Shown here piece by piece: positions 1 to 48,496 of a stretch of DNA of 48,496 nt; position 1 is the first letter of the stretch; every line of letters begins with the position of its first letter. The notes below the pieces were generated by a model. That model ran no database searches, was not told the DNA's origin, and saw nothing but the letters and a program-made list of their open reading frames with translations. The stretch is from the NCBI GenBank assembly GCA_013204645.1, contig JABMSE010000039.1, forward strand, positions 1 to 48,496, in the 5' to 3' direction. Made by a program: the position numbers and the translations under genes. This stretch comes from Candidatus Saganbacteria bacterium (lineage in GTDB: Bacteria > Margulisbacteria > WOR-1 > O2-12-FULL-45-9).

Positions 1-2
1 GT

Positions 3-1070
3 GAATTAGATACTATAATTGCTCAGGCTCGTTTAGCGGGGGTTGCTATGGCAACAATAACACTTAAACAAAGTCCTGAACTTATTCGCGCCACGCTTGA
101 GACCATGATCTCCTTTCCGGTAGAGGGAGAAGCTCTTGATGAAGCAATAACTCTAACTAGTATTATTGAAATGCTTAAGAGATTACCACAACTACAAGGT
201 AAAAGCTTTGTAGCAGGACCCTACCGCATTGAAATAGTGAATGTTGGCTCAGAAACTCTGCAGCCCTCTTTAAAAATTTATGGGGCAGTAACCGAGCAAA
301 GAACCGTAGTTGTTGAGCGAACTGAAGCATGGGGAGATGGTTTTGAACAGCAAGTTCCAGGCATGAGAGCCCGAATGCGCCGCAGCAATCAACCACTCAC
401 AGCTATAATTGGCGAAAATGGAATAGCCTTGGGTTTTGAACTAAGTCCTGGTGAAAGCCAACTCATAACAGAGTTTAATAATCCTATAAATTTAGGCCGC
501 CTTACACAACAGGCTCGTCGTGGAGAAGCCACAGCCGAAGAACAAGGCGACCTAAGTGCAAATGAACAGATATCAGCAGTAGAAATTAAATATACCTGTA
601 ATAATTTAAATCTGCGACCAATTTTAGTTACGCTTTATGAAGTAGCCGGGGGATATAAACGCATGGCTGCTCTAAGAGAGGCCTTGCGAACACATCGCGA
701 TCCGGCTCTCCTTACCGGCAAACGAATGCAAGTGGGCGATCATAATATAGTGATACAAGGAGCTCATCCCGCCACGATAGAACTCAGACTTGAAAATGTC
801 GAACCTAATAACTATAGAACTAGTGAAACAGCACAAGGATGGCACCTTATCTTTCATTTAGGTAATGAAGGCTTTAATATTTGGCCTGCTTCCGGACCAC
901 CGCCTAATCACAGAAGCTATGAGGATAAAGGACAAAATTTTGGGCCAGAAGTAAATTCAATAATCATGTCCTGGACTATGGAGAGTCAAACATTTGGCAT
1001 TGATCGCAATCACAATCTCAATTTTTCCCCAATTATTAACGCGGTAATTGAAATGCTAGGAAGGGTATAA
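3..1070 (+). CDS. Array member 1 (partial; 5' end outside window): end of the N-terminal module plus two copies of the array beta-rich domain
   Basis: The frame is open upstream of the called ATG at 48; codons from position 3 read ELDTIIAQARLAGVAMATITLKQSPELIRATLETMISF, matching the RLAGV..module of the other members. Two domain copies: KSFVAGPYRIEIVNVG.. and LTGKRMQVGDHNIVIQGAHP.. Confidence 0.85.
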   Translation, partial: ELDTIIAQARLAGVAMATITLKQSPELIRATLETMISFPVEGEALDEAITLTSIIEMLKRLPQLQGKSFVAGPYRIEIVNVGSETLQPSLKIYGAVTEQRTVVVERTEAWGDGFEQQVPGMRARMRRSNQPLTAIIGENGIALGFELSPGESQLITEFNNPINLGRLTQQARRGEATAEEQGDLSANEQISAVEIKYTCNNLNLRPILVTLYEVAGGYKRMAALREALRTHRDPALLTGKRMQVGDHNIVIQGAHPATIELRLENVEPNNYRTSETAQGWHLIFHLGNEGFNIWPASGPPPNHRSYEDKGQNFGPEVNSIIMSWTMESQTFGIDRNHNLNFSPIINAVIEMLGRV

Positions 1071-1082
1071 ACAGGAGCACTA

Positions 1083-2099
1083 ATGTTTAAAGCAAAATTA
1101 ATAGCTTTTAATATGCAAATAACTGTGGAAGAGTCAGGGCTTCCTACAATGTACGAATTACTGCTAAAACTTCGGGAGGGGCAAACCCTATCTACAAATG
1201 AGCTAAGATTAGCTGGTCTTCCTTTAGTAAGGAGACAAATTGCTGAACTAATCCAAGGAGGACAATTAGAGGATCTCCTAAGCCAAATAACCCAAAACCT
1301 GCCTCTTATCCTCACCCCGGAACAGGTAGTAAATATGCATGAATGTGGCCGAATGCCAGCGATTGGATCGATGATATTAATCAAAGGTGGGGAATATTTA
1401 GCTGGTTTAGCTGATGTAGACGGGAGACCCAATGACATGGTCCCTCAACGCAGAGTAAAGATTAGTTCTTTTCTTCTTTCACCCTACCCGGTAACCCAAA
1501 GAGAATTTGCTGCTTTTGTAGAAGCTGGTGGATACCAAAACCAAGAATTTTGGAGTGAAGCTGGATGGCGGTTCCAAGAAGATAAACAGCTAACCGGACC
1601 ATCGCTTAGAACCGAATTTTTAGATCCGGATAACCCAGTTACCGGAGTATCCTGGTTCGAAGCCGAAGCTTATCTAAAGTGGGCAGGTCAAAGATTTCCA
1701 ACCGAGCATGAATGGGAATATGCGGCTCGGGCCGGCACATCCGTTAGACTACATATAGGCCAAGATAGAGATCGTGGACCAGTAAGAGTAAACGATGCCA
1801 ATTATCCTCCTAACAACAATGGTTTATTTCATCTGTTGGGCAATGTTCTGGAATGGGTTCGGGATGCGCACGATGATGCTTGGTCCTATTACTCTAGATT
1901 AAGATTTCTGGGCCGCGATAGCGGTCCCCCACTAAATCCCCCAGGACCAGAAGGCCATCAGCGAATCCTTCGCGGAGGGGATTGGAAAGAAACCCATCAC
2001 GAGACCCTGGTCGCAATGCCTTTTAGTTCTTTGGCCAGAACTCGAAATGTATTTGCCGGATTCCGCTCTGCAATGTATTGGAGAGAACCAAATGCTTAA
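1083..2099 (+). CDS. Array member 2: N-terminal KLIAFN module + FGE-sulfatase/C-type-lectin-like domain
   Basis: MFKAKLIAFNMQ...ELRLAGLPLVRRQIAELIQGGQLEDLL, then IKGGEYLAG...VTQREFAAFVEAGGY...PVTGVSWFEAEAYLKWAGQRFPTEHEWEYAARAG...LLGNVLEWVRD...RILRGGDW...FAGFRSA, characteristic of the FGE-sulfatase (SUMF1) fold. Confidence 0.92.
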   Translation: MFKAKLIAFNMQITVEESGLPTMYELLLKLREGQTLSTNELRLAGLPLVRRQIAELIQGGQLEDLLSQITQNLPLILTPEQVVNMHECGRMPAIGSMILIKGGEYLAGLADVDGRPNDMVPQRRVKISSFLLSPYPVTQREFAAFVEAGGYQNQEFWSEAGWRFQEDKQLTGPSLRTEFLDPDNPVTGVSWFEAEAYLKWAGQRFPTEHEWEYAARAGTSVRLHIGQDRDRGPVRVNDANYPPNNNGLFHLLGNVLEWVRDAHDDAWSYYSRLRFLGRDSGPPLNPPGPEGHQRILRGGDWKETHHETLVAMPFSSLARTRNVFAGFRSAMYWREPNA

Positions 2100-3357
2100 A
2101 GCAAAACTTATAGCTTTTAATATTAACGAAAGTATCCGACCAGACCTGCCGGGTCTGGAACAACTTTTAGAAACGGCCGCTAGTGGTCAAGCTATATCAG
2201 TTGAACAAATGAGGAGTGCTGGGATAGCGTTAACCAAGCGAGCACTAGAACCGCTGGCAGCTTCGCCAGAAACTGCAACCACTTTCTTAAGGGAATTAAT
2301 CTATAGCGTAATTGAGCCTGTCCTGGTTTTAGATAGCTCGAATGGAGGACATTTTGGATCAGTAACACAAATCGCTTTTAATCCTGTCGATTCTAATCTT
2401 CTGGCAACGGCTGGTACGGACGGCACAGTAAAGGTAGTCGATATCCAAAGTCAAAGCGTCGTACAATCCTATAATCGAGGATTAGAACCACGGGGTGACT
2501 CTGGTGCTATAAACCTTCGAGGGATCCAATCGGTTATCTGGAGCCCAGATGGGCGCTATCTTATAGTTGAGAACCAAGTTTCAGATTCTACTCCGACTCC
2601 TAACCGAACTATAATTGACACCCACACTCAAGAAATTTTGTTTGAAGGCCTAGATCTAATTGAAGACCTAGATGGACGGCCACCACCACAAGTAGTCCAA
2701 AGAAATGAGCAACATGGATTGACAGCAGAACTCTACAGTTATGGAGAACTCAAATTAGTTGAAACATCTAGTGATGACCTAATTTGGAGCATCAGACTTT
2801 TTTCACTACCAATTCCGGATTCAGCCGTTCTCCATAATATACACAGTCCGGACAGTCTACTTCTTCTTAGGATTACAAGAACCAACGAAAGGGGTAGTTC
2901 TCCTTATTGTTGTAATGCCCAACTAATCACTCGAGACGAAGCGGCTATACGCTCCGTTCCAGTTAAGGAGCCCTCGCTTGTTATGTGGAGCCCAGATTCT
3001 GGCCATGCAGTGGTCGCAGAAAAAGATGGAGAAACCTGGCTCCTTAGCATCGCCGATGAACCTTTCTGTTTAGCTGGAATTGAAGAAGGCACAACTTTCA
3101 CAACTGGTGCTTTTAGAAACGACTTTAGGTTTCTCGCTCTTTCTGGAGCAGATGAAACGATTGGAATATTTAATCTTATTGACCTAAGACTAGCTTTCAC
3201 CCTTGACCAAAATAACGGCGGCCACGCAGCCCGCGTTAATTCCGTTGCCTTTAGCCCAGACAAAAAACAGCTGGTTTCAGCTGACGAAACCGGAGTTATA
3301 AAAGTTTTTAATTTTGATAATATTTTAGATGCCATTATAGGAAAAAAAGATGCTTGA
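2092..3357 (+). CDS. Array member 3: N-terminal KLIAFN module + WD40 propeller
   Basis: The ORF track starts at 2047, but the paralog-consistent start is the internal Met at 2092 (MLKAKLIAFNINES..). WD40-type blades: NGGHFGSVTQIAFNPVDSNLLATAGTDGTVKVVD ... NGGHAARVNSVAFSPDKKQLVSADETGVIKVFNF. Confidence 0.9.
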   Translation: MLKAKLIAFNINESIRPDLPGLEQLLETAASGQAISVEQMRSAGIALTKRALEPLAASPETATTFLRELIYSVIEPVLVLDSSNGGHFGSVTQIAFNPVDSNLLATAGTDGTVKVVDIQSQSVVQSYNRGLEPRGDSGAINLRGIQSVIWSPDGRYLIVENQVSDSTPTPNRTIIDTHTQEILFEGLDLIEDLDGRPPPQVVQRNEQHGLTAELYSYGELKLVETSSDDLIWSIRLFSLPIPDSAVLHNIHSPDSLLLLRITRTNERGSSPYCCNAQLITRDEAAIRSVPVKEPSLVMWSPDSGHAVVAEKDGETWLLSIADEPFCLAGIEEGTTFTTGAFRNDFRFLALSGADETIGIFNLIDLRLAFTLDQNNGGHAARVNSVAFSPDKKQLVSADETGVIKVFNFDNILDAIIGKKDA

Positions 3358-5032
3358 AAATAAATTAATCGCCTTTAACCTCAACCAAGCCTCAGCAGAG
3401 GCACTGCCAACGCTAGCCCAGTTGGCAGAAAGTGGCAGTGCAACCGCACAAGAATTAAGGTTAGCTGGAGTGGCTATGGTGACGAAAACTTTAGAAACTG
3501 AAATCGAAGGCGGAAGATTGGAGGCTCTTTTTGAAAGACTTATGCCAAAAGAAGAACCCGCAGCACCCCCCACTCCACCCGGGTTAGATGCTTTCAAAGA
3601 AAAGCTCAGGATTTTTCCCATTGAATCATTTCTTGAATCTACTTCCCTCCCTCGAGCCGCTACCTTCTTAGCCGAAGCCGTGGCTTACTTTGAAATTGAA
3701 AAAGAAAATAGAGGGGACCTTCTGGCACTTCTTTCAATATCCTTATCTACACGTCCAGCACAAAGAGGCACCCCAGCAGCTCAGTGGACAAACCGGGCTC
3801 GTGCAGCACGAGGACTCGGAAAAATCGGAGAAGAACTTGCTTTGGAAAATTTAGGCCGAGCTCTGGAAGAAGAAAGGCACGAAAAAGCAAAAATAGCCAT
3901 GCAACTGGCTCAAATTGAAATCTTAAGTAGGCTCTATGAACAAGACGAAAATATTGATGCTTACAATAAAATCACGAATATCCAAACTGAATATCCCAAG
4001 GTTCAAGCAGTTATTGATATGTTTATAGTTAAACATACAGCCCCTACCCTTTCCAAGAATAGTTTACTAACGCAAGCGTTTGGAGGAACCCGCGAGAGCG
4101 CAATACTTTCCAAACTAAGGGAAATTGGAACCGTAGAGGATATTGATGTGATATTAGATATTTTTCCTGTGAATCCCGAGCGGCCAAAGCCAAATGACAT
4201 AATCAGGCGCCCAGGGAGGATTTCATCCTCTGCTCCAGTTTTAGTTATGGCCGCTGAAGCGGTCATGGAAATTTGGTATCGGGAATACGATGGTAATTTT
4301 CCCTATCGAGGATACCTCGAACACGTAGCGCCAAATACGTTACCCATACTTTACGCAGCGCAAGCAAGAATAAAAACAGACAAAGGCACAAAAGCGGATC
4401 TTCCAAAATTAAAAAAACACCTAAGAATTAAGCTTCCTCTTTTGCGAACAGCTGCGGCGAAAGCCATTGCGGCTATTCATGTAAGAGCAGGAAATGTAGG
4501 CGCGCTGCGACGCATGCTTTGGTCATGGCCTTTATCTAATAAATATGAACGCATAGCCGCAGCAGAAGCAATTGGTGAGGTTGGAAACAGAAGGGATGTT
4601 TGGAAATTAAAATTGATGGTTAGAAGCAGAGATGAAGAATTAGTTAGAGCAGCTGCGAGATCATTGGGTAAATTGGGTATGCCAAAAGATCTGCCGAGGG
4701 TGCCCGCCTTCGGCGGACATTTTTTTATTAGAGTTGTAACTCGACTATATTTAAACGACGAACTAACCAAAGAAACCCGCCAAACTCTTTGTGAAGCTGT
4801 TGCCAATATATTTGCTAGAGCCGAGCGAGAAGAGTCTCTTTATCAAATGGCTAGCACAGAGAACAATAGAAATCCACTTGCTGCAAAGGCAGCAACTTAT
4901 GGCCTAGTAAAATATTTTGCTGCCAAAGGCGAACTTGAAGAAAACCTAGATGAAATAATGGGTTTTGATTACGGCATCGCTGCCTTATTGGATCACTTTA
5001 GAGCTGAACAGGGAGACCCGAGTTATGCTTAA
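3350..5032 (+). CDS. Array member 4: N-terminal KLIAFN module + HEAT/PBS-lyase-like repeats
   Basis: MLENKLIAFNLNQ...ELRLAGVAMVTKTLETEIEGGRLEALF; alpha-helical repeats such as LPLLRTAAAKAIAAI, YERIAAAEAIGEVGNRRDVWKLKLMVRSRDEELVRAAARSLGKLG. Confidence 0.88.
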   Translation: MLENKLIAFNLNQASAEALPTLAQLAESGSATAQELRLAGVAMVTKTLETEIEGGRLEALFERLMPKEEPAAPPTPPGLDAFKEKLRIFPIESFLESTSLPRAATFLAEAVAYFEIEKENRGDLLALLSISLSTRPAQRGTPAAQWTNRARAARGLGKIGEELALENLGRALEEERHEKAKIAMQLAQIEILSRLYEQDENIDAYNKITNIQTEYPKVQAVIDMFIVKHTAPTLSKNSLLTQAFGGTRESAILSKLREIGTVEDIDVILDIFPVNPERPKPNDIIRRPGRISSSAPVLVMAAEAVMEIWYREYDGNFPYRGYLEHVAPNTLPILYAAQARIKTDKGTKADLPKLKKHLRIKLPLLRTAAAKAIAAIHVRAGNVGALRRMLWSWPLSNKYERIAAAEAIGEVGNRRDVWKLKLMVRSRDEELVRAAARSLGKLGMPKDLPRVPAFGGHFFIRVVTRLYLNDELTKETRQTLCEAVANIFARAEREESLYQMASTENNRNPLAAKAATYGLVKYFAAKGELEENLDEIMGFDYGIAALLDHFRAEQGDPSYA

Positions 5033-6287
5033 TTTAAAACTAATAGCATTTAATATGCAAGCCTTAAAAGACGGCGCGGTGCCAACAATAGAAGATCTAT
5101 TAACTCGTGCTAGAGACGGTCAATCAATTGAATTTGGCGAGGTGCGCCAGGCGGGCGTTGCGATAGCTGAACCAACCCTAAAAGCCATAATTACCGCAGG
5201 AGAACTAACAAAACTGCTACACTCTATTCTTTATTCATCAGTTACGCCAGTTTATGTACTCGATCAATCAAACGGCGGTCACAGTAATGAAGGGATCCCG
5301 TGTATAGCCTGGCAACCAGAAGGAAATCTCCTAGCCAGTGCAGGTTTAGATGGTTATCTTAAACTAACTGATGTTTCTGAAAGAAGGGTTGTGCAATCTC
5401 ATGATTTGAGAGCATGGAAGGGATCTGAATTGGAACATAGAGGATTAATATCCGTCAAATGGAGTCCCTGCGGAAAATTTTTGGTCACGGAAAATGAAAC
5501 TTATAACATCCCTCCAGAAATTGATCCAGGGAAAATAGTTGACACCCAAACCCAAACCGTCATTGCAGATGGATTTGAAACAAGCGTTGAAAGTGCTATT
5601 TCTACTACCGCGCGCTTCCCTGACACCTTCCTCAAAGTCACAACTTACTCTGATGGTCGAATAGAAGTGAAAACCACCGCCGGGCAAGCGCTTTTTACTT
5701 TGGGTGATGAAAATAGGTGGGGCGAGCGTGTTACAAGTCACAGATCAAGTCCCGACAAAAATTACGCCCTTTTCAGAACGCGGCCACGAAACGAGGACCC
5801 CTACGTAGCAGTAGTTGCCCTAACAGACAACCGTGGGGAACTTTGGAAATTTGACTCACCATACGACAACTGGATTAATAAATTACTTTGGTCCCCCACA
5901 AGCACCTGGGCAGCCATGATCACAGAAAGAAACACTATCAGCCTATGGAATGTTGAAGCAGGCATTGCCTCTAGGTTTGAAGGAGAAGAAATGGAAGGGG
6001 CCGACCCAGACAAAAAAATAAACACTGCTTCCTGGCACCGAGATGGAAAATACCTAGCTATTGCCATTGGCAACACGATAAAGCTTATTGATGTAGAACA
6101 GCCAAAAACAGTTTACACCCTACATCAGGATAATGGTGGCCATCGTGCTAGAGTGAAATCAATTGCTTTTAGTCCAGACGGAGAACTTTTAGCTTCCTCT
6201 GATAGAAACGGAAAAATAAATGTTTACGCATTTTCAGATATCCTTGAGGCCATAAAACTTGAAGCAGGAGATACAGGTAATGATTAA
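5025..6287 (+). CDS. Array member 5: N-terminal KLIAFN module + WD40 propeller
   Basis: Track ORF starts at 4965; paralog-consistent start at 5025 (MLNLKLIAFNMQ..). Blades: NGGHSNEGIPCIAWQPEGNLLASAGLDGYLKLTDV ... NGGHRARVKSIAFSPDGELLASSDRNGKINVYAF. Confidence 0.9.
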   Translation: MLNLKLIAFNMQALKDGAVPTIEDLLTRARDGQSIEFGEVRQAGVAIAEPTLKAIITAGELTKLLHSILYSSVTPVYVLDQSNGGHSNEGIPCIAWQPEGNLLASAGLDGYLKLTDVSERRVVQSHDLRAWKGSELEHRGLISVKWSPCGKFLVTENETYNIPPEIDPGKIVDTQTQTVIADGFETSVESAISTTARFPDTFLKVTTYSDGRIEVKTTAGQALFTLGDENRWGERVTSHRSSPDKNYALFRTRPRNEDPYVAVVALTDNRGELWKFDSPYDNWINKLLWSPTSTWAAMITERNTISLWNVEAGIASRFEGEEMEGADPDKKINTASWHRDGKYLAIAIGNTIKLIDVEQPKTVYTLHQDNGGHRARVKSIAFSPDGELLASSDRNGKINVYAFSDILEAIKLEAGDTGND

Positions 6288-7014
6288 TTTGAAACTAATA
6301 GCGTTTGATATGAACACCAATCTTGAAGAAGGTGCGCTGCCAAAAGCAAAGGATTTAATTGCCAAACTTGATGAAGGAGAAACCGTCTCGGCAGCTGATG
6401 TGCGGCGGGCTGGTATTGCTATCAGCAACCAGGTACTTGGTCGGCTTGACCGCCAAGCTATCAGAAGCCTCCTCGAAAGCATGTGTCCTAAAATAGATTT
6501 TGATGAACTAATTGAAACTAGCTTTGTTAAGGTAAGAGTAGTTAGTCTGCCCCAAGGTAGAGCAGGTAGCTTCCCTCTTGTTTTAGAAATCTTTAACACC
6601 GTTCGGGAAGACAGAACCATTGACTTTGATGGAGACGGCCACGACTCCATGGGTTTTCCAGATAGTTCACCGGGCACACTCCATCGCGAAAAAGTAACCA
6701 GCGCAGCTTCTCTTACAGTAAAAATTTACAAAGATAGAATCGAATTTTCCTGTAGCAAGATTCCAGGAGCTACCTTTAGCAGACCAGAGCCAGAGGATAG
6801 TATCACTTCTGACCTTGGACAAAGGAAAAGAATTCCCCAAGATGAGTGGACACAAGAAGATCAGGACTATATCGGCGCACCCCTAAACATTACATCCATA
6901 GATGTTTCCTATAAATGCGCTTCTTTGGCTCTAAAAACAATTTTGCAGAGAATAAGCAAATCCCACCCTGATCTGGGACAGATTATTAGAGAACTAGGAT
7001 GGTTAAATGATTAA
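6280..7014 (+). CDS. Array member 6: N-terminal KLIAFN module + divergent array beta-rich domain
   Basis: Paralog-consistent start at 6280 (MINLKLIAFDMNTNLEEGALPKAKDLI...VRRAGIAISNQVL). C-terminal part has the LTVKIYKDRIEF and LNITSIDVSYKCASLALKTIL pattern seen in member 1. Confidence 0.85.
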   Translation: MINLKLIAFDMNTNLEEGALPKAKDLIAKLDEGETVSAADVRRAGIAISNQVLGRLDRQAIRSLLESMCPKIDFDELIETSFVKVRVVSLPQGRAGSFPLVLEIFNTVREDRTIDFDGDGHDSMGFPDSSPGTLHREKVTSAASLTVKIYKDRIEFSCSKIPGATFSRPEPEDSITSDLGQRKRIPQDEWTQEDQDYIGAPLNITSIDVSYKCASLALKTILQRISKSHPDLGQIIRELGWLND

Positions 7015-7705
7015 ACAAAAATTAATCGCCTTTAATATTAACGAAAGTGTAAGGGATAACCTTCCTACCTTGGAGTCTTTGGTAAGAAGAGCCAAGGAGC
7101 TTGGGGTTGAGGATCTCAGAATAGCTGGAATTCCTTTCACAAAAAGAGCGATTCAAGAACAAATTGACGCTGGAAAAACAAGAGAACTAATCAAAGCACA
7201 TGTTCCAACGCTTAATCCACTGCATTTAATTGAACGCCATTCCGAAAGTCGTCGTGCAATACTAAGTGCACTTCATGGCTTGCCAAATTTCCCTTATGGA
7301 ACTTATAGCATAGACTTTGGAGAAGGTTTTTGGTGTTTTGTAAGGGGAGTTACTGTTTCAAGAGCTCTCTTAAATGAAGGCGCTGCTACAAACAAAGAAG
7401 AAGTACAAGTTGACCTACAACTTGATTTTAAGTTTGATGGCATCGGGATAGCATTTTACACACAAAACACACGACGAGGATCTGGCAAAGCCCCAGGCGA
7501 CAGCCATTATGCTTTGGGCCCATTTACTTTTGCACCAACCTCTACCAGTGTTGGTTTAATGTGGAAGGCATCTGAAACCGGCACCGAGCTATCTGATCTA
7601 AAAGTCTACGAATATACACTTGCTGATTTTGATTTACAACAGGTTATGCGAGCAGTGGCTCAAAGAGTAAACGAAGCAATAACAAGGATAGTGGGAAATG
7701 CTTAA
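7007..7705 (+). CDS. Array member 7: N-terminal KLIAFN module + array beta-rich domain
   Basis: MIKQKLIAFNINESVRDNLPTLESLV...DLRIAGIPFTKRAIQEQIDAG; C-terminal TSVGLMWKASETG...YEYTLADFDLQQVMRAVAQRV. Confidence 0.87.
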   Translation: MIKQKLIAFNINESVRDNLPTLESLVRRAKELGVEDLRIAGIPFTKRAIQEQIDAGKTRELIKAHVPTLNPLHLIERHSESRRAILSALHGLPNFPYGTYSIDFGEGFWCFVRGVTVSRALLNEGAATNKEEVQVDLQLDFKFDGIGIAFYTQNTRRGSGKAPGDSHYALGPFTFAPTSTSVGLMWKASETGTELSDLKVYEYTLADFDLQQVMRAVAQRVNEAITRIVGNA

Positions 7706-8870
7706 AGCAAAACTTATAGCCTTTAACATAGAAGCCGCTGCAGCCGAGAAATTGACCTCGCCGGCTGATCTGCTTTTGCAAATGGATCAAGGAGAAGACC
7801 CTTCTTTTGAAAAGCTGCGTCAAGCAGGGGTAGCAATATCGCAGCAGGTATTGAGTCGCCCGGAAACAAAAGAGCTGACCCAAAAAGTGTTGGAATCCCT
7901 CTGTAACGGAAGAGTAGAAGAAATTAGAAAACTAGTAGATTATCTTATTTCAAAACTTGAACCCGCTCAAGGACAACAGCTATCAGCTCGGCTCACCTCC
8001 CCCATAGAAAACAACTTAGTTGAAAATCTTGCGCAAAATCAAATTAGCTCGCTAAATGATATTAAACAACTGCTTGATTACCTGGTCTCTCCTCAAAGGA
8101 ATCGTTCAGTTAACCAAGCTAGCCAAATGCTCCCTAGTCGCGCACAACGATCCACCAATCTATTTACGCTAAGAGACAGTGGCCGTGTAATATCCTACGA
8201 ATTGCGCCTTAGAGGAAGACGAGAACCCGGTAGCGCTGTTCTCAGCCCTTCCTTCATTGAGGTGTGTAGCGAATATTTGCTAATTGAGGATCCAACCCAG
8301 ATCGGAGCCAACCCAACAATACTATTTGATTATGAAGTTGAGGAAATAGAAACTAGATTGCCTTTTTGGCAACTTATAGAACGGATTAATGACAGAAATT
8401 ACGCTGACATTTCTAGATTCCTCAGACATTTTTTCACAAGCGGGCCACATACCGTTATTATTAATGATCCCTTAAGAAATAATTTTAGGCTGAGAATTGA
8501 CGAGGTTGCAGTTACCAAAATATACGAGGGGGATTCTGATGGAAGCCTAACTGGTTCTACTTCGACAGAAGCAGCTTCTTCCCAAAGCACTTGTTCTCTT
8601 GAGGCTCAGATCGACCAAGAAGGTATTATTCTAGTCTTTTCTTTTGATCCAACCACTACCCGAAATGTACGTTATAGCCAAGCTGAAGAAGTTCTTGCTC
8701 CCAATAATGAAAGTGTGTCAATGGAATGGACAGCAAGCGAGAAACTGCCCACCCCTCCGGACGAACCACAACGCTATGCTTATTATAAATACATATTAAC
8801 TGATTTCAATTTAGCCCAAATTATGCGTGACTTTGTTACCAACGTCGCGCAGAAGCTTGCGGAAGGATAA
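7698..8870 (+). CDS. Array member 8: N-terminal KLIAFN module + array beta-rich domain (long version)
   Basis: MLKAKLIAFNIEAAAAEKLTSPADLLLQMDQGEDPSFEKLRQAGVAISQQVL...; SGPHTVIINDPLRNNFRLRI...DQEGIILVFSFDP...SVSMEWTASE...YYKYILTDFNLAQIMRDFV. Confidence 0.88.
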   Translation: MLKAKLIAFNIEAAAAEKLTSPADLLLQMDQGEDPSFEKLRQAGVAISQQVLSRPETKELTQKVLESLCNGRVEEIRKLVDYLISKLEPAQGQQLSARLTSPIENNLVENLAQNQISSLNDIKQLLDYLVSPQRNRSVNQASQMLPSRAQRSTNLFTLRDSGRVISYELRLRGRREPGSAVLSPSFIEVCSEYLLIEDPTQIGANPTILFDYEVEEIETRLPFWQLIERINDRNYADISRFLRHFFTSGPHTVIINDPLRNNFRLRIDEVAVTKIYEGDSDGSLTGSTSTEAASSQSTCSLEAQIDQEGIILVFSFDPTTTRNVRYSQAEEVLAPNNESVSMEWTASEKLPTPPDEPQRYAYYKYILTDFNLAQIMRDFVTNVAQKLAEG

Positions 8871-8879
8871 AGGGAAAAC

Positions 8880-9620
8880 ATGTTTAATTTTAAATTAATA
8901 GCCTTTAATATTGACCAAAGCCAGCTAGAGAAGCTTCCCACCCTCGCCTCTTTGTTGGCAGATTACGATGCTGATAGAGATGTTTCTGTTGATGACCTAA
9001 GGTTAGCTGGAGTGCCGGTTGCAAAACCGTCTTTTGCACGAGATCCAGACATCATTTTCGAAGCTATTCGCTCAGTTCTGCAGAAACAAGAAAAAGCTGC
9101 CCAGCTTGCTGAAATAAAAATCAAAGTCGCGATAAGAGTAGCTAAGGCAAAACTACCTGCTCTTTATCTTCAAAAACCAATGGAACCAAGATTGCTTTGG
9201 GATTTTGTTCAACTATTAAACAATCCGCAAAATCTTGCTGGAAAAGAAATTTCAGCTGGTTCTCTCACCCTAAAAATAACCCAGGCAACAAAAGAAGCTT
9301 TCTCTTTTCATATCCAGGGAGCGGAAATAGTTTGTCAGGGGGGGCAATATAGTTGGCAAGTGTTTGGAACCATCACAGAAAATGGAATACGAGTTACAAC
9401 AAACCCCATAACAAGCGATCGAAACCTGGGTCTCCCTTTCCCTAAAACCCGAGATTTTGATCCCAACGAAAACGCTGCAACAATATCTTGGAGAGAAACT
9501 CCTTTTGCTAGCTCACAAAGAGAACGAACGATTGGCCCAATTAATCTTCGAGCAATTTGTGAAACCTTGATCGAGCGTTTTATTGAGGAAGGGGTAGAAA
9601 TAGGAGTCTTCAATGATTAA
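8880..9620 (+). CDS. Array member 9: N-terminal KLIAFN module + array beta-rich domain
   Basis: MFNFKLIAFNIDQSQLEKLPTLASLL...DLRLAGVPVAKPSF; AGKEISAGSLTLKIT...FSFHIQGAEIV...TENGIRVTTNP...DPNENAATISWRETPF...INLRAICETLIERF. Confidence 0.88.
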   Translation: MFNFKLIAFNIDQSQLEKLPTLASLLADYDADRDVSVDDLRLAGVPVAKPSFARDPDIIFEAIRSVLQKQEKAAQLAEIKIKVAIRVAKAKLPALYLQKPMEPRLLWDFVQLLNNPQNLAGKEISAGSLTLKITQATKEAFSFHIQGAEIVCQGGQYSWQVFGTITENGIRVTTNPITSDRNLGLPFPKTRDFDPNENAATISWRETPFASSQRERTIGPINLRAICETLIERFIEEGVEIGVFND

Positions 9621-10254
9621 AGCAAAATTAATAGCATTTGATATGAATCAAACCAAGGCAGCAGAGTTGCCAACAGTGGAAACATTACTGACACACCTAG
9701 GCGATTTAACCCCTCAAGCAGTGCGCTTGGCTGGATTTCCCTTAACCATTCAAGCCATTGACCAAGCAATTGAAAGCGGTCAAATTGAAGCCTTCCTAAA
9801 AACCGATCTTGTAAGTGGTCGGAAACTTTGGTATACAATCCAACACCTTTCAGACCCATCGTCATTGAAAGATAAAACATTCAGAGTTGGACCATATACT
9901 GTAAGTATCACCAACCCCAATCCCTCACAGTTTACTTTTAAAATTGAAGGTATCCCAATTAGACGGGGCCTTCAAGTTACTGTCGTGGATGTTGGCTCCT
10001 CTCCTTCTGTTCTTGTCGATACCACCTACACCGTATCAGCTACCATCCGTGAAACGGGCGTAGAATTTCTTCTTCCCTCTCAATTAGAGGCAGAACATAT
10101 TTATGATCCAAACGAGGAAAATATAAGATGGGAGTGGGAAGAGGAAAACCCTTTCCGTGACTCAGAAAACCAGCCTAGTTGTGCAAAGCATAAATATATG
10201 CTTAGTGGCTTTAATCTGCGCATCATTATTGAGGAACTTATAAGGCAAATATAA
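9613..10254 (+). CDS. Array member 10: N-terminal KLIAFN module + array beta-rich domain
   Basis: MIKAKLIAFDMNQTKAAELPTVETLLTHLGDLTPQAVRLAGFPLTIQAIDQAIESGQIEAFL; KTFRVGPYTVSITNPNPSQFTFKIEG...ETGVEFLL...DPNEENIRWEWEEENPF...YMLSGFNLRIIIEELIRQI. Confidence 0.9.
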   Translation: MIKAKLIAFDMNQTKAAELPTVETLLTHLGDLTPQAVRLAGFPLTIQAIDQAIESGQIEAFLKTDLVSGRKLWYTIQHLSDPSSLKDKTFRVGPYTVSITNPNPSQFTFKIEGIPIRRGLQVTVVDVGSSPSVLVDTTYTVSATIRETGVEFLLPSQLEAEHIYDPNEENIRWEWEEENPFRDSENQPSCAKHKYMLSGFNLRIIIEELIRQI

Positions 10255-10255
10255 A

Positions 10256-10966
10256 ATGTTTTTAGCAAAACTTATAGCATTTGAGACAAATGAAGCTAAA
10301 GTAGCACAATTGCCAACCGTGGAAACATTGTTGGCAAATTTGGGTGATTTAACCACTGAAGCAGTACGCCTGGCAGGATTCCCTCTAACTCTTCAAGCTA
10401 TTGACCAAGCAATTAAAAGTGGTCAAATTGAAACTATCCTCAAAACTAATCACGTAAGTGCTCAAAAACTCTGGGAGGTAATTCATCAAATAACTGATAC
10501 GTCTCCCTCCTCACCATTTCGAGAGATGACTTTTAAAGTCGGCCCTTATAGCGTAAAAATCAAAGATCCGGATCCGTATAATTTTACTTTACACGTTGTG
10601 CCCCCTAGCCCTACCGTAACAGTTATCCAAGACAGCTCTCCCGCCGAGGCACTTTCAACCGTAGAACACTTTCCATGGAGATTATCAGTTAAGGTTTTTG
10701 AAACTGGCGTAAAACTTGATCTAGTGGGGAAACCATTTGACACCACAGAAATGGGTTTCACAGAAGAAGCGCTAAGAGGATTAGTAAATCCAAGAAGTAG
10801 CTCTATTAATCTTCGCTGGAGACTCTTTAGATCTCGACTAAAAGACCCGTTTACTGGAACAGAAAGAAAACATCCACTGGAGACCATACATCTCGTCGAA
10901 AACTTTAATCTGCGCGAAATCATTGGAGAGTTGATCCAGCAAATTGAGGAACAAGAAGATGCTTAA
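10256..10966 (+). CDS. Array member 11: N-terminal KLIAFN module + array beta-rich domain
   Basis: MFLAKLIAFETNEAKVAQLPTVETLLANLGDLTTEAVRLAGFPLTLQAIDQAIKSGQIETIL; FKVGPYSVKIKDPDPYNFTLHV...FNLREIIGELIQQI; closest relative is member 10. Confidence 0.9.
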   Translation: MFLAKLIAFETNEAKVAQLPTVETLLANLGDLTTEAVRLAGFPLTLQAIDQAIKSGQIETILKTNHVSAQKLWEVIHQITDTSPSSPFREMTFKVGPYSVKIKDPDPYNFTLHVVPPSPTVTVIQDSSPAEALSTVEHFPWRLSVKVFETGVKLDLVGKPFDTTEMGFTEEALRGLVNPRSSSINLRWRLFRSRLKDPFTGTERKHPLETIHLVENFNLREIIGELIQQIEEQEDA

Positions 10967-11570
10967 GTTAAAACTCATTGCCTTTAATATCCGAGAAAGC
11001 TATGTTGAAGGAGAAATCGCTAACGTTGAAGAACTTATTTTGCGAGCGCAAAGCCACGCTGAAGTAACCACAGAGGATGTAAGATTAGCCGGCGTTCCAG
11101 CTGTAAAACGCCATATTGATGAGGCCATAAGCCAAGGAACTATTGTTAAATTCCTTACTCCCTTTCTTCCGCCGAAAAAAGACCCCAAAGCAATTGAAAC
11201 TTTAATGAAAGAAGTAATTTCATCTTTCAGCGAGGGCCCAAAAAGACTACACCTCTCAAAATATGTGGGACGAGGAGCCTTTAGATTTGCGGCTTTTAGC
11301 CAATTAGGCATTGGCTCGCGACAAGATCTCAAGCAAATCGCAAATTTTTTAACCGATGGACGCCTGCTAGCCCTAGCGCGAGATCCGCAAACCGCTAGCT
11401 TTACTCTTCCTGTTTCCGGCTACTTTGTGCGCTTTGAGGCTGAATCAATTCACGTTCGTATATCAGGCGCTGATCTCATGAATGGCGCAGCTCCATTTAT
11501 AAAAATTGAAACTCTAAAGGTTGAAAATGGCGGGGAAACGGTTGATTTGTTTGTAGATCATCCAGAGTAG
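10959..11570 (+). CDS. Array member 12 (last): N-terminal KLIAFN module + shortened array domain
   Basis: Track ORF starts at 10944; paralog-consistent start at 10959 (MLKLKLIAFNIRESYVEGEIANVEELILRA...DVRLAGVPAVKRHIDEAISQGTIVKFL). The usual C-terminal IxW...FNLRxII segment is missing. Confidence 0.85.
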   Translation: MLKLKLIAFNIRESYVEGEIANVEELILRAQSHAEVTTEDVRLAGVPAVKRHIDEAISQGTIVKFLTPFLPPKKDPKAIETLMKEVISSFSEGPKRLHLSKYVGRGAFRFAAFSQLGIGSRQDLKQIANFLTDGRLLALARDPQTASFTLPVSGYFVRFEAESIHVRISGADLMNGAAPFIKIETLKVENGGETVDLFVDHPE

Positions 11571-11594
11571 ATATTTTCGCAAAAGGCTAAAAAA

Positions 11595-11632
11595 GGGGAC
11601 ACACGCTTTACGAACAAAAGGGGTCCGTCCCC
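11595..11632. repeat. Inverted repeat ggggac...gtcccc between convergent genes (possible terminator or small dispersed repeat)
   Basis: ggggac (11595-11600) is complementary to gtcccc (11627-11632); lies between the array end and coaE. Confidence 0.4.
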
Positions 11633-11661
11633 ATTTAAGTCTTTAGTGTGAGTTTGTAGTT

Positions 11662-11689
11662 GTGCCTGACACCATTTTGTGTCTGACAC
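11662..11689. repeat. Direct pair of 11-mers GTGCCTGACAC / GTGTCTGACAC
   Basis: 11662-11672 and 11679-11689, one mismatch; each is also close to palindromic; reaches the coaE stop codon. Confidence 0.6.
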
Positions 11690-12273
11690 TAATTCATAAT
11701 GGCTTTTCTTAAGCTCTTTGAGCTACCATCGTTCCTGATAACCCTATCCGCCATTGCTAGATATTCCTTTTGCGGCATTTGGGAACTAATCCGTTTTTGG
11801 GCAGAAGTTTTCGACGAGCCCTTTTTTAGTAGCCGTTTTAATCTCTTTTCTTTAGATGCCATAACCACCCAAACCTCATCCACATAATCTACCAAGCCAA
11901 TCTCACTAAGCACCGCTGCATTTATCACAATCAACTTACTACTTACTACTAACAACTTACAACTTTCTATAATCGCCTCCCTCAACCTCGGATGAACGAT
12001 GCCATTCAATTGCAAGAGCTTCTTTTCATCAGAAAAAACAATCTTAGCTAATTTCTGGCGATTGATTTTGCCTCCGCGCATCAAGATCTTGGAACCAAAG
12101 GCTTTTACGATCTCTCGCCACACCGGGGTTTGGGGGTTATATAATGTATGCGCAACTTGATCGGCATCAATCACAGCTGCCCCTTGTTTTTGCAATATCT
12201 TGGCTACGCTGTCCTTACCTGAAGCAATGGGACCGGTTAAGCCGATAATTTTGTATGGTTGGTCATTCATCAT
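11689..12273 (-). CDS. coaE: Dephospho-CoA kinase
   Basis: IIGLTGPIASGKDSVAKIL P-loop; DADQVAHTLY; GKINRQKLAKIVFSDEKKLLQLNGIVHPRLR, typical of CoaE. Confidence 0.93.
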   Translation of the reverse strand: MMNDQPYKIIGLTGPIASGKDSVAKILQKQGAAVIDADQVAHTLYNPQTPVWREIVKAFGSKILMRGGKINRQKLAKIVFSDEKKLLQLNGIVHPRLREAIIESCKLLVVSSKLIVINAAVLSEIGLVDYVDEVWVVMASKEKRLKRLLKKGSSKTSAQKRISSQMPQKEYLAMADRVIRNDGSSKSLRKAIMN

Positions 12274-12314
12274 TGGTTGTTAGGAATTATAGCATAAAAG
12301 ACAAACGCCTATTA

Positions 12315-12462
12315 GGAGGTTTAAATATGTTTTTGCAAACCGTCTCGGAGGCCGAGCGGGCACGGATCCCGCCGAAGGCGGGAGAGCGAGGCCGAGAGCG
12401 AGCGCCAAAATCCTCGCAGGGGATTTTGAGCGCGTGTTTGCAAAAATATTATTTAAACCTCC
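12315..12462. repeat. Long imperfect inverted repeat with nested hairpins (148 bp)
   Basis: ggaggtttaaatatgtttttgcaaac (12315-12340) pairs with gtttgcaaaaatattatttaaacctcc (12436-12462); inner hairpins ctcggaggccgag, cccgccgaaggcggg (12368-12382) and gcgccaaaatcc/ggattttgagcgc (12402-12433). Confidence 0.8.
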
Positions 12463-12513
12463 GTAAAATCCTCCCCCTTGACAAATCCCCCAGAGTAAAA
12501 TAGAATTCAAATA

Positions 12514-14460
12514 ATGCGATTTGCAAAACATTTAATCGCAACTTGTATTTTGTGCTTTTGTGCTCTTGTGTTCTTATGTCCTTCCCTCACCTCGGCAGCT
12601 GACCTTGATTTTCCCTATGCTGGTGTCCAAATCAAACTTCCCCCACAAGAGGACCCCTTCCCAGGCATAGGCAATTACTACAGTACCCTTTCAAAAGGCA
12701 TGGAAACTGCTCTCTGGAACCCAGCTTCCCTAGCTAAGCTTTCTCTCTCGGAAGCGTCTATTTCAACCTTAGGGCCGCTTGAAAGGTACACTTATAACCG
12801 AAGCTTTGAAATAGCTGAAACAAGCGGTGATCTTATGCTTGATGGCGGAACAACTGCTGCCGGTGAATATGGTATATTTTATCGATCACCCGCTGCTATC
12901 GGAAGTGGAATCAACACCAAAGAAGTAGAAGTAATGACCCATTCAAATTTTGCCACTGAAGGCACCGGAGTTAATTTTAACTCGGCCTTAAGAGTCAATG
13001 AATGGATCACAATTGGCTTTGCTGCAACCAGCCCGCTTGCCGCTGATATGGCCGCATCAGGGGATTTTCCTTTAACTGTCCGGTCCGATATCGATTTTCG
13101 CGGGCAATCAACCCCGGACATGGAAATAACCAATGCTGGAAAACTAAAATACACCTATGATGTAGGTCCCACAATCGTAACCTATGAAAGCACGGGAACT
13201 GTTTGGACGGGTTTTCTTTCCCAGGAGGCTACTATTCCTTCCACCACCTACGGAGAATTTAGGAATAATGTAAACATTGAAAGCCCCTACATGGGAAGCA
13301 TTGCATCAAAAATCGGCAAATTATCCCTCGGGGTTAATATGATTCCTATTTCTGCCACCGCTAATATTGATAATGACTTACAAGTAGCGGTTAATTCTGA
13401 TGCTGATGATATTATTCTTTACTTCCCAAATTTTGACCCAACCAACGAACTAGAGATCGTAAACTGGGTGAATGATCCTAACCAATACGGCACCTCAGCA
13501 GGATATTCAGAGAAACAATTCAATGTCCATGAAGGCGAAATCTTAGGGACTGCCAGATATACCGGCTATTACACGGCCAGCACCACCCGCTTCGATATTG
13601 GCTCAATGTATGACATTACAGACTGGCTTACGGTGGGGGTGGTTTTTGAAAACTTCGGAGGAGCATCCCTTAATATGAAGGGAAACGGGATATCTACTTT
13701 CATAAATTATCGAGATGTCAATACCAGTGAGGTGGACCAACTACAAAACTTAATTGACCCGGGAGGCCTGACAGAAATTGACCTCTTGGCAGACGAATGG
13801 ATAACTACTGACGAGGTAAACAGCATTAAACTTTTGCTTGAACCAGAAAAGAATTATCCTCTCCCCAAAAGGATCCGCTACGGCATAGCGCTTAAAAAAC
13901 CTTGGTTGATTGCCATTGATTTTGAGCAAAACACCAACCCGATTTCTTTTGTAGCAACGATAAATAATGTGGAAGAAACAATTACGGTTAGCAATATCAA
14001 TTTCGTGCGAATTGGCGGGGAAACCCAAATCTTTAGGCTGCCCGCTTGGTTTCGCGGAGGCACCACCCTTATGCTTAAACCAGAAATTACTGGGTTGGAT
14101 GCTGACACCCAAAACACGGTAAACAACGCCTTCCGATACGGGGCTTTGCCAATAAAACTGGATTTGGGTCTGGATATGAATTTCTGGGGGACTCTGATTG
14201 GAAACTCCCTGGGAATAAATGCACAATCTATAATCAGCGTTTTACAGGTTGATGTCACCAACATGGACTTAACTAAAATGATTTACAGCAATTTCTACGT
14301 GGCGCGGGGCCCCTGGCAGATATCCTGGCTCATTTCGGCTGATCCCTTAGCTTCGGCCGCAGCTTATGGCTCAAGGACACCACCTCCGGGTCAGAAAAAG
14401 GAGATAGAATTAAGTGATCTCAAATATGTTCAAACTTTTGGGGTAACCTATAAATTCTAA
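12514..14460 (+). CDS. Predicted outer-membrane beta-barrel protein (FadL/PorV-like appearance)
   Basis: Signal peptide HLIATCILCFCALVFLCPSLTSAA; WNPASLAKLS resembling the NPAGLA motif; alternating beta strands; C-terminal aromatic VTYKF. Confidence 0.65.
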   Translation: MRFAKHLIATCILCFCALVFLCPSLTSAADLDFPYAGVQIKLPPQEDPFPGIGNYYSTLSKGMETALWNPASLAKLSLSEASISTLGPLERYTYNRSFEIAETSGDLMLDGGTTAAGEYGIFYRSPAAIGSGINTKEVEVMTHSNFATEGTGVNFNSALRVNEWITIGFAATSPLAADMAASGDFPLTVRSDIDFRGQSTPDMEITNAGKLKYTYDVGPTIVTYESTGTVWTGFLSQEATIPSTTYGEFRNNVNIESPYMGSIASKIGKLSLGVNMIPISATANIDNDLQVAVNSDADDIILYFPNFDPTNELEIVNWVNDPNQYGTSAGYSEKQFNVHEGEILGTARYTGYYTASTTRFDIGSMYDITDWLTVGVVFENFGGASLNMKGNGISTFINYRDVNTSEVDQLQNLIDPGGLTEIDLLADEWITTDEVNSIKLLLEPEKNYPLPKRIRYGIALKKPWLIAIDFEQNTNPISFVATINNVEETITVSNINFVRIGGETQIFRLPAWFRGGTTLMLKPEITGLDADTQNTVNNAFRYGALPIKLDLGLDMNFWGTLIGNSLGINAQSIISVLQVDVTNMDLTKMIYSNFYVARGPWQISWLISADPLASAAAYGSRTPPPGQKKEIELSDLKYVQTFGVTYKF

Positions 14461-14465
14461 ATACA

Positions 14466-15320
14466 ATGACAAATGACAAATTAAAAATGCTTCCTTCGGA
14501 CCGAGCACAAGGCCTTTCCCTTCGGGCTGAGGGAAAAGTCCTTTCTCAGGACGAAGCCTCAGGACGAGGTCGCACTGAAGATAAGGACAACGCTCAGCAC
14601 AAAGTGACAAATTATGGTTGGATCATTATAATAGGAATAGTCGCTACACTAGGGATAGGAACAAGAGCCGAAGCAATAACTGCTTTTGCTACCATGGAAA
14701 CCCCAGAAATTATGCGTATTAATATTAACGGCACTAGAATATTTTCCGGAGATCCCATAACGTCGCTCCCCCAAATTGCTGTAACTGCTGCCACTACCTC
14801 TACCATGGAAACAATGCGACTAAAATTAGGTACGATAAATACGAACATAACCTTTACGCAAAGTGGAAATACTTGTTTAGCAACCTACAACGTGACCAGC
14901 GCTATTGCCGCTGGCACCTATGGTCTCACCATTGAGGCTTTCACAACCTCTGGGAAGGCAGCCACATATGAAGTCTATCCGTTATATATTAGAACGAGTA
15001 ACGACCTAACTATCCAAGGCTATCCTCTAAATTATCCAAATCCTTTTGATCCAGGGTCACAAACAACCACCATTAGCTATACACTCTCAAAATCTTCCAA
15101 CGTAAAAATCAATATTTTTGATCTAGCTGGCAACTTGCTTGTAAGCAATGGTTATTCAACTAATCAACCAGGTGGAACGGCTGGATACAATGAGGTTACC
15201 TGGGACGGCAAAGCAAGTGGCGGCAGCTATGTGGGAAATGGCATTTATATCTATCTGATTATCGCTGACGGAAAAGTAGCCCAGAATGGCACGGGCAAGA
15301 TTGTGGTGTTCAAACAATAA
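14466..15320 (+). CDS. Exported protein with C-terminal FlgD-Ig/T9SS-sorting-like domain
   Basis: Hydrophobic WIIIIGIVATLGIGTRAEA signal; C-terminal YPLNYPNPFDPGSQTTTISYTLSKSSNVKINIFDLAGNLL...VTWDGKASGGSYVGNGIYIYLIIADGK. The called start at 14466 gives an unusually long N-terminal extension. Confidence 0.75.
   Translation: MTNDKLKMLPSDRAQGLSLRAEGKVLSQDEASGRGRTEDKDNAQHKVTNYGWIIIIGIVATLGIGTRAEAITAFATMETPEIMRININGTRIFSGDPITSLPQIAVTAATTSTMETMRLKLGTINTNITFTQSGNTCLATYNVTSAIAAGTYGLTIEAFTTSGKAATYEVYPLYIRTSNDLTIQGYPLNYPNPFDPGSQTTTISYTLSKSSNVKINIFDLAGNLLVSNGYSTNQPGGTAGYNEVTWDGKASGGSYVGNGIYIYLIIADGKVAQNGTGKIVVFKQ
14474..14614. repeat. GC-rich palindromic insertion flanked by the direct repeat tgacaaatta
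   Basis: tgacaaatta at 14474-14483 and 14605-14614; interior includes tttccct-tcgggctg-agggaaa and the repeated ctcaggacgag. Confidence 0.5.
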
Positions 15321-15325
15321 ATAAT

Positions 15326-17464
15326 ATGCAAGATACAAGATACAAGACACAAGATACAAATAAATTCAAAACATCAAATTTCAAACATGCTTTTGGGATT
15401 TGGTTATTGGTTATTATTTGGTTTTTGTGTCTTGGTTATTGGTCATTGGGGCACGCAGTAGACGGCATTTCCCTTAACCCGGCCCAAACCATATTTTCTG
15501 CGCGGCAGTTGGGAATGGGTGGAGTTGGTGTTGCTTTTTCAGGTGACGCTAACGGAGTATTTACCAATCCCGCCGGACTAGCAAATGCAAGTTTTCCTCA
15601 AATAAGTGCTTCTTCGCGCAAACTGCTCATGAACGAGACCCAGTATACTTTGCTTGATTGGGCCATGCCAACTAACTGGGGAACTTTTGGCATTGGATAT
15701 ACCAGTATGAATACCGGAGGATCCCTTCCCACTAAACTTGATCCCGCAACCGGGCGCATTGTGATTGACCCAACCCGCGAAGCCACCAGCTATGATAATA
15801 ATGTTATTGCCATATCCTACTCAAGAAAAGTACGCCCAAATCTATCGCTCGGTACTAACGTAAAATTCTTCAATCAATCTCTAAGCGGAGATGTCTCTAG
15901 CCGAGCCCAAGCTACGGGAATTGATTTGTGTGCTCTGTACCAAGCAAGAAAGTGGTTAACCCTAGGAGCTAACCTGCAAAACGTTGTTGAAGGAAATCTA
16001 GCCTGGAAAGGCAGCACCAGCGATAAAATTGGCGGATTCTATAAATTGGGAGCGAAAGTTAATCTTTTGGGTGCATCCAGCGAAGCTCTTAGAACAAACT
16101 CCCAACAACTTTACGTTGGAGTAGATTACGATATGCCTCACAGCACTCTCGCTTCAAGCAACTATCATATTGGTCTTGAATATCTTCCCATTGACAAGGT
16201 AGCAGTGCGCACCGGCTACAATCAGGCTGGCTTCACCCTGGGAGTGGGGATAATAAATGAGGGTTTTCGTTTTGATTATGCTTTTGTCTCTAACCCCGAA
16301 ATCCCAGGAGACAATCCTCATTATTTTTCTCTTTCCTACATTGGAGAAAGGGTCCTTGATGTTTCCTACACCCTCAAGGAAAAAGAATCGGGCATCATAT
16401 TTATTCAACCTGAAAACCGTACCATCACCAGCGAAGAAAGCATTGTCGTCAGCGCGGAAGCACGGGCTAAAATTATCCTGGATCAAAAAAAACGCTGGAT
16501 TGTTACCGCCATCTCCGAAACCCAAGAAGTTACTGAAATCATTGAGTATGAAAATCTTAAACCGGTTTATCTTAACGGCCAGGAAGTCTATCAAAGCGGA
16601 ATAATCGACGTTTCAGCCCCACTTACCCTAGGAAGGAATGTTTTACAATTAGTTGGTTATGCCACCGTTGAGGGACTAGTTAAAAATGTCTCCCCCGAAA
16701 CATTGATGATGTCCTCTGAAGTAGTTGTCCTGCGCTTTGATCCTTTTCCCGATACCCCGATGGATTACTGGGCAATTCGACCTATTGCACTGGGCATAAC
16801 CCTAGGGGTAATAAAAGGCTATCCGGATGACACCTTTAAGCCAGACAAAGGAATTACTCGAGCAGAATTGGTAACCCTGCTGGTCAGAACGATTGGAGTC
16901 CCGACTGATCAAGAGCTTGATTCCATGTCTTTCAAAGACGTCCCAGCCAATAACTGGGCAGCAAAATACATCGACTTTGCTGTAGAAGAAGGCCTGGTAA
17001 TGGGATATCCTAATAACACATTTAAGCCTAACAAAGTCGTAACCCGAGCCGAGGGCGTGACCATCATAGCCCGTTATGCCACCTTGGCCCTAAAAGAAGT
17101 AGATGAGGTTCCCTTCCCCGATCTGGTTGCCGACTACTGGGCAAATAAATATATTGTTGCAGCCCTTGAAGCTGGCATAATAAAGTATCTGGAAGGCAAG
17201 AATTTTGAGCCCAATGCTCCCCTTACTCGTGCCGAAGCCTGCGAAGTTCTTTATTGGACGCCACAAATCCAGCGCAGAGTAAATCAATTCTGGGAAACTG
17301 GCTTTGTCTCACCCTACCAGGAAGGAACTCCTGCAGATGTACCTCCAACAACCACTATCAGCACTCCTGAAGCGATAGCAACCCCTCCTAGCACCCAAGA
17401 GGCAGTTGAAACTCCAAGCACAACTCCTGAAGCTACGGAAACCCCAACCCCGGAAGCACACTAA
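15326..17464 (+). CDS. Beta-barrel (PorV/UPF0164-like) protein with C-terminal S-layer homology domains and Thr/Pro-rich tail
   Basis: SARQLGMGGVGVAFSGDANGVFTNPAGLANASFPQIS; three SLH units: GVIKGYPDDTFKPDKGITRAELVTLL, GLVMGYPNNTFKPNKVVTRAEGVTII, GIIKYLEGKNFEPNAPLTRAEACEVL; tail TPEAIATPPSTQEAVETPSTTPEATETPTPEAH. Confidence 0.85.
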   Translation: MQDTRYKTQDTNKFKTSNFKHAFGIWLLVIIWFLCLGYWSLGHAVDGISLNPAQTIFSARQLGMGGVGVAFSGDANGVFTNPAGLANASFPQISASSRKLLMNETQYTLLDWAMPTNWGTFGIGYTSMNTGGSLPTKLDPATGRIVIDPTREATSYDNNVIAISYSRKVRPNLSLGTNVKFFNQSLSGDVSSRAQATGIDLCALYQARKWLTLGANLQNVVEGNLAWKGSTSDKIGGFYKLGAKVNLLGASSEALRTNSQQLYVGVDYDMPHSTLASSNYHIGLEYLPIDKVAVRTGYNQAGFTLGVGIINEGFRFDYAFVSNPEIPGDNPHYFSLSYIGERVLDVSYTLKEKESGIIFIQPENRTITSEESIVVSAEARAKIILDQKKRWIVTAISETQEVTEIIEYENLKPVYLNGQEVYQSGIIDVSAPLTLGRNVLQLVGYATVEGLVKNVSPETLMMSSEVVVLRFDPFPDTPMDYWAIRPIALGITLGVIKGYPDDTFKPDKGITRAELVTLLVRTIGVPTDQELDSMSFKDVPANNWAAKYIDFAVEEGLVMGYPNNTFKPNKVVTRAEGVTIIARYATLALKEVDEVPFPDLVADYWANKYIVAALEAGIIKYLEGKNFEPNAPLTRAEACEVLYWTPQIQRRVNQFWETGFVSPYQEGTPADVPPTTTISTPEAIATPPSTQEAVETPSTTPEATETPTPEAH
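15328..15452. repeat. Low-complexity (caagatacaagatacaagacac.../ttggttattggttatt...) repeat overlapping a coding start
   Basis: aagatacaagatacaagacacaagatac followed by aaattcaaaacatcaaatttcaaa and tttgggatttggttattggttattatttgg...ttggttattggtcattgggg. Confidence 0.75.
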
Positions 17465-19457
17465 ATCGTTCACCGTCACTTTTTATAACAATGGTTCCAT
17501 CTTGATCCGTGCGATAGACCTTCACTCCCTTTAATTTTTGGAGTGTTTCAGGATGGGGATGTCCAAACTGGTTGTTTTTACCACAAGAAATAACAGAAAC
17601 CTCAGGGTTTACGGCAGACAAAAATAAGGCGGTAGTTGAAGAATTGCTACCATGGTGGCCTACCTTGAGCACGGTAGAGGAAAGCAGCGAATCCGGAAAG
17701 GTACTCAAAATATTTTCTTCCCCCTCTTGTTCACAATCACCAGCAAAAAGCATTGAAAAATCATCATATTGCAGACGAAAAACAATGGATAAATTATTAA
17801 TCCCTGAATTTGCCTTAGCTATTCCCCCTCCCTTGGGATGAAGTATCAGTCCTTCTATGTTTTCGTCAAATTTGATTTTTTGACCGGCCTGCGCTAGATG
17901 ATATTTTATGCTGTTCTTTTTAATTAGACCAAGAAATCTTCTATAGGCCTGTGATTCATAAACTACACCCGTGTGGAGCACCTCATCAACCTTAAACTTT
18001 TCTAAGATCTCATTTAAGCCACCTACATGATCGCTGTGGGGATGAGTAAGAATTACAAGATCCAATTTATTTACCCCCTTCTTTAGCAAATAGGGGATAA
18101 CCATTCTTTTCCCCATCCATCGCGTTCCCCCATCAACTAAAATTTTTTTATTTGGGCACTCAATAAAAATTGAATCACCCTCCCCCACGTTCAAAACCGT
18201 AATGTTTAAACCATTAGCCTTAAAAGATAGCGCCAAATCCCACAGAATAACTGAAAGGATCCCAAAAACAAGAACCAATAACCTAAATTTGTTCATTTTA
18301 GGAAATTTTCCAGACTGCAAAACATAAACAAACCCAATTAACCCCAAATAATAAGCCACGAGAAGAGGAATCTTAGGCGCTCCCAAATAGATTTGAGCAA
18401 AAGGAAGGGCAGCCAATCTAGCCACAGTAAAATGGACAAGAATTAATAAAATAAGGTTTGAAGAATTAATCAGCGTTGCGGCTGGCAAAAATAGCAAAGA
18501 AAGGAGGCTCGACATAAATCCTAAAACTATAATGGCGCCGGCCAAAGGAAGCACCAAAATATTTGTAAAAACTCCAACTGCCGAAAAGCGGCTAAAATGA
18601 AAAATGGTTAATGGGGCACAAGCTAGTACCGGAGCAATTGCAATTGATAAAAGCGAAGCGATGGCCTTTGGCATAAAAGTCCTTAAACGGCTGTTAATTA
18701 TGGGACTAATATAAATCAGGGAAAAAGTGGCAGCAAAGGAAAGTTCGAACCCCGCATAAAAAAGACACCTCGGATTAAACAGCAAAATAATAAAAGCTGC
18801 CAAAGCTGCTGACACAAAAACGTCTTTTTCTTTTTCAAAGAGAAGGCCCAAAAGCATAATTTCGGCCATGATGGCAGCGCGGAGGATCGAGGGCCCAAGT
18901 CCCACCATGACAGCGTAGAAAAGATTAACAGCTGAAACGATTACTACTCCCAGCCAAAGCGGCAATCGCGCGCTTCGCACTACAAAAAGGCAAACCCCAA
19001 TTAAAATGGCCAGGTGCATGCCTGACGCAACTAAGAGATGGGAAACTCCAGCCCGGCGGTAGATTTCTTTTGTCTCAAAAGGAGTTTTAGCTGAGGCTGA
19101 ACCAAAGATAATACTATTTAAAAGGGTTCCGTAGGGTTTGGGAAGAGTTTTGTGACTGTTTTTCATCAGACGCTCTCGAATTCCCATAGTAATTTTTATG
19201 ACCGCATTGCTAGAGTTTACTTTGGTCTGCGCAACAAAAGGAGTGGGACTTCGAAAACTAATATTAATTAATCCCAGCAATAGAAAAAGAAAGACAATCA
19301 ATAATTTGCAGTCTACCTTTCTTAGAATACACCCCAGCGTAAATATTATAAGAAAGCCTGCCACAATAAATGGGAGCCAAAGAGGAAGATTAATAGCACC
19401 TCCAATAATTATTCCACCAATGTAGGAAAGTGTAATTATTACTATGGGCTTGGTCAA
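17433..19457 (-). CDS. comEC: ComEC/Rec2 family competence protein (membrane channel + metallo-beta-lactamase-like domain)
   Basis: Competence-domain core YRRAGVSHLLVASGMHLAILIG; C-terminal LNVGEGDSIFIECPNKKILVDGG...LTHPHSDHVGGL...KVGHHGSNSST. Confidence 0.92.
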   Translation of the reverse strand: MTKPIVIITLSYIGGIIIGGAINLPLWLPFIVAGFLIIFTLGCILRKVDCKLLIVFLFLLLGLINISFRSPTPFVAQTKVNSSNAVIKITMGIRERLMKNSHKTLPKPYGTLLNSIIFGSASAKTPFETKEIYRRAGVSHLLVASGMHLAILIGVCLFVVRSARLPLWLGVVIVSAVNLFYAVMVGLGPSILRAAIMAEIMLLGLLFEKEKDVFVSAALAAFIILLFNPRCLFYAGFELSFAATFSLIYISPIINSRLRTFMPKAIASLLSIAIAPVLACAPLTIFHFSRFSAVGVFTNILVLPLAGAIIVLGFMSSLLSLLFLPAATLINSSNLILLILVHFTVARLAALPFAQIYLGAPKIPLLVAYYLGLIGFVYVLQSGKFPKMNKFRLLVLVFGILSVILWDLALSFKANGLNITVLNVGEGDSIFIECPNKKILVDGGTRWMGKRMVIPYLLKKGVNKLDLVILTHPHSDHVGGLNEILEKFKVDEVLHTGVVYESQAYRRFLGLIKKNSIKYHLAQAGQKIKFDENIEGLILHPKGGGIAKANSGINNLSIVFRLQYDDFSMLFAGDCEQEGEENILSTFPDSLLSSTVLKVGHHGSNSSTTALFLSAVNPEVSVISCGKNNQFGHPHPETLQKLKGVKVYRTDQDGTIVIKSDGERFSVLPGLGFP

Positions 19458-19459
19458 AG

Positions 19460-20032
19460 CTAAATCCTTATCCAGTCTTTTATTTTCCTAAATTTGCCGT
19501 CGCCCACCCCGTCTACTTTCATAATATCCTCAACTGCATAAAAGGGACCATTGTCTTGGCGATAGGCAATAATTCTTTTGGCTGTAACTGGGCCTATCCC
19601 TGAAATAGTACATAATTCTTTTTCTGTGGCAGAATTTATATTAATTTTTTTGCTGCCGATTTCGCGATCACCTAATAGCTCACTTGTCACAAACCCTTTC
19701 TTTTGCAATACTGGAACACAAATCTTCTGGCCATCATTAAGTTTTACTGCCAGATTAAGGGATGAAAGGTCAGCTAAGCCGCTGGTGCCTCCGGCAAGCT
19801 CTAATAAATCAACCAACCGATCCCCCGGCAGAAGCTTATAAACCCCCTCCCTATTAACCGCTCCCACCAAATGCACCAGGATTTCTTCCCTAGAAATAGG
19901 CTTTGGCTCTTCAATTATAATTTCTCCTTTATCAGAAAAATTGCGATAGGCCATAACCGCTAAGCCAGATAGAATAACTAGAACTAAGCCCAGAAGTATC
20001 AGTTGTTGTTGCCGCGTTAAATCAGACAGCAT
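19460..20032 (-). CDS. comEA: ComEA-like protein (TM + SLBB + helix-hairpin-helix)
   Basis: ILVHLVGAVNREGVYKLLPGDRLVDLLELAGG; ININSATEKELCTISGIGPVTAKRIIAYRQDNGPF. Confidence 0.92.
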   Translation of the reverse strand: MLSDLTRQQQLILLGLVLVILSGLAVMAYRNFSDKGEIIIEEPKPISREEILVHLVGAVNREGVYKLLPGDRLVDLLELAGGTSGLADLSSLNLAVKLNDGQKICVPVLQKKGFVTSELLGDREIGSKKININSATEKELCTISGIGPVTAKRIIAYRQDNGPFYAVEDIMKVDGVGDGKFRKIKDWIRI

Positions 20033-20060
20033 ATAAGAAGAGTAGCAAGGTTATTACCAG

Positions 20061-20187
20061 GAATGCGAATAATCCGAATAAAATCGAATCCCGCTAATTT
20101 TCGGTATAAAGATAGGAAAAAACGACATTGGACCTCGGACGTTGGACGGATGGGATTCCCTAGGGGGGTGTCGAGATCTTGACACCC
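20061..20187. repeat. Intergenic repeat island: gaatgcgaataatccgaataaaatcgaat; ttggacctcggacgttggac; gggtgtcgagatcttgacaccc
   Basis: Three different repeat or palindrome types stacked between comEA and the transglycosylase; the last (20166-20187) is a near-perfect 22-nt palindrome. Confidence 0.65.
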
Positions 20188-20195
20188 TGTGTTAG

Positions 20196-20807
20196 TTAAA
20201 GCTTATGATAGATCTTTAAAATATCGCTCACATAAGAGGCAGTGTGGGGTTTGTAGCCCTTATTGCGGGCTACGGCATTGGGGCCTTCTAGATAGCCAGC
20301 CACAGAAAAGGAAACCTGATCCGCATATTTTTCAAACCTGCCTAACAGGTATTTCATGTAGCGAACCGTACCTTTCACATTTTGATCGATATCAAAGGGT
20401 TCGGTAACGCCAGTACTTTTGCAGGTAGCCGGCATAAGCTGACCTAAGCCCAACGCCCCACTGCTCGATACAGCCTTGGGATTAAAGCGGGATTCTCTAG
20501 CAATTAAGGCAGTCACTAATTTGGGGTTAACCTGGTAGGCCTGCGAATGGCGCATAATGCTGTCGGTAATAGCTGCGGCTTCATCGGGATTTCGGTAGTT
20601 GGCAATATATTTTTGAATAGAAGGCCTTACATTTTGTCCTACTACAGCAAAATATTTGGGATTAACAGAAGATTGCTGGACAACTACGGCGGCGGGGATT
20701 TTGGATTCGGGAACCGAGGGGGGAGTATAACCTTTATTGCTCCCTAAACTGCCAAAAATAGTTGCAGCAAACAAAAGTACAATTATTGCGGTACTTACGC
20801 CATCCAT
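20196..20807 (-). CDS. Lytic transglycosylase (SLT family)
   Basis: ALIARESRFNPKAVSSSGALGLGQLMPATCKSTGV...VKGTVRYMKYLLGRF. Confidence 0.92.
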   Translation of the reverse strand: MDGVSTAIIVLLFAATIFGSLGSNKGYTPPSVPESKIPAAVVVQQSSVNPKYFAVVGQNVRPSIQKYIANYRNPDEAAAITDSIMRHSQAYQVNPKLVTALIARESRFNPKAVSSSGALGLGQLMPATCKSTGVTEPFDIDQNVKGTVRYMKYLLGRFEKYADQVSFSVAGYLEGPNAVARNKGYKPHTASYVSDILKIYHKL

Positions 20808-20813
20808 AAAATA

Positions 20814-22943
20814 TTATTTATCTTGAAACTTTTGTTTTTCTTGCGGGGTGACGGACCTGCGGGTTAGATTTACCCGGCCTTTTTCGTCAATTTCTTTGAC
20901 CTTGACAATGACTTCATCTCCAATTGCGAGTTCGTCCTCAACTTTGGCAAGACGCTTCTGGGAAATTTCTGAAATATGCACTAATCCATCTTTTCCCGGA
21001 ACAATCTCAACAAAAGCACCAAAGGGAAGAATGCGCACTACTTTTCCCTTATAAACTTCGCCTTCCTTTGGCTCAAAGGTCAATTCTTCAATCATCTTTT
21101 GTGCCTTCTTTGCGCCCTCAGTGTCAACCGCCGTAATCAGGATACGGCCATCATCTTCAATATCAATTTGAACACCAGTTTCCTCAACCATTCGCTTAAT
21201 ATTCTTTCCCCCTGGACCAATGACTGCCCCAATCTTTGATGGATCAATCTGAATGGTAAAAACCCGGGGTGCATAAGGGGAAAGCTCTTTTCGCGGAGAA
21301 GAAAGAGCTTCTTGCATTTTATCCAAAATTTTAATTCTAGCTAGTTTAGCTTCTTTTAATGTCTTTTCGATTAACTCTAGCGACAAACCATCGGTCTTAA
21401 CATCAACCTGGATAGCAGTAATCCCATCTTTGGTGCCAGCCACCTTAAAATCCATGTCCCCTAAGAAATCCTCCACCCCCTGGATATCCGTTAAAAGAAT
21501 TTCCCTCTTCCCGTCAGAAATCAAACCAATGGAAATCCCGGCTACGGGACTTTTAATTTTTACACCAGCATCCATCAGAGCCAAAGTACTAGCACAGGTA
21601 GACGCCATAGAGGTTGATCCATTAGAAGCCAGCACTTCCGATACCAAGCGGATCGCGTAAGGAAATTTATCCTCGTCTGGAACCACCGGCAAGAGTCCCC
21701 TCTCCGCCAATGCCCCATGCCCAATTTCGCGCCGGCCTGGTCCACGCATGGGCCGAACCTCGCCCACAGAATAGGCCGGAAAATTATAATGATGCATGTA
21801 ACGCTTGGTCTCTTCAGGGCTTAAGCCGTCCAGCTTTTGCTCCTCTCCTAAGGAACCCAACGTTGCCACCGTTAACACTTGAGTCTCTCCACGGGAAAAA
21901 ATAGCTGAGCCATGGACCCGCGGAAGAACACTAACCTCACAGCCGATTTGGCGAATATCGCCAAAACCTCTGCCATCCAGCCTGCGTTTATCCTCTAGGA
22001 TCATTTTGCGCACAACGTCTTTTTCAATTTGCTTAACAACTTCTTTAATGTCAGAAGGTGATTCCTCAATAATCTTCTTTAATTCTTCGTCGCTTCCACC
22101 TTTTATTGATTGAACAAGCTCCCCTACTATCTTTGCCAACTCATCCATTCTTTTGTCGTTTTCCGCGATATCCATAACCTTTTTAATTTTCTTTTCTGCA
22201 GTTTCCTTAACGTACTTTTCGATCTTTTCGGCTGGTTTATAAAGCTTGACTTCCATCTTCTTTTTGCCAGCAGCGGCAACCAGTTCTTTTTGAAGCTTGA
22301 CTACCTCTTTTATTTTCTTCTGGGCAAGTTTTAGGGCTTCTAAAACATCATTTTCGCCGATTTCAAGTGCCCCACATTCAATCATCAAAATCTTGTCATG
22401 GGTTCCTGCTACCACCAAATCCATCTGGGATTTCTGAATCTCTTCAATGCTTGGGTCAACAATAAACTTATCCTCTAACTTAACCACCCGAGCGGCACCA
22501 ATTGGCTCGGGAAACGGAATATCAGAGATTGAAAGGGCGGCTGAGGCCCCAATAATGGCTAAAATATCCGGTGGGTTTTCTGAATCTACCGAGAGGGGGG
22601 TAATCACAATCTGAACATCATTTCTGTACCCTTTTGGAAAAAGCGGACGGATCGGCCTATCAATGCGACGCGAAGTCAAAACTGCAGTTTCGGTTGGCTT
22701 TCCTTCACGTTTAAAAAAACCGCCGGGAATTCTGCCGACGGCATAGAGCTTTTCCTCAAAATCAACTAAGAGAGGGAAAAAATCAATTCCTTGGCGCGGG
22801 GTATCCTTGGTAACTGTGGTAGCCATAACCATGGTATCACCTAGGCGCACCACCACCGACCCATTGGCCTCTCTGGCCATCCTGCCCGTTTCAATCGAGA
22901 GAACCTTGCCTCCCCCCAAATCCATCTCTTTCTTTTTTATCAT
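20814..22943 (-). CDS. pnp: Polyribonucleotide nucleotidyltransferase
   Basis: RNase PH domains ([33 protein letters not shown]), KH ([29 protein letters not shown]) and S1 ([34 protein letters not shown]). Confidence 0.98.
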
Positions 22944-23209
22944 CTAAGTCCCAAACTTACCACCAGGTTCTTATATCGGCCGCTATCTTGACCCTTAAGA
23001 TAAGTAAGAAGTTTCTTGCGTTGACCAACCAACATAAGAAGCCCCCGACGGCTGTGGTTATCCTTTTTATTCGTTTTTAGATGGTCAACCAATTGATTGA
23101 TCCGTTTTGTAAGCAGAGCAACCTGCACTTCAGGAGAACCAGTGTCCCCTTTATGCTGCTCATACTTTTGCATTATCTCGTCTTTTAGCTCTTTCTTTAA
23201 TGCCATCAT
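22940..23209 (-). CDS. rpsO: 30S ribosomal protein S15
   Basis: [53 protein letters not shown]; overlaps the pnp start. Confidence 0.98.
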
Positions 23210-23231
23210 TTTAATTGTAGCATGGATTTGA

Positions 23232-23588
23232 TCAAAAGTCCAAGACGAAAGTAAGCCCCATCGCCAAAAGCGCAGCTATACCGTCAAAAAAAAGATCTTC
23301 CACGGCAAAGTAGCGGCCGGCAACAAAAAGTTGCTCCCATTCCTTTAAAAAAGAAATAAGCATGCACAAAAGAAAAGAACTCCACAAAACTTCAACATTC
23401 TTTTTGGAAAAAGAAAGGTAAAAGAGAAAGAAAAGCACAAAAAAAGCGATAAAATGGAGCACTAAAAAGATGGTGGCCAGATCCGGCAGAGGAAAATGTT
23501 TGCCCGGCTCCGGAATCATAGAAAGAGCAAAAATACCTATAATCCAGCAAACTAAAAGAGCGCGGATCCAAAAAAGCTTATTTTTCAT
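23232..23588 (-). CDS. VanZ-like membrane protein
   Basis: [17 protein letters not shown]...[16 protein letters not shown]...[27 protein letters not shown]. Confidence 0.75.
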
Positions 23589-23597
23589 CGCCCTTCC

Positions 23598-26132
23598 CTA
23601 TTGATTTACGCTCTTATAAAGTAGATAGACGGTAATTAGGGCCGTGGTAGTTTGGGCAAAAGTCGTTGCCGCATTAGCCGTGGTAATCCAGAATTCGTTC
23701 CAGCTAAAGGGCTGCTCGTATCTAGCAATTTTGAGCGGTTTGGCCGGAACAATAATAGTATCACCGGCTTGAGCTTTGGTAAACCAAACACTTTTTTCAA
23801 CTCTGCCACTGGCCCGGAGCAACATTATCTGCCCGCTATTGGCAAAACTTGTGCCTCCGCCACAGATATCCACATAATCACCAACCGAATACTTTGGATC
23901 ATAGAAAATAGTTCCCGGAGAATAAACCTCTCCCATAACCGTAACATTATTAACATAATTAGGAACTATTATGCGATCACCATCTTGCAAAAGAATGTCT
24001 TCACGGTTACCGGGTTTAATTTTATTAAAATCAATTAACAACCTGCCAGGGATCTGAACATCCATCTTCTTATACTCAAAATCATAGGTTGCATTAATTT
24101 GTTTTATGTGATAGGCTGCTTCCTCTGAAGGCATGCCAATTGGCAGCTGGGCTAAATCTCGTTGCTTTCTTTCCTCAAGCTGGCTTTTAAGCCTTTGGGC
24201 ATCGATCTCTTGCTCTTCTTTTATTGATTCACGCACAAAAATTGCTCCACTTAAAAAGGCGTTACTGGTATACCCACCAGCTCTCCCAATTACCGAGGAA
24301 AGCCTCTCTCCCTGATAAATTGCATAGGCCCCTGGAAAAATAACATTTCCAACCATCGTTACAGTCTTGTCGACTCCATAATCAGGAGTCTGTCGCACAA
24401 ACAAATAATCATTGGCTTGCAAGAGATAATCTTGGCTTCGGTCGCCTTCCTTTAGGACCTTATCCAAATCAACCTCGTAAAAATAAGTCTTATTCGGCGG
24501 CTCAAACCTAACCAATTCCGCTTTTTTGAGATAAGCACTATCTTTTACTCCACCCGCCAAAAAAATCAAATCCGAGACATTCATATCTTCAGTCAAAAGA
24601 TAAGAGTTATCTCCATCCACCACATCCCCAGAAACATGAACCATAGGAATACCCTCGATTTCTTCCTTTGAATAAACGCGAATATTATCAAATTCTTTGA
24701 GTTCTGGATTATCCTTGGCAACCCCCATTTTCATCCTAGTCAAATTAACCGCAATAATCTCAGGCTGTATTTTGGGAGGGACGATGCGAACAATCTGCGC
24801 CCGCTCCATATAGGTTCCTGGAGCCAAGCCATCTGCCTTAACAAACAAATCCATAAGACTCATTTTAGGATCCAGCTCATAGCGGCCTGGACGGTTTACA
24901 TTTCCCGAAAGATAAACAACATTTCGAACTACTGGCTCAATTGAAAAAACTGCTATAAAATCTTCGTTTTTCAAATAGAGCGGCTTGGCATACTTGGTTT
25001 TTAAATAATCCGCATAATTGATATCCAGGGCTGTTTCTTCAATGTTAGCCTCTTTTCGCTCAATCTGGATTCGTTGAAGATAGGTTGTTGGCGTAACGCC
25101 GCCTGCCAAACTTATAAAATCACTTAATTCAGTTCTAGTAGACATTAGCTCGTAAATAGCTGGGTTTCTGACATTGCCGGAAATAGCTACTACATCCCCA
25201 ATTTGCGGCACCCTGATTACATCTCCACTTTGTAATAAAACATCATCATTCTTATTCCCAGTCAGGATAAAGTCATAGAGATCCACTGTTCGAATCACCT
25301 TACCATTCCTAACTAGCTTGATATTTCTCAAAGTTCCTTTGCGGGTTGGCCCTCCACCAATAAAAATCGCATCATATAAAGAGGTGTTGGCCAAAATCGT
25401 ATAAGCTCCAGGTTTTTTAAAATCCCCTAATAAATAGACTTTAATTGAGCCAACTTCCTTAACGGTTAGATCAATATTAAAATCTGCAACAAAGATGGTA
25501 GCCAACCTCTCATATAAAACATCCCGGGCTTCTGCCAAAATTAGCCCTGCTAAGGCCACCACCCCCACTTTAGGAAGAGTAACCGCTCCTCGCTCATCCA
25601 CACGCAGGGCAAAAGTATCATTAACATTTCCCCAGATAGTAACTAAGAGATCATCTCCAGGATGAATTCTGTAATCCGGACCAACTGGAACGCTAGGGAT
25701 TAAAGTGAACTGGCGCCCCACAGTTTTGCTGAAAATATCATAACCAAACTGACGAAGCGGTCTTTTTGTCCTATCGCTTATTTTTTCTTGGTAGCCTTCC
25801 TCAATCTGGGATAGCTCTTCCTCAATAAGCTCGCCTTCTTCAGCTGCTTTTAGTTCCTCTGGGTCAATTGGGCCAGTTAGGGTAGCTTCTTCTTTTATTG
25901 TTTGGGTAGCTTGATTTGGCGACTGACTACTTTGAGTTTCTAATCCGAGTAAACCCTTAATTTCATTTTTCTCTGCCGGGGTTAGATCTTTTATCTGTTG
26001 TTTTTGTTGAGGGGTGAGTCGCTTTATAGCCTCAGAAGCCGACGCAGCAAAAACCGGTAAAGGAGAAATTGTATTAATAAAACAAAAAACCAGAAACAAC
26101 GCAATTAATTTCATGGATCTTTTCACTTTCAT
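23598..26132 (-). CDS. Polysaccharide export outer-membrane protein with multiple SLBB domains
   Basis: VGPDYRIHPGDDLLVTIWGNVNDTFALRVDERGAVTLPKVGVVALAGLILAEA; repeated SGNVNRPGRYELDPKMSLMDLFVKADGL-type SLBB units. Confidence 0.93.
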   Translation of the reverse strand: MKVKRSMKLIALFLVFCFINTISPLPVFAASASEAIKRLTPQQKQQIKDLTPAEKNEIKGLLGLETQSSQSPNQATQTIKEEATLTGPIDPEELKAAEEGELIEEELSQIEEGYQEKISDRTKRPLRQFGYDIFSKTVGRQFTLIPSVPVGPDYRIHPGDDLLVTIWGNVNDTFALRVDERGAVTLPKVGVVALAGLILAEARDVLYERLATIFVADFNIDLTVKEVGSIKVYLLGDFKKPGAYTILANTSLYDAIFIGGGPTRKGTLRNIKLVRNGKVIRTVDLYDFILTGNKNDDVLLQSGDVIRVPQIGDVVAISGNVRNPAIYELMSTRTELSDFISLAGGVTPTTYLQRIQIERKEANIEETALDINYADYLKTKYAKPLYLKNEDFIAVFSIEPVVRNVVYLSGNVNRPGRYELDPKMSLMDLFVKADGLAPGTYMERAQIVRIVPPKIQPEIIAVNLTRMKMGVAKDNPELKEFDNIRVYSKEEIEGIPMVHVSGDVVDGDNSYLLTEDMNVSDLIFLAGGVKDSAYLKKAELVRFEPPNKTYFYEVDLDKVLKEGDRSQDYLLQANDYLFVRQTPDYGVDKTVTMVGNVIFPGAYAIYQGERLSSVIGRAGGYTSNAFLSGAIFVRESIKEEQEIDAQRLKSQLEERKQRDLAQLPIGMPSEEAAYHIKQINATYDFEYKKMDVQIPGRLLIDFNKIKPGNREDILLQDGDRIIVPNYVNNVTVMGEVYSPGTIFYDPKYSVGDYVDICGGGTSFANSGQIMLLRASGRVEKSVWFTKAQAGDTIIVPAKPLKIARYEQPFSWNEFWITTANAATTFAQTTTALITVYLLYKSVNQ

Positions 26133-26196
26133 TGCCTCCTAGTGGAAAATCTGCCAAGAACGGACATTTTAGCATCTTTTCTAACCCCTGTAAAGA

Positions 26197-26955
26197 CTAC
26201 TTGTATTCCCTCTTTCTCTGGTGCTCACGCAAGTTAGCCATATAATTCAAGACAAAACTAAGTAAAATACCTAGCAAAAGAGAGGCAGCTATAGCAGCTA
26301 CAATGTTTTTTCTCATCGAGGACAGAGGTTTGGCAGGACAAACTGCTTCATCAAGCTCCTGAAAAGTAATATCTAAGGAATGCTTAGTTAAAAAGCCTCC
26401 GAGCTTTTCAATATAGACATTGGCGGTTTTGGCCGCTAAAAGCGGATCATCGGCCGTAACCGTTACACTCACTACCTCCATCCCAACCCTCGAATCAACC
26501 TTAAGCATGGTCTGAAGTTTTAAAACCGCTTCATTTAAATCGGGCTTGTAGGAGCCCTCCCATTTCAGATTTTTTTCATCCCAATGCTTCGCAAAAAAGA
26601 ACCTTAGCAAATCTAGCTCTTCTACTACTTCCTGAGCCAAAGTTTTGCTTTTAATGATTTCAAGTAAAACCGAGCTTTTTTGTCTCCCGGAAAAAGTGTA
26701 AGAAAAATTGCTAAAGATCCCTAAGTTAAACAGGTCAGCATCTAAGCTTTGTTTCTGTGCTACGAGAATAGTGGCGGTTGCCGAGTAAGTGTGCTTTTTA
26801 TCTGAAACAAAGCGGGTAAGAAAAATAGCTCCTACGACTGCCACAATAACCAAGCTCAGGATTAGAAATTTATATTTGCTAATGATTCTTACGAGCTCTA
26901 AAAGATCTTTTCCGATATCTGTATCATCTTCAAAAAATGGGGTATTTCTTTTCAT
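26197..26955 (-). CDS. Wzz/chain-length determinant family protein
   Basis: Two TM segments; YSATATILVAQKQSLDADLF, ITFQELDEAVCPAKPLSSMRKNIVAAIAASLLLGILLSFVL. Confidence 0.88.
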   Translation of the reverse strand: MKRNTPFFEDDTDIGKDLLELVRIISKYKFLILSLVIVAVVGAIFLTRFVSDKKHTYSATATILVAQKQSLDADLFNLGIFSNFSYTFSGRQKSSVLLEIIKSKTLAQEVVEELDLLRFFFAKHWDEKNLKWEGSYKPDLNEAVLKLQTMLKVDSRVGMEVVSVTVTADDPLLAAKTANVYIEKLGGFLTKHSLDITFQELDEAVCPAKPLSSMRKNIVAAIAASLLLGILLSFVLNYMANLREHQRKREYK

Positions 26956-27009
26956 AGATTGTATCTTCCTTCATTATTATATCACAAAAGAAAGATGATC
27001 CACGTTGTT

Positions 27010-27615
27010 CTAAATATATCCTCTAAAAAAATAAAAAACTAAACTCATCCACTCCCGCACTACAACATCGATGCCTTCGTGCTGCTGCCACCAATCATTT
27101 TGACTATAAACACTAAAGGGATTAGAGGTAACTCCATGAACCATTATCTTGATGTTTTTCCCGTGATAAACCTTTTGAAAAACCATTTTTGTGCGTCGAG
27201 TATGGTAAGGGGATGTTACAACTATAATTTTTTTGAAACCATTCCTTTTAATCAAGGGAAGGCTAAAAGTAGCATTCCCCAAAGTCGAACTCCCCTCCCT
27301 CACCATTAAGACAGCATTGCCAGAAATCCCCAAGGATTGGGCTTCTTCTTTCATTAAATCCGCCAAATTGTGCTGTCCCAACAAGGGGCCACCACACATC
27401 ACAATACAGGGAGCAAGTCCTTCTTTGTATAACCTAGTTGCTTCAAAAACGCGATCCCCCACTCCCCCTCCCAAAACTAAAATAGCATCTGCTTTTTCCA
27501 AATGATCAGATACCGACAAAAAGCGTGCCATCTGGGTAAACCAAAAAGAATAGGTTAAAAAAAAGAACAAAATAAAGCCAACCAGGCATAGTAGAAAAAT
27601 TTTAAAGGGGCGCAT
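27010..27615 (-). CDS. YdcF/SanA-like DUF218 protein
   Basis: ADAILVLGGGVGDRVFEATRLYKEGLAPCIVMCGG...STLGNATFSLPLIKRNGFKKIIVVTSPYHTRRTKMVF. Confidence 0.9.
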   Translation of the reverse strand: MRPFKIFLLCLVGFILFFFLTYSFWFTQMARFLSVSDHLEKADAILVLGGGVGDRVFEATRLYKEGLAPCIVMCGGPLLGQHNLADLMKEEAQSLGISGNAVLMVREGSSTLGNATFSLPLIKRNGFKKIIVVTSPYHTRRTKMVFQKVYHGKNIKIMVHGVTSNPFSVYSQNDWWQQHEGIDVVVREWMSLVFYFFRGYI

Positions 27616-27617
27616 TT

Positions 27618-28814
27618 TTAAACCTTACAAATAGTTTGGAAATACTTATGGGTGGCAATTTGTCTTTCGTATTTTTCAAGAAACGCTTTCCGGGCTCTAT
27701 CTCCCATTAATCGACACTCTCCCTCATTCTGATATAATTTTAATATCTTCTGAGCACAAGAATTAACATCTCCCGGACGAACTATTTCCCCACAGTTATT
27801 TTCAGCAACTATGCGACCTATCTCACAAGCAGAAGAACAAATAGCTAAGATTGGCTTTCCTACTGCCATAATGCCATAAACTTTACTCGGCAGGATAGTC
27901 CCCTGAAAACCAATCTTCATGGAAACCACTCCAATATCACAAGCATTCAAACTTAAATTTAGCTGCTCTCGCGCCTGAAAAGGTAACACAAAAAGATTTT
28001 TGAGTTTATGTCTATTGACAAAATCAACCACTTTATTTTTTTGCACTCCATCCCCAATGAAAAGGAAAGCAATTTCGGGCTTATCAGAGAGCCGTCTGGC
28101 AACTTCAAGCAGGGTATCTATTTCATGCACCATGCCTAAATTCCCTGAATACTGAACAATAAATTTTCCGACTAAATCATTCTCTTTCGCAAAGGAATTC
28201 TTTTCTTTGTCTAAGGGAAAAAGTTGCTTGCCATCCGCCCAATTATGGATTATTTCAATGCCGTTGTTCTTGCTAGCCGCCCCTCTCTCCAGTAATAAAT
28301 GGTACATGTTTTCCCCAATACAAATGATCTTATCCGCTTTCTGGTAGAGCTTTAATATAATTCTCTCTGCCAATCGGATCACAGAGGGAATTTTAATAAG
28401 GCCAAGTTTTACCGCCACATCCGGATAAAGATCTTGTATATTAAGGATTAATTTTGAGCCCTTAAACAAACTCAGCAATAAACCTAAAAGGGGCATAAAG
28501 GGAGGGCTTGAACCTACGAAAATATAATTGGGACGCCGCATAAACAGGGCGCGTATAAACACAAAAGGGAACAAACTCAAATAATTGAGATAGCGATAAA
28601 GAAGGTTTTTCTTATCAAACCTAAAAACTCCTACCCGCACAATCTTAATACCGTTATAAACTTCTTTGATAAGAAAGTTTCTGCGGTTGCGCCCGGTAAT
28701 TACCGTAACGTCTAGACCTTTCTTCACCAAATCCTCAGCCAGATCAGTCATAATCTGCGCCGTAGCATCTATATCCGGATAAAAACATTGATTAATAATC
28801 CAAATAGAAACCAT
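27618..28814 (-). CDS. Glycosyltransferase family 4 (WbuB-like)
   Basis: IINQCFYPDIDATAQIMTDLAEDLVKKGLDVTVITGR...VQYSGNLGMVHEIDTLLEVARRLSD...LPSKVYGIMAVGKPILA. Confidence 0.9.
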   Translation of the reverse strand: MVSIWIINQCFYPDIDATAQIMTDLAEDLVKKGLDVTVITGRNRRNFLIKEVYNGIKIVRVGVFRFDKKNLLYRYLNYLSLFPFVFIRALFMRRPNYIFVGSSPPFMPLLGLLLSLFKGSKLILNIQDLYPDVAVKLGLIKIPSVIRLAERIILKLYQKADKIICIGENMYHLLLERGAASKNNGIEIIHNWADGKQLFPLDKEKNSFAKENDLVGKFIVQYSGNLGMVHEIDTLLEVARRLSDKPEIAFLFIGDGVQKNKVVDFVNRHKLKNLFVLPFQAREQLNLSLNACDIGVVSMKIGFQGTILPSKVYGIMAVGKPILAICSSACEIGRIVAENNCGEIVRPGDVNSCAQKILKLYQNEGECRLMGDRARKAFLEKYERQIATHKYFQTICKV

Positions 28815-28836
28815 AATAAAATTAGCTCTCCTCCAC

Positions 28837-30603
28837 CTAGACCTTTTGCTTGGTTATGATAAAAGACCCTAGCACTAAGACATCCATCTTGGTACGCAAA
28901 AAACAATCAATGGCTTCCTCTAATTTACAAACAACTGGCTCATTCTCATTAAAGGAGGTGTTAAGCAAAACCGGAACTCCGGTTACCTCTTCGAATTTCT
29001 TAATTAACCTCCAGTATAGCGGATTTTCCTCGGGACTGACAGTCTGAAGTCTTCCCGTTCCATCAAGATGGGTGGTGGCTGGTATAATTTTTCTCTTGTC
29101 TTCCTTTATGGGATAAACTTTAAGCATAAACGGATCAGGATAATCTTTTTCAAAATACTCTCCGGTTTTCTCGAGCAAAATTGAAGGGGCAAAAGGACGA
29201 AAAGCTTCTCGCCGTTTAATCCGGGCATTCAAGACATCCTTCATTTCGGCTTTTCTCGGATCAACGAGGATCGAACGATTGCCAAGCGCGCGTGGTCCCC
29301 ACTCCATTCTTCCCTGAAACCACCCCACCACATTTCCAGAAACCAAGCATTCTACTGTTTTCTGAACTAATAGCTCTTCATCTTTTGCACGCTGGATGTG
29401 TAACGTTGCTAATTTAGCTTTATCCCTTTCTATAACCTCCGAAACTTCTTCATCGGTATAAGAATTTCCCCAATAGGATCCAGTCATTATAAATTTGCGG
29501 GGATTTCCTAGTATCTGATTATAAAGATAATAAGCAGCCCCAATCGCTCCCCCCGCATCCCCCGCCGCCGGTTGAATATAAACTTCTCTAAAAGAAGTAT
29601 AATCAAAAAGTTTGCCATTAGCCACACTGTTTAAGGCACATCCTCCAGCCACACAAAGATTTGGGCAACCGGTTCTTTCATATAAATAATTAAGGAGATG
29701 AAAAAAAGCTTTTTCATACATGGCCTGTAGAGAAGCCGCAATGTCTTTGTGTTTCTGGGTGAGCTCCTCTTTGTATCCGCGCGCCGGCCCTAATAAATCG
29801 ATTAACTTAGAAGAATAAAGCTGGCCAATTTGGGGCTTCTGGTTTTCCCAGCTCATTTGAGCTCCCTTTGACCCGTAATGCTGAAAGAACTTAAGATCTA
29901 GCGAAAAACGACCGTTCTCCTCAAGCCGAACTATTTTTTCCATATCCGATAAATATGTGGGTTTTCCCAAAGCCGCCAACCCCATCACCTTGAATTCATC
30001 ACCGTAATTTGTAAAACCCAAATATTGGGTGATGGCCGTATAAAAAGCTCCTAGGGAATGCGGATAATTTACCTCACTTAAAACTTTAATCTCATTTTGA
30101 TCCCCTTTCCCCAGCATGGTACTTACAAAGTCTCCGAAACCATCCACCGAGATCAAAGCGGCCTCTTTGAAAGGGGAAACAAAAAAAGAGCTGGCTAAAT
30201 GGGCGCGATGATGTTCAACAAAACAAAGCTTTGCCCGAATATCCTCTGGCTTAACTCCTAGCGCTTCACAAATAAGTAACTTAATATCTTTTATTTTAAT
30301 GAGATTTTTAGTGCGACTCTTTAAAAAAGTCAGGGAAGGCTTTCTCTTTAAGGCAAAAACGATCTTCTTAAATAGATTGGCCCTAGGATCCCGATTAATG
30401 GCAATATAATCTAAGTCCTTAAGGCTAATGCCCCCCGTTTCCAAACAAAAATTAATCGCCTGGGATGGGATTCCGGCCCAATGTTTAATCCGTCTGAAGC
30501 GCTCCTCTTCAACTGCCGCAATCAATTCCCCATTCTTTACCAAACAGGCAGAAGAATCTCCGTGATAAGCATTAATCCCTAATATATAGAGATCAGACCG
30601 CAT
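28837..30603 (-). CDS. Carbamoyltransferase (NodU/CmcH family)
   Basis: ILGINAYHGDSSACLVKNGELIAAVEEERFRRIKHW...EHHRAHLASSFFVSPF...GWFQGRMEWGPRALGNRSILVDPR...VLLNTSFNENEPVV. Confidence 0.96.
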   Translation of the reverse strand: MRSDLYILGINAYHGDSSACLVKNGELIAAVEEERFRRIKHWAGIPSQAINFCLETGGISLKDLDYIAINRDPRANLFKKIVFALKRKPSLTFLKSRTKNLIKIKDIKLLICEALGVKPEDIRAKLCFVEHHRAHLASSFFVSPFKEAALISVDGFGDFVSTMLGKGDQNEIKVLSEVNYPHSLGAFYTAITQYLGFTNYGDEFKVMGLAALGKPTYLSDMEKIVRLEENGRFSLDLKFFQHYGSKGAQMSWENQKPQIGQLYSSKLIDLLGPARGYKEELTQKHKDIAASLQAMYEKAFFHLLNYLYERTGCPNLCVAGGCALNSVANGKLFDYTSFREVYIQPAAGDAGGAIGAAYYLYNQILGNPRKFIMTGSYWGNSYTDEEVSEVIERDKAKLATLHIQRAKDEELLVQKTVECLVSGNVVGWFQGRMEWGPRALGNRSILVDPRKAEMKDVLNARIKRREAFRPFAPSILLEKTGEYFEKDYPDPFMLKVYPIKEDKRKIIPATTHLDGTGRLQTVSPEENPLYWRLIKKFEEVTGVPVLLNTSFNENEPVVCKLEEAIDCFLRTKMDVLVLGSFIITKQKV

Positions 30604-30606
30604 TTT

Positions 30607-31440
30607 TTATTTGTTCCCCTGTGCAATATTCATTTGCATCTCATAATATTTTGCATCAATTAAAAAGAAATACCAAAACCCCTGCAAAAAATGGAAAATC
30701 AATCCTTCTTTGCCATCCAGAAAACCTAATTTTATAAAATATCTATATAAAAAATAAAACAAAGGCCTTATTAAAACGGGCATCTTGTTCCATCTTCTCC
30801 ATCTTAACATTCTTTTTTTATCAACGCTAGACTGGGAAGTTAAATTATAACCCCTATCTTTCATGAGCTGCAGGGCCTCCATCGTTGCAAATCTATTATG
30901 CTTGGCAATCCAAAAAGTTAGATCTTTTTCGCTGATATGCAAAATATCTTCTTTAAGCTTCAAAGTAGGCTCAGGGACAACTAAATGTTCATTAATTTCT
31001 CTTTCACAGCTGGCCTTTTTGTGCCTGACCAGTCTAAGTAGCCAATGTGGGTAATAACCACCATGCTTCATCCATCGGCCCATAAAATAAACTCTTCTTT
31101 TTATATAAAAACCATTAATCTGGGGTTTGACCGCAGGCAATCTCTTCTCTATTTCTATTTTCAATTTATCGGATAGGCGTTCATCAGCATCTAGAAATAA
31201 CACCCACTCATTTGAAAAAGGTAAATTGCGCAAGGCCCAGTTTCTTTGGTCAGAAAAATCCTTAAATTTATGCTGGTAAATCTTATCCGTATATTTCGTA
31301 GCTATTTCCAAGGTTTTGTCATTGCTAAAAGAATCAACAATGAAAATATCAGACGCCCAACCCTTGACATTTTTCAGCAAAAGCTCAAGATTAAGCTCCT
31401 CGTTATGAGTAAGAATTATTACAGAAACGGAAAGCGACAT
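30607..31440 (-). CDS. Glycosyltransferase family 2 (WaaE/KdtX-like)
   Basis: VSVIILTHNEELNLELLLKNVKGWASDIFIVDSFSNDKTLEIA...DQRNWALRN...WVLFLDADERLS. Confidence 0.92.
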   Translation of the reverse strand: MSLSVSVIILTHNEELNLELLLKNVKGWASDIFIVDSFSNDKTLEIATKYTDKIYQHKFKDFSDQRNWALRNLPFSNEWVLFLDADERLSDKLKIEIEKRLPAVKPQINGFYIKRRVYFMGRWMKHGGYYPHWLLRLVRHKKASCEREINEHLVVPEPTLKLKEDILHISEKDLTFWIAKHNRFATMEALQLMKDRGYNLTSQSSVDKKRMLRWRRWNKMPVLIRPLFYFLYRYFIKLGFLDGKEGLIFHFLQGFWYFFLIDAKYYEMQMNIAQGNK

Positions 31441-31492
31441 TGTATTACCTCTTCTTCTATCATTTTATCAATTTGAATTAAATCATACAACT

Positions 31493-33361
31493 TTAAGCGA
31501 GCCAATGTTCTAAAACTACGCAGCTCCAAACCCTAGACCAGTGGACGTCACGATTGTCAAAAGCATTAAGCAGCTTGGTTATTTGCAGCTTATCAAAAAA
31601 CGAGGAACCGTTCAACTTCTCCCTAACATAGTCTTTTAACTCGTTTCGTAACCATAGGTCAAAAGGCAAAGTAAACACCATTTTGCGGCGCTTAACAATG
31701 TCATCTGGTAAGCTATCACCCATAGCTTTTACTAATAACCTCTTTGGTAGATCCTTTTTTGCCTTCAGCTTTGCTGGCAGTTTTGCTAGAAGCTCGACCA
31801 ACAGATGGTCAACAAAAGGGACCCGTACTTCTAAAGAATGGGTCATGCTAAAAACATCAGTATCTCTTAGAAGCTGATTCGCCATATATGAAGTTGTCTC
31901 AAGAAAACCAACCTGATCAAGCTCATCGCGAATTTTTAAATAATTTTGCGGATAAATGCTTCCGAAAGCCTGCTTTTTTATCTCGTCAATAAAATGGGGG
32001 GCAACTATTTCTTGGATCTGCTCTTCGGTAAAAACACCCCGATATATGGAATAGATTTCCGCAAGGTTTGAGGCGTTAGAAATAATCGAATTAAGCTTAA
32101 CTGCCCGCGAATTGCGGCAATTATTAAGAAACGATCTTGCCGCTCTTTTGCCAAAAGGGATCAAGGCCAAACTATTCAATAATTTATTTAATTTGGGAAC
32201 GTCATTAAAAGAAGAATAACCAAAAAATATTTCATCGCCGCCAACACCGGACATTGACACTTTAAGTCCATGGCGCACCGCCGCCTGAGAGACAAAATAG
32301 GTGTTGATCCCATCAATGGTGGGTTGGTCCATTGAGGATAATATCGTCTCCATATGGCTTACCAGATCTTGGCCTTTTATCTCAACCTCGCAGTGATCAG
32401 TAGCATATTTTGAGGCCATGATCCTGGCATAGGCACTTTCATCATAAGGCGTATCCGGCACTACAATTGATACGGTTTTTATGGTCTTATGTTCAACCTG
32501 GCGCATTAAAGCAATAATGGAACTGGAATCGATACCCCCGCTCAAAAATGTACCTACCGGCACATCAGATACCAGATGGCATTTTATTGTGTCAACCAAA
32601 CAAGCCCTAACCAGCTCTACTGCGTCTTCCTCTGAAATATTCTTTAAAGATTCATCCAGAAAAGCGTGAGTAAGATCATAGTAATGCGTTTTTTTTACCT
32701 TATTTTGCCTAATCAACAAATAATGTCCCGACTCCAAAGAAGAGATATGTTTATTGATTGTTTTGGGGGCCGCGATAGACCCCTTTAGAAGAAAAGATCC
32801 AATTGCTTCCAGATCATTTTCTCTGGGCACCAACCCTGATGCCAAGATGGCTTTTATTTCTGAAGCAAAAACAAAATGATTATTGTTGTTAAAATAGTAC
32901 AATGGCTTAATGCCCAAACGATCTCGCGCTACAACAAGTTGAGGTCCGCAGGACGTATCTCGCAAATCATAGATGGCAAAAGCAAACATTCCGCGAAGTT
33001 TATGCAGTAATTTTTCAATCCCCCACTCCTCATAACCATGAATTATAACTTCGGTATCTGAATTGCTTTTAAACTGATGGCCTTCATCCATCAGCTCCTT
33101 TTGTAGTTGTTTATAATTATATATTTCCCCATTGTAGACAATCCATATTTTCCCGTTTTCGTTGCACATGGGTTGCTTGGCAGATCCTGAAAGGTCAATT
33201 ATGGAAAGTCGGCGATGGCCCAAGACGATACGGCTATCATGATATGACCCCTCATCATCGGGGCCCCGGTGAATTTGATTATCCATCATCTGCCCAACGG
33301 CCAAAATATCAGCAGATGTTACAACGCCATCAAATTTTAAGACACCAGCAATACCACACAT
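31493..33361 (-). CDS. asnB: Asparagine synthase (glutamine-hydrolysing)
   Basis: MCGIAGVLKFDG N-terminal nucleophile; HRGPDDEG; GHRRLSIIDLSGSAKQPM; VGTFLSGGIDSSSIIALM. Confidence 0.95.
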   Translation of the reverse strand: MCGIAGVLKFDGVVTSADILAVGQMMDNQIHRGPDDEGSYHDSRIVLGHRRLSIIDLSGSAKQPMCNENGKIWIVYNGEIYNYKQLQKELMDEGHQFKSNSDTEVIIHGYEEWGIEKLLHKLRGMFAFAIYDLRDTSCGPQLVVARDRLGIKPLYYFNNNNHFVFASEIKAILASGLVPRENDLEAIGSFLLKGSIAAPKTINKHISSLESGHYLLIRQNKVKKTHYYDLTHAFLDESLKNISEEDAVELVRACLVDTIKCHLVSDVPVGTFLSGGIDSSSIIALMRQVEHKTIKTVSIVVPDTPYDESAYARIMASKYATDHCEVEIKGQDLVSHMETILSSMDQPTIDGINTYFVSQAAVRHGLKVSMSGVGGDEIFFGYSSFNDVPKLNKLLNSLALIPFGKRAARSFLNNCRNSRAVKLNSIISNASNLAEIYSIYRGVFTEEQIQEIVAPHFIDEIKKQAFGSIYPQNYLKIRDELDQVGFLETTSYMANQLLRDTDVFSMTHSLEVRVPFVDHLLVELLAKLPAKLKAKKDLPKRLLVKAMGDSLPDDIVKRRKMVFTLPFDLWLRNELKDYVREKLNGSSFFDKLQITKLLNAFDNRDVHWSRVWSCVVLEHWLA

Positions 33362-33364
33362 AAG

Positions 33365-34534
33365 CTATACAACCTCAAATAAGTTTATAATCTTGCTTAC
33401 ATAATCTTGCCAAGATAAGAAGGGAACATTTTTAGGCGATTTTTTGCTTTCCTTGTTAAAAATCATATCCTCTATTTTTAAAGAGAGGGCTAAAGGATCA
33501 AAGGGAGCATAATAGGTGGCATTATCTCTACACATTTCTCGGTTAACCTTTGTGTCAGCTGCAATTATCGGAAGTCCCGCTATTTGCGCTTCTAAAAGTG
33601 GATAGCCAAAGGATTCACACCAGGAAGGGAAAACAAAAATATCCGCTATTCTATATAAATTCGTTATGGAATCAGAAGGGATTCGGCCCAGCACGATAAC
33701 CTCATCTTCTATTTTCAAAAATTCGATTAATCGCTCATATCCGATTACAACCTTTGGCCGATCAGCTTGTGCGATGGTTAAAAGAAGTTTGATCCTAATT
33801 CCTTTATCCTTCAATATTTTTATTGCCCTAAACAAAATCTCGAATCCCTTATGCGGAGCAGGATGAGACACATAAAGCAATTTTATCTCCCCAGCTGTCT
33901 TTTCTAACATTTTCACGACATCGCCTTTGAGTTCGTGGGTGTCATGCAAAAACTTATTTGAATCAATGGCATGTGGAATCACACAGAACTTATCCTTTGG
34001 AATTTGAGGATAAATTGCGGAAATCATTTCGCGCATACTATTGGTTGGAGTAACAACGATTTCTGAAGCCATCATCGCACGATAAGCCAGTCTTCTGCGC
34101 AGTAATGTTAGCGCTTTTTCTGCCATGTTAATTTTTTGCATATATGGCTTCGAGAAATAAAGGGCGTTCCTTTGAAATACAATTTGTTTGCACCTGGTTT
34201 TTATGGGACCGAAATTTAAAATGGAAAGAATAATATCTATTTTATGTTTTCTGACCAGACTAGGGACACAAATCTGATGCCAATAAAATGCATGGAAGAG
34301 AGATTTCCTAACAAAAGAAATAGGATAAACATGAACATTTGGAGCAGAAGAAATTAACTTTGCGACGTCAGAATCAACATAAATGAAATATTCCCTTTTT
34401 TTGTCGACTTCTCCGAGGGCAGAAACAAAACCCCTTAGATGGCGCAACCCTCCGCCCATTTTTGCCGCGACGGCATTGACTAAAATCTTCAAGGAACCAC
34501 CAGACGGTTTTATTAATAATACTTTTGTTTTCAT
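33365..34534 (-). CDS. Glycosyltransferase family 4/1
   Basis: LLYVSHPAPHKGFEILFRAIKILKDKG...VIVLGRIPSDSITNLYRIADIFVFPSWCESFGYPLLEAQIAGLPIIAADTKVNREMC. Confidence 0.92.
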   Translation of the reverse strand: MKTKVLLIKPSGGSLKILVNAVAAKMGGGLRHLRGFVSALGEVDKKREYFIYVDSDVAKLISSAPNVHVYPISFVRKSLFHAFYWHQICVPSLVRKHKIDIILSILNFGPIKTRCKQIVFQRNALYFSKPYMQKINMAEKALTLLRRRLAYRAMMASEIVVTPTNSMREMISAIYPQIPKDKFCVIPHAIDSNKFLHDTHELKGDVVKMLEKTAGEIKLLYVSHPAPHKGFEILFRAIKILKDKGIRIKLLLTIAQADRPKVVIGYERLIEFLKIEDEVIVLGRIPSDSITNLYRIADIFVFPSWCESFGYPLLEAQIAGLPIIAADTKVNREMCRDNATYYAPFDPLALSLKIEDMIFNKESKKSPKNVPFLSWQDYVSKIINLFEVV

Positions 34535-34603
34535 TCTTAAATTCCTTTAAGGCCTATACACCTTACTCGTTCTAGTTCCAGTTTTTTCAAAAACATTCCG
34601 GCT

Positions 34604-34864
34604 TTAGCAAATAGGGGGGGACTGCCAACCATTTGCGCCTAAAAACTCTAAGCGTTTTTGAAAAGAAAAGTAGCTGACCTTAACCCCATCAACATCTACT
34701 TCACAATTTTCAAAAACCTTCCCTTCCAAGTTGATATTGGTCGTATAAACCGTGATATCAATCCCCTTTTCTACCAAGGCTTTGTTTAATCCATGGATAA
34801 AAGAGGTGGGACCACCTTGCTGAAAGGCCGGCCAATAACTCGGTGCTATGCATAATATTTTCAT
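34604..34864 (-). pseudogene. N-terminal fragment of a family 4 glycosyltransferase
   Basis: MKILCIAPSYWPAFQQGGPTSFIHGLNKALVEKGIDITVYTTNINLEGK...VDVDGVKVSYFSF is a typical GT4 start, but the frame ends at 86 aa next to a 7-G tract and no C-terminal Rossmann domain follows. Confidence 0.75.
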
Positions 34865-34879
34865 ATACTTAAAGTACGC

Positions 34880-35599
34880 TTACTTTACCAGACGACCAAA
34901 AAGGTTAGCTCTGATGCCTGACAAGCCCTCAAATCTATTAACCACTCTTTCATAAATCATACCAAAGAAAAACAACAAACAATTAAACATAAAATACGAT
35001 GGTTCTTTTTCAACAGGTTGGATTTCAACTAAATTAAAGCCAACTTTATGTGCAATTGTTTTGATTTTTGATAAGCTATTGATTCGGTAAAAAGTTGGAT
35101 AGGTCATCTTATGCGGCCTGGCTGCCAATCCTCGCATACGATCCGCTAATAAAGCATGCAACCAATGCGGGGTGTTCCGGCTAAATAAGGTGACATAATG
35201 ATACATGTTAGGGGTCCTAAAAAAGAATGAACCGCCAGGACGTAAAACCCGGAAAACCTCTCTCAAGAGATATTCTGGATCTTTTAAATGCTCAAATACG
35301 TAATCTGCCCATGCCAGGTCAAAGTAATTATCCGGAAAAGGGAGATTCTTCCCATCAATTATATAGGCCTCATCCAGATCAGAATTTTTTAATACTTCCG
35401 GGTCCACATCAATTCCCACCACCTTCTCTACTTTTCCTCTGAGAGATTTCTCTTTTCTTTCTGATGTCGTCCCGGCACCAACATTGAGAACCTTAAAATC
35501 AAAGCTTAGGCAACTTCCTATCCAATTATAAAAAGCTAATGTTCCATCATAGCTCTTATCAGGATAATATTTGCGCTTCAATTTATTTGTTAAGGACAT
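34880..35599 (-). CDS. Class I SAM methyltransferase
   Basis: VLNVGAGTTSERKEKSLRGKVEKVVGIDVDPEVL...LPFPDNYFDLAWADYVFEHLKDPEYLLREVFRVLRPGGSFFFRTPN. Confidence 0.9.
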   Translation of the reverse strand: MSLTNKLKRKYYPDKSYDGTLAFYNWIGSCLSFDFKVLNVGAGTTSERKEKSLRGKVEKVVGIDVDPEVLKNSDLDEAYIIDGKNLPFPDNYFDLAWADYVFEHLKDPEYLLREVFRVLRPGGSFFFRTPNMYHYVTLFSRNTPHWLHALLADRMRGLAARPHKMTYPTFYRINSLSKIKTIAHKVGFNLVEIQPVEKEPSYFMFNCLLFFFGMIYERVVNRFEGLSGIRANLFGRLVK

Positions 35600-35627
35600 A
35601 TATATTTCGTTGCCCCGGTGAATTCAC

Positions 35628-36923
35628 TTAAGCCTTATGGATCTTTCTATTGATCTTGGCGCTGTTTTTGAAGGCATTTCTTGTGTCAACAATGAGCCTG
35701 GCATGTTTTGTGATAAAATCATAATCATAAATTGAATGATCTGTTGCCAACAATACTAGATCGGTACTTTGAAGGCTTTTCTTGTTTATTGCAATAGAAT
35801 TTTTGTGTTTTTTTGAGCCGGGCAATTTGTATTTTCTAATGTAAGGATCATTATAGGATACTTTTGCACCATTATGTTCTAAAAGCCCGATAAGCTTAAG
35901 GGAGGGGGATTCTCGCATATCATCAATATCCTTCTTATATGCCAGACCCAGGATCAAAACCTTGGATCCCTTTATAGGTTTCCCGACTTTATTTAGCGCG
36001 GAAATTACCTTTTCAACCACAAAATAAGGCATATTAGTATTAATCTCCCCCGCCAGCTCAATAAATTTAGTGGCAAAACCATATTGGCGTGCTTTCCAGG
36101 TAAGATAAAAAGGATCAATAGGAATACAGTGCCCCCCCAAACCCGGGCCCGGATAAAACGCCTGAAAACCAAAAGGCTTTGTCTTGGCTGCAGCAATCAC
36201 TTCCCAGATATCAATATCCATTTTATCAAAAAGGATCTTTAGCTCATTTACTAACGCAATATTAACAGCGCGATAGATATTTTCTAAAAGCTTAGCCGCT
36301 TCTGCTACTTTTGTAGATGAAACTGGAACAGTTTTAACTACAATAGAATCATAAAGCGCTTGGGCAACTTTAAGGCATTTTTTTGTGCAGCCGCCTACGA
36401 CTTTTGGCATAGTTGATGTTGAATGCTTCTTATTCCCCGGATCTTCTCGCTCCGGAGAAAAGGCAAGAAAAAAGTCAGCTCCCACTTTTAATCCGCTTTT
36501 TTCAAGCCTCGGTTTAATCTCTTCATCAGTTGTTCCCGGATAAGTTGTTGATTCAAGAACTATAAGCTGGCCGGCTTTCAGATGCCTGGCAATTGCTTCA
36601 GCTGCATTAATAACATACGAGAGATCCGGCTCCCTGCGCTTGCCAAGCGGGGTGGGAACACAAATAATTATACAATCCATTTTTTTCAGCTGCTCAAAAT
36701 CACTGGTAGGAACTACCCCGACCACAAGCCTATCCGGGATATATTTTATATAGCTCTTTTTCTTTTTAATACAAGCAACCTTTTTCCTGTCAACATCAAA
36801 TCCGGTAACGGAAAAGCCGGCCTTAGCAAATTCAATTGCCAGCGGAAGGCCAACATATCCCAACCCTATGATGCCGATATTAGCTTTTCTTTCTTTTATT
36901 TTATCCAGTATTTTGCGAAACAT
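35628..36923 (-). CDS. wbpA-like: Nucleotide-sugar (UDP-HexNAc type) 6-dehydrogenase
   Basis: IGIIGLGYVGLPLAIEFAKAGFSVTGFDVD...CVPTPLGKRREPDLSYV...ESTTYPGTTDE...FSPEREDPGN...GPGLGGHCIPIDPFYL. Confidence 0.92.
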   Translation of the reverse strand: MFRKILDKIKERKANIGIIGLGYVGLPLAIEFAKAGFSVTGFDVDRKKVACIKKKKSYIKYIPDRLVVGVVPTSDFEQLKKMDCIIICVPTPLGKRREPDLSYVINAAEAIARHLKAGQLIVLESTTYPGTTDEEIKPRLEKSGLKVGADFFLAFSPEREDPGNKKHSTSTMPKVVGGCTKKCLKVAQALYDSIVVKTVPVSSTKVAEAAKLLENIYRAVNIALVNELKILFDKMDIDIWEVIAAAKTKPFGFQAFYPGPGLGGHCIPIDPFYLTWKARQYGFATKFIELAGEINTNMPYFVVEKVISALNKVGKPIKGSKVLILGLAYKKDIDDMRESPSLKLIGLLEHNGAKVSYNDPYIRKYKLPGSKKHKNSIAINKKSLQSTDLVLLATDHSIYDYDFITKHARLIVDTRNAFKNSAKINRKIHKA

Positions 36924-36928
36924 GGTAT

Positions 36929-37876
36929 TTATTGTGTTTGTCCCAACGGTTTTTCCAGCTCAGAAACCAAAAATCCTCCCATTTTAAAATGATGGGTTAA
37001 AAATCTATTAACTTTATTGGGAATTATTCCCTGGACGGCTTGTTTAACCGAGCCAGCCGGCAGCAAGAGCAGATCCGCTTTTGGCCCATATACCGACACA
37101 TAGTTAACCTTCAAAAAAGTTCTACAGAAAGAGCCCCATTCATCCCTAGTATAATAGCGTGCAATTGCTCCGTCCGTATAAGACTGAACTGTTTTATGCA
37201 ACGATCCGGTTTTCAGTAACTTCCCGGAAAGAATTCCGCGAAGAATTCCGCACAAATAATAATTCCACCAACCCCGATAATAAACCATTATTACTGCTTT
37301 ACCCCCTGGTCTCAAGACGCGCCCTATTTCTTTTAAAATATGGCTCGTATTTGCCGAATGGTGGATAACCCCCCAGCTCCAAACAAAATCAAAACTATTA
37401 TCATCAAATTTTAAGCTTTCGGCATCCATTTTAGCAATATTAGCCTTAAGCCCAAAAACCCCCATGCGCTTGCTGGTGCTTTCAATTGCATGATCAGTAA
37501 GGTCTATCCCGGTAAAGGTTTTGGCATGGCTTGCTAAAAGTTGGGCATGGCTGCCATTGCCAACCCCTATCTCTAAAACATCTTTATCCTTAAGAGAAGA
37601 AAAATCAATAAACTCATCAAAGGGAATGCTCTTTTTGCCATCCAAAAAATCACTCGCTGCACAAAAAAACCGCTTATCGATTTCCTGATAATACTCTCGG
37701 GTAAATTTTTTAAATGGCAGATCTTTTTCCCAATCATAGGACATGGGATTGTTCTGCCACCAACCATAATTCAGGGATTGCCATTTTTGCTCTTCTTCTT
37801 TTGTTTTGGGCAATTGGGTGGGAACATTTAAATCCTCAACAATATTTCTATCAAATGGTTTGCTTCTACCAAACAT
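36929..37876 (-). CDS. Class I SAM methyltransferase
   Basis: DKDVLEIGVGNGSHAQLLASHAKTFTGIDLTDHAIE...FDFVWSWGVIHHSANTSHILKEIGRVLRPGGKAVIMVYY. Confidence 0.9.
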   Translation of the reverse strand: MFGRSKPFDRNIVEDLNVPTQLPKTKEEEQKWQSLNYGWWQNNPMSYDWEKDLPFKKFTREYYQEIDKRFFCAASDFLDGKKSIPFDEFIDFSSLKDKDVLEIGVGNGSHAQLLASHAKTFTGIDLTDHAIESTSKRMGVFGLKANIAKMDAESLKFDDNSFDFVWSWGVIHHSANTSHILKEIGRVLRPGGKAVIMVYYRGWWNYYLCGILRGILSGKLLKTGSLHKTVQSYTDGAIARYYTRDEWGSFCRTFLKVNYVSVYGPKADLLLLPAGSVKQAVQGIIPNKVNRFLTHHFKMGGFLVSELEKPLGQTQ

Positions 37877-37919
37877 GAAAGCCTCCTTTAAACTCTTCGT
37901 TTAAAATTTCTCATTAGCC

Positions 37920-38954
37920 TCAGACCCATCTCAATTCTTTATTTATCTGTTTTTTCTCAATAAGATATTTTAGCTGCGATAGTCTGTTGCATTTGCGGCC
38001 GCGAAACATTTCTTCTGTAAAATTAATCTTATTGAAAAAATCAACCAGCTCGTGCCCTCCCCGATCCAGCCCCCACTGTGGCTTATAGTAGTCCTTTAAA
38101 ACAGTTAATATCTTTTTGAATCCGACCTTGTATGTCCTAGCATCTGAACCATGCTCTCCGGTAAAGACCAGGGAGCTCCCAGCCACCGTCTTCTGTGCAG
38201 CTTGGGCCAGGTTACGCACAGTGTAATTACCATCCTTTATTCCCACATTGAACGACTGGTTAGAGACCAGTCCTTTCGGGGCGGAAATGCCAGCTATAAA
38301 AGCGCTGCACACATCCTGAATATGCACAACCGGCCTCCAGGGAGAGCCATCGCTCTTGATCTCGATCTTACCGGTAGTGTAAGCACAGGCAACCAGATTG
38401 TTAAAAACAATATCACAGCGCAGCCGGGGACTGACACCAAATACAGTCGACGGCCTAAAACATACTACGGTAAAATTATCAGACCCTAAATCTTTAAGTC
38501 GGCATTCTGCTTCCCACTTTGTTCGGGCATAGGCTGTAAGAGGATTTTTATCACTTTTATCTTCGTCCAGCTCGTCATCAAGCTCAGAAATTCCGTACAT
38601 GCTTTGCGAAGAAGAATAAATAAAATGGCTAACTCCGCTCTCTTTGGCCAGTCTAGCTAATTTTATAGTAGCTTTACAATTTATTTGTTCGGTTAACGAT
38701 GGATCAAATTCACCTAAAGGATCATTGGAAAGCGCTGCCAGATGAATAATAGCATCAATTCCGGCCAGATCACTCTTTTCAATATCGCGAATATCTTTGA
38801 TCGTCTGGCGTGTAACATTTTTTGTTACTGCCGAAATATCGCATCCCCTATAAAACCCAGTATCAAAACCGACAACCCCATATCCTTTTTCAGCCAGTCT
38901 CTTAGTTAAAACCAGGCCTATATAGCCAAGATTCCCCGTCACTAAAACATTCAT
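37920..38954 (-). CDS. NAD-dependent epimerase/dehydratase (extended SDR)
   Basis: MNVLVTGNLGYIGLVLTKRLAEKGYGVVGFDTG...IIHLAALSNDPLG...YSSSQSMYG...YARTKWEAE. Confidence 0.92.
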   Translation of the reverse strand: MNVLVTGNLGYIGLVLTKRLAEKGYGVVGFDTGFYRGCDISAVTKNVTRQTIKDIRDIEKSDLAGIDAIIHLAALSNDPLGEFDPSLTEQINCKATIKLARLAKESGVSHFIYSSSQSMYGISELDDELDEDKSDKNPLTAYARTKWEAECRLKDLGSDNFTVVCFRPSTVFGVSPRLRCDIVFNNLVACAYTTGKIEIKSDGSPWRPVVHIQDVCSAFIAGISAPKGLVSNQSFNVGIKDGNYTVRNLAQAAQKTVAGSSLVFTGEHGSDARTYKVGFKKILTVLKDYYKPQWGLDRGGHELVDFFNKINFTEEMFRGRKCNRLSQLKYLIEKKQINKELRWV

Positions 38955-40150
38955 TCTATTTTTTCTCCCAAGATTTTTGTCACAGCATCCCGCAAATTTT
39001 GTTCTCCTGAAACATGCATATATTTGCAGCCTGCGGCTTTCGCAGCCTGTTCATCGCGCTCATCATCACCAACAAAATAAGTACGTGACAAATCCAGATA
39101 CAAGTCCCGTTGTGCCGCAAAGAACATCCCTGGCAGTGGCTTGCGACACTGGCAGCCATCATCCCAGTGATGGGGACAATGATAAATAGCATCAATCTTT
39201 CCTCCGGCAGATTCCATATCCTTTTTCATTTGTTCATGAAGAATATGCAGATCGCTTTCGCTCATCATGCCCCTGGTTATTCCTGCCTGGTTGGTCACAA
39301 TAATCACTCTGTAGCCAGCTTGGGTAAGCATTGCAATTGCCTCTTTGCTTCCGGGAAGCCATTTGAACTCATCCCAGGTCTTAACATACTGGGCTTTAGG
39401 GGCTTTTTTGTTAAGGACACCGTCCCGGTCAAGAATAATTGACGGTTTAAACCGCAAAAATTCTTTTGTCATTTCCAAACGATCAAACGACCCCACGCTG
39501 TAGTAGCGATGATCAGAAACATAGGCAGCTAATTGTTTTTCCTCTGCCAGACGCGGATAGACCATGGTTTCAAATAAAATATTTTCCTCGGGTAAAAGGT
39601 CCAGCACTGACTTATCAATGATCGCGTAACAAATATCCACTCCCTGCAAATCTTTAGCGGTACGAGTTTTATCGTACTTAATAATAAACCCATTATCATC
39701 TACGATCACATTATCTTTAGTATATTTGTCCTTATTAGAATAAACCGTGAGCTGGGCTTTTACTTTCTTTTTCTTGTAATGTTGCCACATATCCTCTAGA
39801 TTAAGCGGCCAGTAATTGTCACAATACATCAGCAGAAAACAAGGATCAATCTTTTTCGCGGCAAGTCTGATACGCGTGCCAGTATCATTTTCCTCGTCAG
39901 TAACAGAATATTCTATTTCTATACCAAATTTTTTGCCGTCGCCAAAATAATCCTTTACCACGTCAGGAAGATATCCAAGCAAAAGCAAAACCTTTTGAAT
40001 TCCCTGATCACGCAAACTCTCAATAAGATATTCCAAAAAGGGCTTCCCATGGAATTCGATCATGGGTTTTGGCCTAGTATCGGTAAGCGGCTTAAGGCGC
40101 GTGCCTCGACCACCAGCCAGAATGACAGCTTGCTTAAGATAGTTTTTCAT
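38951..40150 (-). CDS. Fused sugar-1-phosphate nucleotidyltransferase (HddC-like) and HAD-IIIA phosphatase (GmhB-like)
   Basis: N-terminal AVILAGGRGTRLKPLTDTRPKPMIEFHGKPFLEYLIESL; C-terminal SIILDRDGVLNKKAPKAQYVKTWDEFKWLPGSKEAIAMLTQAGYRVIIVTNQAGITRGMM...YHCPHHWDDGCQCRKPLPGMF...YFVGDDERD. Confidence 0.93.
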   Translation of the reverse strand: MKNYLKQAVILAGGRGTRLKPLTDTRPKPMIEFHGKPFLEYLIESLRDQGIQKVLLLLGYLPDVVKDYFGDGKKFGIEIEYSVTDEENDTGTRIRLAAKKIDPCFLLMYCDNYWPLNLEDMWQHYKKKKVKAQLTVYSNKDKYTKDNVIVDDNGFIIKYDKTRTAKDLQGVDICYAIIDKSVLDLLPEENILFETMVYPRLAEEKQLAAYVSDHRYYSVGSFDRLEMTKEFLRFKPSIILDRDGVLNKKAPKAQYVKTWDEFKWLPGSKEAIAMLTQAGYRVIIVTNQAGITRGMMSESDLHILHEQMKKDMESAGGKIDAIYHCPHHWDDGCQCRKPLPGMFFAAQRDLYLDLSRTYFVGDDERDEQAAKAAGCKYMHVSGEQNLRDAVTKILGEKIE

Positions 40151-40170
40151 ATTTTAAAACCTTATCCTGC

Positions 40171-41373
40171 CTAAATCAAATTTATCGGCAATACAATTTG
40201 TTTTGGGGCCAGTTGGTCCAGGCTGCGCAAAATCGATCGAGCAAAATTCAATCCGGTAACAACCACGGTAGAATTTTTGAAATCCTTAATTTTGGAAGGA
40301 TGTTTAATGCTAACTGGCAAATTCAAATAATAGAGTCCATCTTTTTCATTGTTTTCATCTGCTATGCACCTAAAAGAAGAGAAATCACTTTTTAAATGGT
40401 AACCTAAAATAGGAAGCAGGCTTCCGGCCCCATATCCATAAATTATTTCTCCATTTAAAGACTTAAGTAATTTGGTCGTGCTTTCCATCATCTTCTTAAA
40501 TACCCTATATTTATTTATTATTTCCTCAAGGGTTATCTTTTGTGGCATCGATTTCTCTTTTTTTTGATCGCTCTTCTTAAAAGCAACCATCATAGATCCC
40601 CAATAATAATCATTCATTTCAAAATTGATCAGTTCACAGTTTAACTCTCTTAACAAGTAAGTAAATGAGCGTAAGGAAAAATAATGGAGATGGTGATGGA
40701 AAATCAGATCGAATCTATAATTCTCTATCAATCTATCAAATCCTGGAAACTGAAATACAAATAATGTGTTGCTATCCACGCTGGCAAGTATTTTGCCCAA
40801 AAAAGCTTTGGGATCAACTATATGTTCTAAGACGTGGCTACTTAGTACAAGGGTGTTTCCCGCTTTTTTATATAAATTAGAATCAACATTCTCAAAAAAA
40901 TCGCCTATGATCTTAATTTTGTCCGAAGACAATTCCTGCTCCTTCCCCTTCAATATAGGATCAATCCCCAAAAGATGATCGGCCTTATCAGCTAATCGAT
41001 CTAACAAATAAAGATCATTACAACCTAGTTCAATAATGTTTTTATATCTATCGTTACCTGTTACTCTGTGAATAAAATCTAAGAACAAATCATTGCTCTT
41101 TGGGCTCATGCTTTTAGATGTCCTAAATGAATAATCGCTTCCATACAAAACTTCTGGATCAACCACATTAGATAATTGGGCATGTCCACATTCATCACAA
41201 ACATGAAAAGATTGGTCAATTAAGCCTAATCCTCCCTCTACTTTTTCCTTTACAAAAACATCCGTCAGCGGTAAAGATGGCAGTTCAATTATTGGATCGG
41301 CTAGCGTTTTTTCACACAGCGCACACTTGGTCTTAGTTTTATAGGAAACATTTCTAAATATATCTAGATTCAT
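40171..41373 (-). CDS. SAM-dependent methyltransferase with N-terminal Cys/zinc motif (sugar C-methyltransferase-like)
   Basis: CALCEKTLADPIIELPSLPLTDVF...HVCDECGHAQLSNVVDPEVLYGSDYSFRTS...IIELGCNDLYLLDRLADKADHLLGIDP. Track start is 41397; Met at 41373 follows the upstream stop codon and is more likely. Confidence 0.82.
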   Translation of the reverse strand: MNLDIFRNVSYKTKTKCALCEKTLADPIIELPSLPLTDVFVKEKVEGGLGLIDQSFHVCDECGHAQLSNVVDPEVLYGSDYSFRTSKSMSPKSNDLFLDFIHRVTGNDRYKNIIELGCNDLYLLDRLADKADHLLGIDPILKGKEQELSSDKIKIIGDFFENVDSNLYKKAGNTLVLSSHVLEHIVDPKAFLGKILASVDSNTLFVFQFPGFDRLIENYRFDLIFHHHLHYFSLRSFTYLLRELNCELINFEMNDYYWGSMMVAFKKSDQKKEKSMPQKITLEEIINKYRVFKKMMESTTKLLKSLNGEIIYGYGAGSLLPILGYHLKSDFSSFRCIADENNEKDGLYYLNLPVSIKHPSKIKDFKNSTVVVTGLNFARSILRSLDQLAPKQIVLPINLI

Positions 41374-41375
41374 TA

Positions 41376-41825
41376 TTACCCGTGCTTTATACCCCAATCA
41401 TAAGGGATATCTTTACTAAAAGGGGGAAGATAAATCATTTCATCTTTGCGATGAGGTTCTGTAGCGCAATTTGCCAGGATGACCATTTTATCTCCGTAGG
41501 CTTTATATCCATTGACGATGCCAGGGGGAATCTGAACTAGACAATAATTATCTTCTCCAATAAACAGCTCCATTAATTCTCCCCTCGTTTTAGAACCTTC
41601 ACGCCTGTCATAAAGCACCAATTTTACTCGGCCAGAAAGCACCGCATTATTTAGAGTCATGGTTTTATGAATATGCCAAGCCTTAATTGTCCCAGGCCAG
41701 GCACAAGAAAAATAAATCTCTCCAAACTCAATAAAATGGGGATCAGTTCTTTTTAACATGTGCATAATTTTACCGCGCTCATCAGCAATCTGGCGCAAAG
41801 GAACAACCTTAACTCCATCAATCAT
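41376..41825 (-). CDS. RmlC-like cupin (dTDP-4-dehydrorhamnose 3,5-epimerase family)
   Basis: VVPLRQIADERGKIMHMLKRTDPHFIEFGEIYFSCAWPGTIKAWHIHKTMTLNNAVLSGRVKLVLYDRREGSKTRGE. Confidence 0.85.
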   Translation of the reverse strand: MIDGVKVVPLRQIADERGKIMHMLKRTDPHFIEFGEIYFSCAWPGTIKAWHIHKTMTLNNAVLSGRVKLVLYDRREGSKTRGELMELFIGEDNYCLVQIPPGIVNGYKAYGDKMVILANCATEPHRKDEMIYLPPFSKDIPYDWGIKHG

Positions 41826-42691
41826 AATTTTATCTCCTCCCCAACATATTTTCTGACTGCCTCACGCCAATCAGGCATTGGCCTAGTTAAAACTTTATTT
41901 AATTTGCTATTATCAAGAATTTCACAATCAGGTACAGGTGATTTACGAGAAAAAGCACTTGAATCAACCTCTAAAACTTTAGTGGGCAAACCAGCTGCTT
42001 CTACAATACAGCGCACATAGTCAGCCCGGGACCCACTGCCAGTATTAGCCAAATTAAATACACCTCGCAGCCCCGAGCTCAACATTAGTTGCATAACAGC
42101 AGCTGCTGCATTACCCGTCCAAGTAGGAGAGCCAAATTTGTCGCTGGCACTTTGCATAACTGGCTTTTTTTGCGCTTCACGGACACGGGCCGCAACAAAG
42201 TTTTTTTTATGGTTAACGGTTGCCCCATACATCCAACCCGGGCGAACTATAATACTCTGATCATAAGCCTCCTGAGCAGCCAGCTCACCTTCATACTTAG
42301 TTCTGGCATAAACAGTTTTAAGAACCACCGGATCGGTCTCTCTATAGGCTTTTTTTTCGTCACCAAAAAGACCACAACTGCTTAAATGGACAAACCGGGC
42401 CTTAACCTTTTTGCAGGCAGCAGCCAAATTAGCCACAGCCTTAACATTAATCCGTTCAGCCATTTCAGGATCATCCTCGCAAGGATCAACTAAGGGCCCA
42501 ACAGTATTAATAACACCAAACGGCTTAAGGGAGCTAACACAATCACAAACTGCTAAATGATTAGTAATATCAAGTCGAGGCAAATCAAAAGGGACCGGTT
42601 CAAAAGACTCATTAGCAGAAATGATACGACACATATCATAAGCAAACATTCCTGCCCCACCCATAATTAAAACCTTCTTCTTAGCTGCCAT
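41822..42691 (-). CDS. RmlD-like SDR (dTDP-4-dehydrorhamnose reductase family)
   Basis: VLIMGGAGMFAYDMCRIISANESFEPVPFDLPRLDITNHLAVCDCVSSLKPFGVINTVGPLVDPCEDDPEMAERIN...VYARTKYEGE. Confidence 0.88.
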   Translation of the reverse strand: MAAKKKVLIMGGAGMFAYDMCRIISANESFEPVPFDLPRLDITNHLAVCDCVSSLKPFGVINTVGPLVDPCEDDPEMAERINVKAVANLAAACKKVKARFVHLSSCGLFGDEKKAYRETDPVVLKTVYARTKYEGELAAQEAYDQSIIVRPGWMYGATVNHKKNFVAARVREAQKKPVMQSASDKFGSPTWTGNAAAAVMQLMLSSGLRGVFNLANTGSGSRADYVRCIVEAAGLPTKVLEVDSSAFSRKSPVPDCEILDNSKLNKVLTRPMPDWREAVRKYVGEEIKL

Positions 42692-43451
42692 CTCTGCTCT
42701 TTTTCTTGTTCGCTATGAAGCTATTTCGCCAAGAACCTTCTTTCTGATACTGGGTTAAAGTCCAATCCGGATTAAACTTAAGCCATTCACTACAGGCTCT
42801 TTGCTCTCCCAGGCTCGGATCTCCCTTGTAACAATACCAATCGTCAAAAATGATCACGGTTCCATCCACCAACAGAGGGGTTACAAACGCTAAAACCTGC
42901 TTTGCAGATTCATATAAATCACAATCTATGTGTACAATAGAAGCCTTTTTTATATTGTGCTTTTTTACTAGATTAGCGTTAAGAGTGTCTTTAAACCAAC
43001 CTGGTACAATTACTGTTCGATTTTGAAGTATACCCTGTCGTGCTATATTTTTTTTAAAATCTTCTTGTGAATGAGAAAATTTTCCTTCAACGAAATCATG
43101 CGAAAGACAATCTACTCCTGTAGGTTTCGGAAGACCTTGAAAAGAATCAAAAGCAAAGAACCTCATTTTTCTCCACGATTTACTTCTTTCAATACAATCT
43201 TGTTCTGTATTCCAAAAACTCGGCGTATACGCGTTATGAAAAGCTTCTTCGAGGGCTCTAAATGCAGAAATAAACGTACTACCACTAGCTGATCCAAATT
43301 CTAAGTAATCGCCCTCTATCATATTTGATGCAACAAAAGCTGCAGCTTTATAAATTATACTGTTTTGAGGCGGTGGTATAATAAATCTACCCATTTTCGA
43401 CCTTATAGGATCAATCATTCTTTTCAATGCCTTCTTTACTTTGGTCTTCAC
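42681..43451 (-). CDS. TylF/MycF-family O-methyltransferase
   Basis: GDYLEFGSASGSTFISAF...RFFAFDSFQGLPKPTG...IVHIDCDLYESAKQVLAFVTPLLVDGTVIIFDDWYCYKGDPSLGEQRACSEWL. Confidence 0.9.
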   Translation of the reverse strand: MKTKVKKALKRMIDPIRSKMGRFIIPPPQNSIIYKAAAFVASNMIEGDYLEFGSASGSTFISAFRALEEAFHNAYTPSFWNTEQDCIERSKSWRKMRFFAFDSFQGLPKPTGVDCLSHDFVEGKFSHSQEDFKKNIARQGILQNRTVIVPGWFKDTLNANLVKKHNIKKASIVHIDCDLYESAKQVLAFVTPLLVDGTVIIFDDWYCYKGDPSLGEQRACSEWLKFNPDWTLTQYQKEGSWRNSFIANKKKSRDGS

Positions 43452-43467
43452 ATTACATCCTCCTTAA

Positions 43468-44460
43468 TTAAAATACGCTCTGGTCATAATAAGTGATACG
43501 CGTGCCATTTGCATCAAAGGCAAAAGGCATCTCATAAAGATCAGAGAGACTTTGTCTCACCGCTTCTTGGTTTTGCGGTTCAACATAAAAAAGAAAAAAA
43601 CCTCCACCACCTGCGCCCAAAAGCTTACCCCCCACCGCTCCCGCTTTTCTTGCTTTTTCATAATATCCATCTATTTTCGAAGAAGAAATAACATGCGCTA
43701 TGCTCCGTTTCAACGTCCAAGCCTCATGGAGGAGCTTCCCGAATCTGTGCGGGTTCTTGCCCGATGAGATGACCTCACGCAGCGGTCCTACCAGATTTTT
43801 CATCTGCCTAAGCACATCCATTTTATCTGGCGTATTTTTCTTTTGGACACCCAATACTTCACTGGCATCTCGCTTTAGACCAGTATAAAAAAGCATTAAA
43901 TTTTTCTCCAATTGCGCTTTAACCTGTGGATTATAAAAAACAGCTTCGCCCGAAACTCTGCCATCGGTGTGAAATGTGAAAACATTGAAATCTCCGTATG
44001 AGGCAGCATAATGATCCTGAGCCCCCATAGTACGTCCCAAGATATCAACTTCAATTTTTGCAGCTAATGAAGCCAATGTTCCCTTGGTTACCATTTGGCC
44101 CAACAAGGCAAACAAAGCGTGTAAAAGACCCACGGCAAAACAGCTAGAAGACCCAAGGCCCGTACTAGCTGGCACATCAGAAAAAGTAGAAATTTCTATC
44201 GGAAAATCAATTTTAAGAAGTTTCAAGGCTTCGCGTACTATGGGATGCTGGATTTCTTCTACATCATTACACAATTCTACCTGGCTCCAATTGATACGGA
44301 ATTTATGTTCCACAATACCCATTTGTCTTTTAACTGCTACATAGAGATATTTATCTATGGTTGTACTAAGAACCTGCCCCTCTTCTACTGAATAAAACGA
44401 TCTTAAATCGGTTCCTCCGCCAACAAAACTAATACGAAAAGGTGTGCGAGATATAATCAT
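43468..44460 (-). CDS. hddA-like: GHMP kinase, D-glycero-D-manno-heptose 7-phosphate kinase-like
   Basis: MIISRTPFRISFVGGGTDLRSFY...DVPASTGLGSSSCFAVGLLHALFAL...LGRTMGAQDHYAASYGDFN...AGAVGGKLLGAGGGGFFLFYVEP. Confidence 0.9.
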   Translation of the reverse strand: MIISRTPFRISFVGGGTDLRSFYSVEEGQVLSTTIDKYLYVAVKRQMGIVEHKFRINWSQVELCNDVEEIQHPIVREALKLLKIDFPIEISTFSDVPASTGLGSSSCFAVGLLHALFALLGQMVTKGTLASLAAKIEVDILGRTMGAQDHYAASYGDFNVFTFHTDGRVSGEAVFYNPQVKAQLEKNLMLFYTGLKRDASEVLGVQKKNTPDKMDVLRQMKNLVGPLREVISSGKNPHRFGKLLHEAWTLKRSIAHVISSSKIDGYYEKARKAGAVGGKLLGAGGGGFFLFYVEPQNQEAVRQSLSDLYEMPFAFDANGTRITYYDQSVF

Positions 44461-45407
44461 ATTTTGACCCGCAATCTCAACAATTTATATCTAATGTTGT
44501 TCCCCCTACCCTTGGCAAGATCAAATGCTTTTAATGAAGGGAAAATCCAGGTGCATAAATATCCAACAAAACACCTAAAACTCCTCCAATGCAACAATAA
44601 ATATTCTCTTGCTTTTACAACATTGCCCTCATTCCACGCTTCAAGAGCAAAATCATACTGGCAATTCGCCTTTAAACAACTAATTTCTTTTTCATAAGCA
44701 TCTTCAATCCCTGGTAATTCTTGGCACAAGCGATCTAAAATAATCATTGCCTCCCGAGAAAAAAGAAACCTGCAGCTAGCGGTATCGCCGGATCCCACTC
44801 TTCGTTTGGCCAAAGGAAGATCTACATAATCAAATTCATGATGATATGCACACCGCAATAAAACCTCATAATCCTCACTGGCACAAAAATTCTCATTTTC
44901 ATAAAGATAGGGGGGGGATTCAAGAAACTTTTTGCGATATACCAGCGTAGCGCTGGTTGTGAAATTTCCACGCAACATTTCAGCAAAAACCCTTCCTCTT
45001 TTGGGATTAACTATTTTAAAAGAGCTAAATAGAGGCCCGCTGTCATTAAAATAAATTGCATCACAAAAAACCACACTGACTCTTGGGTTTGATTCAAAAA
45101 GCGGGATTTGTCGCTCAAGTTTTTCAGGCAACCACAGATCATCCACATCTAAAATGGCAACATAATCCCCCCGCGCTTCGGAAAAAGCTTTATTTCTGGC
45201 GACCGTAATAGGAACTGTCTGCTCGCTCTTAAAATATTTGACTTTTTCTCCGTAACTTTTCGCTATTTTAGCACTTTTGTCTGTACTGCAATTATCCCAA
45301 AAAATAATCTCCCAATCCTTATAGGTTTGAGCAAAAACACTATCCAGTGCCTCCCTTAAATACTTTTCCCCATTAAAACAGTTCATTACTACGCTAACTT
45401 TAGACAT
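44457..45407 (-). CDS. Glycosyltransferase family 2
   Basis: MSKVSVVMNCFNGEKYLREALDSVFAQTYKDWEIIFWDNCSTDKSAKIAKSYG...ARGDYVAILDVDDLW; track start 45434, internal Met at 45407 preferred. Confidence 0.9.
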   Translation of the reverse strand: MSKVSVVMNCFNGEKYLREALDSVFAQTYKDWEIIFWDNCSTDKSAKIAKSYGEKVKYFKSEQTVPITVARNKAFSEARGDYVAILDVDDLWLPEKLERQIPLFESNPRVSVVFCDAIYFNDSGPLFSSFKIVNPKRGRVFAEMLRGNFTTSATLVYRKKFLESPPYLYENENFCASEDYEVLLRCAYHHEFDYVDLPLAKRRVGSGDTASCRFLFSREAMIILDRLCQELPGIEDAYEKEISCLKANCQYDFALEAWNEGNVVKAREYLLLHWRSFRCFVGYLCTWIFPSLKAFDLAKGRGNNIRYKLLRLRVKI

Positions 45408-45495
45408 AATTATTAGAACCCCTCCAATTTTCATATATTATATCATAAAAATTGGTACTGTTCTCCTCTTTAAAAAACCAAAAAGTCTCTAGCTT

Positions 45496-46785
45496 CTAAT
45501 CTGGAGCCGCACAAATCTGCGCTTCTTTCTTCCCTTTTATTATTTCGCTCTTCTCTCCTTCGCATCTGCAAATTTCATTGGCTTTTAAAAACAAAAGTGT
45601 CGCCAACATCAGCACGTTTACATTCAAAACCATTGCCGCATGAAAAAGACAAACAACAGCCGTTAAAACTACCAGCGAATATACTCGCAATTGAGTGTTT
45701 TGAAACCTGTGGAGCGAGAAAATTGACCACAGCATTCTCTTATACAACAGATACGCCGGGACTATCCCATAAACCAAGATAATATTCATCAAATCCACAT
45801 GGGACGGCACTCCAGAAGGAGGAGACCACCTCCATCGGCCGATGAGGAAGGACAAAACCTGTCTTGGATCAGATAAAGAAAAGCCAAAAAAGGCATTGTA
45901 ATAGCGCGGATCGGCCAAAAGGGTAAGCATCCGTCGATAGACCCATGACATAACCTTATAGTTAGCTATCAGGCCCACAACGGCAACAATCAGCAATATG
46001 GGAACAACAAATTTCCTCTGCACAAATAACTCGTAAAATAAAATGGAAACAACAAAGGCGACAATAGCTGTAGTTGAAAAAGTTTGCACCAACAAAAAAA
46101 CCGAGACAGCCGCTAAGAGAAAATAAAGGATTTTTCTGCGCTCCCTAAATAAAACATAAAAAAACGTAGCGGTCATGGCTAAAATGGTCGGCATTACTAA
46201 TATATGCGCCAGATAACCCCCTGTACGTATGCCAACGGAATAGCGATAATCCTGGAAATGCGCCAAGGCTTTTGAATTTAGCATCAACAAATAGGAACCA
46301 ATTTGTGCGGTATTTGGAGCAGTAAATGGCAAGCCGAAATTAGCCGGTAATATAACCATGTTTTCGATTAACATATAACAGGTGGAAAAAAAGAAGAAAG
46401 AAAAAACCACCTTAAAAAAATACCTATTATTAATTTGAGAATATTTACTAAACAAAATTGGGAAGAAAAACAACAATAAAGTGTATTGGAGCATAGCCGT
46501 ATCACGCCGAAAAAGCGCCACCACCAAACCAAAGCAACCAAACACTAAAAGTATTTTGCCCAGCTTGGAAGGAGCCCGAATTTTATTGACCAAAATATTC
46601 AACAATAGAAAAGAAAAGGTGAAAAAAGCATAAACCGATATAAAAAAGGCCGAAAGATATCCTCCGGCTAAAAGAGATAACAAGAAAGCAACTACTCCCT
46701 TAAAAGGATAGAAAACCACTAGACAAAAAGATAGATGCAAGACTAATTGGGCAAATTTACTTTCTTTTCTAGATTTTAAATTCAT
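45496..46785 (-). CDS. wzy-like: O-antigen polymerase/ligase-like polytopic membrane protein
   Basis: Many hydrophobic segments, a large periplasmic-type loop (RRMLTLLADPRYYNAFFGFSLSDPRQVLSFLIGRWRWSPPSGVPSHVDLMNIILVYGIV), position in polysaccharide locus. Confidence 0.7.
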   Translation of the reverse strand: MNLKSRKESKFAQLVLHLSFCLVVFYPFKGVVAFLLSLLAGGYLSAFFISVYAFFTFSFLLLNILVNKIRAPSKLGKILLVFGCFGLVVALFRRDTAMLQYTLLLFFFPILFSKYSQINNRYFFKVVFSFFFFSTCYMLIENMVILPANFGLPFTAPNTAQIGSYLLMLNSKALAHFQDYRYSVGIRTGGYLAHILVMPTILAMTATFFYVLFRERRKILYFLLAAVSVFLLVQTFSTTAIVAFVVSILFYELFVQRKFVVPILLIVAVVGLIANYKVMSWVYRRMLTLLADPRYYNAFFGFSLSDPRQVLSFLIGRWRWSPPSGVPSHVDLMNIILVYGIVPAYLLYKRMLWSIFSLHRFQNTQLRVYSLVVLTAVVCLFHAAMVLNVNVLMLATLLFLKANEICRCEGEKSEIIKGKKEAQICAAPD

Positions 46786-47576
46786 AGATATAATTTAGAT
46801 AAAGGGTCAGTTCTCATGTATTCTTCAACCTCTTTTAAATCAGTTGAGGTATCCACGCTATAAGTGTGAAATTTGGTTTTTACCATCTTGACCTTATACC
46901 CGTGCTCCAACACCCTTAACATGTCGATTGATTCGGCAATCTCAAGAGGGGTAGCAGCTAAATCATTAAACTTTATCAAGAAATCTCGGCGAAAAGGAAT
47001 AACACATACTTGCTTGAACATGGGAGCATTATTGACCCCTTTTTTTAAAGATGGTATCGGTTCTCTAGAAAAATAAAGGGCAAATCCTTGGGCGTCTACC
47101 ACTACTTTGATTTCATTTCGGTCTTCTGCTTCCTCTTGGCTTTTCAAAGGGGACATCAAATTAGAAACCAATATTTCACAATCTTCCAATAATGGTTTTA
47201 CTGCCTCATCAATCATCTGGGGGGGAAGCATGGGTTCATCCCCCTGAATCATTACCACCAGATCCATTTTTCGCTGAAGCTCTGCCTCAACCTTCTGCAA
47301 GCATTCTGCAGCACGATCTGAAGCCCGCTCATGAGTGTTAGAAGTCATAATAACTTTGCCGCCAATTAAATGAATATAATCGGCAATTTCTCGATCACAG
47401 GTAGCGACATAGACATCATTTAGTTTTTTGCTCATTTTACTTCTAAAATACACATGCCCCACCATGGGAACTCCCAGGATTTTTGCTAAAGGTTTTCCTG
47501 GAAAACGCGTTGAAGCCATGCGGGCCGGGATAATACCAATTATATGGGGGGCCTTTTTAGAATTTTCCATTCTCAA
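46782..47576 (-). CDS. kdsB-like: CMP-KDO synthetase-like cytidylyltransferase (KdsB family)
   Basis: IIGIIPARMASTRFPGKPLAKILGVPMVGHVYFRS...MDLVVMIQGDEPMLPPQMID. Confidence 0.88.
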   Translation of the reverse strand: MRMENSKKAPHIIGIIPARMASTRFPGKPLAKILGVPMVGHVYFRSKMSKKLNDVYVATCDREIADYIHLIGGKVIMTSNTHERASDRAAECLQKVEAELQRKMDLVVMIQGDEPMLPPQMIDEAVKPLLEDCEILVSNLMSPLKSQEEAEDRNEIKVVVDAQGFALYFSREPIPSLKKGVNNAPMFKQVCVIPFRRDFLIKFNDLAATPLEIAESIDMLRVLEHGYKVKMVKTKFHTYSVDTSTDLKEVEEYMRTDPLSKLYL

Positions 47577-48496
47577 GTCTCCCCTATTTTAATAATGGCC
47601 TTGGCAACTTTCCCCTCTTTTTGCTTGGCCCAAGCCAGTGCATAATCTTTGAGAGGAAAAATATCTCTGGCCAAACCTTCAAATTCAAGCGTGGAATGAT
47701 TTTTTATCGCCGCCAAAAAGTCTTCCCTTGAACTACCAAGCGAACCAATTAATGTTTTGTCAAAGCTTACAACCGACTCAAAATTAAAATCTAAACTTGC
47801 ATAGGGTAATCCCAAAAGGAGAAGCTTGGCCCCAGCTTTAGTCTCAGAAAGTGCCTGCTTTAAAACCTCAACTTGCCCGGTTGCTTCAACAATGTAATCA
47901 AAATCTCCCAATCCTCTAATTTGAGTGTTTCCTTTAATGCGCTTATTTTTTATGTTCGCAACTCTTAATTCATTCTTATCAAAGACTACTACGCTATGCC
48001 CTCTCCCACACATGATCTGGGCACACAAATTACCAATCGTGCCATAGCCTAGGATTGCCACTTTTTTAAATGTTCCGTTATCTCCAGCAACTAGTTTTCC
48101 AATCCCTTTAAGAGACACAGCCAAGGGTTCAATCAAACAAGCCAGAGAAAGTTGTGTGTGCGCTGGGAGGCAATGAACAAAACGCTCTGGCATCGTCAGA
48201 TATTTAGAATAGGCCCCATCAAAATTTAGAACCCCCAATTCTTTTCTTTGTTGACACCTAAGGGGCATATCCCTTAAGCAATAATCACATTCCCCACATC
48301 CTAAAATACACTCCCCAACCACTTTATCCCCGATCTTTAACCTCTCCACCCTGCTTCCTTTGGCAGCTACCACACCGGAAAATTCATGGCCCGGGACAAT
48401 AGGATATTTTGCCCAGCCGGACTTATAATAATCCAACCCCCCCGCCGCCACTTCTAAATCAGTTGAACAAACTCCAACATAACACACTCTTATCAA
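47573..48496 (-). CDS. Zinc-dependent MDR alcohol dehydrogenase family (partial; N-terminus outside window)
   Basis: VCYVGVCSTDLEV...PIVPGHEFSGVVAAKGSRVERLKIGDKVVGECILGCGECDYCLRDMPLRCQQRKELGV; frame open to the right edge. Confidence 0.92.
   Translation of the reverse strand: MIRVCYVGVCSTDLEVAAGGLDYYKSGWAKYPIVPGHEFSGVVAAKGSRVERLKIGDKVVGECILGCGECDYCLRDMPLRCQQRKELGVLNFDGAYSKYLTMPERFVHCLPAHTQLSLACLIEPLAVSLKGIGKLVAGDNGTFKKVAILGYGTIGNLCAQIMCGRGHSVVVFDKNELRVANIKNKRIKGNTQIRGLGDFDYIVEATGQVEVLKQALSETKAGAKLLLLGLPYASLDFNFESVVSFDKTLIGSLGSSREDFLAAIKNHSTLEFEGLARDIFPLKDYALAWAKQKEGKVAKAIIKIGET

Follow-up and report, generated by a model that had tools for sequence, protein, structure and literature searches.

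The gene starting at position 15326 of the window (the whole stretch of 48,496 nucleotides analyzed here, from contig JABMSE010000039.1 of a Candidatus Saganbacteria bacterium) raises the question of how a predicted export signal came to be encoded by DNA with the appearance of a repeat. Signal peptides are famously degenerate, and the origin of new ones is an open question. According to the original prediction, the start of this gene is translated from A/C-rich and then T/G-rich repeats, and the re-read window has the sequence and translation as quoted at 15326-15457, with the A/C part giving the polar/basic n-region and the T/G part the hydrophobic h-region (Table 1). Here it is proposed, with a probability of about 80%, that this segment belongs to a dispersed, hairpin-forming repeat family and now encodes a predicted Sec-type signal peptide, a situation read as the exaptation of a spreading repeat.

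Table 1. Features of the window around the start of the gene for the SLH-domain protein
Feature	Position	Strand	Evidence
N-terminal extension of the upstream gene (14466-15320), second dispersed repeat family	14466-14620	+	24 own-genome matches
Translated copy of the heptamer palindrome, an imperfect inverted repeat	15326-15451	+	hit of covariance model R1 (15329-15449; E 1.9e-24)
5' arm rich in A/C, with heptamers of CAAGATA type; source of the polar, basic n-region	15329-15385	+	Tandem Repeats Finder array; pairs with the T/G arm
3' arm rich in T/G, with heptamers of TTGGTTA / TTGTGTC type; source of the hydrophobic h-region	15390-15449	+	Tandem Repeats Finder arrays; complement of the A/C arm
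Residues 1-44 (MQDTRYK...GYWSLGHA), predicted signal peptide with probable cleavage after GHA	15326-15457	+	translation; orthologs
Gene for a 712-aa protein with three SLH domains, called SLH/beta-barrel in the original prediction	15326-17464	+	Pfam SLH, E 3.1e-38, 3 stretches

Tandem Repeats Finder detected a heptamer array at 15329-15359 (4.4 copies of a 7-mer, 91% match), another at 15400-15449 (7.6 copies) and a 25-mer in two copies at 15392-15440. The A/C and T/G arrays are complementary, and in the RNA fold the segment is one long hairpin of -40.2 kcal/mol, compared with -20.5 +/- 2.9 kcal/mol for shuffled sequences (z = -6.8; 0 of 200 shuffles equally stable). The "simple repeats" of the original prediction do run A/C and then T/G, but they are two arms of one inverted repeat and not two separate repeats; similarly, the repeat nature behind the term "low-complexity" holds, and the wording is better replaced by a defined palindromic heptamer element. 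The 7-base period, with a CAA (or TTG) that is near-invariant per unit in the alignment of copies, had been missed.

Only the last residues of the predicted signal peptide lie outside the element. Under the architecture rule used here, residues 1-44 have the features of a Sec signal, including a net-positive n-region, the hydrophobic segment FGIWLLVIIWFLCLGYW and a small-x-small motif (GHA followed by V). The SLH protein has homologs in 38 of the 38 genomes searched, with orthologs of 41-57% identity in most of the class, and the orthologs end their own signal peptide at the matching place, before GISLNP-like residues. Export and cleavage of these proteins through the element-encoded sequence are predicted because of the protein families and the orthologs.

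The element is an imperfect palindrome of ~100-150 bp, consisting of an A/C-rich arm of 7-base units, a short centre and a complementary T/G-rich arm. In an alignment of ten copies, CAA recurs each 7 bases in the first arm and TTG each 7 bases in the second, and the boundaries of the element are diffuse because its ends are heptamer runs. Searched at the DNA level, the own genome (1.78 Mb in 160 contigs) gave 40 matches at E <= 10, corresponding to roughly 20 separate sites, and the window element has 77% identity to distant non-homologous loci. A covariance model built on seven signal-peptide and three untranslated copies found 12 full-length sites with E from 1e-26 to about 1e-12, followed by a gap to E 0.03. 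Eight of the 12 are read in frame as a signal peptide and four are untranslated. The former are on contigs C27 (the SLH protein of the window), C104 (FlgH and FlgA, near each other), C60, C125 (BtuF-like), C10 (TPR), C5 (subtilase) and C117; two of the eight proteins have no Pfam hit, one of which looks, on visual comparison, similar to the N-terminal part of the SLH protein of the window. A ninth, partial copy on C83 forms the signal peptide of an Amidase_3/AMIN protein, and single A/C arms are found in frame inside PriA and a NadB-like protein. The element is thus a dispersed palindrome of ~100-150 bp present both in frame in genes and in intergenic DNA, as in protein-coding palindromic repeats. 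The derivation of the signal region from repeat DNA, as originally predicted, is borne out by these dispersed copies, untranslated ones included, and the search that had been suggested for further copies in the genome returned the ~20 sites described above, with four full-length untranslated copies among them. A comparison with Rfam at the gathering score gave 0 matches in the window and nine loci. Two copies on contigs C159 and C131 have a second, G/C-rich hairpin (TCCCGCTTCGCGGGAT type) nested in an arm.

Since 7 is not divisible by 3, a run of heptamers is translated into the same cyclic heptapeptide whichever frame is used (three heptamers make 21 bases); CAAGATA yields QDTRYKI, and its complement TATCTTG yields LYLVSCI. 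As the element is a palindrome, the A/C arm comes first on either strand. The six-frame mean hydropathy of untranslated copies is -1.28 in the 5' half and +1.46 in the 3' half, having the same sign in 46 of 46, and that of translated copies is -1.44 in the first half and +1.52 in the second. Since the untranslated copies also have a polar and a hydrophobic half, the coding property precedes translation. In physical terms, the 7-base period drops frame dependence, the palindrome drops strand dependence, and the A/C-then-T/G order gives polar and then hydrophobic residues. The signal-peptide copies have on average 1.41 open frames of six, versus 0.53 in the others, with a start codon at or near the element edge (ATG in 43 of 45); untranslated copies are freely interrupted by stop codons. 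Within soluble proteins, the heptamer tracts favour the more hydrophilic strand (22 of 30, p = 0.016). Clearly polar heptamer hairpins found by model-free searches in stretches of the own genome, G023 and G011 were A/C-first, by 15 to 0 in one search and 5 to 0 in G011.

At E <= 0.01, the covariance model matched elements in 27 of 57 genomes (own and relatives), nearly all of the same class. Among 100 elements from the own genome and relatives, 46 passed the automatic signal-peptide rule, a share that is biased because the sample was ranked by the score of a model built mostly on translated copies, and 45 of these 46 assignments rest on the same own architecture rule. The automatic list includes one doubtful site (L242) and one put on the wrong strand (L016, where the subtilase strand is real), and it missed true signal-peptide sites at L066, L257, L258 and the second site of L255. 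Downstream proteins with a Pfam match are nearly all envelope or exported proteins, including FlgI, FlgA, secretin, LolA-like, SBP_bac_1/5/8, HlyD/CusB, subtilase, SLH and YceG. The exception, L068 of a relative, is a translated copy preceding a protein whose best Pfam matches are AAA domains.

The comparison of orthologous signal regions, which the original prediction had proposed, found no conserved signal sequence in FlgH or in the SLH protein. Most of the 30 FlgH loci encode an ordinary signal peptide, 20-25 residues long and without relation to the repeat, and long, repeat-like ones are found in the own genome, G003, G017 and G019; the G003 locus is a covariance-model match. Orthologs of the SLH protein also have mostly ordinary signals, while G028, from another family of the class, has an element of its own and G025 a different palindrome. 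The few element-bearing orthologs of these two proteins come from other genera and families. The FlgH residues just before the mature protein are kept (SILPVRADS versus SLPVAADS), and therefore the element took the place of the n- and h-regions, or displaced them, while the cleavage region stayed. The nearest neighbour of an element came from the same genome in 55 of 88 cases, versus 10.8 expected. For genes with an element in two genomes, that element is in most cases nearer to others of its own genome, as with the own FlgH element (0.82 to the own FlgA, 0.69 to the FlgH of G003). This within-genome likeness fits repeated acquisition or ongoing conversion in each genome, and not one inherited ancient insertion. 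As the same element is traceable in orthologous genes of many related genomes, the gain, loss and replacement of export signals become countable. For annotation, the long and odd N-termini of these proteins should be taken as real repeat DNA and not as start-site errors.

That repeats repeatedly become signal peptides is well supported, and that they prefer such sites is moderately supported. For the own genome, the eight of 12 copies at signal peptides give p = 0.012 if only intergenic and signal-peptide DNA are allowed as targets, a conservative test in that the signal-peptide fraction used is an over-estimate, and p = 1.7e-10 for a uniform genome. In unbiased stretches, six heptamer tracts were found at signal peptides against 2.8 expected (p = 0.06), and eight against 3.1 (p = 0.012) when the heptamer-poor genome G010 was added. 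When 357 kb of the relative G011 were searched for heptamer hairpins without a model, nine elements were found, none of them at a signal peptide; this search favours perfect hairpins, the palindromes of coding copies have decayed, and the window copy was itself missed by it. Lag tests over the first 120 bases of all predicted signal-peptide genes gave no strong general heptamer signal, and therefore most signal peptides in these genomes are ordinary. As in STRR-like heptameric simple repeats, lag-7 tracts exceed those at lags 4, 5, 10, 11 and 13 in the own genome, G013, G023 and G011, but not in G010.

An explanation by composition only, in which signal peptides are naturally T/G-rich and weakly repetitive and the likeness to a repeat is a convergence of hydrophobic codons, is very improbable. 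It would suit the many element-free orthologs that also have T/G-rich h-regions and short heptamer-like runs; however, it is largely refuted by the untranslated copies of the same element, and the complementarity of the two arms (z -6.8), the 77% identity to non-homologous loci and the lag-7 excess in several genomes also speak against it. The element could otherwise be a regulatory hairpin in the 5' untranslated region, or an intergenic element, with the true start downstream and the reading through the N-terminal stretch QDTRYKTQDTNK incidental. The next in-frame ATG is residue 64, beyond the signal peptide of a protein needing export, and the FlgH, FlgA, FlgI, secretin and binding-protein homologs would under this explanation all be left without a signal peptide. 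Eight genes are open in frame across the whole element with a cleavage-like motif directly after it, and the signal-peptide copies have more open frames than the others. A downstream start is thus considered unlikely, even though there is no clear Shine-Dalgarno sequence visible before the ATG at 15326, the mRNA start would form a very stable hairpin, and four of the 12 full-length own copies are untranslated.

A further possibility is domestication, with the element kept as a ready-made export signal and its A/C-first polarity and open frames selected for that use. All clearly polar model-free heptamer hairpins are A/C-first, yet many untranslated copies have the same polarity; the frames of translated copies are poor in stops, yet stops occur freely in the untranslated ones. 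The same genes recur with the element in different genomes, but the unbiased enrichment is weak, and tolerated insertion at a degenerate site accounts for the same facts, so that domestication is given little credence. A wider proposal, in which class-wide heptameric palindromes are a transferable frame- and strand-independent signal-peptide module that replaces native signals, turns adjacent frames into exported proteins and is retained partly for its coding property, is possible but doubtful.

In the preferred reading, the exaptation of a spreading repeat, any translated copy would yield polar/basic and then hydrophobic residues equivalent to the n- and h-regions of a signal peptide, and a copy at the 5' end of a gene whose product is exported would be tolerated or usable. 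The element would bring or abut a start codon and supply the n- and h-regions, the cleavage region of the host gene would stay in place, and selection would presumably remove copies from other coding positions. Insertion is the presumed mechanism, no empty site with a target duplication having been found; the element may have spread as mobile DNA or by gene conversion, and the element-derived signals would be expected to function in vivo. The element would then be a concrete and repeated natural source of signal peptides. Mobilisation by RAYT was considered and rejected, as the element lies within 1.5 kb of only one of the eight Y1_Tnp (RAYT-like) genes in the own genome, and among five Y1_Tnp loci scanned for inverted repeats the hairpins, where there were any, were of a different kind (GTGTC..GACAC or GGGGACAG type). 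Viral spread was also rejected, with only three viral contigs having (CAAGATA)3. As a separate observation, GTGTCTGACAC-type hairpins at 11640-11690 of the window and at L400-L405 resemble those beside the Y1 (RAYT-like) genes of this genome.

The extended signal peptide region (ESPR) of autotransporters, conserved at the protein level in type V secretion, places a long n-region before an ordinary h-region. The element-encoded signals also have an unusually long n-region, although here repeat DNA accounts for the length, which differs from ortholog to ortholog. Among DNA repeats, Yersinia YPAL / RU-2 and ERIC / RU-1f are small dispersed palindromes fused in frame to genes, and RU-1f fusions give predicted membrane segments (Delihas 2007, PMC2759123, PMC2229807). 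As a dispersed palindromic repeat in frame with genes the present element is similar; however, RU-2 and RU-1f are isolated cases in one particular frame with no heptamer structure, whereas here eight or nine genes in one genome are involved, with class-wide recurrence and a polar-then-hydrophobic reading in every frame and both strands. The RPE are palindromes of 100-150 bp found in intergenic DNA and in frame in conserved protein genes (Ogata et al. 2000, via PMC2229807), being in frame in many proteins, and a selfish spread has been proposed for them (PMC2229807). In that secondary account, and compared by description, RPEs are inside cytosolic proteins, while here any full palindrome within a protein forms part of the signal peptide, and soluble proteins (PriA, NadB-like) were seen to contain no more than a single A/C arm. 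Heptameric repeats are over-represented in bacteria, as with the G-rich heptamers of cyanobacteria and Xanthomonas (PMC4692102), and three-frame translation has been discussed for the TAACTGA heptamers of Beggiatoaceae (PMC4679880). These are also runs of 7-base units; however, the arrays mostly lie between genes in a single orientation, and the available portions of both papers treat them as regulatory or G4-forming and not as a source of signal peptides (PMC4692102, PMC4679880). Single cases are known (Yersinia RU-2, Rickettsia palindromes), and no description of the combination of heptamer period, palindrome and class-wide repeated use as signal peptide was found in the literature consulted.

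An exact 22-mer of three CAAGATA units is present in at least 111 stretches from many phyla, with ~0.03 expected by chance in 257 billion bases, both strands and random bases assumed. The hosts include Bacteroidota, Patescibacteria, Omnitrophota, Bacillota, Chloroflexota, Pseudomonadota and an archaeon. In several of these stretches the 22-mer is in frame inside class I tRNA ligase, NAD-dependent DNA ligase, a PolX-like polymerase, a methylase, HypF, PriA and ATP synthase delta, and the three-unit runs in essential cytosolic enzymes (L288-L367) encode always the hydrophilic TRYKIQD peptide in the cases read; in a few stretches (L295, L322) the 22-mer provides the hydrophobic portion of a signal-like N-terminus. 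Other heptamers (AAGTCAA, CAAACTT, AATCCGA, CCCTTGA) are common in G011, G013 and G003, in hairpins as well as in arrays within enzymes; heptamers are especially abundant in G011, and G010 of the same family is nearly free of them. Neighbouring genes of the window also have repeats at their starts. In the second dispersed family (AATGACAAATGACAAATTAAAAATG), a 25-nt segment is found exactly at many sites of the own genome, and the long extension precedes a hydrophobic segment. In the gene before 14466-15320, the predicted signal-peptide DNA at 12514-12583 contains 8-base repeats of the TTTTGTGC type.
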